NCBI RefSeq assembly: GCF_000422345.1
Contig: NZ_AULP01000001.1
Span: forward strand, 372,001-436,000
DNA from: Neomelitea salexigens DSM 19753
GTDB lineage: Bacteria > Pseudomonadota > Gammaproteobacteria > Pseudomonadales > Spongiibacteraceae
Direction of reading: 5' to 3'
DNA length: 64,000 bases
Of this stretch, positions 1-64,000 are shown in pieces. Numbering within the stretch: the first letter of the stretch is position 1; each line of letters opens with the position of its first letter. Under the pieces are notes generated by a model. The model searched no databases, was not told the DNA's origin, and worked only from the letters and a program-made list of their open reading frames with translations. The translations under genes and the position numbers were made by a program.

Positions 1-702
1 CACATCTTCCTGGGCGATCCGGCTAATTCCCTCGGTATATACCTTGTCAAATTGCAGCGGGATACCAAAGGCCAGTGACGCCAAAATCACTAACTTGTGC
101 GCGGCATCTATGCCCTCAACGTCGAAGGTCGGGTCCGCCTCGGCGTAACCCAGGGCCTGAGCCTCGGCCAGTACGTCGTTGAAGTCACGCCCTTTGTCGC
201 GCATTTCAGTGAGAATAAAGTTGCCAGTGCCGTTGATAATGCCCGCGAGCCACTGCACTTTATTCCCTGCCAAGCCTTCGCGCAGCGCTTTGATAATGGG
301 AATGCCACCGGCAACCGCTGCTTCAAAGGCAACCGTAACGCCCTGTTGGGCAGCCGCTTCAAAAATTTCGTTGCCGTGCTCGGCGATCAAGGCTTTATTG
401 GCGGTCACCACGTGTTTGCCATTGGCAATGGCTTTTAATACCAATTCCTTGGCAACGGTGGTCCCGCCGATCAACTCAACCAAAATATCGACATCGGGGT
501 TTTCTGCAACGGCAAAAATGTCGCGGTTAATGGCCACATCACCCGTATCACAATTGGGATTGTCGCGACGCGCACCTATTTCAGTTACCACAATATCGGC
601 ACCGACACGGGCAGCAATCTCCGCTGCGTTGCGCGTTAATACTGCGTAAGTACCGCTGCCAACGGTACCAAGACCACATATACCTACTCTGACCGGACTC
701 AC
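1..702 (-). CDS. hom: Homoserine dehydrogenase, N-terminal part (cut by window edge)
   Basis: This gene reduces aspartate semialdehyde to homoserine with NAD(P)H, the branch point to threonine and methionine. Reading the minus strand from base 702 gives 234 codons open to the window edge. They begin VSPVRVGICGLGTVGSG, a Rossmann GxGxVG nucleotide-binding loop. Further in are VVTANKALIA and NGTGNFIL, both typical of the family's substrate and cofactor site. The start is a GTG at 702 with AAGGAG five bases upstream; a second in-frame GTG at 708 is too close to that site. The C-terminal catalytic remainder and any ACT domain lie outside the window. The order hom-dsbC-xerD matches Pseudomonas. 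Identity is firm; the end is unknown. Confidence 0.95.
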   Translation of the reverse strand, partial: MSPVRVGICGLGTVGSGTYAVLTRNAAEIAARVGADIVVTEIGARRDNPNCDTGDVAINRDIFAVAENPDVDILVELIGGTTVAKELVLKAIANGKHVVTANKALIAEHGNEIFEAAAQQGVTVAFEAAVAGGIPIIKALREGLAGNKVQWLAGIINGTGNFILTEMRDKGRDFNDVLAEAQALGYAEADPTFDVEGIDAAHKLVILASLAFGIPLQFDKVYTEGISRIAQEDV

Positions 703-853
703 CGCCACTCCTTTTAAAACTCAATTATTAGCGCGCCGCACATAAGCGCGGCGCTACGAACTTTCCATTTTATGTCAGGATGGGGGCCTAGCGCCATGCT
801 GAAGCGCCAGAGATCCAAACAGAGCCCCTCTATTCCTACCTTTTGACGACTTC

Positions 854-1633
854 TCAGCGCAGTGCTTGGGGAATCAGCTGGTCAGCCGGGCGGTAGCCGG
901 GAATCAGGGCGCCGTCCTCGGTGACGATCGCCGGTGTCCCAGTCACTCCAAGCTGCTGACCCAATTCGTACTGGCCAATGATCGGCGTTTGGCACTGCTT
1001 ATTCGCAATGGGGCGACGAGTCTTTAGGGCATCCATCGCTGCGAGGCGGTCATCGGCGCACCAGGCGGACACCATTTTGTTGAATGTTGGCGTGCCAACA
1101 CCCTGGCGGGGATAGGCAAGATAGCGCACTTCGATACCACTGGCATTCAGGGCAGGCACCTCTTTGTGCAGCTTTTGGCAGAAGCCACAATCCACATCGG
1201 TAAATACATACAGCGCGCCTTTTGTTTCCCCTTCCGGGCTAAAGATAATCATATCTTCCCGTGGCACTTTGGAGAGTAAGGCTTTGCGCTGGGGCTGCAA
1301 GCGGCGCTCGGCGAGATCCTCAATGCCGTTCGCCGTCAGCTCGTACATTTTACCGGCAACAATATATTTACCGTCGGCGCTTGCATATACCGTCGGCCCA
1401 TTGGCCATTTCAACGCGATACACCCCGGGCATCTCACTGATTGCAACACTGCTTACCTGCAGGTCTGGGCGAGAACTCTTAAACGCACTGCGAATCGCTT
1501 GCTCAGCCGCCTTATCGACAAAGGTCGCGGTCTTGGCAGGCTCGGCGTAGGCCACCCCAAAAAAAGTTGAAGCTGCTATTACTGACGCGAATAGAGCGCG
1601 CGAAATCAATACTCGGGGGCTATACATAGTCAA
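854..1633 (-). CDS. dsbC: Periplasmic thiol:disulfide isomerase DsbC
   Basis: Periplasmic isomerase that corrects wrong disulfides in exported proteins; normally a V-shaped dimer kept reduced by DsbD. The 259 residues start with a signal peptide ending about AYA at residue 30. An N-terminal dimerisation domain follows, then a thioredoxin-fold domain with active site CGFC at 149-152 and cis-proline GTP near 234. A second cysteine pair (192 and 214) matches the structural disulfide of the family. The start is probably TTG at 1633, because a GGAG lies eight bases upstream; the ATG at 1627 is 14 bases from that site. It lies 72 bases upstream of... the same-strand order is xerD, dsbC, hom, suggesting one transcription unit. 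Confidence 0.94.
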   Translation of the reverse strand: MTMYSPRVLISRALFASVIAASTFFGVAYAEPAKTATFVDKAAEQAIRSAFKSSRPDLQVSSVAISEMPGVYRVEMANGPTVYASADGKYIVAGKMYELTANGIEDLAERRLQPQRKALLSKVPREDMIIFSPEGETKGALYVFTDVDCGFCQKLHKEVPALNASGIEVRYLAYPRQGVGTPTFNKMVSAWCADDRLAAMDALKTRRPIANKQCQTPIIGQYELGQQLGVTGTPAIVTEDGALIPGYRPADQLIPQALR

Positions 1634-1705
1634 CGAAAAATCTCCGTACGGAAGGTGTGAAGGCGGTCATCATATACCATTGAGAACCCAGAGAAAGCGC
1701 CAAGT

Positions 1706-2614
1706 TCAACCGCGCGGGTGATGTGCGCGATGCAAAGCCTGCATTCGCTCTCTGGCAACATGGGTGTATATCTGCGTGGTGCTCAAGTCGCTGTGACCAA
1801 GCAGCAGCTGAACAACCCGCAGGTCAGCACCATGATTCACTAGATGTGTGGCAAACGCATGACGCAGCGTATGCGGGGAAATACTAGCGCGAATGCCGGC
1901 GCGCTGCGCGTAGAGCTTCACGCGGTGCCAAAACGTTTGCCGAGTCATCATCTGCCCCCGGCGACTGGGGAATACCACATCCGACTCGCCATCCGCCAAC
2001 AATTGCGGCCGACCGCCACGCAAATACGCCTGCAAGCAGTGCAGAGCCTCTTCCCCCATGGGCACCAGGCGCTCCTTGTTGCCCTTACCGGTGACTCGCA
2101 CCACGCCCTGCTCCAGGCCTAACTGCGAAAACCGCAGACTCACCAACTCGCTGACTCGCAGGCCAGCGGCATACAGTAGCTCGAGCATTGCCCGGTCACG
2201 CTGCTCGATCGCAATATCGTCGTCGGGCTGCGCGAGCAAGGCCTCAACATCAGCCTCACTCAAGGATTTAGGTAGAGGCCTCCCCAACTTGGGCGCTTCA
2301 ATATTGGCAAGCGGGTCTTCCTGAAGGCGCCCTTCCCGGAGCTGATAACGGTAAAAACCCCGCAGGCAAGAAAGCAAACGTGCGGTACTGCGGGCAGATT
2401 TCCCCTTGCCGCGCTGCTCGGCCAAATAATCCAGCGCATCGGCGCGACCACATAGCAGCACGCTACTACCCCGCTGAGCGAGCCAATGGGACCATTGGTG
2501 TAGATCGCGGCGGTAAGACTGCAGGCTGTTATCGCTAAGCCCTTTTTCGAGCCACAGCGCGTCAATGTAGCGGTCTATGGTTGGCTGATCCTGATCACTG
2601 GCTCGCTGCGCCAT
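1706..2614 (-). CDS. xerD: Tyrosine site-specific recombinase XerD
   Basis: Acts with XerC at dif to resolve chromosome dimers, activated by FtsK at the septum. The 302-residue product has the N-terminal SAM-like core-binding domain (about 10-95) and the C-terminal catalytic domain. The full catalytic set is visible: Arg153 (GLRVSE), Lys177 (TGKGNK), His248 and Arg251 (SPHTLRHAF), His274 (LLGHSDL) and nucleophile Tyr283 (QIYTHV). The reading frame is open for 34 more codons upstream, but ATG 2614 is preceded by AGGAGG and gives the usual family length. The position next to dsbC and rplS is the chromosomal Xer location, so this is not an integrase of a mobile element. Confidence 0.95.
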   Translation of the reverse strand: MAQRASDQDQPTIDRYIDALWLEKGLSDNSLQSYRRDLHQWSHWLAQRGSSVLLCGRADALDYLAEQRGKGKSARSTARLLSCLRGFYRYQLREGRLQEDPLANIEAPKLGRPLPKSLSEADVEALLAQPDDDIAIEQRDRAMLELLYAAGLRVSELVSLRFSQLGLEQGVVRVTGKGNKERLVPMGEEALHCLQAYLRGGRPQLLADGESDVVFPSRRGQMMTRQTFWHRVKLYAQRAGIRASISPHTLRHAFATHLVNHGADLRVVQLLLGHSDLSTTQIYTHVARERMQALHRAHHPRG

Positions 2615-2678
2615 GAACTCCTCCTCGATCGTCAGCCAGATTCTATCTCGTCGATGGACGGCGCCACCAGCCAGACAC

Positions 2679-2705
2679 AAAAAAGGCAGCCACTGGCTGC
2701 CTTTT
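2679..2705 (-). terminator. Rho-independent terminator after rplS
   Basis: On the minus strand a GGCAGCC stem, a three-base loop and GGCTGCC are followed by six T residues. It starts 20 bases after the rplS stop and ends before xerD, so it closes the rpsP-rimM-trmD-rplS operon. AAAA/TTTT flanks extend the stem and would let it work weakly in the other direction. Confidence 0.88.
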
Positions 2706-2724
2706 CGGAGATGCAAAAACCGTC

Positions 2725-3087
2725 TTACGACTTGGTTGCCAGCTTCTCTTTGATACGAGCTGAACGACCGCTGCGCTCACGCAGGTAGTACAGTTTAGCT
2801 TGGCGAACGTCACCGCGACGCTTAACCTGAATACTATCGATCAGCGTGCTGTAAGTTTGGAAAGTACGCTCAACGCCAACACCGTGAGAGATCTTGCGAA
2901 CGGTGAAAGAAGAGTTTAACGCGCGGTTTTTCTTGGCGATAACAACACCTTCAAAGGCCTGCAGACGCTCGCGGTTACCTTCTTTAACCTTTACCTGAAC
3001 GACAACGGTGTCACCGGGGCTGAATTCCGGCAGCTCTTTGGCGGTCTGCTCCGCTTCCAGCTCGGCGATAATTTTGTTGGTGCTCAT
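2725..3087 (-). CDS. rplS: Large ribosomal subunit protein L19
   Basis: L19 lies at the 30S-50S interface and helps form bridges with 16S rRNA. The 120-residue basic product matches the usual length. It carries the family features [13 protein letters not shown] near residue 22, [16 protein letters not shown]-like sequence near 40, and the C-terminal RAKLYYLR-type motif. It is the last gene of the operon rpsP-rimM-trmD-rplS, 47 bases after trmD, and is followed by a strong intrinsic terminator. A GGAG-like site precedes ATG 3087. Identification is certain by sequence and context. Confidence 0.97.
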
Positions 3088-3134
3088 GGCATGCTCCTGA
3101 AATAAAAGTTGGTAGCTTCACAGCTAGCTGTCAA

Positions 3135-3875
3135 TTAGTCGTTACGCTCGCGAAGATACTCCGCCAGCAGTGTGTTTTCCTCGTCGCTCAGCTCTCTCGA
3201 TTCGAGCAAGTCCGGGCGCCGTACAAACGTTCGACCCAGCGCCTGCTTTAAGCGCCAGCGTCGTATGGCTCCGTGATTGCCGCTAAGCAACACCTCTGGA
3301 ACCACATCTTCCCCATACACCTCGGGCCGAGTGTAATGTGGGCAATCTAACAACCCCTCTGCGAAGGAGTCCTGCTCCGCCGACTGCTGATGGCCCAACA
3401 CGCCCGGCAGCAAACGACTCAAGCCGTCTATCATCACCATCGCAGCCAGCTCGCCGCCGCTGATGACATAGTCACCAATAGACCACTCTTCGTCGATCTC
3501 ACGTTCAATCAAGCGTTCATCAACGCCTTCATAACGCCCGGCTAATAGAATCAACGCACTTTCTTGCGCCAGCTCCTGCAAGCCATTTTGATCTAACTTT
3601 CTACCCTGCGGCGACAGATATACCGTCTTAGCCGGCTTGGCAACCGTCTCGCGCGCTGCCTGCAACGCCTTGCTTAACGGTTCTGGCATCATCACCATAC
3701 CTGGGCCGCCACCGTAGGGGCGATCATCAACCGTTTGGTGGCGATCTTGAGTAAATGACCGCGGGTTGATGCAGCTAAGGTTTAACACACCTTTTTGTAC
3801 TGCTCGTCCGGTAACACCATAATCGCTGATAGCGCCGAACATTTCGGGGAACAGGGTTACCACTGCGATATCCAT
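3135..3875 (-). CDS. trmD: tRNA (guanine-N1)-methyltransferase TrmD
   Basis: Uses S-adenosylmethionine to methylate G37 next to the anticodon, which prevents +1 frameshifting. It is a homodimeric SPOUT-fold enzyme. The N terminus [13 protein letters not shown] is the family signature, and [13 protein letters not shown] near residue 57, [12 protein letters not shown] and [13 protein letters not shown] form the knotted SAM site. I choose ATG 3875 (246 residues) because homologues begin just before the LFPEMF motif. An in-frame GTG at 3902 would add nine residues and would lie six bases from the rimM stop; no strong ribosome-binding site decides between them. It is translated from the rpsP operon. 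Confidence 0.95.
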
Positions 3876-3908
3876 CCTGCCCCCATCACGCACCACGTTC
3901 ACTGCGCG

Positions 3909-4433
3909 TTAGAACTCCGGGTCCCAATCGACAGTAATCATGCCGCTTTGCAGGTCTATATCCTGCACAAAATCACCCGGCAAGTAAGGGATCAACCGTT
4001 CTCGATCGTCGAGGCTTCCCTCACACCGCTGCACCACCATTACATCATTGGCGCCGGTTTCGATCATATGATCCACCACACCCAACAGCTGCCCCGAAGC
4101 GATAACCTTCAAACCAACCAGCTGGTGCCAGTAAAACTCATTTTCAGCCAGGCTTGGCAACTGCTCTGCCATAATCCCCAGCTCAAGCCCGCAATACTCT
4201 CGAGCCACCTCGCGATCATCGACACCTTTAATATGGGCTACGATGCCCTTACCATGGCGCCGACATTCGTCGAGTTCGATTTTCTGCCACTGACCTTTTT
4301 GACGAAGCCGAAGGTCAGAAAAGTCGAGAAAATTCTCAAGCGGGTCGGTAAAGGAATGTATCTTTACCCACCCTTTTACCCCGTATACCGTCGAGATTTT
4401 CGCTATGACGACTGGTGAAGACGAGGTAGACAC
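3909..4433 (-). CDS. rimM: Ribosome maturation factor RimM
   Basis: Binds S19 and assists late maturation of the 30S head domain. The 174 residues contain the N-terminal RimM beta-barrel, with VVIAKISTVYGVKGWVKIHS near 7-26 as its hallmark, and a C-terminal PRC-barrel domain with EFYWHQLVGL near 100. The frame starts at GTG 4433, five bases after the rpsP stop, with no strong ribosome-binding site, which suggests coupled translation. Gene order rpsP-rimM-trmD-rplS is the classical operon. Confidence 0.94.
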   Translation of the reverse strand: MSTSSSPVVIAKISTVYGVKGWVKIHSFTDPLENFLDFSDLRLRQKGQWQKIELDECRRHGKGIVAHIKGVDDREVAREYCGLELGIMAEQLPSLAENEFYWHQLVGLKVIASGQLLGVVDHMIETGANDVMVVQRCEGSLDDRERLIPYLPGDFVQDIDLQSGMITVDWDPEF

Positions 4434-4438
4434 CCAGC

Positions 4439-4687
4439 TTACTCGGCTGCAGGCGCTTCTTTAATCAGCTTAGCAACGCGGTCAGACAGCTGAGCGCCTT
4501 GAGCAACCCAGTGCTCAACGCGAGCAGTGTCTACACGCAGACGCTCTTCGTTACCACGGGCAACAGGGTTAAAGAACCCAACGCGCTCAATGAAACGACC
4601 GTCACGTGAAGTGCGGCTGTCAGTGACTGTCAGGTGGTAGAAGGGGCGCTTTTTAGAGCCGCCACGTGCCAAACGAATAGTGACCAT
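4439..4687 (-). CDS. rpsP: Small ribosomal subunit protein S16
   Basis: S16 binds 16S rRNA early and is needed for 30S assembly. The 82-residue product begins [18 protein letters not shown], the family signature, followed by [19 protein letters not shown]. It is the first gene of the ribosomal/tRNA-modification operon and has its own promoter about 95 bases upstream. Length and sequence leave no realistic alternative. Confidence 0.97.
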
Positions 4688-4779
4688 TCTTGTATCAGTT
4701 CCTAGCTTTTGGGCAGCGGCGTTGACCGCTACTGCGAATTTTTGATCCTGTTAACGACCCGTAGCCGTAAAGGCGCGGA

Positions 4780-4808
4780 ATTATAAGGGAAAGTGTATGC
4801 ATTTGAAA
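4780..4808 (-). promoter_or_regulatory. Probable sigma-70 promoter of the rpsP operon
   Basis: On the minus strand a perfect -10 TATAAT (4780-4785) is preceded after 17 bases by TTTCAA (4803-4808), a poor -35. Transcription would begin about 85 bases before rpsP. The exact -10, the position between ffh and rpsP and the lack of another candidate support it; the -35 is weak. Confidence 0.55.
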
Positions 4809-4922
4809 CAGCTGACACACTTTTTTCCCTCTGCGGTGATTATTACCTGACCACACTGCCAGACAGCCACCCTAAAATGCGAGCAAGTATTTGATTATAT
4901 TACATTTCTTGCCAGCTCTGGA

Positions 4923-6299
4923 CTACATCCCAGGGAAGCGACCACCGCCACCAGGAGGCATCATTCCGCCCATACCGCGCATCATATTAGTCATGCCACC
5001 CTTCTGACCCATTTTTTTCATCATCTTCGCCATTTGCTTGTGCTGTTTAAGCAAGCGGTTCAGATCCTGGATCTGGGTGCCGGAACCCGCCACGATACGC
5101 TTCTTGCGCGACCCGTTGAGAAGATCCGGGTTGCGTCGTTCGGCTGGCGTCATCGAATTGATGATGGCTTCCATGCGCGTAAACATTTTGGTATCGATCT
5201 GGTTTTGCGCCATCTGCGCCATATTGCCCATCCCCGGCAACTTATCCAGCATACCCGTGAGGCCACCCATGTTTTGCATTTGCTGCAACTGGTCGCGAAG
5301 GTCTTCAAGATCAAATTTCTTCCCTTTTTTGATCTTTTTCGCCAACTTTTCGGCTTTCTGCTTATCGAGCTTGGCTTCCGCCTCATCGATCAGGGAGAGA
5401 ATGTCCCCCATTCCCAGAATTCGCGAGGCCACACGATCCGGGTGGAAGGGGTCCAGAGCGTCGGTTTTCTCACCCACCCCCAAAAATTTGATTGGCTTGC
5501 CAGTAATGTGTCGAACCGAAAGCGCCGCACCACCCCGACTATCCGCGTCAGCCTTGGTGAGAATAACCCCGGTAAGCGGCAGGGCTTCGCCAAAGGCCTT
5601 GGCGGTATTGGCCGCGTCTTGCCCGGTCATGGCGTCAACCACGAACAGCGTTTCCGCAGGCGTAATCGCCGCGTGCAACTCTTGAATCTCTGTCATCATG
5701 TCGGTGTCGACGTGCAAACGACCCGCCGTATCGACGATCACCACATCGTAGAAGCGCAGCTTTGCCTCGGCGAGAGCTGCCTTGCCGATATCCACGGCTT
5801 TTTGCTCGGTGGTGCTCGGAAAGAAATCGACACCAACATCCCCGGCCAAGGTCTCCAACTGCTTGATGGCCGCCGGACGATAGATATCGGCACTCACGAC
5901 CAATACTTTCTTCTTCTCTTTTTCCTTTAAGTATTTTGCCAACTTACCAACCGAGGTGGTTTTACCCGCACCCTGCAGGCCCGCCATTAGGATGACTGCC
6001 GGCGGCTGAATGGAAAAATCCAAGCCTTCGTTTTTATCGCCCATGATGTGTTCCAGCTCTTGCTGGACGATTTTCACGAACATTTGCCCCGGGCTCAGGC
6101 TCTTGCTTACTTCCTGACCCACCGCGCGTTGTCGCACCGCCTCAACAAAGTCCTTCACCACGGGTAGCGCGACATCAGCCTCAAGCAATGCCATGCGCAC
6201 ATCGCGCATCGCATCTTTTATATTGTCGTCGCTAAGGCGAGCCTGACCGGTAACATGGCGCAGGGTTTGCGATAAACGTTCGGTGAGATTTTCAAACAT
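4923..6299 (-). CDS. ffh: Signal recognition particle protein Ffh
   Basis: GTPase that binds 4.5S RNA and signal sequences emerging from the ribosome and delivers them to FtsY at the membrane. The 458 residues hold the N domain (1-90), the G domain with P-loop GLQGAGKTT at 107-115, DTAGRLHVD and TKADADSRGG, and the methionine-rich M domain from about 300 with its glycine/methionine-rich tail. It sits upstream of rpsP on the same strand with 235 bases between them and is divergent from ypjD, the same arrangement as in Pseudomonas and Escherichia. Confidence 0.97.
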   Translation of the reverse strand: MFENLTERLSQTLRHVTGQARLSDDNIKDAMRDVRMALLEADVALPVVKDFVEAVRQRAVGQEVSKSLSPGQMFVKIVQQELEHIMGDKNEGLDFSIQPPAVILMAGLQGAGKTTSVGKLAKYLKEKEKKKVLVVSADIYRPAAIKQLETLAGDVGVDFFPSTTEQKAVDIGKAALAEAKLRFYDVVIVDTAGRLHVDTDMMTEIQELHAAITPAETLFVVDAMTGQDAANTAKAFGEALPLTGVILTKADADSRGGAALSVRHITGKPIKFLGVGEKTDALDPFHPDRVASRILGMGDILSLIDEAEAKLDKQKAEKLAKKIKKGKKFDLEDLRDQLQQMQNMGGLTGMLDKLPGMGNMAQMAQNQIDTKMFTRMEAIINSMTPAERRNPDLLNGSRKKRIVAGSGTQIQDLNRLLKQHKQMAKMMKKMGQKGGMTNMMRGMGGMMPPGGGGRFPGM

Positions 6300-6481
6300 G
6301 CCATCAACTCTCTGAAGTCGGAAATGCGCTTGTACTGTAAGCCGTATCGACAGGCTGCAGTGAACACGCTTACAATCAGCCCACGCATAGAACGCAGCGG
6401 GCCGACAGAAAGACGCGGAAGTATAACCGAGTCACTGCCCAGACCCAAAACGCAGACAGGGAATCCGGCAAAGCCGAGTAC

Positions 6482-7279
6482 ATGAACATTGCAAGCAGCC
6501 TGATAGCAGTCCTTCTATACTTCTTCGCCACTGGCGCACAGGTGAGGCGCCTTCGCCTTGGCAACGGCCAACAACTCAGCCGCGGCGCACTGTGCTTCGG
6601 TGCCGCGGCCATTGCAGCGCATTTTGTGGCGGCGGTAAGCGCCATTGCCACCCCCATGGGCGCAGATCTGGGGCTATCGCAGCTGTTTTCGCTCCTCACC
6701 GGCCTGATTTGCGCGATCACTCTCGGGGCCAGCCTTCGCCGACCGATACACAATCTGCTACTGGCATTGTTCCCCCTCGCCATGCTCGCCATCGCTTTAG
6801 AGCTACTTCTACCGGGCCAGCAAGTTGGTGAAAAGCACACCGCAGGCATGTACAGCCACATCATTTTATCGATATTGGCATACAGCATGCTCACCATCGC
6901 CGCCGTTCAGGCGCTGGTACTGGCCAGCCAGGACCGCATGCTGCGCCAGCATCAGCTTCGCGGCTTGCCCAGCTTCATGCCGCCACTGCAAACCATGGAG
7001 AGCATGTTGTTTGAGCTGGTTGCTGCGAGCTTCCTGCTGCTAACAGCTGCCATTGGCACCGGCGTGGTATTCGTCGATAACCTGCTAGATCAGAACCTTG
7101 CCCACAAAACCCTGTTTTCCATCATGGCGTGGCTGCTGCTTGGCGTGCTTATTGGCGGGCGGCTGGCCCTCGGCTGGCGCGGCCGCACAGCGATTCGCTG
7201 GACACTGTGGGCCTTCGCCTTCCTGCTACTGGGCTACCTGGGCACAAAAATCGCCCTGAGCTTGATTGCCAGCCCCTAA
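6482..7279 (+). CDS. ypjD: CcsA/YpjD-family inner-membrane protein
   Basis: Polytopic membrane protein of the cytochrome c assembly (CcsA/CcmC-like) superfamily. The 265 residues show about eight hydrophobic spans, starting at the N terminus (IASSLIAVLLYFFATG). Histidines occur in loops or helix ends, for example near SHIILSILAYSML and HKTLFSIMAWLLLG, as in haem-handling relatives. YpjD homologues lie divergent from ffh and upstream of the CorB-like gene in many gammaproteobacteria, exactly as here. Haem handling has been proposed for the family, but the exact function is not established, and this gene is not in a cytochrome maturation cluster. Confidence 0.85.
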   Translation: MNIASSLIAVLLYFFATGAQVRRLRLGNGQQLSRGALCFGAAAIAAHFVAAVSAIATPMGADLGLSQLFSLLTGLICAITLGASLRRPIHNLLLALFPLAMLAIALELLLPGQQVGEKHTAGMYSHIILSILAYSMLTIAAVQALVLASQDRMLRQHQLRGLPSFMPPLQTMESMLFELVAASFLLLTAAIGTGVVFVDNLLDQNLAHKTLFSIMAWLLLGVLIGGRLALGWRGRTAIRWTLWAFAFLLLGYLGTKIALSLIASP

Positions 7280-7360
7280 CTTATGAGCCTGGCGGCTTGT
7301 GCTGCAGGCGGTTTTTCTTCAAGATTGGCACTGATTTTTTTCTCGGGAGTTTAGGGCTTT

Positions 7361-8635
7361 TTGAACGAGGCACCGCTGGGTCTTTTATTTGGAATATTGG
7401 CCGCGCTGATCTTCTTTTCTGGTTTCTTCTCCGGTTCTGAAACCGGAATGATGTCCCTGAACCGCTACCGCCTGCGCCACAAAGTGAAAACTGGCCACCG
7501 CGGTGCCCGGCGCGCTGCGCGCTTGCTGGAAAAACCCGACAGCCTGATCAGCACAATATTGATCGGCAACAACCTCATCAACAATCTCGCCGCCGCGCTC
7601 GCCACCGTACTCGCGATTCGTCTCTATGGCGACAACGCCGTTGTTCCCGCGTCTATTTTACTGACACTAGTCTTCCTGATTTTTGCCGAGATCATCCCCA
7701 AGACCATTGCCGCGTATAAATCTGAGATGGTGGCCTATACCGTCAGCCATATCTTGCTGCCGCTGCGCAGCCTACTGTTCCCGGTAATCTGGTTAGTTAG
7801 CCATATCACCCATATGGTGCTGCGCATGACCGGTGTTGAGAAGAATGACGGCAGCGAACACATCGGCATGGAGGAGCTGCGGACCATCGTCGGCGATGCC
7901 GGCCACCTGATTCCCAAACACCACCGCGGCATGCTCCTGAATATATTGGACCTAGAGCTCATCACCGTGGACGACATTATGATCCCGCGCAATGAGGTCT
8001 ACGGCATTGATATTGAAGCCGACACGACGGCCATCATCGAAAAGCTGCGCGACGCTGAGTTTACCCGCATTCCGGTATACCAAAACGACATTGATAATGT
8101 TGTCGGCATTCTCCATCAACGGGACATTATTAACAGCGTTGATGAGCACGGCAAAGTACAGCGCGACCGCCTGCTACGCGCCCTTCGAGCCCCCTACTTC
8201 ATTCCGGAAGGCACCCCCCTGCACACCCAGCTATTTAACTTTCAAAAACAAAAGCGACGCATGGGCATTGTTGTCGATGAGTACGGCGTGATGCAGGGTA
8301 TCGTCACGCTAGAGGATTTGCTTGAAGAGATTGTCGGCGAGTTCACGTCTAACCTCAGCACTGACACCGACGACATCACCCACCAAAGCGATGGCACATT
8401 TGTGATCGACGGCACCACCACCGTGCGGGACATTAATAAAACCCTTAAGTGGGAGCTGCCCACCGACGGACCTAAAACACTGAACGGCCTGCTATTGGAA
8501 ACACTGGAGAGCTTTCCAGAGGCCATGGTGGGCGTTACGGTTGAAGGCTACTGTTTTGAAATTATGGAAATGAAAGGCAACCTGATCCAGTTGGTAAGAG
8601 CCTACCCGAAAGGTCGCAACCGTCGGCGCGTATAG
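7361..8635 (+). CDS. CorB/YfjD-type CNNM (HlyC/CorC) family transporter
   Basis: Member of the CNNM/CorB family, linked to magnesium (or cobalt) transport and resistance. The 424 residues contain an N-terminal DUF21 membrane domain (about 1-185) with FFSGSETGMMSLN near 20-32 and ILIGNNLINN. A CBS pair follows (about 200-325), with MIPRNEVYGI and GIVTLEDLLEEIVGE, and then a CorC_HlyC domain to the end. The start is TTG 7361: the hydrophobic N terminus of homologues begins there and no ATG is available in frame before residue 30. A GGGAG lies 11 bases upstream. It follows ypjD by 81 bases on the same strand. Confidence 0.9.
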   Translation: MNEAPLGLLFGILAALIFFSGFFSGSETGMMSLNRYRLRHKVKTGHRGARRAARLLEKPDSLISTILIGNNLINNLAAALATVLAIRLYGDNAVVPASILLTLVFLIFAEIIPKTIAAYKSEMVAYTVSHILLPLRSLLFPVIWLVSHITHMVLRMTGVEKNDGSEHIGMEELRTIVGDAGHLIPKHHRGMLLNILDLELITVDDIMIPRNEVYGIDIEADTTAIIEKLRDAEFTRIPVYQNDIDNVVGILHQRDIINSVDEHGKVQRDRLLRALRAPYFIPEGTPLHTQLFNFQKQKRRMGIVVDEYGVMQGIVTLEDLLEEIVGEFTSNLSTDTDDITHQSDGTFVIDGTTTVRDINKTLKWELPTDGPKTLNGLLLETLESFPEAMVGVTVEGYCFEIMEMKGNLIQLVRAYPKGRNRRRV

Positions 8636-8644
8636 CGCCGACAA

Positions 8645-8836
8645 TTAGCCGTAGCGTTCCTTGCAACGCGCATTGGCCATACGAACAATCTCTCGGCGCT
8701 GCGCATCATTTACCGACGACCACTCACGAATTTCTTCTACTGTTCGGTAACAACCCAGACAGACATCTTGCTCATCCAGCGCGCACACCGAGACACAGGG
8801 CGACTTGACTGGGGTTTCTAATGGTTCAGAACTCAT
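8645..8836 (-). CDS. DUF1289 domain small protein
   Basis: A 63-residue protein with the DUF1289 pattern SPCVSVCALDEQDVCLGCYRT: four closely spaced cysteines (C-x3-C, then C-x2-C) and a following helix with REWSSVNDAQRREIV. The cysteines suggest a small metal or Fe-S site, but the function of the family is not known. The frame is open upstream inside the previous gene; ATG 8836 is chosen because it overlaps the carbonic-anhydrase-like stop by 11 bases and has GAGGA eight bases before it. It converges on the CorB-like gene with nine bases between their stops. Confidence 0.85.
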   Translation of the reverse strand: MSSEPLETPVKSPCVSVCALDEQDVCLGCYRTVEEIREWSSVNDAQRREIVRMANARCKERYG

Positions 8837-9395
8837 CGTTAAATTCCTCGCCATCACACTTTGCCGACGCAAGGCTCTGGGGACGCAAATCGCTGAGAAA
8901 ACGCTGACCATTCTCCACATAATGCTGAGCCGAGAGCGCCAGGGTTGCCTGCTCCACGTCGCTCAGTGCGCGCTTAACCTTAGCCGGCATTCCCATCACG
9001 AGCGAACCGTCGGGTATTTCCATACCCTCTGTCACCAGCGCATTGGCACCAATCAGGCAGTTTTTTCCGACTTTGGCGCCGTTGAGAACCACTGCATTCA
9101 TGCCGATTAAACTGCCATCACCAATCGTGCAGCCGTGCAACATGACCTTGTGCCCCACCGTCACATCCTTGCCAATATTCATTGGAAAACCGTGGTCGGT
9201 GTGCAGAATACTGCCATCTTGAATATTGCTGCCAGCACCAATGCGAATCTGTTCGGTGTCACCGCGGATCACCACATTGAACCAAATACTTACATTTTGG
9301 CTCAGCACAACGTCGCCAATCAGCGATGTATTGTCCGCCACAAAGTGACCATCACCGAGCATTTTGACTCGACGGTCACCCAGTTCATACAACAT
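8826..9395 (-). CDS. Gamma-carbonic-anhydrase-like hexapeptide-repeat protein
   Basis: Left-handed beta-helix protein of the YrdA/PaaY/gamma-carbonic anhydrase family. The 189 residues consist of repeated hexapeptides from about 15 to 135 and a C-terminal helix that packs on the trimer. Candidate metal-binding histidines are His65 (ILHTDHG), His82 (VGHKVM) and His87 (MLHGCT), with the 82-87 spacing seen in zinc-binding members. Whether it hydrates CO2 cannot be told; many family members act as acyl or thioester hydrolases or have no known activity. It overlaps the DUF1289 gene and starts 18 bases after the YqfO-like stop, so it is in the queA-tgt operon. Confidence 0.88.
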   Translation of the reverse strand: MLYELGDRRVKMLGDGHFVADNTSLIGDVVLSQNVSIWFNVVIRGDTEQIRIGAGSNIQDGSILHTDHGFPMNIGKDVTVGHKVMLHGCTIGDGSLIGMNAVVLNGAKVGKNCLIGANALVTEGMEIPDGSLVMGMPAKVKRALSDVEQATLALSAQHYVENGQRFLSDLRPQSLASAKCDGEEFNDEF

Positions 9396-9413
9396 AACTA
9401 CTCTCTCGGCCCA

Positions 9414-11938
<2,525 letters not shown>

Positions 11939-12042
11939 ACTCTCGATCACTAAAAATAAAGGCCGCAAGATTAACGGAAATCGCTTTCGGACTCCATTCA
12001 TCGACATTTAGAGGGAAAACAGCAATTTTTTTAGCCGATGGA

Positions 12043-12070
12043 TTGACCGATTAAACAAGGCTGCTATAAT
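12043..12070 (+). promoter_or_regulatory. Near-consensus sigma-70 promoter of tRNA-Leu
   Basis: TTGACC (12043-12048), a 16-base spacer and a perfect TATAAT (12065-12070) lie 15 bases before the mature tRNA. The bases after the -10 (CCCGCC) are GC-rich, as in stable-RNA promoters under stringent control. Confidence 0.85.
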
Positions 12071-12084
12071 CCCGCCTCCTCAAT

Positions 12085-12171
12085 GCCAGAGTGATGAAAT
12101 TGGTAGACATGAGGGATTCAAAATCCCTTGCCTTCACGGGCGTGCCGGTTCGAGTCCGGCCTCTGGTACCA
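12085..12171 (+). tRNA. tRNA-Leu (anticodon CAA)
   Basis: An 87-base class II tRNA with encoded CCA. The acceptor stem pairs GCCAGAG with CTCTGGT. The anticodon stem AGGGA/TCCCT encloses TTCAAAA, giving anticodon CAA, which reads UUG. The variable arm is long, as for leucine, and the T arm contains GGTTCGAGTCC. In Pseudomonas a tRNA-Leu also lies beside queA. No flanking direct repeat or integrase was seen, so it is not an occupied attachment site here. Confidence 0.97.
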
Positions 12172-12452
12172 TCTTTTCTTTGTAGACACCTTTACTGTTC
12201 AAACGCTTTCCCTGACCACTAAATACGCGTCACCACTGTGCGCTATAGAAATTGCACGCTGCAGTAAAAACCCAGTTATCGCCGATAAATATCCGATACC
12301 AACACCTTACCGCCAACTCTCGCTGCCCCCCCCCACTTATAAAACACTAAGAACCGGCACACTCTCATAACCAAGCCTTTGCAGCACAGCCTCCTCCTAT
12401 TACACTGCGGCTCTCGTTTTATTTAGTCATTACAATAAGGAACGACGGACAC

Positions 12453-13040
12453 ATGTCGGCCAATACTGCCTCATCGCAATTGCTTCGCCTCAGTCGGGCG
12501 TTACAGGAAAGTCTAGAACTCAGCATTGACGTTAACGCCGATGCGGAGCGGCTCGCTGAACTTGCCAGCCAGATTGAAGCACTGAACGATCAGCTCAGCG
12601 CTCACCAGGGCGAGAAGATCATGCCCTATTTCAATATGGAGTTTGGTGACGAGCTACGCGAAGCCCTCCCCTACGGCCCCGCCACCGGCCGCTACAATGC
12701 CTACTCGCCCGATATGGAAGTTAGAGTAGAGAATGACCGCGTGGTCAGTGATATCTGCTTCGGTAAACGCCACGAAGGCCCGCCAAATAGCGTGCACGGC
12801 GGCGTGACGAGCCTGGTTTTCGACCAATTGCTGGCCTTTGCCTGCCTGCGCAATGGCACCCCGGGCTATACCGCATCGCTGAAGGTTAATTACCGGCGCC
12901 CTGTCCCACTATACAAAACGCTGCGCTTCGACACGTGGCTGGAAGATATCGGTGAGCGCAAAATTATCGCCCACGGTGAGTGCCACGATGGCGACGACGT
13001 ACTTGCCTCGTCTGAAGGCTTGTTTATCCGAATCGTGTAA
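12453..13040 (+). CDS. PaaI-family hotdog-fold thioesterase
   Basis: Probable acyl-CoA thioesterase of 195 residues. The first 60 residues are helical and lack known domain features. The hotdog domain follows, with PNSVHGGVTSLVFDQLLAFA near 110-129: the HGG plus an acidic residue on the long helix is the PaaI-type active-site pattern. ASLKVNYRRPVPL is the strand that follows. A YNAYSPDMEVR stretch links the two parts, as in other thioesterases with this architecture. The substrate is not predictable. AAGGA precedes ATG 12453. The gene is 47 bases upstream of TonB receptor 1 and probably cotranscribed. Confidence 0.85.
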   Translation: MSANTASSQLLRLSRALQESLELSIDVNADAERLAELASQIEALNDQLSAHQGEKIMPYFNMEFGDELREALPYGPATGRYNAYSPDMEVRVENDRVVSDICFGKRHEGPPNSVHGGVTSLVFDQLLAFACLRNGTPGYTASLKVNYRRPVPLYKTLRFDTWLEDIGERKIIAHGECHDGDDVLASSEGLFIRIV

Positions 13041-13087
13041 TATTCACCCTGCCACTAGCCACCCTGACACTAACGGGATCGAACCGA

Positions 13088-15145
13088 ATGAATCTTGTAA
13101 GACTGCGCCCACTAAGCCTACTGCTGGCGGGCATGAGCCCTCTACTCTGGGCGGATCAGGCACCAAGTACCAGCACGACGATGGAGCAAGTGTCCGTTAC
13201 GGCTAGCCGAACCGAGCGCGACCCGCAGGATTTAAGCGTTGTTATCAGCGTGATAGACCAAGACAGCCTCGACCGAATCGGCCATACCCACATTAGCGAG
13301 CTACTGAGCCGTGCGCCGGGGGTGTGGATAAGCCGCGGCAATGGTCAGGAACACCTCACCGCGATTCGCTCCGGGGTGCTCACAGGCGCGGGGAGTTGTG
13401 GTGCGTTCTACTTCGCTGAAGACGGTATCCCGCTGCGCGGCCCGGGCTTCTGCAACGTCAACCAACTTTTTGATGTAAACAGCGAACAAGCGGCCCGCAT
13501 TGAAGTGATTCGCGGCCCCGGTACCGCCGTGCACGGCAGCAACGCCCTCAATGGCGTTATCAACATTGTCAGCCGCGCACCAAGCGAAACACCAGAAACG
13601 CAGATCGCCGCGGAAGGCGGCCCCAATGACTATGGCCGCCTCAAGTTTAGCCATAGCAACACCGTGGGCAAACACGGCTATCGCATTAGCGCGCACGGCA
13701 GCAGCGATGGCGGTTATAAAGAGGATTCTGGCTATAACCAGCAAAAGCTGTCGCTACGCCACAACTACAACGGCGCAGCCTGGTCGGTGCAGTCGCTGCT
13801 ATCTGCAGCAAACTTGCAACAAGAAACCGCGGGATACGTGCTCGGCAAAGACGCCTACAAAGACGACAGCCGCAAGCGTGAAAACCCCAACCCCGACGCT
13901 TACCGCAATAGCAAAAATGTGCGCTTTTACAGCCGTTTTGAACGCGATGGCACTCAGGACAGCCACTTTGTTGTCACGCCGTATCTGCGCTACACCGATA
14001 TGAGCTTTCTGCAGCATTTTCTTCCCGGCACCCCGCTTGAAGAAAATGGCGAGCGCAGCGTTGGTGTGCAAACCGCGTTCTACCAGCAAAGCAGCGACAA
14101 GCTTACCCTGCACAACGGCTTTGACATGGAACTGAGCCAAGCCTACCTGGAGCAGCAGCAGGACAGCGCCGGCTTTGGCCCCTTCCCCCAGGGAAAACAC
14201 TACGACTACGAGGTAGATGCCCGCTACTTCGCCTGGTTTGTTGGCGGTGACTACGAGATAAATGATACAACTCGCCTGAACTTCGGCGGGCGTTACGATA
14301 TTCAGTTTTACGACTACGATAACCGCATGATTAGCGGCAACACCGCCGACGATGGCACTCCCTGCACAACGGGCAATGGTGCCTGCCGCTACGCGCGACC
14401 AGACGACCAAAGCGAGCGTTTTCGAAATTGGTCTTTCCACGGCGGGGTGGTCCACCAGTTAAATGCCCATCACAGTTTTACCGCCAACCTCGCCCACGGT
14501 TTTCGGGCGCCTCAGGCCAGTGAACTCTATCGCCTGCAGAATCAGCAGCTCACATCTAAATTGGAGGAGGAGCTGTTGAATAGTGCAGAGATCGGGCTGC
14601 GCGGCGAGTGGCAGGATTTCAGCTATCGAAGTGCGGTGTATTGGCTGCAAAAAGACGACGTCATTATTCAAGACAGCAACCGCCAGAATATAAACGGCGG
14701 GCGCACAGAAAGCCGCGGCTTGGAGCTTGAAGTGAACTGGGCGCTCACCGAGCAGCTGCTTTGGCGCTTGCAAGGCAGCTACGGCAAGCACCAGTACGAC
14801 AACGATGCACTGACCAAAGCCGGTAACGAACTCGACACTGCCCCACGCCAGCTCGCCAGCACACAACTCATCTGGCAGGCGACCCCAAGCACGGTGCTCA
14901 GCCTTGAAGCTGTGCACCAGAGTGAGTACTTCCTTGAAGCCGACAACCGCTTCCGCTACCCCGGGCATACACTGCTTCATGCTCGCTGGGTGCAGCACTA
15001 CGGTGAGCACGTCTACAGCGTGGTGCGGGTAAACAACATCGAGGATATCGACTACGCAGAGCGCGCCGACTATGCGTTTGGCAATTACCGTTACTTTATT
15101 GGCGAGCCCCGCAGCGTCTTTGTTGAGCTTGGCGTCAATTTCTAA
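13088..15145 (+). CDS. TonB-dependent outer-membrane receptor 1
   Basis: Outer-membrane active-transport receptor powered by TonB-ExbB-ExbD. The 685 residues have a signal peptide ending about LWA near residue 22 and a TonB-box-like EQVSVTASR. A plug domain follows (about 40-155) with IEVIRGPGTAVHGSNALNG and INIVSRAP. The 22-strand barrel ends in VFVELGVNF with a terminal Phe. The plug has a cysteine pair (GSCGAFYF and GFCNVNQ) and the barrel a second pair (GTPCTTGNGACRYA), both likely disulfides in surface loops. The ligand cannot be assigned; no siderophore, haem or vitamin biosynthesis gene is adjacent. The preceding thioesterase and the small exported protein that follows are its only close neighbours. 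Confidence 0.92.
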   Translation: MNLVRLRPLSLLLAGMSPLLWADQAPSTSTTMEQVSVTASRTERDPQDLSVVISVIDQDSLDRIGHTHISELLSRAPGVWISRGNGQEHLTAIRSGVLTGAGSCGAFYFAEDGIPLRGPGFCNVNQLFDVNSEQAARIEVIRGPGTAVHGSNALNGVINIVSRAPSETPETQIAAEGGPNDYGRLKFSHSNTVGKHGYRISAHGSSDGGYKEDSGYNQQKLSLRHNYNGAAWSVQSLLSAANLQQETAGYVLGKDAYKDDSRKRENPNPDAYRNSKNVRFYSRFERDGTQDSHFVVTPYLRYTDMSFLQHFLPGTPLEENGERSVGVQTAFYQQSSDKLTLHNGFDMELSQAYLEQQQDSAGFGPFPQGKHYDYEVDARYFAWFVGGDYEINDTTRLNFGGRYDIQFYDYDNRMISGNTADDGTPCTTGNGACRYARPDDQSERFRNWSFHGGVVHQLNAHHSFTANLAHGFRAPQASELYRLQNQQLTSKLEEELLNSAEIGLRGEWQDFSYRSAVYWLQKDDVIIQDSNRQNINGGRTESRGLELEVNWALTEQLLWRLQGSYGKHQYDNDALTKAGNELDTAPRQLASTQLIWQATPSTVLSLEAVHQSEYFLEADNRFRYPGHTLLHARWVQHYGEHVYSVVRVNNIEDIDYAERADYAFGNYRYFIGEPRSVFVELGVNF

Positions 15146-15154
15146 CCCCTCTAG

Positions 15155-15181
15155 CCTAGGCAGGGGCCTGCCCTGCCTAGG
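15155..15181 (+). terminator. Perfect hairpin after TonB receptor 1
   Basis: An 11-bp perfect inverted repeat (CCTAGGCAGGG with its complement) around a five-base loop lies ten bases after the receptor stop. There is no T-run on either strand, so it may be an mRNA 3-prime stabilising or weak terminating hairpin, not a classical intrinsic terminator. Confidence 0.5.
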
Positions 15182-15318
15182 TATAACTCCATAGCTACGC
15201 TGTGACTTACCCAAACACAGCGAGACCCAGGTCACCTTCCCGCGCTTCCCGTATTTTCTCTGTTCGGCAATTTCGCAATAGTCAGTAACCAGCGACACCG
15301 CGAATTCGGAGAGCAGCG

Positions 15319-15588
15319 ATGACATACACCGCCATATTTACAGCCCTGTTAATACTACTGCTGAGTAGCGCAGCCAGTGCCCAGACTGAACGTGATTTTG
15401 CCGGCCAGTCGCTCGACCAGATTATCGTGACCCCGGAGACCGTGCGCTCAACTATTGTGCCCGCGCAGCGGCTGCCAAAGTTGCAGCTTCGTTCCGACTC
15501 GGAGCGCTTCGAGCTCTCATTGCGCCATCGCAATGGCACAACACTCACCCTTGGCCCCCTGGGCATCTCGCTGTCGGCACGCTTTTAG
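15319..15588 (+). CDS. Small exported protein, TonB-box/terminal-strand-like
   Basis: An 89-residue product that I do not recognise as a family member. It has a clear signal peptide (residues 1-21, cut after ASA). The mature part then contains SLDQIIVTPET, similar to the TonB-box region of receptors (LEEVIVTA type). A basic middle follows, and the end ELSLRHRNGTTLTLGPLGISLSARF-like segment (written here only in outline) alternates polar and hydrophobic residues and finishes in Phe, as the last strand of outer-membrane barrels does. ATG 15319 has GGAG upstream within AATTCGGAGAG. It is 173 bases after TonB receptor 1 and overlaps the LysR stop by four bases. It could be a periplasmic or outer-membrane peptide, or a relic of a receptor. 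Confidence 0.6.
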   Translation: MTYTAIFTALLILLLSSAASAQTERDFAGQSLDQIIVTPETVRSTIVPAQRLPKLQLRSDSERFELSLRHRNGTTLTLGPLGISLSARF

Positions 15589-16505
15589 CGTTGATTTGAC
15601 AGCGTCAGCGCCCTGTCCCAGGCCGGGTTCTCACCAATATGCTCCAACATAAAATCGATAAAAACGCGTACCTTCGGGGGCAGATAGCGCCGCACCGGAT
15701 ACACGGCAAAGATTGACAACTCCGGGCATTGATAGCCCGCCAATACAGCTTGCAAACGACCCTCACAAATATCCTGAGCAACGGCAAAGCTCGGCATTCG
15801 CGCAATACCTCCCCCCTGCACCGCCATCTGTTTGATAGCAAGGCTGTTATTCAGTTCTGCTACCGGGCGCAAGCGCACACTCTGGTGACCGTGCTCAGGG
15901 TGCGTAAAATGCCACTCGGTTGACGACTGTTGATGGCGATAACTTAGAATTCGATGCTCTGCCAATTCAGCCACGTCACTCAGCGGGTTCGCTTTTACAT
16001 ACTCGGGAGAAGCCACCAACAGGTGCCGACAGGGCCCCAAGCGCCGAGCCACCATGCTCGAATCCGCGAGATCGCTAATACGGATAGACACATCAAAGGC
16101 CGGTTCAATGAGTTCGACCTTGCGATCATCTAAATTGACCTCTAGGTCGAGCTCAGGAAAGCGCTGCTGCAACGCCGGAAGCAACGGCGAAACATGCATC
16201 ACCCCAAATGACATCGGCAGGTTTATCCGCAGCAAACCCACCGGCTCGTCGCGCATAAACGCGAGGCCTTCTATGGCGGCATCAATCTCCTGCAAGCCAC
16301 CTCGGCACCGCGAATAAAAGCGACGCCCGGCGTCCGTTAGGCTCAAGCTGCGCGTACTGCGATTGAGTAAGCGAAGCTGCAAGCGCCCCTCAAGACGACT
16401 CACCTGCTTGCTGACCAGCGACTTGGATATATTCAGCCGTGTTGCTGCTTCGGTAAAACTTCCAGCATCGACCACCTGAGCAAAAACATGGATGTCATCG
16501 AGCAT
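15585..16505 (-). CDS. LysR-family transcriptional regulator
   Basis: DNA-binding regulator of 306 residues. The winged helix-turn-helix is at about 5-62: FTEAATRLNISKSLVSKQVSRLE, shown here as the segments FTEAATRLNIS and LVSKQVSRLE. The effector-binding domain (about 90-295) resembles the DsdA/CrgA-type subgroup, with RLGPCRHLLVASPEYV. It is divergent from the cyclase-nitroreductase-DMT operon with 110 bases between starts and an inverted repeat in that gap, so it most likely controls that operon and itself. The inducer is unknown. Its last codons overlap the end of the small exported protein gene on the other strand. Confidence 0.92.
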   Translation of the reverse strand: MLDDIHVFAQVVDAGSFTEAATRLNISKSLVSKQVSRLEGRLQLRLLNRSTRSLSLTDAGRRFYSRCRGGLQEIDAAIEGLAFMRDEPVGLLRINLPMSFGVMHVSPLLPALQQRFPELDLEVNLDDRKVELIEPAFDVSIRISDLADSSMVARRLGPCRHLLVASPEYVKANPLSDVAELAEHRILSYRHQQSSTEWHFTHPEHGHQSVRLRPVAELNNSLAIKQMAVQGGGIARMPSFAVAQDICEGRLQAVLAGYQCPELSIFAVYPVRRYLPPKVRVFIDFMLEHIGENPAWDRALTLSNQR

Positions 16506-16526
16506 AAGCCACCAATTATATTTAAT

Positions 16527-16547
16527 TTGGAAACAATATTATTCCAA
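16527..16547. promoter_or_regulatory. Inverted repeat, candidate LysR operator
   Basis: TTGGAA (16527-16532) and TTCCAA (16542-16547) are exact inverted copies nine bases apart, in the AT-rich gap between the LysR gene (start 16505) and the cyclase gene (start 16616). Size and location fit a LysR regulatory binding site; binding is inferred. Confidence 0.55.
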
Positions 16548-16615
16548 TAAGGCAGATTATAAAAACAATTGAGCGCGCTAGGCTGGCCTCCTGTTTTACG
16601 TCAGGAGACCAAAGC

Positions 16616-17602
16616 ATGAAACGCCTCACCCTACTGCTGCTGTTCGCCGCGTTGCTAAGCCACGCCCACGCAGAACGAGATGTGGGCATTAGCCCATGGG
16701 GCGCAACAGATGAAATAGGCCAGCTCAACACCATGAATGCCAGGCAGCGCGCCGCTATTTTTATGCGCCTGACCAGCCAGCGCATCTACGACCTATCGGT
16801 GGACTATTACATCGGCATGCCCAGCTGGCAGGCCGCCGGCGACCCGCACTATCGACTGTGGATGACCCACACCCCCGACGGCAACGTCATTGATGACCCG
16901 CTTGAGCAAGGAGAGCGGAAAAACCGTCAAGTCAGCTACAGCGGCTCGGCTATTTCCATGTATAGCCACACCGGCACACATATCGACGCACTGAGTCACT
17001 TTGGACTCAATGGCAAAATATGGAACGGTTTCTCCGCGGCGAAATATCTTGGCGATCGCGGCTGGCAACGCGGCGGCGTTGAAAAATTCCCACCTATCAT
17101 CGCCCGCGGCGTAATGCTGGATATCGCCGCTCTGCACCAACAAGCGATGCTGCCAGACGGCTACCGCATAACGAAAGACGACATCGTCGCTAGCCTTGCT
17201 CGCCAAGGCCTGCAACTGCACCCGGGCGACGTTGTGCTACTGAGAACCGGCCGCATGCAACGCTACGAGCGCGCCGCGGCATACATGGACTCTCCGCCCG
17301 GACTCGGCCTGGAAGCGGCCAAGTATCTCGCGGAAGACGCCGGGGTAATGGTGGTTGGCGCCGATAACCTCAGTCTGGAGGCCTTCCCCTCTGAGCTCGA
17401 CAGCGACTATGTCCCCGTGCACACCTACCTGCTTGCACAACGCGGGGTTCCCATTATCGAACTCGCCTACCTTGAAGAGTTGGCAAAGGACCGGGTGTAT
17501 GAGTTCGCATTCATCGCAGCGGGGCTACGACTGCGCGGCGCCGATGCCGCCCCTCTTCGCCCCATCGCAATCCCTCTACTGCCCCAGACCAAGGAGCCTT
17601 GA
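16616..17602 (+). CDS. Exported cyclase-family (kynurenine formamidase-like) hydrolase
   Basis: Metal-dependent hydrolase of the cyclase family (PF04199), related to kynurenine formamidase and isatin hydrolase. The 328 residues start with a signal peptide (MKRLTLLLLFAALLSHAHA), so it should act in the periplasm. The metal motif HTGTHIDALSHFG near residue 122-134 is the HxGTHxDxxxH signature. GDVVLLRTGRM and GADNLSLEAFP are further family blocks. Alternative substrates include cyclic amides and isatin-like compounds; none can be singled out. It is the first gene of an operon with a nitroreductase one base downstream and a DMT exporter, divergent from LysR. A TCAGGAG site precedes ATG 16616. 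Confidence 0.88.
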   Translation: MKRLTLLLLFAALLSHAHAERDVGISPWGATDEIGQLNTMNARQRAAIFMRLTSQRIYDLSVDYYIGMPSWQAAGDPHYRLWMTHTPDGNVIDDPLEQGERKNRQVSYSGSAISMYSHTGTHIDALSHFGLNGKIWNGFSAAKYLGDRGWQRGGVEKFPPIIARGVMLDIAALHQQAMLPDGYRITKDDIVASLARQGLQLHPGDVVLLRTGRMQRYERAAAYMDSPPGLGLEAAKYLAEDAGVMVVGADNLSLEAFPSELDSDYVPVHTYLLAQRGVPIIELAYLEELAKDRVYEFAFIAAGLRLRGADAAPLRPIAIPLLPQTKEP

Positions 17603-17603
17603 T

Positions 17604-18200
17604 ATGTCCACCCCTTCTCTCAACACCCAAGCGGATATGCTGCCCACCATTGCACGTCGCTGGTCTCCGCGCGCGTTTTCAGGCCGCCGCGTGGATCACA
17701 AGCAAATACAGTCGATGCTTTCAGCGGCTGCCATGGCCCCGTCGGCCTATAACAGCCAGCCCTGGCGGTTCGTCTACAGCCTGCGCAACGATGAAAACTG
17801 GCAAACCTTTGTTTCGCTGCTGGACGAATTCAATCGCAGCTGGGCGCAACAGGCCTCGGCACTGATTCTGATCGCATCAACACCTGAGCACCAAAGTGGC
17901 GGAAAAACTCGCGCTCTGCCCTACCACCAATTTGACTGTGGCGCGGCATGGATGCAGCTAGCACTGCAAGCAGAGCACCTTGGCCTGCAAACGCATGCCA
18001 TGGCAGGTATTCACCGCGAGCGGGCCGTTTCAGCACAGTTGCTCCCCGACCACTGGCAGTTACAGGTCGCGGTAGCAGTGGGCTATTTAGGCCAAGCGAA
18101 CAACTTACCTGCGACGCTGCGCAACCAGGAAACACGGCGCCCGCGCTTACCCCTGTCAGCGATCGCCTACGCCGGGCGCGGTGCTACGGAGGTGTCCTGA
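17604..18200 (+). CDS. Nitroreductase-family oxidoreductase
   Basis: FMN-dependent oxidoreductase of 198 residues. The N-terminal RRWSPRAFSGRRVD and AAMAPSAYNSQPWRFVY give the FMN-phosphate and ring contacts of the family (nitroreductase/malonic semialdehyde reductase type). The C-terminal AVAVGYLG is the usual last strand. ATG 17604 lies one base after the cyclase stop, with AAGGAG seven bases before it; the open frame upstream is only the cyclase gene in another frame. It could reduce an electrophilic aromatic or enone released or processed by the cyclase, but the substrate is not shown by the sequence. Confidence 0.88.
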   Translation: MSTPSLNTQADMLPTIARRWSPRAFSGRRVDHKQIQSMLSAAAMAPSAYNSQPWRFVYSLRNDENWQTFVSLLDEFNRSWAQQASALILIASTPEHQSGGKTRALPYHQFDCGAAWMQLALQAEHLGLQTHAMAGIHRERAVSAQLLPDHWQLQVAVAVGYLGQANNLPATLRNQETRRPRLPLSAIAYAGRGATEVS

Positions 18201-18201
18201 A

Positions 18202-19122
18202 ATGGAAAGGGTCCAACAGTCGCCGCAAAAATTGGACGCCTCGCGGCTACTCCTAATGTCTGGGACCTTGATTGGTCTCAGCTTTCCGATGGCAAAGCTG
18301 GCATCGGCTAACGGCTTGAGCCCGCTTTTTTGGGCGATGCTCACGTCCCTTGGCGCCGTCATAGCCCTGTTTCCTGCGCTCTGGTTGCAAGGCCGTTTAC
18401 AGCGCCCACGCGGCCAGCACCTGCGCTACTGCCTTATTGCCGGGCCACTCAGTTTTGCCGCGCCAAATCTATTGCTAGTAATCAGTGTGCCGCACAGTGG
18501 GGCGGGCTATACAGGATTGATGTTTGCCCTGTCACCGCTGTTCACACTCGTTTTTGCCGCGCTATTGCGTCAGCAAACCACCAGCGGTCTCGGCGTATTG
18601 GGCGTGGTGTTAGGTTTGTTGGGCGCCGTCGCCGTCAGCGTCTCACGCGGCAGCGCCGCCGATGCGCCTGAGCTGGGATACCTGCTGCTGGCATTGTGTA
18701 TTCCGATGCTTCTTGCCGCGGGAAATATCTACCGCAGCTGGGACTGGCCACCAGGAGCCGCGGCAGACGAGCTCGCTCTGTGGAGCCACGGTTTTGCCAG
18801 CCTTAGCTACTTGCTGCTACTTGTCACTACCAGTGGGCCCCAAGGCCTTTTTCAGCTTGGTTTGGCACCGGCGCTAAGTAGCGCGCAATTACTGATTGCA
18901 GCAGCAACTGCGCCGCTGATATTCCGATTGCAACAACGCGGCGGCCCGGTACTGCTCAGCCAGCTGGGCTACGTGGCGGCCTCAGTCAGTATGCTGATAT
19001 CCGCCTCGTTACTTGGCGAGCAATACCCGCCAGGGGCGTGGGCAGGTGCCGCTGCAATCGCGCTGGGCATTGCCATCAGCAGCGCAGCAGCTAAACGCCA
19101 CGCATCATTAGCCGAAGCGTGA
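18202..19122 (+). CDS. EamA/DMT-superfamily exporter
   Basis: Inner-membrane drug/metabolite transporter of 306 residues with about ten hydrophobic segments arranged as two EamA repeats. [19 protein letters not shown] opens the first and [21 protein letters not shown] closes it. ATG 18202, one base after the nitroreductase stop, has GGAGG nine bases upstream; the frame is open seven codons further but without a better site. Last gene of the LysR-associated operon, so it may export the substrate or a product of the pathway. Its end overlaps the convergent trpS end by 15 bases. Confidence 0.87.
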
Positions 19123-20115
19123 CAACCCTACCGCGCCGCGCACTTTATCTAGCATTATCGCCGCCTCGGCGCGGGCTTTCTCTGCGCCTTTGGCCAGCTC
19201 AGCATCGAGGTAACTGCCGTCGTTGAGCATGGCATCGTAACGCTCGCGCGCCGCTGAGATTTGATCGTTGATCAATTCAAATAACTGCTTCTTGGCCTCG
19301 CCCCAGGCAATACCATTTTCAAACTCGCGGCGCATGTATGCCGTTTGCTCGGCATTGGCAAAGGCCTGCCAAATTTGAAAAACCGTTGAGTCATCTGGGT
19401 CTTTAGGCTCACCCGGTTCCAGCAGATTGGTTTTGATTTTATTGATGTGTTTTTTGAGTTTTTTCTCAGGCAAAAACAGCGGAATGGTATTGCCGTAGCT
19501 CTTACTCATTTTTCTGCCATCCAAGCCACTGAGCACCGCCACGTCTTCATCGACAACGGCTTCTGGCATGGCAAACGTTTCACCGTAAATATGGTTAAAA
19601 CGCTGAGCGATATCGCGCGCCATTTCCAAGTGCTGGGTTTGATCACGCCCCACCGGCACACGCTGCGCGTTGAACATCAGGATATCTGCCGCCATTAACA
19701 CTGGGTAACAGAACAAGCCCATGGTCACACCAAAATCGGCGTCCTCACCTTTTTCCTGGTTGTCCTGCACCGCCGCCTTATAAGCGTGGGCGCGGTTCAT
19801 CAACCCCTTGCTCGCCACACAGTTGAGCACCCACATCAATTCGGTAATTTCCGGCACATCAGACTGGCGATAAAAGGTCGTGCGATCCGTATCCAGGCCC
19901 AACGCCAGCCACGTAGCCGCAATCTCACGGGCAGACTGATGCACGGCCGCCGGATCCTGACATTTGATCAACGCGTGGTAGTCGGCCAGAAAGAAGAAAC
20001 TGTCTTGCTCGGTGGACTGACTCTCTGCAATTGCAGGGCGAATTGCCCCAACATAGTTACCCAAATGCGGCGTGCCAGTGGTGGTAATGCCGGTGAGAAC
20101 CCGGGGCTTGGCCAT
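19108..20115 (-). CDS. trpS: Tryptophanyl-tRNA synthetase
   Basis: Class I synthetase that charges tRNA-Trp. The 335 residues contain the HIGH-equivalent [11 protein letters not shown] near 14-24 and the KMSKS loop [10 protein letters not shown] near 199-208, on a Rossmann fold with the tryptophan-binding helices [11 protein letters not shown] and [13 protein letters not shown]. The length is that of the short bacterial form. It runs opposite to the DMT gene, overlapping it at the stops. The glycosyltransferase upstream is on the same strand, 73 bases away. Confidence 0.97.
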
Positions 20116-20188
20116 GATGCTGTCCTGTATTCACGGAAAACGAAAAGCCGACTATGATACTGACTGCCAGATGCGCTGTCACCGCTGC

Positions 20189-21292
20189 TCAGCAGCAAAG
20201 CGCATCGAAATGACGCTGATACTGTGCTGCGATACACGGCCAATATAGGCCGGAAATATCGGGCGTCTGTAGCGCCCCGCAGCGTTTTTCGGCCAGCAGT
20301 GCGACCAGCGCTTCGCAGGCCGACTCTGCCTCGACAGCGGGCGCATCCAAGGCGCTGTCGTATAAATACGGCGCGTCAAACCACTGCGGGTAACACAAGC
20401 GCGCTGGCAACAATGGCCGGCACCCCGCGGCAACAGCCTCCATCACCGCCAACCCCTGAAAGTCGTGCAGCGCCGTCGACAGCACCACATCACTGGCGGC
20501 CAAGAGTTTTTCGTACTGATCACGGCTTTCCACGTAGCCAAAATGTTCGCAGACCAGGGACTGACTGCGGGTAAGCAAGCGTTCAATGTCACTGAAAGCC
20601 TTGGGGCGTTTGCGAAACTGTTGGCCAATGATGTGTATGTCGAGAGGCAAGGCGGCGCGCTCGCAAGCCTGCAATACCAAGAGCAATTGCTCTGGGCCTT
20701 TATCGTATTCCCAGCGGTGATTCCACAACACCGACAAGCGCTCGCTCGGCAAGCGCGGCGCTGCTGGTGCTGGCGGTGCAATACCGACTGGCAGCACCTC
20801 GCTTTCGTTAAGCCGGGTCATCACCTCGCTGCGCGGGCTGAAGTCGGGCAACTTAGCCAGTAGCCTATCGGCGCCCTCGATAAACGTTTGGCGGTTGTAG
20901 TCACTATTGAACAGCACCTTGTCTGCCGCCAGGGCGGTGTACAAATTTAGTATCTGAGGTTCAACGCCCTGTCGCTGCTGCGCGCTCACGGGGTAGGCGA
21001 ACTGGTTCTCGTGGAAATACACCAGCGTCGGTAAGCGGCAAAGCGACGGGCATAACCCTCGCAGAGCGGATAAATCGGTCATCGATGTGGCGACCAGTAA
21101 ATCGTAGTCGGCATTTAGTTGTTCACTTTGCAGCATTGCCCAACTCAGGCTATTACCGCGTAATCGCCAACTAAAATGGCGTGGCGGCAGCGTAAGCACC
21201 GTCCACTGATGCGTCGGCATCGCCGCCACCAGACCGTCAGCCCAGGCTTTGTGGCTATTCGCGTGGTAGGCCGACAATAGCAAGATGCGCAC
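20189..21292 (-). CDS. DUF3524 glycosyltransferase, GTDC1/QTMAN-like
   Basis: Cytosolic glycosyltransferase of 367 residues, without signal peptide or membrane span. The N-terminal half (about 1-165) is DUF3524: SAYHANSHKAWADGL, WTVLTLPPRHFSWRLRG, ATSMTDLSALRGLCP and VYFHENQFAYPV. These follow the same path as human GTDC1, the tRNA-queuosine alpha-mannosyltransferase. The C-terminal half is GT-B/GT4-like with LWNHRWEYDKGPE, HIIGQQF and VLSTALHDFQGLAVMEAVAAGC, the nucleotide-sugar site. Queuosine genes queA and tgt are in this window, about 9 kb away. Mannosylation of queuosine here is an inference by homology; another acceptor is possible. Confidence 0.82.
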   Translation of the reverse strand: MRILLLSAYHANSHKAWADGLVAAMPTHQWTVLTLPPRHFSWRLRGNSLSWAMLQSEQLNADYDLLVATSMTDLSALRGLCPSLCRLPTLVYFHENQFAYPVSAQQRQGVEPQILNLYTALAADKVLFNSDYNRQTFIEGADRLLAKLPDFSPRSEVMTRLNESEVLPVGIAPPAPAAPRLPSERLSVLWNHRWEYDKGPEQLLLVLQACERAALPLDIHIIGQQFRKRPKAFSDIERLLTRSQSLVCEHFGYVESRDQYEKLLAASDVVLSTALHDFQGLAVMEAVAAGCRPLLPARLCYPQWFDAPYLYDSALDAPAVEAESACEALVALLAEKRCGALQTPDISGLYWPCIAAQYQRHFDALCC

Positions 21293-21424
21293 AGTTTCCC
21301 CTCACATTACAGAAGCGTCGGAAGTATACGCACTCGTTGACCCGACTACAGTGCTGCACTACCCTTCTTTCCCCACTATCTGGCCCCGTGCCACGTTCAT
21401 TCACAACAATAGGCAAGCACTGAC

Positions 21425-22216
21425 ATGAGCCAATTTGACACCCTGCGCTTCGAACTTGAAAACGGCATCGCTCGCATTTCGCTAAACCGCCCCGACGCGG
21501 CACACAGCCTAAATCTACAAATGGCTCAGGAACTGGCGCAAGCGGCCATTTTATGTGACAGCAATTCCGATGTACGCGCGGTCGTGCTCACTGCTGATGG
21601 CAAAATGTTTTGTGCCGGCGGCGATGTACAAAGCTTTCATCAGGCGGGCGATGAGGCACCGCAACTGATTAAAGAAATCACCGCCAACCTGCACGCGGCC
21701 AACTCGCGCTTTGCCCGTATGCGCGCGCCGCTGATTGTCGCGGTAAATGGCACTGCCGCTGGCGCTGGATTTAGCCTGGCGATGTCTGGCGATATTGTGC
21801 TGGCTTCCGAAAAGGCGAAGTTCACTATGGCCTACACCGGCATCGCAGTCAGCCCAGATGGCGGCTCGACCACCTGGCTGCCGCGCTTGGTCGGCCTGCG
21901 CCGCGCGCAGGAATTGATTTACACCAACCGCGTTCTCAGTGCTGCCGAGGCACTGGACTGGGGACTGCTCACCAAGGTGTTTGCCGACGAGGACCTCGCT
22001 ACGGAAACTTATAAGATTGCCGCGCAACTCGCAGCGGGCCCTACCGAAGCCTATGCGCGCGCACGGGCACTGCTGCTGAGCAGCTACGAAAACGGACTGG
22101 AATGCCAGCTCGAACAGGAGAGCCGTGGAATTTCACACTGCGTGGGCAGCGCGGATGGTCAAGAGGGCTTGGCCGCGTTTGTAGAGCGCCGCAAGCCCAG
22201 CTTCAAGGGCGAGTAA
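21425..22216 (+). CDS. Enoyl-CoA hydratase/isomerase family protein
   Basis: Crotonase-fold protein of 263 residues. The first oxyanion-hole strand is FCAGGDVQSFHQAG near 60-73 and the second is NGTAAGAGFSLAMSGD near 103-118. The usual acidic residues of classical hydratases are not both evident: the active-site region reads SPDGGSTTWLPRLVG, which is more like isomerases of the PaaG/Dci type. The reaction on its acyl-CoA is therefore open. It is monocistronic, between the glycosyltransferase (divergent, 132 bases) and apeB (convergent, 34 bases). Confidence 0.87.
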   Translation: MSQFDTLRFELENGIARISLNRPDAAHSLNLQMAQELAQAAILCDSNSDVRAVVLTADGKMFCAGGDVQSFHQAGDEAPQLIKEITANLHAANSRFARMRAPLIVAVNGTAAGAGFSLAMSGDIVLASEKAKFTMAYTGIAVSPDGGSTTWLPRLVGLRRAQELIYTNRVLSAAEALDWGLLTKVFADEDLATETYKIAAQLAAGPTEAYARARALLLSSYENGLECQLEQESRGISHCVGSADGQEGLAAFVERRKPSFKGE

Positions 22217-22250
22217 CACTATTGCGCCACGGGGTGTTCTGCGCGCAGCA

Positions 22251-23531
22251 CTATTGCCGCGCGTAGAACGCTGCCAGTACCTGACTTAATCCAACCGCAT
22301 CATCGGCGCCGGCAAGCTCACGTATTGAGTGCATAGCAAAGGTCGGCACACCGATATCCAACGTTGCCACACCCAGTGTAGACGATGTAATCGGCCCGAT
22401 CGTGCTTCCACAAGCCATGTCGCTGCGCACCACAAAACTCTGCACCGGCTGCTGACACTGCTGGCAAAGATGCCGAAAGGCCGCGCTGGTTTCACTGTTG
22501 GTGGCATAGCGCTGATTGACGTTAATTTTTATTACGGCACCACGGTTCAGCAGCGGCCCATGATTCGCGTCGTGGCGGTCGCTGAAGTTGGGGTGAACCC
22601 CGTGCGCATTGTCTGCCGAGATCATTAGAGAGTGAGCAATGGCCCGCTGCCAGCGACTCTCATCCCCGGCAATACGGCGCAATACCGACTCCAACATGGG
22701 CCCCTGAGCACCACTGCTCGACATACTGCCAACTTCCTCATGGTCGTTGCTGACAAACACACTGTGTTGATCGGAGGGCGCCGCTAGCAGCGCTTGCAAG
22801 CCGATAAAACAGGACAGCAGATTGTCCAGACGCGCACTGGCAATAAACTCCTGCTCAAGCCCGACCAGGGCAGCGCCCTGCACGTCATAAAAGCTCAATT
22901 CGTAGTCCAAAACCGTGTCGACATCATTACCGCCCTGCTCAATCAGCAACTGTTTGAGTAAGGCGTTGAAGTCGGGGGCTTTGTCAGGCTGACTGATCAA
23001 TACCGGCAGGTCGGTCTGGGCATTGATACTACGGTTACTGTTGGCCTCTCGGTCCAAATGAATCGCCAAGCTGGGAATACAACCAATCGCTCGCTCAGTA
23101 TTAATCAGGCGATTACGCAACTCGCCATTCTGACTGCGGTAGCTAATGCGGCCTGCCAGACCGAGATCACGATCAAACCAGGGGTTGAGCAGCGCGCCGC
23201 CGTACACATCCACACCGAGCTGAAAATACCCCTTCTTGTGCAGTACCGGGTTGGGCTTCACCTTCAAGCAAGGGCTGTCAGTGTGAGCACCGACCATCTT
23301 CCAGCCCTGCTGGGCGACATCGCCCTGGCCCACTCGAAACGCCACAATTGAAGCGCCGTTGCGCAGGGTATAGTAGCCCTTGCCCGCTTCAAGCGACCAA
23401 TCATCACGCTCATCCAGCGCGATAAAACCCGCGGCGTCCAGCGCTGCAGCCATATTACTCGCCGCGTGAAACGGCGTCGGGCTGGCATCTAAAAATGTCA
23501 TCAACTGCTGGTTAAACGTTTGCTTATCCAT
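22251..23531 (-). CDS. apeB: M18 family aminopeptidase
   Basis: Dinuclear zinc aminopeptidase of the aspartyl aminopeptidase (M18) family, cytosolic and dodecameric in homologues, preferring acidic or neutral N-terminal residues. The 426 residues contain [13 protein letters not shown] near 77-89 (first zinc histidine and aspartate), [20 protein letters not shown] near 245-264 (catalytic Glu and bridging ligands), [13 protein letters not shown], and [13 protein letters not shown] near the end. ATG 23531 is chosen to fit homologues; a GTG five codons upstream (23546) is possible, with the preceding gene ending at 23550. It follows the dehydrogenase gene closely, so they likely share a transcript. 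Confidence 0.93.
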
Positions 23532-23549
23532 ATTCAATCCGATCACTCA

Positions 23550-24458
23550 CTAACCTTTGTCTCTGGAAGAACGTGCGTGCTGCTGCGCGGCCTGCAGTGC
23601 TAACAGCAAACTTGATGTGTCTTTCCTACCGCCGCCCAGGCTTTGCACCTGCGCATAAAATTGGTCGACCAGGGCCGTCACTGGCAGGCTACTGCCCTGC
23701 CGACGCGCCTCGTCGAGTACATACGACAAATCCTTGCGCATCCAGTCCACGGCAAAGCCAAAGTCAAATTCGCCGGCGAGCATGGTTTCCGCTCGATTAT
23801 CCATCTGCCAGGACTGAGCGGCACCCGCGCTGATCACATCCACAACCGCCGACATATCCAAGCCCGCGCGCTGACCAAAGTTCATTCCTTCCGCCAAACC
23901 CTGCAGCAGGCCGGCAATGCAGATCTGGTTAACCATTTTCGCCAACTGACCACTGCCAACCTCGCCAAGAAGACGGTACCGCGCCGCATAGCACTGCAAT
24001 AACGGCTCAGCCTTGGCAAAAGCTGCTGACTCACCGCCCGCCATGATTGTGAGCTTGCCGGACTCCGCACCCGCTTGGCCACCCGATACAGGTGCATCGA
24101 TAAACTGCAGTCCAGCCGATGCAGCGGCCTGCGCCATCTCTCTTGCCAGCTCGGCAGAGGTCGTGGAATGATCGACCACAACACCGCCACGCGGCATATG
24201 GGCGAACACGCCTTGTTCGCCACACAGCACCTCACGCACATCAGCGTCGGCGCCCAAACAGATTGCGACGACGTCGCGATCTGCCACCGCGTCCGCGACG
24301 CTCGCGGCAACGCAGTCGGAATAGGTCGCTTGCCAGCGTTGGGCTTTTTCCACACTGCGGTTGTATACGCGCAGGTCTACCCCGGCCTTCGCGGCATGCC
24401 CTGCCATCGGAAAGCCCATCACACCCAAACCTAAAAATGCTGCCTTCATCACCGTCAT
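23550..24458 (-). CDS. 3-hydroxyisobutyrate dehydrogenase-family oxidoreductase
   Basis: NAD(P)-dependent beta-hydroxyacid dehydrogenase of 302 residues. The N-terminal Rossmann motif GLGVMGFPMAGHAAKAG is at about 11-27. The substrate motif DAPVSGGQAGAESGKL is near 122-137, and the catalytic lysine is in GQLAKMVNQ near 178. Homologues act on 3-hydroxyisobutyrate, tartronate semialdehyde or glyoxylate; this sequence does not decide. No valine-degradation or glyoxylate genes flank it. The start may be ATG 24458 or ATG 24449; AAGG lies close before the first. It precedes apeB by 3 bases to its GTG or 18 to its ATG. Confidence 0.88.
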   Translation of the reverse strand: MTVMKAAFLGLGVMGFPMAGHAAKAGVDLRVYNRSVEKAQRWQATYSDCVAASVADAVADRDVVAICLGADADVREVLCGEQGVFAHMPRGGVVVDHSTTSAELAREMAQAAASAGLQFIDAPVSGGQAGAESGKLTIMAGGESAAFAKAEPLLQCYAARYRLLGEVGSGQLAKMVNQICIAGLLQGLAEGMNFGQRAGLDMSAVVDVISAGAAQSWQMDNRAETMLAGEFDFGFAVDWMRKDLSYVLDEARRQGSSLPVTALVDQFYAQVQSLGGGRKDTSSLLLALQAAQQHARSSRDKG

Positions 24459-24492
24459 CCGCCTTGTTTCACCGCGTTGCTATGTTTCTCGA

Positions 24493-25293
24493 TCAGGCTA
24501 GCACGACAGCGTAGATAATTATCGCCAGTACCACTCGGTATATGGCAAAGGGCATCATGCCGACTCGCTCCACCCACTTCATAAATACGCTGATACAGGC
24601 GTAGGCCGTCACCGCCGAGACGGCCAGACCGATTGCCAGCAGTTGCCAGGCGACATCACTGCCATGCTGCAGCAATTCCAGTAACTTATAGCTACCCGCC
24701 GCCGCAATAATGGGCATGGACAACAAGAAGGAGAAGCGCGCGGCATCGCTGCGCCCCAACCCTAATAACAGTGCCGCGGTCATGGTGATCCCCGATCGCG
24801 AAGTACCCGGCACCAACGCCAGAGCCTGAGCAAAGCCAACCAGCAATGCGATGCGCAGGCCGATATCAGCAATACTGCGGCTGTGGCTGGAGTAGCGATC
24901 AACCAAGCCGAGAATCACGCCAAACACCAACGTCGTTGTTGCTAGCACCACCCCGCCGCGCAGGTGTTGCTCGATAATATCGTTAAAGATCAGCCCGGCA
25001 ACCACGGCGGGCAGTGTTGCCACAATCACCATCCATGCAAGCCGGCTGTCGGCGCTGTGTTGCCTTGCCACCACGCTTTGCGTCCAGGCAGTAAGCAGTG
25101 TGCTAACGTCTTTACGAAAATACGCCAGCACCGCTAACAGCGATCCCACATGCACGGCAACATCAAAAGCAAGGCCTTGATCTTCCCAGCCCAGCAAGGT
25201 TTGCGGCAGGACTAAATGCCCGGAACTGGAGATCGGCAAAAACTCCGTTAAGCCTTGAATTGCCGCTAATATCACCGCTTGCAGTGCATCCAT
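24493..25293 (-). CDS. uppP: Undecaprenyl-diphosphatase
   Basis: Inner-membrane enzyme that removes a phosphate from undecaprenyl pyrophosphate to recycle the lipid carrier for peptidoglycan and O-antigen; the family is also known as BacA, linked to bacitracin resistance. The 266 residues have about eight membrane spans and both catalytic regions: GLTEFLPISSSGHLVLP near 15-31 and LVPGTSRSGITMTAALLLG near 160-178. It is monocistronic by spacing (85 bases after tsaB, 34 before the dehydrogenase). The length matches the family. Confidence 0.96.
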   Translation of the reverse strand: MDALQAVILAAIQGLTEFLPISSSGHLVLPQTLLGWEDQGLAFDVAVHVGSLLAVLAYFRKDVSTLLTAWTQSVVARQHSADSRLAWMVIVATLPAVVAGLIFNDIIEQHLRGGVVLATTTLVFGVILGLVDRYSSHSRSIADIGLRIALLVGFAQALALVPGTSRSGITMTAALLLGLGRSDAARFSFLLSMPIIAAAGSYKLLELLQHGSDVAWQLLAIGLAVSAVTAYACISVFMKWVERVGMMPFAIYRVVLAIIIYAVVLA

Positions 25294-25378
25294 TACACGC
25301 TTTCCTATCTATCGAATTTGCTTGAGGCTGTTTATGCCAACACCAGCGCCTGATTCTCTATTGCTTATGACGCATTAA

Positions 25379-26053
25379 TTATTGCTTCTTCCATGCCACG
25401 CTTTCGCGTAAATAAACCGGCTGAGCCTGCTCTGCAGGCAACACCTTCCCTGCCAACACATCTGGCGTTGCCAGTTTTAGCGCGGCGGCGGCACTCGGCA
25501 GGATCGTTTGGTCAACAATGGCTGGCGCGGCATCGCCAAAGCGCCCGGCATAAGTCCAGCCATCGCCGACACCCGCGGCGGCCGCAGCCGTGTTGCCGAC
25601 TTGCTCAGGTGGCAGCAACTGATCGGCGTTTAGCGGCGCAACCACGCCATCGCGGTACTGATAGCGACCGAAATACACCTCGTCCATGCGTGCATCCAGC
25701 GCCGGCAGGATCACTGCGCCTTCAGCCACGCCCTCTCGCTCGGCGTAGAACTGCGCCATCGCCGCCAGGGTTGAAACCGGCACTACCGGCAATTCCGCCG
25801 CAAAGGCCAAGCCCTGCACCGTGGCAATGGCCACCCGCAAGCCCGTAAAAGAACCGGGGCCTGCCGTAAAAACCAGTGCATCCATCTGCGCGAGCGGCAG
25901 TGAATGCTCAGCTAACATCTCATCCACCATGGGCAGTAAAAATCGCGTGTGGGCGCGAGGCAGCATACGAAAATCTTCGTACACGTGCCCTTCATGCATC
26001 AGCGCAACAGAACACGCCGATGTTGAAGCATCGATGGCAAGCAGGGTTGTCAT
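25379..26053 (-). CDS. tsaB: tRNA threonylcarbamoyladenosine protein TsaB
   Basis: Non-catalytic ASKHA-fold partner of TsaD in making t6A37 on ANN-decoding tRNAs. The 224 residues begin MTTLLAIDASTSACSVAL and contain GPGSFTGLRVAIATVQGLAFA near 70-90, the family signature. The frame is open 15 codons upstream, but homologues begin at the chosen ATG 26053; no clear Shine-Dalgarno precedes either. It is divergent from mobA with 107 bases between the chosen starts. Confidence 0.93.
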   Translation of the reverse strand: MTTLLAIDASTSACSVALMHEGHVYEDFRMLPRAHTRFLLPMVDEMLAEHSLPLAQMDALVFTAGPGSFTGLRVAIATVQGLAFAAELPVVPVSTLAAMAQFYAEREGVAEGAVILPALDARMDEVYFGRYQYRDGVVAPLNADQLLPPEQVGNTAAAAAGVGDGWTYAGRFGDAAPAIVDQTILPSAAAALKLATPDVLAGKVLPAEQAQPVYLRESVAWKKQ

Positions 26054-26160
26054 AGGGAGAGTATCCGACAGCGCTAAAAAACGCTGGCATGATAGCACAG
26101 CACAGCCCTAACATAGGCAGCGAACACGCCGAACTCATGGATAAAACAGGGTTTTCCCCA

Positions 26161-26742
26161 ATGCCTGAAACCAATGCTGCCCAACCCTATAGCCTGTTAA
26201 TTCTGGCTGGCGGACAGGGCCGCCGAATGCAGGGCAAAGACAAGGGCCTGCTGGACTGGCAAGGCCGACCGCTCATCGCCCACATTGTCGATGCGCTTGC
26301 CGAGAATGCCGATGAAGTGTTGGTAAGCTGCAACCGCAATAGCGACCGCTACCGGGACTATGGACGCCCCCTGCCCGACACACTTCCCGACTTCCCCGGC
26401 CCCTTGGCAGGGATCCTGGCCGGGCTTGAGGGCGCGTCCCAAGCGCAAGTTTTGGTGGTGCCCTGCGACAACCCCTGCCCGCCCACCGACCTGTATCAGC
26501 GACTGAGTAAGCAAAGCACCAGCGCGATTCGTTTTGCCTTTGACGGAGAGCAGGACCAGGTGTTGTACGCACTTATTCCTGCGAACCTCCGCGCAAGCCT
26601 GTATGACTACTTACAACGCGGCCAGCGCAGCGTTAAAGGCTGGTTCGAACAATGCCATGCTGAAAAAGTGGATTTCTCCGATCAAGCCGAGCGCTTTAAG
26701 AATATGAACCGGCCAAGCGATGCAGGACGCAGCAATAGCTAG
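26161..26742 (+). CDS. mobA: Molybdenum cofactor guanylyltransferase
   Basis: Transfers GMP from GTP to molybdopterin to give the MGD cofactor used by DMSO-reductase-family enzymes. The 193-residue product has the nucleotidyltransferase signature LILAGGQGRRMQGKDKGLL near 13-31 and VVPCDNPCPP near 100, where the aspartate holds magnesium. Starts at 26089 and 26137 are also in frame; ATG 26161 places the motif as in homologues but has no strong ribosome-binding site. No other molybdenum gene is in the window. A terminator shared with katG follows. Confidence 0.92.
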   Translation: MPETNAAQPYSLLILAGGQGRRMQGKDKGLLDWQGRPLIAHIVDALAENADEVLVSCNRNSDRYRDYGRPLPDTLPDFPGPLAGILAGLEGASQAQVLVVPCDNPCPPTDLYQRLSKQSTSAIRFAFDGEQDQVLYALIPANLRASLYDYLQRGQRSVKGWFEQCHAEKVDFSDQAERFKNMNRPSDAGRSNS

Positions 26743-26771
26743 GCCGCACAAGCCGCAATAGTGTAGGCAAC

Positions 26772-26797
26772 AAAAAAGACGCGCCGGGGCGCGTCTT
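26772..26797 (-). terminator. Bidirectional terminator between mobA and katG
   Basis: GACGCGC and GCGCGTC arms form a GC-rich hairpin. On the minus strand it is followed by six T residues, as expected after katG. On the plus strand AAAAAA precedes it and TT follows, so it may also end mobA transcripts. Confidence 0.85.
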
Positions 26798-26827
26798 CAG
26801 GCCAAAGCCTGGGGCTAGCAGCGGTTA

Positions 26828-29316
<2,489 letters not shown>

Positions 29317-29393
29317 TGGTACGACCGAGTGGATTCGAACCACCGACCCCCACCATGTCAAGGTGGTGCTCTAACCAACTGAGCTACGGTCGT
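29317..29393 (-). tRNA. tRNA-Val (anticodon GAC)
   Basis: A 77-base tRNA with encoded CCA. The acceptor stem pairs ACGACCG with CGGTCGT. The anticodon stem CCACC/GGTGG holds loop TTGACAT, anticodon GAC, reading GUC and GUU. The D loop contains AGTTGGTTAGA and the T arm GGTTCGAATCC. It has its own promoter and terminator. Confidence 0.97.
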
Positions 29394-29410
29394 ATTGTTG
29401 AGAGCCGCGC

Positions 29411-29439
29411 ATTATAAGCAGGCAATTCGGGGAAGACAA
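29411..29439 (-). promoter_or_regulatory. Sigma-70 promoter of tRNA-Val
   Basis: On the minus strand TTGTCT (29434-29439), a 17-base spacer and a perfect TATAAT (29411-29416) lie 17 bases upstream of the tRNA. The discriminator is GCGCGG, the GC-rich type found at stringently controlled stable-RNA promoters. Confidence 0.85.
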
Positions 29440-29452
29440 GCCCGGTCGCCAA

Positions 29453-31480
<2,028 letters not shown>

Positions 31481-31622
31481 AACTCTCCTCGACACTGGAA
31501 TTGCTGGCAAAGCGGCCAGTTTACACCATTGTGAAGGCAGTACGCAGAAGCCCGTTAAAGCGATGGCTAAGCAGAGGAAAAGGCTAGAGAAAATGCTTTT
31601 ATAAATTTTCTTGGCCAAAAGC

Positions 31623-31651
31623 TTGACGCCCAAAAGAATGGCCTTTAATAT
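31623..31651 (+). promoter_or_regulatory. Sigma-70 promoter of tRNA-Asn
   Basis: TTGACG (31623-31628), a 17-base spacer and TAATAT (31646-31651) lie 28 bases before the tRNA. A GCGCGGCC discriminator follows, the same type as at the tRNA-Val promoter. Confidence 0.75.
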
Positions 31652-31679
31652 GCGCGGCCTCAGCTGTTGAGACAGCTAT

Positions 31680-31755
31680 TCCGCCTTAGCTCAGTTGGTA
31701 GAGCAAATGACTGTTAATCATTGGGTCGCTGGTTCGAGCCCAGCAGGCGGAGCCA
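31680..31755 (+). tRNA. tRNA-Asn (anticodon GTT)
   Basis: A 76-base tRNA with encoded CCA. The acceptor stem pairs TCCGCCT with AGGCGGA. The anticodon stem AATGA/TCATT holds loop CTGTTAA, anticodon GTT. This tRNA is a substrate of Tgt, so its G34 should become queuosine. An intrinsic terminator follows directly. Confidence 0.97.
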
Positions 31756-31763
31756 AACAGATG

Positions 31764-31796
31764 AAAGGGGTTGCACATATGTGCAACCCCTTTTTT
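31764..31796 (+). terminator. Rho-independent terminator after tRNA-Asn
   Basis: GGGGTTGCACA and TGTGCAACCCC form a near-perfect hairpin with a short AT loop, followed by six T residues, nine bases after the tRNA. Confidence 0.92.
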
Positions 31797-32109
31797 ATAT
31801 CTGCAGACCTCAGCCACCACAGTGAGATACTGAGCTCCATAGCAAGCAGAGCACGAACAATAGAACTGCCTCGCACTAGCTGCTATATCCAGTATTGACG
31901 CCATCACGCCCTCTCCCCTGACTACGCATTTCGCATCAAATTAGCATTCGCACCAAACCCATCACCTCTATAATCGGCTATGCTTGGCAAAAGCTGCCCT
32001 CTGCGCCCGATAATTGAATAGAGCTGTTAACACCCTCTGCCGGCGTAGCAAGATCAGCGTTTGCGTACTCGCCTTCAAAGCCCAGGCTCAAAATTCGAGG
32101 ACTACAGCG
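31797..32109. other. Intergenic region upstream of the cNMP/CBS/DUF294 gene
   Basis: 313 bases without a credible gene; open frames here have no coding character or homology that I recognise. It contains a perfect TATAAT at 31969-31974 with no clear -35, a possible promoter for the two-gene operon that follows, which would leave a leader of about 130 bases. Confidence 0.45.
31969..31974 (+). promoter_or_regulatory. Possible -10 element for the DUF294-exonuclease operon
   Basis: A perfect TATAAT on the coding strand. The expected -35 region (ATTCGC at 17 bases) is poor, so this is only a candidate. Confidence 0.35.
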
Positions 32110-33999
32110 GTGCAAGCAGAACAACTGGAAATTGCGAGCTTCCTGCAACAACACCCTCCCTTCAGTGAGCTGCCTGAACAGACACTCAATGACCTTGCCC
32201 AACATATTGAAATCAGCTACTACCGAGCCGGACGAGATATCCTGCAATTTCGAGAGCCAATTCACGACTTGTACGTCGTGCGTGCCGGTGCTGTTGAAAC
32301 GTTCCGCCGGACTGGCGAGCTTTACAACCGCTTGGGAGAAGGCGGTATTTTCGGCCACATGGGCTTAATGCTGAACCACCGCGTGCGCTTCCCTGTAAAG
32401 GCACTGGAGGACAGTTTGGTGTACTGTATTCCAGTAGCCTACTTCAACGACCTCTGCGAGCGCTTCGACAGCTTTGCCGACTATTTTGAAACAGAAGACA
32501 AAACGCTGCTGCGTCACGCAGTTTCAGAGCAAGCTGAGAGTAACGATCTCACGACGGTAAAAGTGAGCTCGCTGATTACCCGAGACCTCGTCACCTGCGC
32601 TCCACATACAACGATTCGGGAAGCTGCCAAGCAAATGACGGAGCAATCGGTTTCGCTGCTCCTCGTTACGCAATCCGTCCAGCAACCCTCTGCTGAAAAC
32701 AATGACGCTTCAAATATTGCTGGCATACTCACCGACCGAGATATCCGCTCTCGGGTAATGGCAGAGGGCCTCGACTTCGACGTCGCCGTAGGCGAAGTAA
32801 TGTCAGAAAACCTGGTAACGCTTGATGACAATGCCTACATTTTCGAAGCCATGCTTTCGATGCTGCGCTTTAATGTCCATCACTTGCCTATCATGCGCCG
32901 CGGTCGCTGCATCGGCGTGATTTCTATGTCCGATATTCTTCGGCATGAGTCACAGAGCAGTATTCTGCTGACTCGTGGTATTTTTGCCCAGCAGACTACT
33001 GAGGCGCTTCGGCATTATGCGCAACAGTTACCGGCGGTGTTTGTGAGAATGGTAAACGAAGACGCAAATTCCCATATGATCGGCAGTGCAATGTCGGTCA
33101 TAGGACGCAGCTTCAAGCAGAGATTGCTTGAACTCGCTGAGGAGAAATACGGACCGCCACCAATCCCCTACAGTTTTTTGGCACTGGGGTCGATGGCACG
33201 TGACGAGCAGTTAATCGTTACCGATCAGGATAATGCCATTATCTTGCATAACGATTTTGTGGAAGCTCAACACGGACATTACTTTGAAAACATTGCCAAA
33301 TTTGTCAGCGATGGCCTAGCAGAGTGCGGCTACCCATACTGTAGCGGTAATATCATGGCCACCAATGCCGAATACCGGCTGACGCTTGACCAATGGAAAA
33401 TGCAGTTCAGCGACTGGATTGAAGCGCCCAACCCCAAGGCGCTATTGAATAGCTGTATCTTCTTCGACCTTGACAGCGTTTGGGGAGAGCAGCGCATGGC
33501 CGAGACCTTGCGCCAGTTTGTTGCTGAAAAGGCCCCGAAGCATCACGCTTTTCTGGCGAGCATGGCTCGCAATGCACTAAATCGCACCCCTCCACTTGGC
33601 TTTTTTAAAGAGTTTGTACTGGAGCAGGACGGAAAGCACCGTCAATCAATTAATCTAAAACGGCGTGGAACCGCGCCGTTAACCGATGCCATTCGAGTCC
33701 ACGCGCTCGCTATCGGCTCGATGTCTCAGAATTCCTTTGAGCGCATCGAGGATATCAAACAAGCCGGCCTGCTCCCGCCCGGCAAAGCCCAGGACCTAAG
33801 TGACGCCCTCGAGTACCTTTCCATTGTAAGAGCCCGACACCAAGCACTGGCGATTGAGTCAGGTGAAGAAGCTGACAATAATGTTCAACCCGATATGCTA
33901 TCGAGCTTTGAACGACGAAACCTCAAGGAGGCATTCAGAGTCTTAGACAACGCCCAAAATTTTCTAAAATTCCGCTATAAAGCTAGCGTGCGGATATAA
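32110..33999 (+). CDS. cNMP-binding/CBS/DUF294 nucleotidyltransferase-like protein
   Basis: Predicted cytosolic signalling protein of 629 residues. Domains in order: a cyclic-nucleotide-binding fold (about 15-130) with YRAGRDILQFRE and LGEGGIFGHMGLM; a CBS pair (about 155-285) with GILTDRDIRSRV and GVISMSDILRHE; a DUF294 nucleotidyltransferase-like domain (about 325-450) with LALGSMARDEQLIVTDQDNA, the GSxxRxEx5DxD pattern; and a helical DUF294 C-terminal domain to the end. Substrate and reaction are unknown. I choose GTG 32110: GAGG lies nine bases upstream and homologues start near the cNMP domain. ATG 32014 is 32 codons upstream, without a site. The exonuclease gene starts eight bases after its stop. 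Confidence 0.85.
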   Translation: MQAEQLEIASFLQQHPPFSELPEQTLNDLAQHIEISYYRAGRDILQFREPIHDLYVVRAGAVETFRRTGELYNRLGEGGIFGHMGLMLNHRVRFPVKALEDSLVYCIPVAYFNDLCERFDSFADYFETEDKTLLRHAVSEQAESNDLTTVKVSSLITRDLVTCAPHTTIREAAKQMTEQSVSLLLVTQSVQQPSAENNDASNIAGILTDRDIRSRVMAEGLDFDVAVGEVMSENLVTLDDNAYIFEAMLSMLRFNVHHLPIMRRGRCIGVISMSDILRHESQSSILLTRGIFAQQTTEALRHYAQQLPAVFVRMVNEDANSHMIGSAMSVIGRSFKQRLLELAEEKYGPPPIPYSFLALGSMARDEQLIVTDQDNAIILHNDFVEAQHGHYFENIAKFVSDGLAECGYPYCSGNIMATNAEYRLTLDQWKMQFSDWIEAPNPKALLNSCIFFDLDSVWGEQRMAETLRQFVAEKAPKHHAFLASMARNALNRTPPLGFFKEFVLEQDGKHRQSINLKRRGTAPLTDAIRVHALAIGSMSQNSFERIEDIKQAGLLPPGKAQDLSDALEYLSIVRARHQALAIESGEEADNNVQPDMLSSFERRNLKEAFRVLDNAQNFLKFRYKASVRI

Positions 34000-34007
34000 G
34001 GACCTGG

Positions 34008-34718
34008 ATGGCAATTGATAAAAATACCCCTTTGGATTGGGCGAAAGAATTCGAGCAACTGCGACAAAACAGCCGCAATGAGTTCCTACGGTCATTCTAT
34101 AAAAGGGGCATGGTAAGCGGCAGCACGCCGATCGCCGACATTCCTCTAGTTGCTCTGGACTTTGAAACTACCGGCTTAAACAGCAAGCACGACGATATTG
34201 TCAGTATTGGCTTAGTACCATTTAGTACCCATCGCATCCGCTGCGCGGAGGCTCAACATTGGATTGTGAAGCCAAGACGGACCCTAGATGAACAGTCCAT
34301 CGTTATCCATCAAATAACCCATTCCGATATAGACGATGCGCCAGATTTACACGAGATATTGAGTGACTTGCTTGATGCTATCGCAGGTCAAGTTGTCGTA
34401 GTGCACTATCGCCATATTGAGCGGGAGTTTTTATTTCAGGCTCTGATGCGACGAATCGGTGAAGGCATACGCTTTCCAGTCATTGATACAATGGCATTGG
34501 AGCAAGAGGCACTTCAGCGAAAGCGCGGCATATTGGCAAGGCTGTTAAACCAGCCCCAGCCCTCTATGCGCCTGCCAGACTGCAGAAAGCGCTATGGTTT
34601 GCCGCCCTACCAACTGCACCACGCCACCACTGATGCCATTGCAACCGCCGAACTACTTCAGGCACAGCTGGCGTATCACTACCCACCAGACGCGCCTGTT
34701 CGTCAGCTATGGTGTTAG
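34008..34718 (+). CDS. DnaQ-like 3-prime to 5-prime exonuclease
   Basis: DEDDh exonuclease of 236 residues. Motif I LVALDFETTGL near 47-57 supplies Asp51 and Glu53, motif II is in VVVVHYRHIEREFL-like sequence near 130, and motif III HHATTDAIATAEL near 205-217 supplies His and the last Asp. About 45 residues precede the domain. It is not the polymerase III epsilon subunit, which lacks this N terminus and stands elsewhere. AAGGA precedes ATG 34008. It is always or often found behind DUF294 genes in gammaproteobacteria, often near acetate permeases; that neighbour is replaced here by a BCCT carrier. Confidence 0.87.
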   Translation: MAIDKNTPLDWAKEFEQLRQNSRNEFLRSFYKRGMVSGSTPIADIPLVALDFETTGLNSKHDDIVSIGLVPFSTHRIRCAEAQHWIVKPRRTLDEQSIVIHQITHSDIDDAPDLHEILSDLLDAIAGQVVVVHYRHIEREFLFQALMRRIGEGIRFPVIDTMALEQEALQRKRGILARLLNQPQPSMRLPDCRKRYGLPPYQLHHATTDAIATAELLQAQLAYHYPPDAPVRQLWC

Positions 34719-34769
34719 CGCATTATCAATCCCTTAGGCAAACGCAACTATCGATTTACGGTCGCTCAT

Positions 34770-36353
34770 CTATTGACGTGACGACATCGGCTCGGTGCGG
34801 AACCCCAAAATCAGGCTAAAACACATGAGTATTAGTACAAATGTGAACGGCAAACCCGTCGAAATAGCCCCCGCCTGTAAGGCCTCAATGGCCTCCGTTC
34901 CGCCAATCCACAGCAACGCCGCAGCGATCAAGCCTTCTATACTTGCCCAGAAAATTCGCTGTGGCACCGGCGCATCGATTTTCCCACCGGCGGTAATACT
35001 ATCGATCACGAGAGACCCGGAGTCCGACGAGGTGATGAAGAACACCAATATCAATACTACCGCGATGACCGATAACAATTTGCTCATAGGAAGCTCATCG
35101 AACATTTGGAACATCGCTAGCGGTACATCGGTCAACCCTTCGGTACCCAGTGCACCCACACCCGCAACCACTTGATCGATGGCAATACCGCCGTAAATGG
35201 ACATCCATAAGACAGTTACAAGAGTCGGCACGATCAGTACCGCAATGAGAAACTCTCGGACAGTACGCCCTGAAGATACACGGGCGATAAACATGCCAAC
35301 GAAAGGAGACCAGGAAATCCACCACGCCCAGTAAAAGACAGTCCAGCCCTGAAGCCAGGCTTCATCTTCACGGCCATGTGGATTGCTAAGCGGGATAATG
35401 TTTTGGAGGTAACCGCCTAGCGTTGTTCCCAGGTTACCTACGGCAACCGAAAGTCCCACCAGACCAACAAATACGAGCAGCACAAAGGCGATAACCATGT
35501 TCACATTACTGAGAACTTTAACGCCGCCTTCAAGCCCGCGGACAACGGAAATAATCGCTAGCAACGTAACGCCGATGATAACGAGAATCTGCAAACCCAG
35601 CCCGGCATCATTTCCAAAAACATGACTGATACCGGATGCGGCCTGCTGCGCCCCTAGCCCCAAAGACGTTGCAAGACCGAAAAGGGTTGCCAATACCGCA
35701 AGAATATCAATGAGATGCCCGGGCCAGCCCCAAGCCCGATCTCCCAGTACAGGGTAAAAAACGGAGCGAATAGACAGTGGCAAGCCTTTGTTGTAGGTAA
35801 AAAATGCTAGCGAGAGAGCAACAACCCCATAAATCGCCCAGGCATGAATACCCCAGTGATACATCGTAGCACCCATGGCAAGGCTGGCCGCTTCTGGAGT
35901 ATTCGCTTCCACGCCCAACGGCGTTTCGTACCAGCCGGTATAGTATGCAACCGGCTCGGCAACTCCCCAAAACATTAAACCGATCCCCATCCCGGCGGCA
36001 AAAAGCATCGCCAACCAAGACAACACGGAATGTTCGGGTTTAGCACCTGCACCACCGAGTCTAATTTTGCCGAAAGGCGAGAAGATCAAGGCCAGACAAA
36101 ACACGACAAACAGGTTGGCAGACCAGACAAAGAAGGAATCGAACGCGCCGATAATATCCCACTTCAAGCCATCGAGCGCCGCTTTTGCACTCGCCGGATC
36201 GGCAACCAGAGCAGCGACCAAAAAGAGCAGAATCAACCCTGCACTCACACCAAAAACGGGATTATGGACATCAAAACCCCACTTTTGAATATTATCCCGA
36301 CCGACGGTGTAGTCAGTATTTTCTATACTGTATTTATCGTCTTCATATGACAT
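34770..36353 (-). CDS. BCCT-family betaine/carnitine/choline transporter
   Basis: Secondary transporter of 527 residues with about twelve membrane spans. The family signature is WAWWISWSPFVGMFIARVSSGRTVREF-region, given here as WAWWISWSPFVG and RTVREF near 335-365, containing the tryptophan box that holds the trimethylammonium group. The N-terminal part has a short charged tail, and the C-terminal tail is very short, lacking the long osmosensory extension of BetP. Glycine betaine, choline, carnitine or DMSP are all plausible substrates. AGAGGTAG precedes ATG 36353. It lies 60 bases after the barrel protein gene and probably shares its transcript. Confidence 0.92.
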   Translation of the reverse strand: MSYEDDKYSIENTDYTVGRDNIQKWGFDVHNPVFGVSAGLILLFLVAALVADPASAKAALDGLKWDIIGAFDSFFVWSANLFVVFCLALIFSPFGKIRLGGAGAKPEHSVLSWLAMLFAAGMGIGLMFWGVAEPVAYYTGWYETPLGVEANTPEAASLAMGATMYHWGIHAWAIYGVVALSLAFFTYNKGLPLSIRSVFYPVLGDRAWGWPGHLIDILAVLATLFGLATSLGLGAQQAASGISHVFGNDAGLGLQILVIIGVTLLAIISVVRGLEGGVKVLSNVNMVIAFVLLVFVGLVGLSVAVGNLGTTLGGYLQNIIPLSNPHGREDEAWLQGWTVFYWAWWISWSPFVGMFIARVSSGRTVREFLIAVLIVPTLVTVLWMSIYGGIAIDQVVAGVGALGTEGLTDVPLAMFQMFDELPMSKLLSVIAVVLILVFFITSSDSGSLVIDSITAGGKIDAPVPQRIFWASIEGLIAAALLWIGGTEAIEALQAGAISTGLPFTFVLILMCFSLILGFRTEPMSSRQ

Positions 36354-36413
36354 ATCTACCTCTTTTAATTGCCGCCATACTGCTGATTGATTTACGTGAT
36401 GTTTTCTATTGAT

Positions 36414-37520
36414 CTAGAAATAAAAATCGAATGATAAGTACAACGAGCGAAAGTCACCCTCGCCGACATCACCAAAGCGATCAATAAAACCATCCTGCCA
36501 GAGGTACTCAAGGTAGAGCCAGCCCGGGCCGTAGTTGTAACTTACACCTGGCGAAAAGGCCGTCACTTTGTCAGCAGTATTACCCTCGGTATCTGTCTCA
36601 GCCGTGGTGGCTTCAAAGTAAAAAAGCCATTTATCTTGTTTATAATCGACATGTATCGCATGGCGCTGATTTTCAACCTCAACATTTGGGCAACGCGACG
36701 CCGCAACACAGGCATCTAGCTCGGTGAAATCGCGCATAACATCGATATAACGGTACTTGAAGTTGAAGTTGTTATACGAATAGGTGTAGTGCAAATCCAC
36801 TGCACGATGGTCACCCTGATCGGTTGTACTACCGTTCGCGGCAAAAGCGGTGAGGTCCACCAATCTCCCCTGCTGCGCCGAAGCCCCGATGGTATGACCT
36901 TCGCCAAAGGGAACATCAACGTTGAGAACCAATGTTTCCCCTTTGCGGTAGGTTTCCGCACCGGACGCGGCACTACCCCAGTGGCCATTGTCGTCAACGG
37001 TATCTGTGCTAGTTTTTCCCCAGTCATCCTGGGTGTAGTAAGCAACGTCATAGTGAATACCCGACGATTGCCCACTCAGCTTGGCACCGATATCCATCTG
37101 GTCGCCGTATCCCCCTTGCAGCATATCACCCGGCCAAAAATTGCCGGTTTTCCAACCGAAAGGAACTTGGCTTTTTCCAAGTATGACCTGATGCTGTTCA
37201 TCCAGCTGATAGCTTATCCAGGCCTTGTGCATGGTGAAATTGTCACCACTGTTATTACTGTCTGAACCAGTAAATGAGCCTGTCCCTATACGCATCTCTG
37301 CACTGAAGCCCCAAGGGCCGTGGCTGCCATCATCACCGGCATAAATAATTAACGCGGGGTCTGCAAACTCTCCATCACCATCGCCCTCTGAGGCATTTTG
37401 GTAGACCCACCATACCCCTGCACTGAGTTCAGCCCCCGCAAGACTGGCGCCAGAGAATGTCAAAGCGAGACAGCCAAACACGACTCGACTCACTAACCCT
37501 CTTGTATTCTTCATCAACAT
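36414..37520 (-). CDS. Outer-membrane beta-barrel (porin-like) protein
   Basis: Predicted outer-membrane channel of about 368 residues. A signal peptide (ending about SLAGA near residue 30) is followed by alternating amphipathic strands and acidic turns (EGDGDGEFADP, GSDSNNSGDN), ending in SLYLSFDFYF with a C-terminal Phe. WISYQLDEQHQVILGKSQVPFGW resembles the phosphate-selective porin/DUF3138-type region in which an arginine/lysine-rich eyelet is formed. I cannot name the family with certainty. ATG 37520 and ATG 37514 both lie behind a GGGGGG site. It is the first gene of a unit with the BCCT carrier, pairing an outer and an inner membrane step. Confidence 0.78.
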   Translation of the reverse strand: MLMKNTRGLVSRVVFGCLALTFSGASLAGAELSAGVWWVYQNASEGDGDGEFADPALIIYAGDDGSHGPWGFSAEMRIGTGSFTGSDSNNSGDNFTMHKAWISYQLDEQHQVILGKSQVPFGWKTGNFWPGDMLQGGYGDQMDIGAKLSGQSSGIHYDVAYYTQDDWGKTSTDTVDDNGHWGSAASGAETYRKGETLVLNVDVPFGEGHTIGASAQQGRLVDLTAFAANGSTTDQGDHRAVDLHYTYSYNNFNFKYRYIDVMRDFTELDACVAASRCPNVEVENQRHAIHVDYKQDKWLFYFEATTAETDTEGNTADKVTAFSPGVSYNYGPGWLYLEYLWQDGFIDRFGDVGEGDFRSLYLSFDFYF

Positions 37521-37593
37521 ATAACCCCCCTCAGGTAGTGGACACTTCACTTTGTATTGTTTTTTTAAGATCTGTACTGAACCTAACGTCATA

Positions 37594-37612
37594 AACTCAG
37601 CACTATTGAGTT
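37594..37612. promoter_or_regulatory. Inverted repeat upstream of the barrel-protein gene
   Basis: AACTCA and TGAGTT, exact inverted copies seven bases apart, lie about 75 bases before the barrel-protein start and after TonB receptor 2. It may be an operator; no T-run supports a terminator. Confidence 0.35.
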
Positions 37613-37808
37613 ACGCACCTGCTGGCAGTAAATACTACCAAGCCAGCGATAACAAACACGAATGCGTACCGAAGATGTATGTCAGATACCTTATCTTCAG
37701 AGTAGCGCTTAAAGAAGAATAAACAACCCCTAGCCACACTATGCGCTGATAACGGCGTCTACGATTTGGTCCTGGAATTAAACTGATGGAAGCTTTAGTA
37801 CAATACCT

Positions 37809-40295
37809 TTACCAACGGTAGTTCGCCTGCACAGCAATACTACGCGGCGACTCAAGGAAGGCATAGTGCCCCTTAGAACCAAATATCGTGTAGGACGTGG
37901 GGGTATCGCTGGCATAGGTAATAACGGTTTCATCCGTGAGGTTTTTACCCACGAGAGCGACATCCCAACTTTCATCAATAGCGCCAATACCAATGCGCCC
38001 ATTCCATTTCACATAGCCCTCTTGGTCTACTGCAGGATCGAGGTTTTGCGCAGGGTTGTAGTCGTCGGTAAATATCGCGTCCAGACTAATTGCCATACCC
38101 AGCGTATCGCTGATGGGCACCCGCCATACCGCCAGCAGGTTGCCAGCCCAATCGGCAACGTACTGGTTAGTCATGCCGCTGTAATCACAGTTAATGCCAT
38201 CAGCAGCAGTGGGAGCCTGGCCCGCCAAGCACTGGCCGTTTTCGTAGTCTTCAAACTCGAAATCAAGTAGTGCTAGAGCGCCGGCCAACATTAGGGTCTC
38301 GGTCACCTGCCAGCGACCGTCGAGCTCTATGCCCTGAGTCACCGCACTGGCGGCATTGCCGACATTAAAGCCGAGTGTGCCGTCAAAGATGCTGACTTGA
38401 AGGTTGTCGTAGCGGGTATTGAACAGTGCAATATTAAACTCCGCGGCACCGTCAAGCAGTGACATTTTTGCACCAAGCTCAATACTTTCCGACTCTTCTT
38501 CTTCGTACTCAAAGGTACCGATCAATACCGGACGGGGACTCGGGTCCGCGGGAGCATTGGGGTTGCGCGGAACCGGCTCTGCACTCGGCGAGGCGTTTGA
38601 ACGAGCGTCGTATCCGCCAGATTTGAAGCCCCGGCTCCAGGTGATATAGGTCATCACATCCGGGGTGACGTCGAACTGGAGGTTAATGGACGGCGATAGC
38701 TGGGACTCCGTCCGCTTGCCGCTCAGATCGTGGCGCTCGGCGGCAAAGCTGATAGCGGCCACGGTATCGGTCTCGCCGAAGGGACGGTCGCTGTAGTCTA
38801 GGTTGCCGAAGCGAAACTTGCGGCTACCGGTCTTGCGCTCGTAGGTGTATCGCCCACCAAACGTTAGGCGCAGGTCATCGCGCAGCTTCCAGGTCGCTTG
38901 CATAAAGCCAGAGCCCAGCAGGGAATCACTGTTAAAATCACGCGGTGAAGTTAAACCCGCTATCGCGTTACCAGCATCTCCAATGCCGAGAATTTCTTCC
39001 GGCGAGCCGCCCAAGGGGTTGGGGTCGCGATCACCCCGCGCGCCCCCCTCTGTGGCATCAGCAGCGTTGAGCAGTTGCACGATCAGGTCTGAATCGACGA
39101 TGATGCTGTCGAAAAAATACAGCGAGTTCTTCTGAAAATACAAACCGGCAATGTATTCCCAGTTGCCGTCGATGGGAGACATCCAACGAAACTCCTGACT
39201 GAATTGCTCATAGTCTTCTTGCAGTACCAGCTTAAAGCCCTCGGCGGCGGTGAAGTCACAATCGCAGAGATCGTCGTATTCATAGGCAACGTAGGCAGTC
39301 GTCGCAGTAAACTGATGCCCGCCGCGAAACCAATCAGCATTGACGGTCACGTTGATCGTATCGTTGTTACTGTAGTCACCGTTTGAAGAGCGCTTAAAAT
39401 CCTGGAAGTTATTGCGTACGGAGTCGTGACTATCGATATCCAACACACCCGGTACTTGGGTGCTATCGGCTATCTCAGCGTAAGTACGTCCGGTAAACAG
39501 CGGATTAGTGCTGTCAGATGGTTGGTCGTTGATAATCTCGACCTGACGGCCAAGCACATCAAAACTACCAATCTCGATCTTCGCACTTAGGCTCAGTTCG
39601 TCGGAGGCTTCCCAGAGTACTTTGAGGCGGACGGTTTCTTCTGAATAGTTCGGCTCGTCTCGACCCAAGGTGAGGTTTTCTATATACCCACCAAACTCGC
39701 GTTTACGCGCCGCAAAGCGCAAGCCTATGGCATCGCTGATGGGCCCGGACAGGGCGAGGTCGATGACCTCCTCATCAAACTCCGGTTCGTAAACCGCCGA
39801 CACAAAACCTTCGAATTCATCCCCTGGGTTGGCTGTAATAATGCTAATTGCCCCAGCAATACTGTTTTTACCGTAAAGAATATTCTGGGGACCGCGCAGC
39901 ACTTCAACGCGGGCAAGGTCCAAAAACGGCGCTCGCGCTAACTGGGCGCGGCCGTAGTAAACACCATCCACATACATGCCCACCGACTGCTCAAAACCCT
40001 GATTAATTCCAGAGCCGATGCCGCGAATGTATATGGCTGTGCCAATACCGTTCTCCGACATGGTTAGATTCGGCACATAGGCTTGGAGATCTTGTATCTT
40101 ATTTAGCCCTGCCTCTAGCAGCTTTTCGCCGGACACCGCATTGACAGAAACCGGCACATCTTGAAGGCTCTGCTCACGCAGCTGCGCTGTCACGATGACC
40201 TCTTCCAAGGTCGCGGAATGCAAGCTGACTGACAGCGGAAACAAAATGGCGGCGCAGGCCAAGCTCTGCAAGGCCGGTAGCAATCTGGGGGACAT
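37809..40295 (-). CDS. TonB-dependent outer-membrane receptor 2
   Basis: Receptor of 828 residues. After a signal peptide (ending about LHSA near 28) comes the TonB box LEEVIVTAQ. The plug domain (about 45-160) has AVSGEKLLEAGLNKIQDLQ, IYIRGIGSG and VEVLRGPQNILYGKNSIAGAI, and the barrel ends in RSIAVQANYRW with a C-terminal Trp. The plug style (VPVSVNAVSGEKL, MYVDGVYYGR) is that of the large family that expanded in sphingomonads and marine gammaproteobacteria for plant- or steroid-like and other organic ligands. The ligand cannot be stated. ATG 40295 has GGAG five bases upstream; a GTG two codons earlier is less likely. It is divergent from the small exported protein. Confidence 0.92.
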   Translation of the reverse strand: MSPRLLPALQSLACAAILFPLSVSLHSATLEEVIVTAQLREQSLQDVPVSVNAVSGEKLLEAGLNKIQDLQAYVPNLTMSENGIGTAIYIRGIGSGINQGFEQSVGMYVDGVYYGRAQLARAPFLDLARVEVLRGPQNILYGKNSIAGAISIITANPGDEFEGFVSAVYEPEFDEEVIDLALSGPISDAIGLRFAARKREFGGYIENLTLGRDEPNYSEETVRLKVLWEASDELSLSAKIEIGSFDVLGRQVEIINDQPSDSTNPLFTGRTYAEIADSTQVPGVLDIDSHDSVRNNFQDFKRSSNGDYSNNDTINVTVNADWFRGGHQFTATTAYVAYEYDDLCDCDFTAAEGFKLVLQEDYEQFSQEFRWMSPIDGNWEYIAGLYFQKNSLYFFDSIIVDSDLIVQLLNAADATEGGARGDRDPNPLGGSPEEILGIGDAGNAIAGLTSPRDFNSDSLLGSGFMQATWKLRDDLRLTFGGRYTYERKTGSRKFRFGNLDYSDRPFGETDTVAAISFAAERHDLSGKRTESQLSPSINLQFDVTPDVMTYITWSRGFKSGGYDARSNASPSAEPVPRNPNAPADPSPRPVLIGTFEYEEEESESIELGAKMSLLDGAAEFNIALFNTRYDNLQVSIFDGTLGFNVGNAASAVTQGIELDGRWQVTETLMLAGALALLDFEFEDYENGQCLAGQAPTAADGINCDYSGMTNQYVADWAGNLLAVWRVPISDTLGMAISLDAIFTDDYNPAQNLDPAVDQEGYVKWNGRIGIGAIDESWDVALVGKNLTDETVITYASDTPTSYTIFGSKGHYAFLESPRSIAVQANYRW

Positions 40296-40340
40296 AGTCA
40301 CTCCACAACAGTTTATTGTTATTGTTCAGTGGTAAGGGCC

Positions 40341-40368
40341 AGTATAACGACACAAGAAAAGCAATCAA
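40341..40368 (-). promoter_or_regulatory. Probable sigma-70 promoter of TonB receptor 2
   Basis: On the minus strand TTGATT (40363-40368), a 16-base spacer and TATACT (40341-40346) lie about 45 bases before the receptor start. Four of six and five of six consensus matches. Confidence 0.6.
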
Positions 40369-40464
40369 TGCCATAGCAACGCCCGACTGGTCACCACTGC
40401 AGAGACTCCCGGTCCAGGCATTAACGCGGTACACTGCCCCGAGTAATGGGCTGCTGAGGTAGGA

Positions 40465-40797
40465 ATGAAATATCTGATAATAACGATGGCGCTGCTGCTG
40501 CCGTATTCAGGAATGGCAGAGCCCACCTATAGCGGCGGCCATACGGCGATGCAACGTTACTTTGAAAATACCCCGGCCTTCGCTACTCACAAGGCCGTGT
40601 GGCTTCGCTACAACCGGCTGATGCTCAGCGCAAATACCGAACGTATCAAGGCCAAAAGCCTTGCCAAAGCGGCCTGCAAATTACTGCTACAAAATGGCTT
40701 CACGAATATTGATGTCGCCGTTGCCGTGACCGACCATCGCACACTCGAGCAAAACAACAACGTTAAGGGCGTCACTGAGCGATACTGCCAGCGCTGA
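40465..40797 (+). CDS. Small exported protein of unknown function
   Basis: A 110-residue protein that I do not recognise. A signal peptide (MKYLIITMALLLPYSGMA) is cut about residue 18. The mature part of about 92 residues is helix-rich and basic, with two cysteines (AACKLL near 71 and ERYCQR at the end) that could form a disulfide. AGGTAGGA stands directly before ATG 40465. It is divergent from TonB receptor 2 (169 bases between starts) and converges on the SLC13 gene with seven bases between stops. Being exported and next to the receptor, it may act in the periplasm with it, but nothing proves this. Confidence 0.7.
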   Translation: MKYLIITMALLLPYSGMAEPTYSGGHTAMQRYFENTPAFATHKAVWLRYNRLMLSANTERIKAKSLAKAACKLLLQNGFTNIDVAVAVTDHRTLEQNNNVKGVTERYCQR

Positions 40798-40804
40798 ACA
40801 GCGG

Positions 40805-42577
40805 TTAAAACGGCCAGACGAGTGGGACGATCAGCAGCGTCATTACGCCTACCAGCACTGTTAACGGAACCCCCATTTTGAAAAAATCGGTAAAGCGATA
40901 GTTCCCGGGACCGTACACCATCAGGTTAGTTTGATAACCAATCGGCGTGGCAAAACTTGCCGACGCGGCCATCATCAAGGTTACCGCAAAAGGTAATAGA
41001 CTGACCTCTAGCTGCTGACTGGCCGCGAGTGCGATGGGGAATACGATAACAGCCGCAGCAAGATTGGAGATCACCGCGGAGAACAACGCTGTTACGAGAA
41101 AAATTGCCGCCAATGTCGCAACCGGCGACCCCGCAGCGATGTTAACGAGGCCTTCCGCTATGGCTGACGCCGCGCCGGTTTTCTCCATCGCCCCACCAAG
41201 GGCAATCGAAGACGCAATCACCAATAGCACCTGCCAATCGACACTTCGGCGGGCTTCATTCGCCTGTATGCATCGTGTCAGGATCATTAAACTCGCCGCC
41301 AAAAATGCAGCTTTAAGCATCGATAACCAGCCAAATGCGACACCGAGCACCATTCCCAACATGATTAGCGAAGCACGCAGGCGATGCTCATGACGAACAG
41401 GGCGAGAATTTTCAATGGCACTCACCAATAGAAAATCGCGCGAATAACGCTGGTTGCTAACAAAGTCCTCATGGGCTTCAAGCAATAGGGTATCGCCCGC
41501 CTCCAGCTCTATATCTCCCAACTTTCCCTTTAGTTGCTCGCCATTGCGGGACACCGCGATAACAACGGCACCATAGTGGTTGCGAAAACGCATATCGCGC
41601 ACACGCCGCCCAAGCTGAGGGAAGTTGTGTGAAATCACAACCTCAACCAAGCAGCGATTTAGATTGCCAGCTTCAAGCTTAAAGACCTGCTTCTCCGCCA
41701 GTTTTAAACCGTGGATATTTTTTAAGTCAACGACGGAACGCACGTCTCCAGCGAATACCAGCTGATCATTCGCAAACAATTTTTCATTGGGCGAAACAGC
41801 GGTGATTATTTGTTGTGCACGCACGATCTCAACGAGAAACATTCCCGGCAGTTGCCGCAGACCCGCTTCTTCGATGCTTTGCCCCACCACCGGACTGCCC
41901 GGCTCGACCAACATTTCGACTATGTATTGACGGGTATCGCCAAAGCGCTCGTCCTGGCCACCACGATCGGGCAGTAAACGCCGGGAAAATAGCAGTACGA
42001 ACAGAATCACCAGTACGGTGCAGGGCACACCGATCCAGGCCAGTTCAAACATGCCCAGCCCTTGCTCAGGGAGGGCCTGCAGCATCATGCCGTTCACTAC
42101 CAAGTTGGTGCTGGTCCCAACCAAGGTGCAGGTTCCGCCAACAATGGCGGCGTAACTCAGAGGCATCATCAATTGTGAGGCCGACAAGCCATTGCGTTTT
42201 GCCCAGTCCCGCACGGCGGGAATCAACATCGCGACTACCGGCGTGTTATTCAAAATACTGCTAAATACCGCCACCGGCGTCATCAAACGCAGCTGTGCAG
42301 CGCTGGCCGATTTGGGGCGTCCCAGTACGTTGTTGGAAATCCAGCTCACTACACCGGTCTCTGACAGGGCTTGGGCGACAATAAACAAAACACCCACCGT
42401 GACCATACCCTCATTGGACATGCCCGCCAGCGCTTCTTCCGGTGTTAGGACGCCCAGTAGCAACAGCACGGTGACACCACCACACAGCACCATGTCAGCG
42501 GGTCGCCGGCTGAAAATCAGTGCCGTCAAACAGGCAGCGATTACCGCCAGTGTCAGCCAAGCATCCAGAGTGAGCAT
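40805..42577 (-). CDS. SLC13-family transporter with two RCK_C domains
   Basis: Sodium-coupled anion carrier of 590 residues, of the dicarboxylate/sulfate (ArsB/NhaD/SLC13) type. Two membrane halves (about 1-195 and 390-590) contain inverted-repeat hairpin motifs such as ILNNTPVVAMLIP and ASASFATPIGYQTNLMVYGPG. Between them are two TrkA_C (RCK_C) domains, with GSPVVGQSIEEAGLR and FPQLGRRVRDMRF, which bind small regulators in related proteins. Substrates of homologues include sulfate and C4-dicarboxylates; this is not decided. It begins one base after the DHH gene stop, so the two are cotranscribed and probably translationally coupled. Confidence 0.9.
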   Translation of the reverse strand: MLTLDAWLTLAVIAACLTALIFSRRPADMVLCGGVTVLLLLGVLTPEEALAGMSNEGMVTVGVLFIVAQALSETGVVSWISNNVLGRPKSASAAQLRLMTPVAVFSSILNNTPVVAMLIPAVRDWAKRNGLSASQLMMPLSYAAIVGGTCTLVGTSTNLVVNGMMLQALPEQGLGMFELAWIGVPCTVLVILFVLLFSRRLLPDRGGQDERFGDTRQYIVEMLVEPGSPVVGQSIEEAGLRQLPGMFLVEIVRAQQIITAVSPNEKLFANDQLVFAGDVRSVVDLKNIHGLKLAEKQVFKLEAGNLNRCLVEVVISHNFPQLGRRVRDMRFRNHYGAVVIAVSRNGEQLKGKLGDIELEAGDTLLLEAHEDFVSNQRYSRDFLLVSAIENSRPVRHEHRLRASLIMLGMVLGVAFGWLSMLKAAFLAASLMILTRCIQANEARRSVDWQVLLVIASSIALGGAMEKTGAASAIAEGLVNIAAGSPVATLAAIFLVTALFSAVISNLAAAVIVFPIALAASQQLEVSLLPFAVTLMMAASASFATPIGYQTNLMVYGPGNYRFTDFFKMGVPLTVLVGVMTLLIVPLVWPF

Positions 42578-42578
42578 T

Positions 42579-43550
42579 TTAGTCAGCTAGGCTCCGGTAG
42601 AATGCCTCGAACTGTTCGCAGAAATGCTCAAGCGTATCACCGGCCAAGTCATTAATCCCCGCCGCCGCTGCGCGCCCGCCGCCTGTTGGAAATTGACGGC
42701 AAAACTCATCAGCACCGCGCTTGTTGTTTAGCGGTGCGCGAATGCTAACCAGATAGTTCCCGTCGGCTTTTTCAGTGAGCACCGCATGGGCCCGGTCCGG
42801 GTGAGCGTTGGCGAGGTCGTTGCTGTATACACCACTCACGCGGCGGGCCCAGCGCTCATTGGGTAATACGTAGACCGCCGCAATATCACTGCTGCGAACC
42901 GGCGGCAATTTCGCGGCGGCGGTCATATCACTGTGGTAGCCCGACTCCAGCTTGCTAAACGTGCCTGCCGAATCGGCAATAAAGTCGAGGGGATTACTGA
43001 ACGGTAGCAACTCTGCAAACAGCTCTGTAGGTGTGAAATGGAGATCATCCAAACTGGCACCGTAGCCGTTGTAGTTCAGGTAGATTCCCAGGTTCTCAAG
43101 TTTTTCGAGATCCGCCTCGGCAACATTTTGTTGTACCGCCAAGGTTTGCGCGCTCTTGCGCAGATTATCGCCATAAGCGCCGACAATTGCCCACAGGGCG
43201 TACTCACCCTGGAGGTGCCCATTTACCAGTAAGCTAGTGCAGACGTCTGCAGCGGTATTGATTTTTGTAGACAGCTTCGCGTGCTCCGGAATATCTCCAG
43301 CAAAGTGGTGGTCCACGTAGAACACATCAGCCCCATTGGCCAGCAATGCCGTTAACCCTTCCCGGTTTTTATCAAGCGACACGTCCAACACGGTTACCCG
43401 GTCACCCTCACCCGCATCTACGCGATCAAGCAAGGCGATATCCCGCTTAACACCACTGACGAGTTGGCTTTCCTGGGGGTCGGCTAACCTTAACTGCACC
43501 AGCGCACACAATCCGTCAGCATCACCATTAAATACGTCAATTACCGCCAT
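42579..43550 (-). CDS. DHH-family phosphoesterase
   Basis: Manganese-dependent phosphoesterase-like protein of 323 residues. The DHH domain has motif I FNGDADGLCAL near 7-17, motif II TVLDVSLDKN, motif III FYVDHHFAG near 79-87 and motif IV VGAYGDN near 123. The C-terminal DHHA1-like domain has PTGGGRAAAAGIN near 285. All metal ligands seem intact. Relatives hydrolyse short RNA (NrnA/NrnB), pAp or cyclic dinucleotides; the annotation acetyltransferase used for some close relatives is not supported by the motifs. It follows pyrF by 69 bases and precedes the SLC13 gene by one base. Confidence 0.88.
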   Translation of the reverse strand: MAVIDVFNGDADGLCALVQLRLADPQESQLVSGVKRDIALLDRVDAGEGDRVTVLDVSLDKNREGLTALLANGADVFYVDHHFAGDIPEHAKLSTKINTAADVCTSLLVNGHLQGEYALWAIVGAYGDNLRKSAQTLAVQQNVAEADLEKLENLGIYLNYNGYGASLDDLHFTPTELFAELLPFSNPLDFIADSAGTFSKLESGYHSDMTAAAKLPPVRSSDIAAVYVLPNERWARRVSGVYSNDLANAHPDRAHAVLTEKADGNYLVSIRAPLNNKRGADEFCRQFPTGGGRAAAAGINDLAGDTLEHFCEQFEAFYRSLAD

Positions 43551-43619
43551 TACTGCTCTATTCCCTGTATTCGTAATTCATTTGTCGAGGCATTATCACC
43601 GATCGACGTCCGAGTGAGC

Positions 43620-44321
43620 TCAGACACCGAGCGCTCGGTTAATATCACGCAGCGCGGCCAAGGGATCGATGGCGCGACTAATTGGACGACCAATAACCAA
43701 ATAGTTGCTTCCCATACGCACCGCCTCCTCCGGCGTGGCGATACGTTGCTGATCATCGCCAGCGCTATCACGGGGGCGAATGCCCGGCGTAACCAGCAAG
43801 AAACCATCTCCGCGCTCTGCTCTCAGTTTCTCGGCTTCCTGTGCAGAGCAAACCACGCCGTCCATACCGCTGTCTTCGGCCAAACGGGCGAGATGACTCA
43901 CTTGCTCAGCCGCGCTGCGCTCGACGCCCAGTTCTGACAGGTCATCCTCACCCATGGATGTCAGCACCGTCACAGCAATAAGAATCGGCGCCTTGTCACC
44001 ATAGGGCTGCAAAGCCTCACGCGCCGCCTTCATCATTACTGAGCCACCGCTGGCATGAACGTTGACCATCCACACACCGCGCTCAGCCGCAGCTCTCACA
44101 GCTGCTGCCACAGTGTTGGGAATATCGTGGAATTTTAAATCCAGAAATACCTCGAAACCGCGTTGGTGTAGAATATCCAAGACTCTCGGTCCGAATAGGG
44201 TAAAAAGTTCTTTACCCACCTTGACGCGACACTCACTCGGGTCAAGCTGGTCGATAAGTTTGAGAAGCTCTTCTTCCGTTGCGACATCGAGTGCAACCAG
44301 TACAGGGGAATGCGTGGTCAT
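43620..44321 (-). CDS. pyrF: Orotidine 5-prime-phosphate decarboxylase
   Basis: Last step of de novo UMP synthesis. The 233 residues form a TIM barrel with [11 protein letters not shown] near 9-19, the catalytic network [17 protein letters not shown] near 60-76 (Lys and Asp residues) and [17 protein letters not shown] near 175, the phosphate loop. It lies six bases after lapB, as in E. coli and Pseudomonas. Length and motifs are standard. Confidence 0.97.
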
Positions 44322-44327
44322 GGAAAG

Positions 44328-45500
44328 TTAATCGCCTTGGCTACTACGGATGGGCGCAATAGTACCCCACTGCTCGCAGCTGGGACACAGCCAGTGTTGT
44401 TTCCGCCCCGAAAATCCGCAATGTCGACAACAAAAACTGGGGCGACTTGCACATAAACTATTTAACTCGGAAACAATTTCTCGCCCGGATTCGCTTGAGT
44501 CCAACTCCCGCTCAAGTAGCGCCAACAGTAATTTGATGGTCGGGCGCTGAGACACCGCGCCCTTCAGATAGGCTCGCGCCGCCTCAAGGCTCTCGCACTC
44601 CTTCGCCACCTCGTTGTGCAAGGTAGAGCTCTGCGTCACCTGTGCCAGCGCACGCAGCGCTTGAGCGTATGACGGTGCGTCGGCAAGACGACTGAAAGCA
44701 TCGCGAAACAGCGGCAATATTTCGCTGGCATAAGCGGGTTGCCCCTCCGCGACGGCATGCAACAAATTCAACGCATACTCGGGCTGCTCATCCATCACCA
44801 ACTTCGCCAATGACATTGCCGCCCGCGGGTTTTCGGCGTCGGCCTCCCGCGCCTTTTGCAATATCGATTTCGCCTGAGCCCAATCCCCAGCAGAAGCGCG
44901 TTCGTCGGCGAGCTCACAATAATAGTGACTCAATGCCGTTGAAACTTGAGGGTCGCTGTCAGCTTTTTGCTTAAGTAGCCAGGCTCGCTTGGGTAAGCGC
45001 CGCCGCGCAACGGCGATCGCCTTTTCCCAGTCTTTCTCAGACTGATAGATTTGCTGGAGGTAGTCGAGTGCCTCGGCCTCGTTATCACTCTCCTCCGCCA
45101 CTAAGTCCCGCAATAGTCGCTCAGCCCGATCGTGTAAGCCGGCGGATATATAATCCTTGGCCAGCTCCAAATGCACTTGCTGCAAGCCACTTTTGGGAAG
45201 GTTGGGTCGCGCTAACAGGTTCTGGTGGATCCGCGTAGCCGCCTCCAGTTCGCCCTTGCCACGCATTAAACGCGCCAAGGAAAGATGGGTATCCAGGGTC
45301 TGCTCATTGACGGCAATGGCCTGAATGAATTCATCAACGGCCGTACCAGGCTGCTCACTGAGCAGAAAGCGCAGGCTGTGATAATAAGCGTCATCCGGAT
45401 GTTTTCCTGAAACCGCCGAACGACTCTGCGACCGCCTCCCCAACAGCCAACCCAGCGCTGTAGCGGAAAACAACAAGGTAAAGGGTAGCAATAGCTCCAT
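44328..45500 (-). CDS. lapB: Lipopolysaccharide assembly protein LapB
   Basis: Inner-membrane-anchored TPR protein (YciM) that links LPS synthesis to FtsH control of LpxC. The 390 residues have one N-terminal membrane anchor (1-22), about nine TPR repeats on the cytosolic side (for example LARLMRGKGELEAATRIHQNLL), and a C-terminal rubredoxin-like metal knuckle with Cys358, Cys361, Cys372 and Cys375 (CRHCGF and CPSCEQ). The order lapA-lapB-pyrF matches E. coli. It is essential or nearly so in relatives. Confidence 0.95.
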   Translation of the reverse strand: MELLLPFTLLFSATALGWLLGRRSQSRSAVSGKHPDDAYYHSLRFLLSEQPGTAVDEFIQAIAVNEQTLDTHLSLARLMRGKGELEAATRIHQNLLARPNLPKSGLQQVHLELAKDYISAGLHDRAERLLRDLVAEESDNEAEALDYLQQIYQSEKDWEKAIAVARRRLPKRAWLLKQKADSDPQVSTALSHYYCELADERASAGDWAQAKSILQKAREADAENPRAAMSLAKLVMDEQPEYALNLLHAVAEGQPAYASEILPLFRDAFSRLADAPSYAQALRALAQVTQSSTLHNEVAKECESLEAARAYLKGAVSQRPTIKLLLALLERELDSSESGREIVSELNSLCASRPSFCCRHCGFSGRKQHWLCPSCEQWGTIAPIRSSQGD

Positions 45501-45505
45501 TGCTG

Positions 45506-45796
45506 CTAGCGGCTAGGACCGGCCTCCACAGGCGGGGTTGAAGGCTGCCGCAAGCTGCGGCGCAAACGCATTCTGCTGGCCTGTAAGCGCAGCACTAGCA
45601 GCGATGCAGATAGCATCCCACAGACGCCACCGGTGAAAAAGGCGGCGATCATCCAAGTCGAGATACGCTGTTCCGGCAACTCCATAATGAGGATATTGAG
45701 CGGGACCAACGCTGTGTTCTCGATGCTAAAAAGCAGTCCAAATGCAATAACAGCAACGATGAGCAGTAATAAGAAGATGAACTTAAGAATCTGCAT
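45506..45796 (-). CDS. lapA: Lipopolysaccharide assembly protein LapA
   Basis: Small inner-membrane protein of the DUF1049 family that partners LapB. The 96 residues have two membrane spans (about 3-25 and 42-66) with NTALVPLNILIMELPEQRIS between them, and a basic cytosolic tail. ATG 45796 is chosen to match homologues; the open frame upstream runs through the ihfB terminator and is not coding. It is five bases before lapB. Confidence 0.93.
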   Translation of the reverse strand: MQILKFIFLLLLIVAVIAFGLLFSIENTALVPLNILIMELPEQRISTWMIAAFFTGGVCGMLSASLLVLRLQASRMRLRRSLRQPSTPPVEAGPSR

Positions 45797-45810
45797 CTGA
45801 CATGACACCC

Positions 45811-45845
45811 AAAAAAAAACGGTATGGCCAAAGACCATACCGTTT
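45811..45845 (-). terminator. Rho-independent terminator after ihfB
   Basis: An 11-bp stem (AAACGGTATGG with CCATACCGTTT) around a seven-base loop, followed on the minus strand by nine T residues. It separates ihfB from lapA. Confidence 0.93.
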
Positions 45846-45873
45846 CTGTTTAGAGAAGGCTAGCTACGCTGCC

Positions 45874-46167
45874 TTAGCTCGAGATCAAACTCTGGTTTAC
45901 TCGCTCACGAAGCTCTTTACCGGGCTTAAAGTGTGGCACATATTTGCCTGGTAACTGCACGGTTTCACCCGTTTTCGGGTTACGCCCCATGCGAGGCTCG
46001 CGATAGTGCAGAGAGAAGCTACCAAATCCCCGAATTTCAATCCGGCTGCCAGTCGCCAATACTTGAGACATATGCTCAATCATGGTCTTCACAGCCAGTT
46101 CAATATCCTTGTGAGATAACTGCGGCTGACGCTCAGCCATCAGCTCTATCAACTCAGATTTGGTCAT
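45874..46167 (-). CDS. ihfB: Integration host factor subunit beta
   Basis: DNA-bending protein that pairs with IhfA and shapes promoters, origins and recombination sites. The 97-residue product begins [21 protein letters not shown] and has the beta-arm tip GRNPKTGE with the intercalating proline, which fits the beta subunit. It lies 104 bases after rpsA, the universal gammaproteobacterial arrangement, and ends at a strong terminator. Confidence 0.97.
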
Positions 46168-46235
46168 TGCTTAATCCCGTCAATTCCGACATCAAGCCTA
46201 GCTTAGCACTTTTTTGCTTATAAGCCAGTATGTTA

Positions 46236-46259
46236 CGGGCATTCACAGGAGAATGCCCG
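46236..46259 (-). other. Hairpin between rpsA and ihfB
   Basis: CGGGCATTC and GAATGCCCG are perfect inverted copies around a six-base loop, 12 bases after the rpsA stop. There is no T-run, so it may be a processing or attenuating hairpin between rpsA and ihfB, not a full terminator. Confidence 0.5.
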
Positions 46260-46271
46260 CAGCATTAGGAC

Positions 46272-47948
46272 TTAGTCCTTGCTTTCCATCTGAGCTTTGA
46301 TCAGGTCACCGATAGTTGCTGGTGCAGCTTCAGTTTCCTTCTCGCGCAGAGCTTTAACCGCTTCTTTCTCGTCTTCCATGTCTTTCGCTTTGATAGACAG
46401 GCTCAGAGCGCGATTTTTGCGATCTACGCTGATGATCTTCACTTCAACTTCTTCGCCTTCTTTCAGCACATTGCGCGCATCTTCAACGCGGTCACGGCTG
46501 ATTTCAGAAGCCTTCAGAACACCTTCAACTTCCTCGGCCAGAACAATAACAGCGGCCTTGGCATCAACTTCTTTAACAGTGCCGGTCACGATGCTGCCGC
46601 GATCGTTCACTGCCACGTAGTCAGAGAAGGGGTCTTCTTCCAGCTGCTTGATACCCAGCGAGATACGCTCGCGCTCGGGATCAATAGACAGGATAACGGT
46701 CTCGATCTCGTCACCTTTCTTGAACTTGCGAACCGCGTCTTCGCCGCTCTCGTTCCAAGAGATATCTGACAGGTGAACCAGGCCGTCGATGTTGCCGTCC
46801 AAGCCGATGAAGATACCGAAGTCAGTGATCGACTTGATGGCACCGCTAATGCGGTCGCCTTTAGTGAACTGAGAACCGAAGGCATCCCACGGGTTCTGCT
46901 GGCACTGTTTGATACCCAGAGAGATACGACGACGCTCTTCGTCGATATCCAAGATCATCACTTCTACTTCGTCGCCTACTTGTACGACCTTAGAAGGATG
47001 GATGTTTTTGTTGGTCCAATCCATTTCAGAAACGTGAACCAGGCCTTCAACACCCTCTTCGATCTCGGCAAAGCAACCGTAGTCAGTCAGGTTAGTCACC
47101 TTGGCTTTCACGCGGCTGTTTTCTGGGTAACGGGTTTTGATTGCCACCCAGGGATCTTCGCCCAGTTGCTTCAGACCCAGAGATACGCGGTTGCGCTCGC
47201 GGTCAAACTTGAGGATACGAACATCAATTTCATCGCCAACGTTAACGATTTCGCTTGGGTGCTTAATGCGCTTCCAAGCCATGTCGGTGATGTGCAGCAG
47301 GCCGTCGATGCCGCCCAAGTCTACGAATGCACCGTAGTCGGTCAGGTTCTTAACGATACCTTTAACAACCATGCCTTCTTGCAGAGATTCCAGCAGTGCT
47401 TCGCGCTCTTCGCTGTTAACACTTTCCAGAACCGCACGACGAGAAACCACAACGTTGTTGCGCTTCTGGTCCAGCTTGATCACTTTAAATTCGAGTTCTT
47501 TGCCTTCCAGGTGAGCGGTGTCGCGCACGGGGCGTACATCAACCAGTGAGCCGGGCAGGAACGCGCGGATGCTGTTGATGTCGACGGTGAAACCACCTTT
47601 TACTTTGCCGTTAATGATACCGGTTACTGTTTCTTCCGCCTCGTAGGCAGCTTCCAGTGCGGTCCATGCTTCGGCGCGCTTTGCTTTCTCGCGAGACAGA
47701 CGGGTTTCACCGAAACCGTCTTCAACAGACTCCAGCGCAACCTGCACTTCGTCGCCAATTTGCAGAGAGAAATCGCCGCCTTCAGCAACGAATTGATCGC
47801 GAGGGATAACCCCTTCCGACTTCAGACCAGCGTGTACGGTTACCCAGTCGCTGTCGATATCGATAACTACGCCGGTTACGATAGAACCGGGCTTCATATC
47901 GATCGTTTTTAAACTTTCTTCAAACAGTTCAGCAAAGCTTTCGCTCAT
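46272..47948 (-). CDS. rpsA: Small ribosomal subunit protein S1
   Basis: mRNA-binding protein that unfolds leader structures and lets the 30S start on weak sites. The 558 residues contain six S1 (OB-fold) repeats, starting about residues 20, 105, 190, 275, 362 and 450. For example, [22 protein letters not shown] belongs to repeat 3, written in parts as GAFVDLGG and [10 protein letters not shown]. The acidic first repeats are ribosome-binding. It stands in the cmk-rpsA-ihfB order with 140 bases upstream, where its own promoter and autoregulatory leader are expected. Confidence 0.97.
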
Positions 47949-48088
47949 TAGTCATTACCTGAAATTAGCAGTGGTATAACCACCATATCGCCGCATTACC
48001 AGCTAACGCGGGTCAGTTTTTTAAAGTCCTTCCGACAGCTAGCTGGCTTTAACACCGCCGGAAACACCCTTAGAAACACCTACTGCGC

Positions 48089-48772
48089 TCAAGACGCAGA
48101 AAAACGCGCACTCACTTCCGTGAGTACCCGCTCAAAAACTTGCTCGACCCCCAGTGAACTGCTGTCTATCAGCACCGCATCGTCCGCTGGTTTAAGCGGT
48201 GAATGCTCGCGCTCAGAGTCACGCCGATCACGGTCTTGGATCTCTTTTAAAAGGGTCGCGAGGTTAACACTATCGCCCTTGTCTTTCAACTGCTTATAGC
48301 GACGACGCGCGCGCTCCTCGGCACTGGCGGTGAGAAACACCTTCAATGGTGAGTCGGGGAAAACGACGGTTCCCATATCACGGCCATCGGCAACGAGGCC
48401 TGGCGCCTGCACAAAGTCACGCTGACGCTGCAGCAACGCCTGTCGAACAGCAGGCAATACCGCAACCTTCGACGCCAGCAGCCCGGTGGTCTCAGTACGA
48501 AGCTCACCGCTGACATCCACACCCTCTAGCATTACCCGACTCGGCTCACCGGCTTGGCCAGGCAGGAAGGCAACATCTAAATCCGCCGCCAAAGCCGCCA
48601 CCGCCTGTTCATCGGTAAAATCCACCTGATGTTTATCAGCCGCCATCCCCACTAAGCGATAAAGCGCGCCACTGTCGAGCAAATGCCAGCCCAGCTTGAG
48701 CGCCAGCATCTGACAGAGCGTGCCTTTACCCGAGCCACTGGGGCCATCAATACAAATAACGGGAGGGGTCAT
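48089..48772 (-). CDS. cmk: Cytidylate kinase
   Basis: Phosphorylates CMP and dCMP with ATP. The 227 residues have Walker [15 protein letters not shown] near 8-21, [11 protein letters not shown] near 128 (CMP specificity) and the LID region [14 protein letters not shown] 48772 overlaps the aroA stop by four bases (ATGA), indicating translational coupling. Family length and position upstream of rpsA are standard. Confidence 0.97.
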
Positions 48773-50070
48773 TTGGACACCTCAATCCGCATACCGACTT
48801 GCGTCGCCAACTCAACAAAGTTGGGGAAGGAAGTAGCAACGTTGTCGCAGTCTTCGATATGAATGGTATCGCTTGCTCGCAGCGCAGCGACAGAGAAAGA
48901 CATAGCAATGCGGTGATCGTGATGGCTATTCACGCGGCCACCGCCTATTGGACCGCCATCGATAATGATGCCGTCTGGCGTCGCCTGCGCATTCACCCCC
49001 AAAGAGACCAGGCCATCTGCCATGACTTGAATGCGGTCGCTCTCTTTTACCCGCAACTCTTCAGCGCCGCGCAGCACGGTGCGCCCCTCGGCACAGGCCG
49101 CCGCGATAAACAGCACGGGGAATTCGTCAATAGCTAAAGGCACTTGCTCTTCAGGAATATCGATGCCCTTTAGCGGTGCGTAGCGAACACGTATATCGGC
49201 AACCGGTTCACCGCCTACCTCGCGCTCATTGCTCAAGGTAATATCGCCACCCATCTCCCGCAGGATATTTATAATACCGATACGGGTTGGATTAATACCC
49301 ACATGCTGCAGCGTTAAATCTGCACCGGGAGCAATACTGGCCGCCACCATAAAAAAGGCCGCGGAGGAGATATCGGCAGGCACATCGATATGTACCGCCT
49401 TCAAGCGGTGTCCCCCGCTCAACGTTGCTGTAGCACCGTTCACTGTCACCGGATAACCAAAGCCTTTCAGCATACGCTCGCTGTGATCACGGGTTGGCGC
49501 AGGTTCGGTGGTGCGCGTTTCGCCCTCGGCATACATACCGGCAAGCAAGACACAGGATTTCACCTGGGCGCTGGCCATAGGCAGGACGTAATCTATCGCC
49601 TTCAGTTGTTGGCCACCGCGTAGGGTTAAGGGCGGACGCCCGCCCTCTGCAGTTTCAACCACCGCGCCCATTTCACGCAGCGGCGCCGCCACGCGCTCCA
49701 TCGGTCGTTTACTTAACGACACATCGCCGGTCATCGTCACGTCAAACGGTTGCCCCGCCAGCAGCCCCGCCAATAGGCGCATGGAGGTACCGGAATTGCC
49801 CATATACAGCTCGCCCGCTGGCGCCTGAAGGCCGTCTCGGCCGACACCGTGGATCGTCACGCGACCGGCATCAGGCCCCTCTATCTCGACACCCATCGCT
49901 TGAAAGGCCTTCAACGTGGACAGCGCATCCTCACCCTCAAGAAACCCTTCAACGGTGGTTGTGCCATCGGCGATAGCACCGAACATAATAGAGCGATGGG
50001 AGATCGATTTATCACCAGGAACCCGAACGGTGCCGTTCACCGCACCACCGGGTTGAGCTAAAAATTCCAC
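48769..50070 (-). CDS. aroA: EPSP synthase (3-phosphoshikimate 1-carboxyvinyltransferase)
   Basis: Joins phosphoenolpyruvate to shikimate-3-phosphate in the shikimate pathway. The 433 residues have the two-lobed fold with [18 protein letters not shown] near 18-35, [18 protein letters not shown] near 92-109, LRVKESDRI near 345 and [15 protein letters not shown] near 390. The phosphoenolpyruvate site reads [12 protein letters not shown] instead of the class I GNAGTAMRPL, so it is of the class II type, which tends to be glyphosate-tolerant. In Pseudomonas it is fused to tyrA; here it is a separate gene 21 bases downstream. Confidence 0.96.
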
Positions 50071-50091
50071 AAGTATTGTCTCTGCTGTACG

Positions 50092-50988
50092 TTAAGATTT
50101 AGTTTGCTTGCGCCCGACCATGTACTGCCCGAGGAAGTGCTCATCTCGCGCCTGTTTCGCGCGGCTGAAGACTTGTTTAATCGCGGGGCCATCCGAGTCC
50201 GCAATAAGCTGGCGAACCTCGGTCAAATGATCGGCAAAGGTATCCAGGCCGTTAAGAATCGCTTGGCGGTTCGCCAACACAATATCGTGCCACATCGTTG
50301 GGTCGCTGGAGGCGATGCGCGTAAAGTCGCGAAACCCCCCGGCGGCGAAACGGAAGATATCGGCGGCGCTGCCACTGGCAGCCAGCGCGTCAACAAGGGT
50401 ATAGGCCAGTACGTGAGGCAAATGACTGGTCGCCGCCAGCACCGCGTCGTGCTCATCAACCGCCATATCGACAACTTCTGCCCCAGCGTGTTGCCACATT
50501 TCGCGAACTGTTGCGACGGCGTCAGCATCATTGCTGTCCAGCGGCGTGAGAATCACCCGATGATCGACAAAGAGATCCGTCTTTGCCGCCTCTACCCCGC
50601 TTTGCTCAGACCCGGCAATCGGGTGAGCCAATACGAAACGCGCCGGCAGTTCACCGAACACTGACTCCGCCGCGCGAAGAATATTTCCCTTTACACTGGC
50701 CACGTCAGTAACGATGGTGCGCTCGCTGAGCAGCGGCGCGAGGTCGGCCATCACTTGCTCGGCAACCAGCGTAGGCGTAGCAATGAGTACCACATCGGCA
50801 TCGTGAACCGCCTCGGCTAAGTCCAACGTCCAGTGATCAATCACACCCAGGGCCAAGCCGCGCTCTAATGAGGCAGCGCGCCGCCCCGTTGCCCAAACAT
50901 GTTCGACAACACCCTTGGCCTTCAATGCCTTGGCCAACGAGCCGCCCATTAAGCCAAGACCAATAATGGTTAACTTGCCAATCTTCAC
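50092..50988 (-). CDS. tyrA: Prephenate/arogenate dehydrogenase
   Basis: NAD(P)-dependent oxidative decarboxylation of prephenate (or arogenate) toward tyrosine. The 298 residues have Rossmann motif IIGLGLMGGSLAKALKAKG near 8-26, LIATPTLVAEQVM, and substrate blocks HPIAGSEQSGVEAAKTDLF near 130-148 and ATSHLPHVLAYTLVDALA near 186. ATG 50988 overlaps the hisC stop by four bases. It has no chorismate mutase domain; that function is in pheA. Whether it uses prephenate, arogenate or both cannot be read. Confidence 0.94.
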   Translation of the reverse strand: MKIGKLTIIGLGLMGGSLAKALKAKGVVEHVWATGRRAASLERGLALGVIDHWTLDLAEAVHDADVVLIATPTLVAEQVMADLAPLLSERTIVTDVASVKGNILRAAESVFGELPARFVLAHPIAGSEQSGVEAAKTDLFVDHRVILTPLDSNDADAVATVREMWQHAGAEVVDMAVDEHDAVLAATSHLPHVLAYTLVDALAASGSAADIFRFAAGGFRDFTRIASSDPTMWHDIVLANRQAILNGLDTFADHLTEVRQLIADSDGPAIKQVFSRAKQARDEHFLGQYMVGRKQTKS

Positions 50989-52091
50989 GCCGGAGCCAAC
51001 ACCTCTTTCAGGGCACTAATAAAGCGCTGATTTTCTTGCTCTAGGCCGATCGACACCCGCAAGTGCCTCGGCATACCGTAAACACCAATCGGACGCACAA
51101 TCACGCCCTTCTCAAGCAAGGCTTGGTAGTACGACATCGCATCGCTAGGCATTTCCACAGTAATGAAATTACCCACCGAGGGGATATAAGGCAGGCTGAG
51201 CTCATCAAAAGCAGCGGCAAGCTGCTCACGTCCCGCAGAGTTTACCTCGCGACTTTGCTGCAGATACTCGTGATCGCGGTAGGCAGCGGCCGCCGCTGCC
51301 ATTGCCGGCACACTAACATTGAAGGGGGCGCGCACACGGTTCAGCAAATCGGCAATATCGGGGTGACTAATCGCATAACCTACCCGCAATCCGGCCAGCC
51401 CATAGGCCTTTGAAAACGTCCGCGTGACAACCAAATTTGGGTAGTCTGCCAGCATCGCAATGCTGTCTGGGTACGCCGCCTCGTCCACGTATTCGCAATA
51501 GGCTTCATCCAACACCACCACAACGTTCTCGGGCACCACTGCCATAAACCCGCGCAGGGCTTGCTCATCGAGCCAAGTGCCGGTTGGGTTATTCGGATTG
51601 GCGATAAAAACCAGCCGCGTCGTGTCATCGATCAACGCCGCCATCGCGTCAAGATCGTGCCCCCAGTCTTTGGCGGGCGCAACTCGCGCTTGGGCGCCAG
51701 CCGCCTGCACCGCAATGGGGTACACAATGAAGGCATATTGCGAAAACACGGCGCTGCTTTCGGCATCCAAAAACACCCTGCCGAGCAGATCCAGTACGTC
51801 ATTTGATCCGTTACCCAGGGTCAGCTGGGCAGACTCAACACCCAGGGACTCCGCCAGCAGTGACTTTAAGGCAAAACCGCCGGCATCCGGATAAAGGTGG
51901 AGCTGTGCTGCCGCCGTGGCATAGGCAGACAACGCCGAGCTAGGCGCACCGAGCGGATTTTCGTTGCTGGCCAACTTAACGACGTTGCTCAGACCGAGCT
52001 CTCGCTCCAATTCTTCTATCGGCTTGCCAGGCTGATAGGGCTGTAAACCCTGAATACCTTCGTTGGCCTGGGCAATGAAATCGCACGCCAT
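50985..52091 (-). CDS. hisC: Histidinol-phosphate/aromatic aminotransferase
   Basis: PLP-dependent class I/II aminotransferase of 368 residues. The PLP lysine is in TRTFSKAYGLAGLRVGY near 220, and LASNENPLGAPSSAL is the substrate loop near 38-52. Lying between pheA and tyrA, it probably also transaminates phenylpyruvate or prephenate, like the Pseudomonas HisC2 at the same place, apart from histidine synthesis. ATG 52091 has AGAGG eight bases upstream; the open frame extends 20 codons into pheA, but without homology. Confidence 0.93.
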   Translation of the reverse strand: MACDFIAQANEGIQGLQPYQPGKPIEELERELGLSNVVKLASNENPLGAPSSALSAYATAAAQLHLYPDAGGFALKSLLAESLGVESAQLTLGNGSNDVLDLLGRVFLDAESSAVFSQYAFIVYPIAVQAAGAQARVAPAKDWGHDLDAMAALIDDTTRLVFIANPNNPTGTWLDEQALRGFMAVVPENVVVVLDEAYCEYVDEAAYPDSIAMLADYPNLVVTRTFSKAYGLAGLRVGYAISHPDIADLLNRVRAPFNVSVPAMAAAAAAYRDHEYLQQSREVNSAGREQLAAAFDELSLPYIPSVGNFITVEMPSDAMSYYQALLEKGVIVRPIGVYGMPRHLRVSIGLEQENQRFISALKEVLAPA

Positions 52092-52122
52092 GCTAGTGCC
52101 TCTGTAAATTGAGTGCCAAGGC

Positions 52123-53268
52123 TTACAAAGCTGCCTTGGGGTATGAGCCAAGAATTTTACACATCACCGTTTGCTGAGCGATGGTATCGAGAATATCGGC
52201 CACTTGCGGGTCATTCTGATGGCCTTCAAACTCGATAAAAAAGACGTAAGTCCAGGTCTCCGTCCTCGATGGGCGGGTGTCGATGCGGGTCAGCATGACA
52301 TTACCCTGCTCGAAGGGTTCGAGCAGCTTGAACAGGGCGCCGGGGCGGTTGTGCGCAGACACAACAATCGACGTTTTATCCTGGCCGCTGGCAGACACAT
52401 CTTCCTTGCCAATCACCAAGAACCGCGTGGTGTTGTCAGGCTGATCCTCGATATTCACCGCCAGCTTGCTCAGGCCGTATTGTTGCGCCGCCAAATCGCC
52501 AGCTATGGCTGCAATGCCCTTTTGCTCCGCAGCCATTCTTGCGGCTTCGCCATTGCTGCTGACCGCGACCCGTTCCACATTCGGGAAATTTGCATCCAGC
52601 CAGCGACGGCTTTGTGCCAATGCCTGTTGGTGAGCACAAATTCGCGTAATCGCTTGTTCGCTGCCATCTTCACCGACCAGCAAATTGAGCCGAACCCGGA
52701 GTTCCACTTCACCACAAATCTTCAATGGCGAATTCATAAAGGCATCGAGCGTATGAGACACCATACCCTCAGTCGAGTTTTCCACAGGGACAACACCGTA
52801 GTGGCACTGGCCGGATTCCACCTGTGAAAACACACCATCAATGGTCGACTGGGGAACACTAATTACCGCATGGCCGAAGTGCTTGAGCGCTGCCGCTTGG
52901 GTAAACGTCCCCTCCGGCCCCAGATAGGCCACTTCCATGGGTTTTTCTAAGGCCAAACAGGCCGACATAATCTCCCGAAAGATATAGGCAACGGTGTCGT
53001 CTGCCAGCGGCCCCTGGTTTGCTTCTTTAACCCGCGCTAACACCTGCGCCTCGCGCTCGGGCCGATAAAACAGTAGCTGTTGGGCACTGCTGCTGCCCTT
53101 GTCTGATTCAAATTGCTGCGCCGCCTCAAACTCACGCTGCTTTACTTCAGCGACTTGCTGCGCGCAACGCGCTCGTCGATTGAGTAAAGCGTGAATTTGA
53201 CTGTCGATGCTGTCGATATCTTGACGCAATGAATTCAGGTCAACCGGCTTATCTTCGGGCGTAGTCAT
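52123..53268 (-). CDS. pheA: Bifunctional chorismate mutase/prephenate dehydratase
   Basis: Makes phenylpyruvate from chorismate. The 381 residues contain an AroQ chorismate mutase domain (about 8-100, LRQDIDSIDSQIHALLNRRARCA), a prephenate dehydratase domain (about 110-285) with YLGPEGTFTQAAALKHFG and VVPVENSTEGMV, and a C-terminal ACT domain with GALFKLLEPFEQGNVMLTRIDTRPS, split here as GALFKLLEPF and LTRIDTRPS, which gives phenylalanine feedback in relatives. The mutase carries an insertion around SDKGSSSAQQ near 55-65 that is not usual in the short helical domain. It is four bases after serC. Confidence 0.95.
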   Translation of the reverse strand: MTTPEDKPVDLNSLRQDIDSIDSQIHALLNRRARCAQQVAEVKQREFEAAQQFESDKGSSSAQQLLFYRPEREAQVLARVKEANQGPLADDTVAYIFREIMSACLALEKPMEVAYLGPEGTFTQAAALKHFGHAVISVPQSTIDGVFSQVESGQCHYGVVPVENSTEGMVSHTLDAFMNSPLKICGEVELRVRLNLLVGEDGSEQAITRICAHQQALAQSRRWLDANFPNVERVAVSSNGEAARMAAEQKGIAAIAGDLAAQQYGLSKLAVNIEDQPDNTTRFLVIGKEDVSASGQDKTSIVVSAHNRPGALFKLLEPFEQGNVMLTRIDTRPSRTETWTYVFFIEFEGHQNDPQVADILDTIAQQTVMCKILGSYPKAAL

Positions 53269-53272
53269 GACC

Positions 53273-54352
53273 TTAGCCGTTCTCTCTGGCGAAATCTTTC
53301 ATGTAATCGATCAATGCATCAACAGCGGCCTCGGGCACTGCATTGTAGATGCTCGCGCGCATACCACCGACCGAACGGTGGCCCTTCAAGTTCAGCAAGC
53401 CAGCGTCATCTGCACCGGCCAAAAACGCTTTGTCGAGGCTACTGTCCGCCAACACAAAAGGCACGTTCATCAACGAGCGACTCGCCACCTCAACGGGATT
53501 GCTGTAGAAGCCACTGCCATCGATATAGCCATAGAGTTTTTCGGCCTTGCGACGATTCACCACTTCCATTGCTTCCAAACCACCCTGTGCCTTCAGCCAT
53601 TTAAAGACCAGGCCCGACAAGTACCACGCCAGCGTAGGCGGCGTGTTGTACATGGAGTCGTTATCGGCTGCGGTTTGGTAATCCAGCATGGTTGGCGTAA
53701 TTGCACGTGACTTACCGAGTAAATCTTTGCGCACAATCACAATGGTCAACCCTGCAGGGCCGATGTTCTTCTGCGCGCCGGCATAGATAACACCGAACTG
53801 ATTCACATCTATGGGGCGAGACAGGATCGTCGATGACATATCCGCAACAAGCGGCGCTTGCACGTCAGGCGTCCAGAAGAACTCGACACCACCAATGGTT
53901 TCGTTCGGGGTGTAATGCAGGTATGCCGCATTGTCGCTAAGCTGCCAACTGTCGAAAGCAGGAATGCTGGCAAAATTATCAGCCTCTGAGCTGGCAACAA
54001 CATTGACGTTGGCATAACGCTTGGCTTCTTTAATCGCTTTTTTCGACCACTGCCCAGTGTTCACATAGTCAACCGTGGCACCCTCTTCGCACAGGTTCAG
54101 CGGCACGGCTGAAAACTGTGAGCTGGCGCCACCTTGCAGGAATAACACCGCATAGTCGTCGCCGATCCCCATCAGTTCACGCAAATCTGCTTCTGCTTCA
54201 CTGGCAATGGATACCATTTCTTCTGAGCGGTGACTCATTTCCATTACCGATAAGCCGCGGCCTCTCCAGTCCAGCAATTCATCCTTCGCCTGGCTCAACA
54301 CCGCCTCAGGGATTGCCGCAGGTCCTGCGCAAAAATTATAAACACGCGCCAT
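53273..54352 (-). CDS. serC: Phosphoserine aminotransferase
   Basis: Converts 3-phosphohydroxypyruvate to phosphoserine (also needed for pyridoxal phosphate). The 359 residues begin MARVYNFCAGPAAIPEAVL. They have FLQGGASSQFSAVPLNL near 71-87, YAGAQKNIGPAGLTIVIV with the PLP lysine near 193, and SVGGMRASIYNA near the C terminus. It stands between gyrA and pheA, the Pseudomonas order, joining serine and aromatic synthesis in one transcript. Confidence 0.97.
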   Translation of the reverse strand: MARVYNFCAGPAAIPEAVLSQAKDELLDWRGRGLSVMEMSHRSEEMVSIASEAEADLRELMGIGDDYAVLFLQGGASSQFSAVPLNLCEEGATVDYVNTGQWSKKAIKEAKRYANVNVVASSEADNFASIPAFDSWQLSDNAAYLHYTPNETIGGVEFFWTPDVQAPLVADMSSTILSRPIDVNQFGVIYAGAQKNIGPAGLTIVIVRKDLLGKSRAITPTMLDYQTAADNDSMYNTPPTLAWYLSGLVFKWLKAQGGLEAMEVVNRRKAEKLYGYIDGSGFYSNPVEVASRSLMNVPFVLADSSLDKAFLAGADDAGLLNLKGHRSVGGMRASIYNAVPEAAVDALIDYMKDFARENG

Positions 54353-54396
54353 TGTTTACTTCGCTCCAACCATGTTTAAAAAATGTGTAATCCGCC

Positions 54397-57027
54397 TTAT
54401 TCGGCAGCCGGACTGTTGTTGTCTGCGTCATCAGCAGCAGGGGCTTCGCCAGCGGGCGCCTCAGCACTGAGCTCAACATCGTCAACCACATCGTCGACGT
54501 CTTGCTCTGCAACACGCTGTACGCCGACTAAATGCTCGTCGTCACGCAAACGAATCACCTTCACGCCCTGAGTATTACGGCTGAGCAAGGAGATCTCATC
54601 GGTGCGGGTACGCACCAAGGTTCCTTGGTCGGTGATCAGCATCAGGTCATCACCATCAAATACCTGTACGGCGCCAACCAATGCTCCGTTACGGTCGCTC
54701 ATCGTCATGGCGATAACGCCGCGATTTCCTCGGCCTTTACAGGGGAAATCTTCTACATCGGTTCGCTTACCGTAACCATTTTCTGACACCGTCAGCACCC
54801 GTCCACCAGCTTTGGGGATGATCATCGCAATAACCTGCTGATCCTCGTCCATGCGCACACCGCGCACGCCACGCGCAGTACGACCCATGGCCCGCACATC
54901 GCCCTCGGCAAAGCGCGCCGCTTTACCGCCGCTGGTCAGCAGCATGACATCGTTGCTGCCGTCGGTGATCTCGGTACCGATCAGTACATCCCCTTCATCC
55001 AGCGCTAGCGCGATCAAGCCGACGCTACGCGGGCGGGAGAAAGCTTCGAGGGGCGTTTTCTTGACGGTGCCATTGGCGGTCGCCATGAAGATAAAGTAGC
55101 CCTCGGTATACTCGTGAACCGGGAGGATAGAGGTTATGCGCTCATCCTCACCCAGTGGTAACAGGTTGACCATCGGGCGTCCGCGAGAATTGCGGCCAGC
55201 GACCGGGATTTGGTAGACCTTCAACCAATACACTTTGCCGATATTACTGAAGCACAATATAGTATCGTGGGTATTGGCCACCAACAGATGCTCGACAAAG
55301 TCTTCTTCTTTTACCGCCGTCGCCGATTTCCCCATTCCGCCGCGACGCTGTGCCGCGTAGGCATCAAGCGGCTGTGACTTGGCGTAACCACCGTGGGAGA
55401 TAGTCACCACGCGCTCTTCTTCAGGGATCAAATCTTCGTGGGTTAAATCGAGCTGAGACGCAACAATTTCGGTCCGGCGCTCGTCGCCAAAATCCGCAAC
55501 GACTTGCTCTAACTCGCCGCGAATAACGTTCAGCAGCACCTGTGGATCGGCCAAAATACTGAGATATTCGGCAATTTCCGCAAGCTTTTCCTGGTATTCG
55601 GCCAACAGTTTTTCATGCTCAAGCCCGGTCAGCTTTTGCAGGCGCAGCTCAAGGATGGCTTGAACCTGCGCTGGTGACAGCCAATAGTTGCCATCGCGAA
55701 CGCCGTACTGCTCTTCCAGCTCATCTGGACGGCAAGCATCTTCACCGGCTCGCTCGAGCATGGCACTTACTTCACCGAGTGCCCAACCGCGGGAGATCAG
55801 ATTTTCTTTGGCTTCTTGCGTCGTCGCCGACGCTTTGATCGTGGCAATCACCTCATCGATATTAGAGATCGCTACCGCAAGGCCTTCCAACACATGACCG
55901 CGCTCACGCGCTTTGCGCAGCAAGTACACGGTGCGCCGTGTTACCACCTCACGGCGGTGGCGAACAAAGTACTCGAGCAGCTCCTTGAGGTTGAGAATGC
56001 GCGGCTGATTGTCCACCAAAGCGACAATATTGATGCCAAAAACATTCTGCAGCTGCGTTTGCGCGTACAGATTGTTCAGTACCACCTCGCCGCTTTCGCC
56101 GCGCTTCATTTCAATCACAACGCGCAGGCCGTCTTTGTCAGACTCGTCGCGCAGCTCGGCGATACCCTCAATTTTTTTGTCTTTTACCAGCTCGGCAATT
56201 TTCTCGATCAAGCGCGCCTTGTTGACTTGGTAAGGCAGCTCGGTAATGACGATGGTGTCTTTGTTGGTTTTTTCATTGCTGATCACTTCAGCACGAGAGC
56301 GCACATAAATCCGCCCGCGACCGGTTCGGTAGGCGTCTACAATACCGGCTCGACCGTTGATGATCGCCGCTGTTGGGAAGTCCGGCCCCGGAATATGCTC
56401 CATCAACTCATCAATCGAGATGTCGGGGTTGTCCAGCAGCGCCAAACAGCCGTTAACCACTTCGGTCAGATTGTGGGGCGGGATATTCGTCGCCATACCA
56501 ACGGCGATACCCGAGGAACCATTGACCAACAGGCTGGGAATTTTTGTGGGCAATACGGCAGGGATTTGTTCGGTGCCGTCGTAGTTAGGTACCCAGTCGA
56601 CGGTCTCTTTATCGAGGTCTGCAAGCATCTCGTGAGAGATTTTCTGCATGCGAATCTCGGTGTAACGCATCGCCGCCGCGTTATCGCCGTCAATGGAGCC
56701 GAAGTTACCCTGACCATCTACCAACATGTACCGCATGGAAAATGGCTGTGCCATGCGGACTATCGTGTCGTAGACCGCTGAATCGCCATGGGGGTGATAC
56801 TTACCAATCACATCACCAACGACACGAGCAGATTTCTTATACGCTTTGTTCCAGTCGTTGTTGAGTTCGCTCATCGCGAACAGCACCCGGCGGTGCACCG
56901 GCTTGAGCCCGTCGCGCACATCGGGCAGTGCTCGCCCAACAATTACGCTCATTGCATAGTCGAGGTAGGACTGTTTCAGCTCATCCTCGATGTTTACCGG
57001 CAGAATTTCATTTGCATTGTCAGCCAT
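54397..57027 (-). CDS. gyrA: DNA gyrase subunit A
   Basis: Breaks and rejoins DNA to introduce negative supercoils, with GyrB. The 876 residues have the winged-helix/tower domain with catalytic Tyr122 (MRYTEIRM). The quinolone region [13 protein letters not shown] has Ser83 and Asp87, the sensitive residues. The GyrA box QRRGGMG starts the beta-pinwheel C-terminal domain, and the protein ends in an acidic, alanine-rich tail. ATG 57027 is chosen over an ATG three codons upstream because homologues start MADN or similar. It is first in the serC-pheA series but probably also has its own promoter in the 242-base gap shared with the deaminase gene. Confidence 0.97.
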
Positions 57028-57269
57028 GAATAGCAAGCATCCTTATTGTCAGCGACCGTTGAGCGGCAGTAGCGCCGCCCAATGCGCGTTTTTACTGCCC
57101 TGCCGCCCAACCAATCTGGCGGTGGCCAAGCGGAAAACAAAGCGAGAATATTAGCATATTCCAAGTGTGCATAGACAGCGTATAAAGGCCGAATATCAGC
57201 GCCTTATCGTCACAACTGCACACAGGAACAGGTATACTTGCCGCTTTCACGCTAGGAATGTCGTACACC

Positions 57270-58598
57270 ATGAGCCGTGCTGCCCTCAACCGCATTGACA
57301 CCCTGATCTCCGCTCGCTGGCTATTACCCATGAGCGAAGGCTGCCCCCTGCTTGAAAACCACGCACTGGCCATTACCGACGGCTGCATCAGCGGTATTAT
57401 CCCAGAGACCGAGGCCCGCGGCCTTTCCGCACATGAACACATTACGCTCGGCGACCAGCTGCTCATGCCTGGCCTCATTAATGCCCATGGTCACACCGCC
57501 ATGAGCCTGTTTCGCGGCATGGCGGATGACCAGCCCCTTCAACAGTGGCTCAACGAGCATATATGGCCGGCCGAGGGCCAATGGGTGGGCGAGGAATTTG
57601 TGCGTGATGGGACGGCACTGGCAATTGCCGAGATGCTACGCGGCGGAACCACCACCTTTAGCGACATGTACTTTTTCCCTGAAGCCGCGGCCGAGGTCGC
57701 GCGGCGCGCCGGAATACGGGCGCAACTGTGTTTTCCCATCTTCGACTTTCCAAGCGCATGGGGTAGCGGCCCCGACGAGTATTTTCGCAAAGGCTTAGCT
57801 CTGCGCGACGACTACAAGCACAGCGACTTGATCAACATTGCCTTTGGCCCGCACGCCCCCTACACCGTCGGGGATGAGGCGATGAGCAAGGTGGTAATGT
57901 TTGCCGAAGAACTCGACTGCGCCATACAGATCCACCTCCATGAAACACAACACGAGGTTGACGACGCGCTCAAACAAACCGGCCTACGACCTATCGAAAG
58001 GCTGGCCAAATTGGGGCTACTGGGGCCGCGCAGCCAGTGTGTGCACCTCGCCTGCCTCAACGATGACGATATCGCCCTGCTGGCCGAGCACCGCAGCCAC
58101 GCGATTCATTGCCCCGAATCCAACCTAAAGCTAGCCAGTGGCTTTTCGCCGGTGGAAAAAATGCGCAATGCGGGTATTAATGTTGCCCTGGGCACCGATG
58201 GCGCGGCCAGCAACAATGACCTGGATATGTTCGGCGAATTGCGCACCGCCGCCCTGCTTGGCAAAGCGGTCGCCGCGGATGCCGCTGCAGTGCCGGACCA
58301 CTACGCGCTGCAAATGGCCACTTTTAATGGCGCCCGCGCACTGGGCATCGACCACATTACCGGCAGCCTGGAGCTCGGCAAACACGCCGATGTGATCGCA
58401 ATCGACCTGACCGACCTGCCACAACAACCCATTTACACACCGGTTTCACAACTGGTGTACACCAATATTAGCCATTGCGTGCGCCACAGCTGGATCAAAG
58501 GCCGACGTATGCTGGATAATGGCGAACTAACCACGCTGGACAGCCGCGAAGTTATCGAAAAAGCGCAGTACTGGCGGCAAAAAATCAGTGGAGAGTAG
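57270..58598 (+). CDS. mtaD: 5-methylthioadenosine/S-adenosylhomocysteine deaminase
   Basis: Amidohydrolase of 442 residues of the TRZ/ATZ branch. Zinc ligands are visible: [16 protein letters not shown] near 71-86 (HxH), FGPHAPYTV (His), HLHETQHEV (His and Glu) and [14 protein letters not shown] near 310 (Asp). These are the pattern of MTA/SAH deaminases that make the inosyl forms. Start: ATG 57270 or ATG 57258; an AGGA directly before the latter and 12 bases before the former favours the former only by alignment. It is followed by ubiG one base on, so it may clear the SAH released by that methyltransferase. Confidence 0.9.
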
Positions 58599-58599
58599 C

Positions 58600-59325
58600 A
58601 TGCAAGCATCATCACAACACAGCAATGTCGATCCATCAGAAATCGCCAAGTTCGAGGAGCTGGCGCATCGCTGGTGGGACCGCAACAGCGAGTTTAAGCC
58701 ACTGCACGACATCAACCCGCTGCGGGTAAACTACATTGATGAACGCTCGCCGCTCGCGGAGCAGCGCGTGATAGACATCGGCTGCGGCGGCGGCATACTC
58801 TCGGAGTCAATGGCCTTGCGTGGCGCCAAAGTCACCGGTATCGACATGGGTGAGGCGCCGCTGAGCGTTGCACGCCTACATCAACTGGAGTCGGGCGCCA
58901 AGGTTGAGTACTTCCAGGCCACTGCAGAGGAAATCGCCGAAGACCAGGCTGGCCACTACGACATCGTCACTTGCCTGGAAATGCTTGAACACGTGCCGAA
59001 CCCGGCATCCGTCATCCGCGCCTGCGCCAAATTGTGTAAGCCAGGCGGCAACCTCTATTTTTCGACTATTAACCGCAACCCCAAAGCTTTTGCGCTAAGC
59101 ATTGTCGGCGCTGAGTATATTCTCGGGCTGCTCCCCAAGGGCACCCATGAATACAGCAAGTTCATTCGCCCCTCTGAACTGGCCGACTGGCTGAGAGAAA
59201 GTGATCTTCAGCTACAGCACATGACCGGGCTGACCTACAACCCACTGTTCAAGCGCTATCGCCTGAATGAAAACGATGTCGATGTGAACTATATGGTTCA
59301 CGTTAAGAAGCCGCTGCAATGCTAA
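58600..59325 (+). CDS. ubiG: Ubiquinone O-methyltransferase
   Basis: SAM-dependent enzyme that carries out both O-methylations in ubiquinone synthesis. The 241 residues have motif [17 protein letters not shown] near 58-73, the N-terminal [24 protein letters not shown] signature split as [15 protein letters not shown] and INPLR, and [11 protein letters not shown] near the end. GGAG lies eight bases before ATG 58600. It overlaps mupP by seven bases. The order ubiG-mupP-yciK is that of Pseudomonas. Confidence 0.96.
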
Positions 59326-59981
59326 AAGCCGTTTTATTTGACCTTGATGGCACCCTGCTCGACACCGCGGCCGATTTTACCCGCGTTCTCAACGGCCTGT
59401 TAGCCGAGCATCAGCGACCGTTGCAAGACTACAATTCAGTTCGGTGCTGCGTCTCTGAAGGCGCGCGCGCGGTGGTACGACTGGGCTTCGGGCTCGAGCC
59501 AGAAGACCCGGCCTTTGCACCACTTCTGAACGCTTTTTTAGACCGCTATGAGGCTTCGCTGTCAGAGGAAACCAGCCTTTTTCCCGGCATGGAGGGCCAG
59601 CTCCAAAAATTGGAAAGCCGCGGTATCGCCTGGGGCATTGTTACCAACAAGCCCGCGCGCTTTACCACGCCGCTACTGAAACAGCTGGCCTTGACCAGTC
59701 GCTGCGCGACCGCAGTGTGCCCGGACGATGTGAGCAACCGCAAACCTCATCCAGAGCCGATGTACCTGGCCTGTAAGCACCTCGGTATTCGCCCCTCAGA
59801 AGCCATCTATGTCGGCGACCACCGCCGCGATATTGATGCGGGACGCAATGCCGGCATGAAAACGATCGCCTGTCGCTATGGCTATGTCCCTTTGGGAGAG
59901 GATATTGGCGACTGGAAGGCCGATATTATTATCGACCACGCCCAACAACTTGATGACGCCCTTCAGCAACTGCAAGCCTAA
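59319..59981 (+). CDS. mupP: HAD phosphatase, N-acetylmuramic acid 6-phosphate phosphatase
   Basis: HAD-superfamily phosphatase of 220 residues. Motif I is [14 protein letters not shown] near 7-20, motif [11 protein letters not shown] near 109, motif [12 protein letters not shown], and motif [18 protein letters not shown] near 165-180. By sequence alone it would be called phosphoglycolate phosphatase. Its place between ubiG and yciK is that of Pseudomonas MupP, which dephosphorylates MurNAc-6-phosphate in cell-wall recycling to UDP-MurNAc; I assign the symbol by this synteny. Its start overlaps the ubiG stop. Confidence 0.85.
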
Positions 59982-59992
59982 GAGGACAATCC

Positions 59993-60757
59993 GTGCCACA
60001 ACGCCTACCTGTAAATTTCACTGCCGATGCAGAGTGTTTGAAAGATAAAGTTATTTTGGTCACAGGTGCCGGCGACGGCATCGGGCGCGCGGCAGCACTG
60101 AGTTTTGCAAAGCACGGTGCCACTGTCATATTGCTTGGCAGAACCATAGAAAAACTCGAAGCGGTGTACGACGAAATCGAAGCCATGTCAGCGCCACAAG
60201 CCGCCATTTACCCCATGCACCTGCGTGGCGCCGCCGCACACGACTACCAGGAATTGGCCGACACCATAGAGCGGGAATTCGGCCGCCTGGACGGCCTGCT
60301 TCACAATGCCAGCATTCTCGGCCAGCGGCGCTCACTTGCCCAAACCACACTGGACAGCTGGGAAGAAGTTATGCAGGTCAATGTGAACGCGCAGTTTATG
60401 ATGACGCAAGCCTTGCTACCCGTACTCGCAGCATCGAAAAATGGCTCGCTGGTGTTTACCTCATCAAGTGTCGGCCGCAAAGGGCGCGCTTTCTGGGGCG
60501 CTTACTCGGTTTCAAAATTTGCCACCGAAGCGATGATGCAGATTCTTGCCGACGAAGAATACGACTTAAATGGCACGCGGGTGAATAGTATTAACCCAGG
60601 GGCCACGAACACTGAAATGCGCCGCAGCGCCTACCCCGGTGAGAACCCGACCGACAACCCCTCCCCCGAGGCCATTATGCCGCTCTATCTCTATTTGATG
60701 AGCGACGACAGCCGCGAGGTGAACGGGCAACAATTCGACGCCCAGCCAAAAGACTAG
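59993..60757 (+). CDS. yciK: YciK-family short-chain dehydrogenase
   Basis: NAD(P)-dependent oxidoreductase of 254 residues. The cofactor motif is VTGAGDGIGRAAAL near 23-36, and the catalytic Ser-Tyr-Lys are in FTSSSVGRKGRAFWGAYSVSKF, written as FTSSSVG and AYSVSKF near 150-170. LHNASILG is the NAG-equivalent motif. The substrate of YciK is not known. The start is GTG 59993, with AGAGGA six bases before it and no nearby ATG. It is the last gene of the unit, 12 bases from the convergent HDOD gene. Confidence 0.93.
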   Translation: MPQRLPVNFTADAECLKDKVILVTGAGDGIGRAAALSFAKHGATVILLGRTIEKLEAVYDEIEAMSAPQAAIYPMHLRGAAAHDYQELADTIEREFGRLDGLLHNASILGQRRSLAQTTLDSWEEVMQVNVNAQFMMTQALLPVLAASKNGSLVFTSSSVGRKGRAFWGAYSVSKFATEAMMQILADEEYDLNGTRVNSINPGATNTEMRRSAYPGENPTDNPSPEAIMPLYLYLMSDDSREVNGQQFDAQPKD

Positions 60758-60769
60758 GCCAAGGCAGCA

Positions 60770-61615
60770 TTACGCCCGAAGCAGGTCCTGCATTTGCTCG
60801 ATCTGCTGTTGGTAGCTCTCGTCCATTTCACCGGGATTGACCGGCAGCCCCAAGCGCTCAAAGGCGGCGACGCCCGCCCATTCAACTTGACCAAAGGGGT
60901 GCTCTGTACCGGCGTAGGTGTGCAAATTGGCAACCGTGACGAGGTCAGCGTAGTCGGGCCGTTCCAAGTGGCGACTGAAATCCAGATGCGCCTCGGGGAC
61001 AATCACCAACTCTTCAGGAAAGCCCCACGACTCAAGAATGACCCGCCCCAATTCCGGTGTCAGCGCAATCAACACCTGGTCGAGCAACTGCGGATGGTCG
61101 CGAATCACCCCCCGGCCCACGGCGTAGGAAAGAATAGGTAATGCACCAATCTGGTGGATCACACCGGCAAGCGTGGCGAGTTCCGGTTTCAAGTGACGCT
61201 GTGTTTTCGCTAGGGTATGACATATCGCGGCAACATCTGCGCTATGCACCCACACTGCCCGCATCCGCTTGTTCAATGCATCTTTGTTCGACAGGAAGAT
61301 TTGCTGCATCGCCAGGGTCGTAACCATGGTCGAGGTATAGGCCAGACCGATTCGCGAAATCGCACCTTTCACATCGTAGGTGGGTTCCAGGCCTCTGAGT
61401 AGTGAGCTATTCGCCACCCGAATAAGGCGAGCGGCGATGGAGCTATCATGCTCGATGATCGCCGCCAAGACCGGAATCTCAACGTCTGGGTCACTGGCTG
61501 CTTCACGAATTTCCAGAGCGACCTCTGGAAGCGTAGGCAGGCTTACCGCATCGTCTTCGATGGCGCGAAGCAGATCTGCGCGAATTTGTTCGATAAATTG
61601 TCCGCTAGTGCTCAA
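60770..61615 (-). CDS. HDOD-domain protein
   Basis: Single-domain HDOD signalling protein of 281 residues. The HDOD fold (about 15-215) has LPTLPEVALEIREAASDPDVEI, split as LPTLPEVALEI and ASDPDVEI, near the N terminus, then DSSIAARLIRVANSS and AVWVHSADVAAICHTLAK. HD-type metal residues are absent, as in the family. Related proteins act in adhesion, biofilm or c-di-GMP-associated signalling, but no direct role can be set here. The start is TTG 61615: GGAG lies eight bases before it, and the ORF upstream has no ATG with a better site. Confidence 0.85.
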   Translation of the reverse strand: MSTSGQFIEQIRADLLRAIEDDAVSLPTLPEVALEIREAASDPDVEIPVLAAIIEHDSSIAARLIRVANSSLLRGLEPTYDVKGAISRIGLAYTSTMVTTLAMQQIFLSNKDALNKRMRAVWVHSADVAAICHTLAKTQRHLKPELATLAGVIHQIGALPILSYAVGRGVIRDHPQLLDQVLIALTPELGRVILESWGFPEELVIVPEAHLDFSRHLERPDYADLVTVANLHTYAGTEHPFGQVEWAGVAAFERLGLPVNPGEMDESYQQQIEQMQDLLRA

Positions 61616-61699
61616 GCGACAAACTCCTGTAGACCGATTTTTTCGCCTCAAGCCTAGCAGAATCTGTGTTGAGCACTATCGGCATAAACCGAGACGAAT

Positions 61700-62875
61700 T
61701 TAGGCTTGCGCGCGTGCTGCCGCGAGTGCTGCCTCAGCGTCACAGTCGTAACACTGCCCTTGCATGGCCTCGGCCAATGACGCCAGCAGCAGCTCGATGT
61801 TTTCCATCCTTGCGCTGTAGCCCATCAGGCCAATTCGCCACACTTTTCCGGCAAAATCACCCAGTCCAGCGCCGATCTCCAGGTTGTGATCGGCGAGCAA
61901 TTGCTGACGCACAGCCCCATCATCCACCCCTTCAGGGATGTACACGCTGTTCAGCTGCGGCAAGCGACTGTCGGCATCCACAACAAAACGCATTCCGAGA
62001 CTCTCCAAACCCGCAGCGAGTGCATTGTGCATACGGCGGTGGCGGGCCCACGCGTTCTCCAACCCCTCTTCCTGCAGCATGACCAACGACTCATGCAGGC
62101 CATACAGAGCGTTGACGGGCGCCGTGTGGTGATAGGCGCGCTTACCACCTTCTCCCCAGTAACCCAGAATCAGGTTCATATCCAGGAACCAGCTTTGAAC
62201 GGGGTGCTTGCGGGCTTTGATGGCCGCAATGGCAGCGTCACTAAAACTGACCGGGGACAAACCTGGCGTACACGACAGGCATTTCTGGCTGCCGGAATAG
62301 ATGGCGTCGATCCCCCAGTCGTCAACGCGCAATTCCACACCGCCGAGAGAGGTAACGGCATCGACAATACTTAGGCAGTCATACTGACGCGCCAAGGCAC
62401 ACAACGTTTTGGCATCACTCAGGGCGCCAGTAGACGTTTCCGCGTGAACAAACGCCACGACTTTTGCTTCGGGGTGCGCTTTCAGCGTCTCTTCGAGCTG
62501 GGCCGGGTCAACAGGCTTTCCCCACTCGCCGTCAACGGTTACCGCGGTTGCACCGATGCGGGTCACGTTCTCGCGCATACGAGTACCAAAAACACCGTTG
62601 ATACAAACGATAACGGTATCACCTGGCTCTACCAAATTAACAAAACACGCCTCCATACCGGCAGAACCCGGAGCGGAGATGGGCAAGGTTAATTCGTTAT
62701 CGGTGTTAAAAGCGTATTTAAGCAGGCTCTTCAGCTCGTCCATCATTCCGACGAATAATGGATCAAGATGTCCCAGGGTTGGGCGGCCCAATGCCTCAAG
62801 AATACGTGGGTGAACGTCTGAGGGGCCCGGCCCCATCAAGGTACGCACAGGAGGGTGGAAAGAAGAAATGCTCAT
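61700..62875 (-). CDS. Class V aminotransferase (alanine-glyoxylate/serine-pyruvate type)
   Basis: PLP enzyme of 391 residues. GPGPSDVHPRILEALGRPTLGHLDP near 15-39, in parts GPGPSDVHPRIL and RPTLGHLDP, is the family N-terminal block. SAPGSAGMEACFVN is near 68, and the PLP lysine is in SGSQKCLSCTPGLSP near 200. Relatives transaminate glyoxylate with alanine, serine or ureidoglycine (PucG). No purine-degradation gene is near, so the donor is open. ATG 62875 has AAAGG upstream; 40 open codons before it are not conserved. Last residues CYDCDAEAALAAARAQA hold two cysteines. Confidence 0.9.
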   Translation of the reverse strand: MSISSFHPPVRTLMGPGPSDVHPRILEALGRPTLGHLDPLFVGMMDELKSLLKYAFNTDNELTLPISAPGSAGMEACFVNLVEPGDTVIVCINGVFGTRMRENVTRIGATAVTVDGEWGKPVDPAQLEETLKAHPEAKVVAFVHAETSTGALSDAKTLCALARQYDCLSIVDAVTSLGGVELRVDDWGIDAIYSGSQKCLSCTPGLSPVSFSDAAIAAIKARKHPVQSWFLDMNLILGYWGEGGKRAYHHTAPVNALYGLHESLVMLQEEGLENAWARHRRMHNALAAGLESLGMRFVVDADSRLPQLNSVYIPEGVDDGAVRQQLLADHNLEIGAGLGDFAGKVWRIGLMGYSARMENIELLLASLAEAMQGQCYDCDAEAALAAARAQA

Positions 62876-62973
62876 AATCGGCCTTTTCAAAGTCAGTGAA
62901 AAATTCAGCGGCACCCCAGCAGGGCGACCAAGGCAAAAACATGGCGCTATTGTAGGGCATCCGCGCACGCGCT

Positions 62974-64000
62974 TCACGGCTTTAGCGACTGCCACGTCAA
63001 ACGCTGACGAAAAGACTGCAATATGCGGTAATGATCGTAGTCAAAGGGCTGAGCCGCGTGCAGGCGCTGTTCGCAGTCATCGCACTTTGGGCGGCAACCG
63101 GTGAAAGTACCGAAATAACGCCAGCGATCGACCAGATGCCAGTCGACACGACTATCATCGCTACTCGGCTCAGCAATAAGTACTGGGCCGTCATAGGGCC
63201 AACTCTCCACACAACGCAGGGCGAGCTTCTTTTTGAGCAGCGCGTTGTATTGCTCTGGCGATTGCTCGCCACAGCAGGCGCCAGCGCAGTGGCCCAGTTG
63301 GTATGAAAAGCAGCTGCCACCTCGCTCCAAGCCCAGGCGCTGAGGGCACAAGCCATCACTTTTGACAAAGTCACGAAGCAACTGCTGCGCCTGCTTGCGG
63401 TGCTTAAAAAGACAAAACTCCGTCTCTGGTAATGGCTGATCTGCGGCTAAAAACTGCAGGCCGATGTAGCCATCCTCGTCTGGTCGCAGGCTCGCAGCAC
63501 AGAGCTCGCGCTGGCGGCGTAGCTGGCGGTTGTGCAACGGCATTGTCGTTTTTATCTCTGCACTTTCCTGAAGCAACGCCCCCAATTCACCTGCTGTCTC
63601 GCTGCACTCAATGCGGCGCAATTGCTGAACGATGCGCATGGCCTTACCTTGGCGGCCGCCCGCACTAAAGTGCGATAACACCCTGCTGCGCATCGCGACA
63701 CTTTTGCCTACATACAGCAGCGCGTCATTTTCGCCATAGAAGCGGTACACCCCCGGCCGGTCAGGAATCTCATCCAGCATTTCAGCGGTGATATGCACAG
63801 GCAGGGACGGTATTTTTAACTGAGCGTGCACTTCCGCTGTCACCCGCTCCTCCCCCAGGTCTGCGATCGCAAATTCTAAAAATGCCTTCAAGGCAAGCAC
63901 ATCTGCCATCGCGCGGTGGCGACAGTCTCGCTCGTAGCCAATTTGGCTGCACAACGCGTCCAAACCATGCTTCGACCAATCTGGGTACAAACTGCGGGCC
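62974..64000 (-). CDS. DnaQ exonuclease-Cho (GIY-YIG) fusion, cut by window edge
   Basis: The visible 342 codons are the C-terminal part of a two-domain nuclease. The start, YPDWSKHGLDALCSQIGYERDCRHRAMADVLAL-region, contains the DEDDh motif III HRAMADVLAL of a DnaQ-like exonuclease (about the last 40 residues of that domain). From about residue 70 comes a GIY-YIG domain, GVYRFYGENDALLYVGKSVAMRSRVLSHF (parts GVYRFYG and LLYVGKS), followed by a UvrC/Cho-like region with cysteines CAGACC and CRPKCDDCEQR. The frame continues past 64000, so the front is outside. Fusions of this kind assist excision repair like Cho. The stop is 98 bases before the aminotransferase. Confidence 0.88.
   Translation of the reverse strand, partial: ARSLYPDWSKHGLDALCSQIGYERDCRHRAMADVLALKAFLEFAIADLGEERVTAEVHAQLKIPSLPVHITAEMLDEIPDRPGVYRFYGENDALLYVGKSVAMRSRVLSHFSAGGRQGKAMRIVQQLRRIECSETAGELGALLQESAEIKTTMPLHNRQLRRQRELCAASLRPDEDGYIGLQFLAADQPLPETEFCLFKHRKQAQQLLRDFVKSDGLCPQRLGLERGGSCFSYQLGHCAGACCGEQSPEQYNALLKKKLALRCVESWPYDGPVLIAEPSSDDSRVDWHLVDRWRYFGTFTGCRPKCDDCEQRLHAAQPFDYDHYRILQSFRQRLTWQSLKP

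Follow-up and report, generated by a model that had tools for sequence, protein, structure and literature searches.

Background

Does a bacterium add a sugar to the queuosine of its own tRNA? This question is raised by a gene in a 64,000-nucleotide stretch of the genome of Neomelitea salexigens DSM 19753, hereafter the window, the product of which had been predicted to be a homologue of the vertebrate queuosine mannosyltransferase and to act on queuosine made by Tgt and QueA of the same cell. QTMAN (GTDC1) is reportedly the animal tRNA-Asp queuosine mannosyltransferase, as Zhao and colleagues are said to have described in Cell in 2023. In bacteria, queuosine-34 (Q34) of tRNA-Asp is used by GluQRS, the glutamyl-queuosine tRNA-Asp synthetase encoded by gluQ.

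Mannosyl-queuosine (manQ) is attributed to QTMAN/GTDC1 in two papers (PMC12518689, PMC11705514), the first of which calls the role of sugar-bearing queuosine unclear, and a 2020 review (PMC7694415) assigns manQ to eukaryotes, not bacteria. Within a partial coverage of the literature, titles and abstract openings held no report of sugar-bearing queuosine in a bacterium, which is not proof of absence, and no test of a bacterial PF12038 (DUF3524) protein. Here, we analyze the window protein, its relatives, and the genomes that carry them, and weigh the activity proposed for it against the alternatives.

Methods

A motif filter (HEN plus an HR-type motif) was applied to 112 loci encoding relatives of the window protein; 92 passed and 20, L008 among them, were missed. 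Alignment A2 comprises 77 of the 92 loci that passed, rows with at least 72 per cent identity or shorter than 300 aa having been dropped, and alignment A1 was made without L013 and L020. Conservation of the HEN and HR motifs within A2 is partly the result of selection, because the filter chose the loci. Residue conservation was counted from a six-frame profile search that used no motif filter and covered every locus but L002-L004. It yielded 140 segments from 137 of the 139 loci; each count refers to the segments that cover the column in question.

For the gene neighbourhoods, 304 neighbour positions were reduced to 159 representatives of at most 900 aa, of which 116 were scanned, the other 43 and all proteins longer than 900 aa being left out. 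The clustering recovered the gene itself in 79 of the 80 loci.

Results

An intact QTMAN-family gene

The N-terminal DUF3524 half, with the peptides SAYHANSHK (aa 7-15), LTLPPRHFSWRLRG (aa 33-46), and VYFHENQFAYPV (aa 91-102), and the GT4-like C-terminal half that the original prediction described are present, and the ORF lies exactly where stated, at 20189-21292 (minus strand), with both Pfam domains above their cut-offs (Table 1). PF12038, of which we take DUF3524 to be the former name, is currently called QTMAN_N ("tRNA-queuosine alpha-mannosyltransferase N-terminal") in Pfam, and its match to the 367-aa protein (193.7 bits against a cut-off of 25, E 2.7e-57, model positions 1-168 of 168) is far beyond chance, which bears out the claimed homology to the queuosine mannosyltransferase family. 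Glycos_transf_1 (PF00534) lies just above its own cut-off (26.8 against 26.4 bits, aa 181-291), and a scan of the same protein against NCBIfam brought no family near its cut-off. The QTMAN_N half is presumed to be the acceptor-side Rossmann domain. The protein has a pI of 5.8 and a net negative charge, and contains no hydrophobic stretch, the maximum 19-residue hydropathy being 1.3.

Table 1. Features of the window discussed in the text
Feature	Position	Strand	Basis or remark
tgt, tRNA guanosine(34) transglycosylase, makes acceptor precursor	9721..10884	-	TIGR00430, 539.7 bits
queA, makes acceptor precursor	10877..12007	-	NF001140, 493.7 bits
trpS, tryptophanyl-tRNA synthetase, 73 bases downstream of QTMAN-like gene	19108..20115	-	PF00579
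QTMAN-like glycosyltransferase gene, 367 aa, GTG start	20189..21292	-	Intact ORF, Pfam, predicted fold
GT4-like C-terminal donor domain (PF00534), aa 181-291, with R193-x4-K198 and D277-x7-E285	20420..20752	-	Pfam; residue roles by analogy
QTMAN_N domain (PF12038), aa 2-171	20780..21289	-	193.7 bits, whole model
Likely ribosome-binding site GAGGGG	21298..21303 (21303-21298 on strand)	-	Read from sequence
tRNA-Asn (GUU), possible substrate only	31680..31755	+	One of four tRNAs expected to carry queuosine-34

Predicted fold and conserved residues

An AlphaFold model built from the 77-sequence alignment adopts a confident GT-B fold (mean pLDDT 95.9, pTM 0.92), and structure ranking with VIA-align placed GT-B enzymes first, at Z of about 24-31. 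Sucrose-phosphate synthase is the top match (Z 30.8, rmsd 2.9, 331 aligned), followed by GlgM (Z 30.7); BshA and MshA are also among the matches, as are PimB' (Z 26.0) and PimA (Z 25.0), which use GDP-mannose, and many UDP-sugar enzymes. Because enzymes for GDP- and UDP-sugars both match, the fold does not tell which donor the window protein uses, and it was rejected for that purpose. Among solved structures compared by sequence, WaaG/RfaG scores best (E 0.0049), and the family profile picks up distant GT4 chains, chiefly in the C-terminal half.

The N-terminal half of GT4 enzymes usually holds the acceptor. In the family of the window protein, S13, H14, Y92, H94, E95, Q97, P101, F128, N129, G223, and G280 show no variation in the 136 covering segments and N96 is kept in 135 of 136, the loci not being independent, with many from related marine species. 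The provisional human GTDC1 sequence used for comparison has the same conserved N-terminal residues (S13, H14, Y92, H94, E95, N96, Q97, and P101).

Among the donor-side residues, R193 is kept in 139 of 139 covering segments, K198 in 137 of 137, and E285 in 133 of 136, and position 277 is D in 74 segments and E in 62. In GT4 enzymes an R-x4-K motif binds the donor phosphates and is joined by an EX7E-type acid pair, usually with glutamate at the position equivalent to D277; by analogy, R193-x4-K198 should bind the donor phosphates here, and D277-x7-E285 would be the EX7E-type pair. HENQ, RxxxxK, and the EX7E-type pair, which together mark the family, are all present in the window protein, their roles again being assigned by analogy. 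Loss of sugar-donor residues had been named as a finding that would speak against the proposed activity; these residues have not been lost in the window family, since R193, K198, G280, and E285 are near-invariant. H192 of the HRWExDK motif is less strict: of 139 segments, 118 have H, 19 have A, and 2 have G at this position. The 20 loci that failed the motif filter (L066 and L080 as well as L008) are possibly in part the same loci as these A and G variants.

Link to queuosine synthesis

Tgt and QueA, stated to be encoded in the same window, were both found there by NCBIfam, and their genes adjoin each other (9721-12007) on the same strand as the QTMAN-like gene, 8-9 kb from it. The expected co-occurrence of DUF3524 with tgt is seen in the counts but carries little information. 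Among 50 carrier genomes, Tgt is above the cut-off in 49 and QueA in 47, and none is without both: one metagenome-assembled genome (MAG; G283) has QueA and no Tgt match, whereas G280 and G368 have no QueA match and G389 has one below the cut-off, all three having Tgt. Across the two samples as a whole, tgt is present in 255 of the 274 Gammaproteobacteria and in 135 of the 140 Myxococcota, and within the Gammaproteobacteria it is found in 17 of 17 carriers vs 238 of 257 non-carriers (Fisher p 0.62, a value that ignores kinship and genome size). With tgt in nearly every genome of the groups sampled, its co-occurrence with QTMAN_N hardly discriminates, and it was rejected as strong support for lack of power.

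Gene order is a weak positive for the queuosine link. Among 80 loci whose flanks extend to 8 kb at most (they are complete in 52), tgt was found nine times, in two arrangements: beside queA (L022-L025, from Spongiibacter/Zhongshania), and at the end of a tgt-yajC-secD-secF run (L051, L053, L055, L056, and L063, one of which is titled OM182). The identities of all four genes of the run in L051, of tgt in L055, and of both tgt and queA in L022 were checked with Pfam; queA is present in five of the 80 loci (L022-L025 and L035). The arrangements amount to two events at best, because related species share gene order.

Many Myxococcota genomes have two, and some three, Tgt-family matches (G304, G314, G324, and G333 are examples, with 511.7 and 500.4 bits in G304), and the second paralogue may have a substrate of its own.

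Gene neighbourhood and sugar donor

The adjoining trpS gene is possibly co-transcribed with the QTMAN-like gene. It lies within 300 bases of the gene in 21 of the 80 loci and anywhere in the locus in 25, and the trpS-linked loci (L021-L026 among these) include Spongiibacter, Zhongshania, Microbulbifer, and Teredinibacter. The neighbours are mixed, the commonest Pfam families including DEAD helicases (3 members) and tRNA-synt_1b (2). No glycosyltransferase or sugar-nucleotide family is found among the 25 commonest of the 144 Pfam families in the 116 neighbours scanned (one per neighbour family), or among the 25 listed of the 411 NCBIfam neighbour families. Of ten neighbours scanned one by one, two (in L051 and L087) are cell-wall lytic transglycosylases.

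A beta-helix domain of ManC, the GDP-mannose pyrophosphorylase, is encoded in the source genome itself (G000:C11). ManC was detected in 30 of 33 carriers, with no match in G266, G288, and G389, vs 27 of 33 controls picked by hand from genomes without QTMAN_N (17 Gammaproteobacteria, all of at least 3.0 Mb, and 16 Myxococcota; p 0.48, kinship and genome size being ignored). With no difference from the controls, ManC was rejected as a discriminator of the donor.

Distribution of the family

The source genome measures 3.44 Mb in 21 contigs and is 99.99 per cent complete; the best named relative is Spongiibacter marinus, whose copy of the protein shares 95 per cent identity. The distribution of the gene is patchy: PF12038 exceeds the cut-off in 17 of the 274 Gammaproteobacteria sampled, in 16 of the 140 Myxococcota, and in 28 of the 398 Pseudomonadota (29 at E 0.001), the Gammaproteobacteria and Pseudomonadota samples having two carrier genomes in common, and the family is absent from the E. 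coli control genome. All 60 matching genomes have a single match, which is a fragment in three (G052, G610, G695). Fragmentary QTMAN_N copies with an in-frame stop (L020 at G052:C30, and L141 and L142; genomes G052, G695, and G610) reflect either decay or assembly error.

In the collection of named genomes, at least 565 stretches encode a relative; among the best 80, which were fetched, only L081 and L089 lie outside the Pseudomonadota, judged by title. One of the loci, L088, comes from a MAG labelled Klebsiella pneumoniae and has the gene together with neighbours common to other loci; the label is probably wrong. A mobile element was considered and rejected: plasmids held no relative of the window protein or of L108, phages none of the window protein, and viral contigs none of alignment A1 or of L108.

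Two clades

The bacterial family falls into two clades, one with the signature "SAY..SH / mostly EYDK / FQGL", to which the window protein belongs, and one with "EPxxGGSH / mostly EHDK / FFG". Differences that are fixed or nearly fixed include S7 vs E7, and Q279 in 69 of 71 sequences of the window clade vs F279 in 5 of 6 of the second; the core donor and acceptor residues are common to both. The provisional human GTDC1 sequence can be aligned with bacterial members across both halves, the values for the window protein being 41 per cent across 128 aa and 32 per cent across 154 aa. In an unrooted tree of 47 bacterial rows, it groups with the second clade, on a long branch, and the branch between the clades is supported at 100/99.

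The placement of human GTDC1 with the second clade is a lead only. Because the tree puts the two proteins on opposite sides, the window protein would be a homologue from the other clade and may not be a strict orthologue of human GTDC1. Given this separation, the window clade may have changed its sugar or its acceptor. A copy in a MAG labelled Rhodoferax sp. OV413 (L100) groups with that of Gammaproteobacteria bacterium LSUCC0112 (100/100), and the label is doubtful.

Coexistence with GluQRS

The suggestion that gluQ would be absent where DUF3524 is present was not borne out. The source genome has gluQ (TIGR03838, 340.2 bits against a cut-off of 276.7). With p values that ignore kinship and genome size, gluQ was above the cut-off in 15 of 17 gammaproteobacterial carriers, judged by E-value, vs 153 of 257 others (Fisher p 0.02; the total of 168 of 274 may take in some GltX-size frames), in 11 of 16 Myxococcota carriers vs 4 of 16 non-carriers, the ones picked by hand for ManC out of 124 without QTMAN_N (p 0.03), and in 14 of 14 further carriers of the window's own order vs 17 of 18 non-carriers (p 1.0). 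Of the 15 gammaproteobacterial carriers, 12 have an open frame of 302-343 aa and G223 one of 438 aa; the matches in G155 and G266 (E about 1e-92) are without a listed position.

The coexistence of gluQ and QTMAN_N is firm, and absence of gluQ was rejected as support. Since carriers mostly have gluQ, the QTMAN-like gene is not a substitute for GluQRS. The enrichment of gluQ in carriers is not firm and may reflect lineage and genome size; it was set aside as support because it disappears in the window's own order, nearly all sampled members of which have gluQ. As GluQRS of the same cell uses Q34 of tRNA-Asp, that tRNA is contested as a substrate.

In family f199, from another class of Pseudomonadota, the TIGR03838 cut-off seems ill-set: it is passed by frames of 462-577 aa (G437, G444, G466), so that the tally overstates gluQ in this family because the passing frames are GltX-sized. 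Six of the 10 genomes of this family that were searched have a second match of 308-331 aa below the cut-off, maybe a divergent GluQ.

Discussion

The window protein is homologous to the QTMAN family and shares its anatomy, from which we infer the activity, sugar, acceptor tRNA, and regiochemistry proposed below. We put at roughly 55 per cent the probability that it is a QTMAN-like glycosyltransferase, probably GDP-mannose-dependent, that acts on queuosine-34, most likely in tRNA-Asp. As such, it would be a soluble, retaining GT-B (GT4-type) enzyme for which a sugar nucleotide, most likely GDP-mannose, serves as donor. The sugar, most likely mannose, would be attached to one of the ring hydroxyls of queuosine-34 in a GUN-anticodon tRNA, in a step following Tgt, QueA, and an epoxyqueuosine reductase. 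If the enzyme does use queuosine, two end marks coexist in one cell, and they would therefore either compete for tRNA-Asp, giving a mixed population of glutamyl-Q and mannosyl-Q forms, or be split between tRNAs. Glycosylation of queuosine in the wider sense, with another sugar or another tRNA also counted, is likely.

The evidence counted in favour of the mannosyltransferase reading comprises the whole-model PF12038 match, the strict N-terminal half, the donor residues, a fold shared with PimA and PimB', Tgt and QueA in the carriers, the single match per genome, tgt in nine of the 80 loci, the lack of a sugar family among the 25 commonest neighbour families, and ManC in 30 of 33 carriers. Against it are counted the tgt comparison (p 0.62), ManC in the controls, the three carriers without ManC, the one without Tgt (G283), the position of human GTDC1 in the other clade, the contested tRNA-Asp, the net negative charge, a fold blind to the donor, the A and G variants at H192, the lytic transglycosylase neighbours, and the 2020 review that placed mannosyl-queuosine in eukaryotes.

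The main rival reading is a surface-glycan enzyme, in which case the protein would be an orphan GT4 enzyme for a glycolipid, a polysaccharide, or a small molecule, with common ancestry as the only meaning of the QTMAN name. The fold is common to many such enzymes, GT4 enzymes often change acceptor, and some copies stand beside the cell-wall enzymes noted above, but we consider this reading unlikely on account of the one match per genome in 60 genomes, neighbourhoods whose 25 commonest families include none typical of glycan clusters, an N-terminal half strictly conserved across Pseudomonadota and Myxococcota loci, and the lack of a hydrophobic stretch. It is also improbable, in our judgment, that queuosine-34 is glycosylated with a different sugar or in a different tRNA (Asn, His, or Tyr) while GluQRS keeps tRNA-Asp: the routine coexistence of gluQ and QTMAN_N and the clade differences at positions 7 and 279 point that way, but the core donor and acceptor residues are common to both clades, and positive evidence was found for neither the other sugar nor the other tRNA.

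That the window protein is inactive, or conserved for a non-catalytic role, is very improbable. Nothing specific favours it beyond D277 in place of the usual GT4 glutamate, and D is the commoner residue at this position in the family; the frame is intact, a ribosome-binding site and the catalytic residues are kept, and the Spongiibacter marinus copy is nearly identical.

Returning to the reading of the protein as a queuosine mannosyltransferase, the family already bears this name in Pfam, and the homology suggests that some bacteria may add a sugar to queuosine as well. On a broader scale, we regard as tentative, at slightly under even odds, the picture in which a range of marine Gammaproteobacteria, Mariprofundus, and Myxococcota make sugar-queuosine beside glutamyl-queuosine, as two competing or tRNA-partitioned marks at position 34, and in which the animal enzyme has a common descent with one of two old bacterial clades. 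If this picture is true, a culturable bacterium with both the sugar mark and GluQRS would allow the role of the mark in decoding at Asp, Asn, His, and Tyr codons to be asked directly, and the finding would bear on the origin of the animal enzyme.

Comparison with known systems

Among the closest known systems is QTMAN (GTDC1), which, going by the provisional human sequence, shares with the window protein the QTMAN_N domain, the GT-B donor domain, the YFHENQ and HRWExDK motifs, and the EX7E-type acid pair. The window protein differs in having S7 rather than E7, mostly Y-D-K and F-Q-G rather than H-D-K and F-F-G, and no counterpart of an insertion of roughly 100 aa in that human sequence; its host, furthermore, is a bacterium with its own tgt, queA, and gluQ. 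The retaining GT4 enzymes PimA and PimB' (both GDP-Man), BshA, MshA, and SenB resemble it in fold (Z about 25-29), whereas their identity is at most 19 per cent in the listed rows, whole-length sequence comparison gave no match between them and the window protein, and their acceptors are different. GluQRS has the same expected acceptor, queuosine-34 of tRNA, and yet is unrelated, being a paralogue of glutamyl-tRNA synthetase that adds glutamate where the window protein is predicted to add a sugar.
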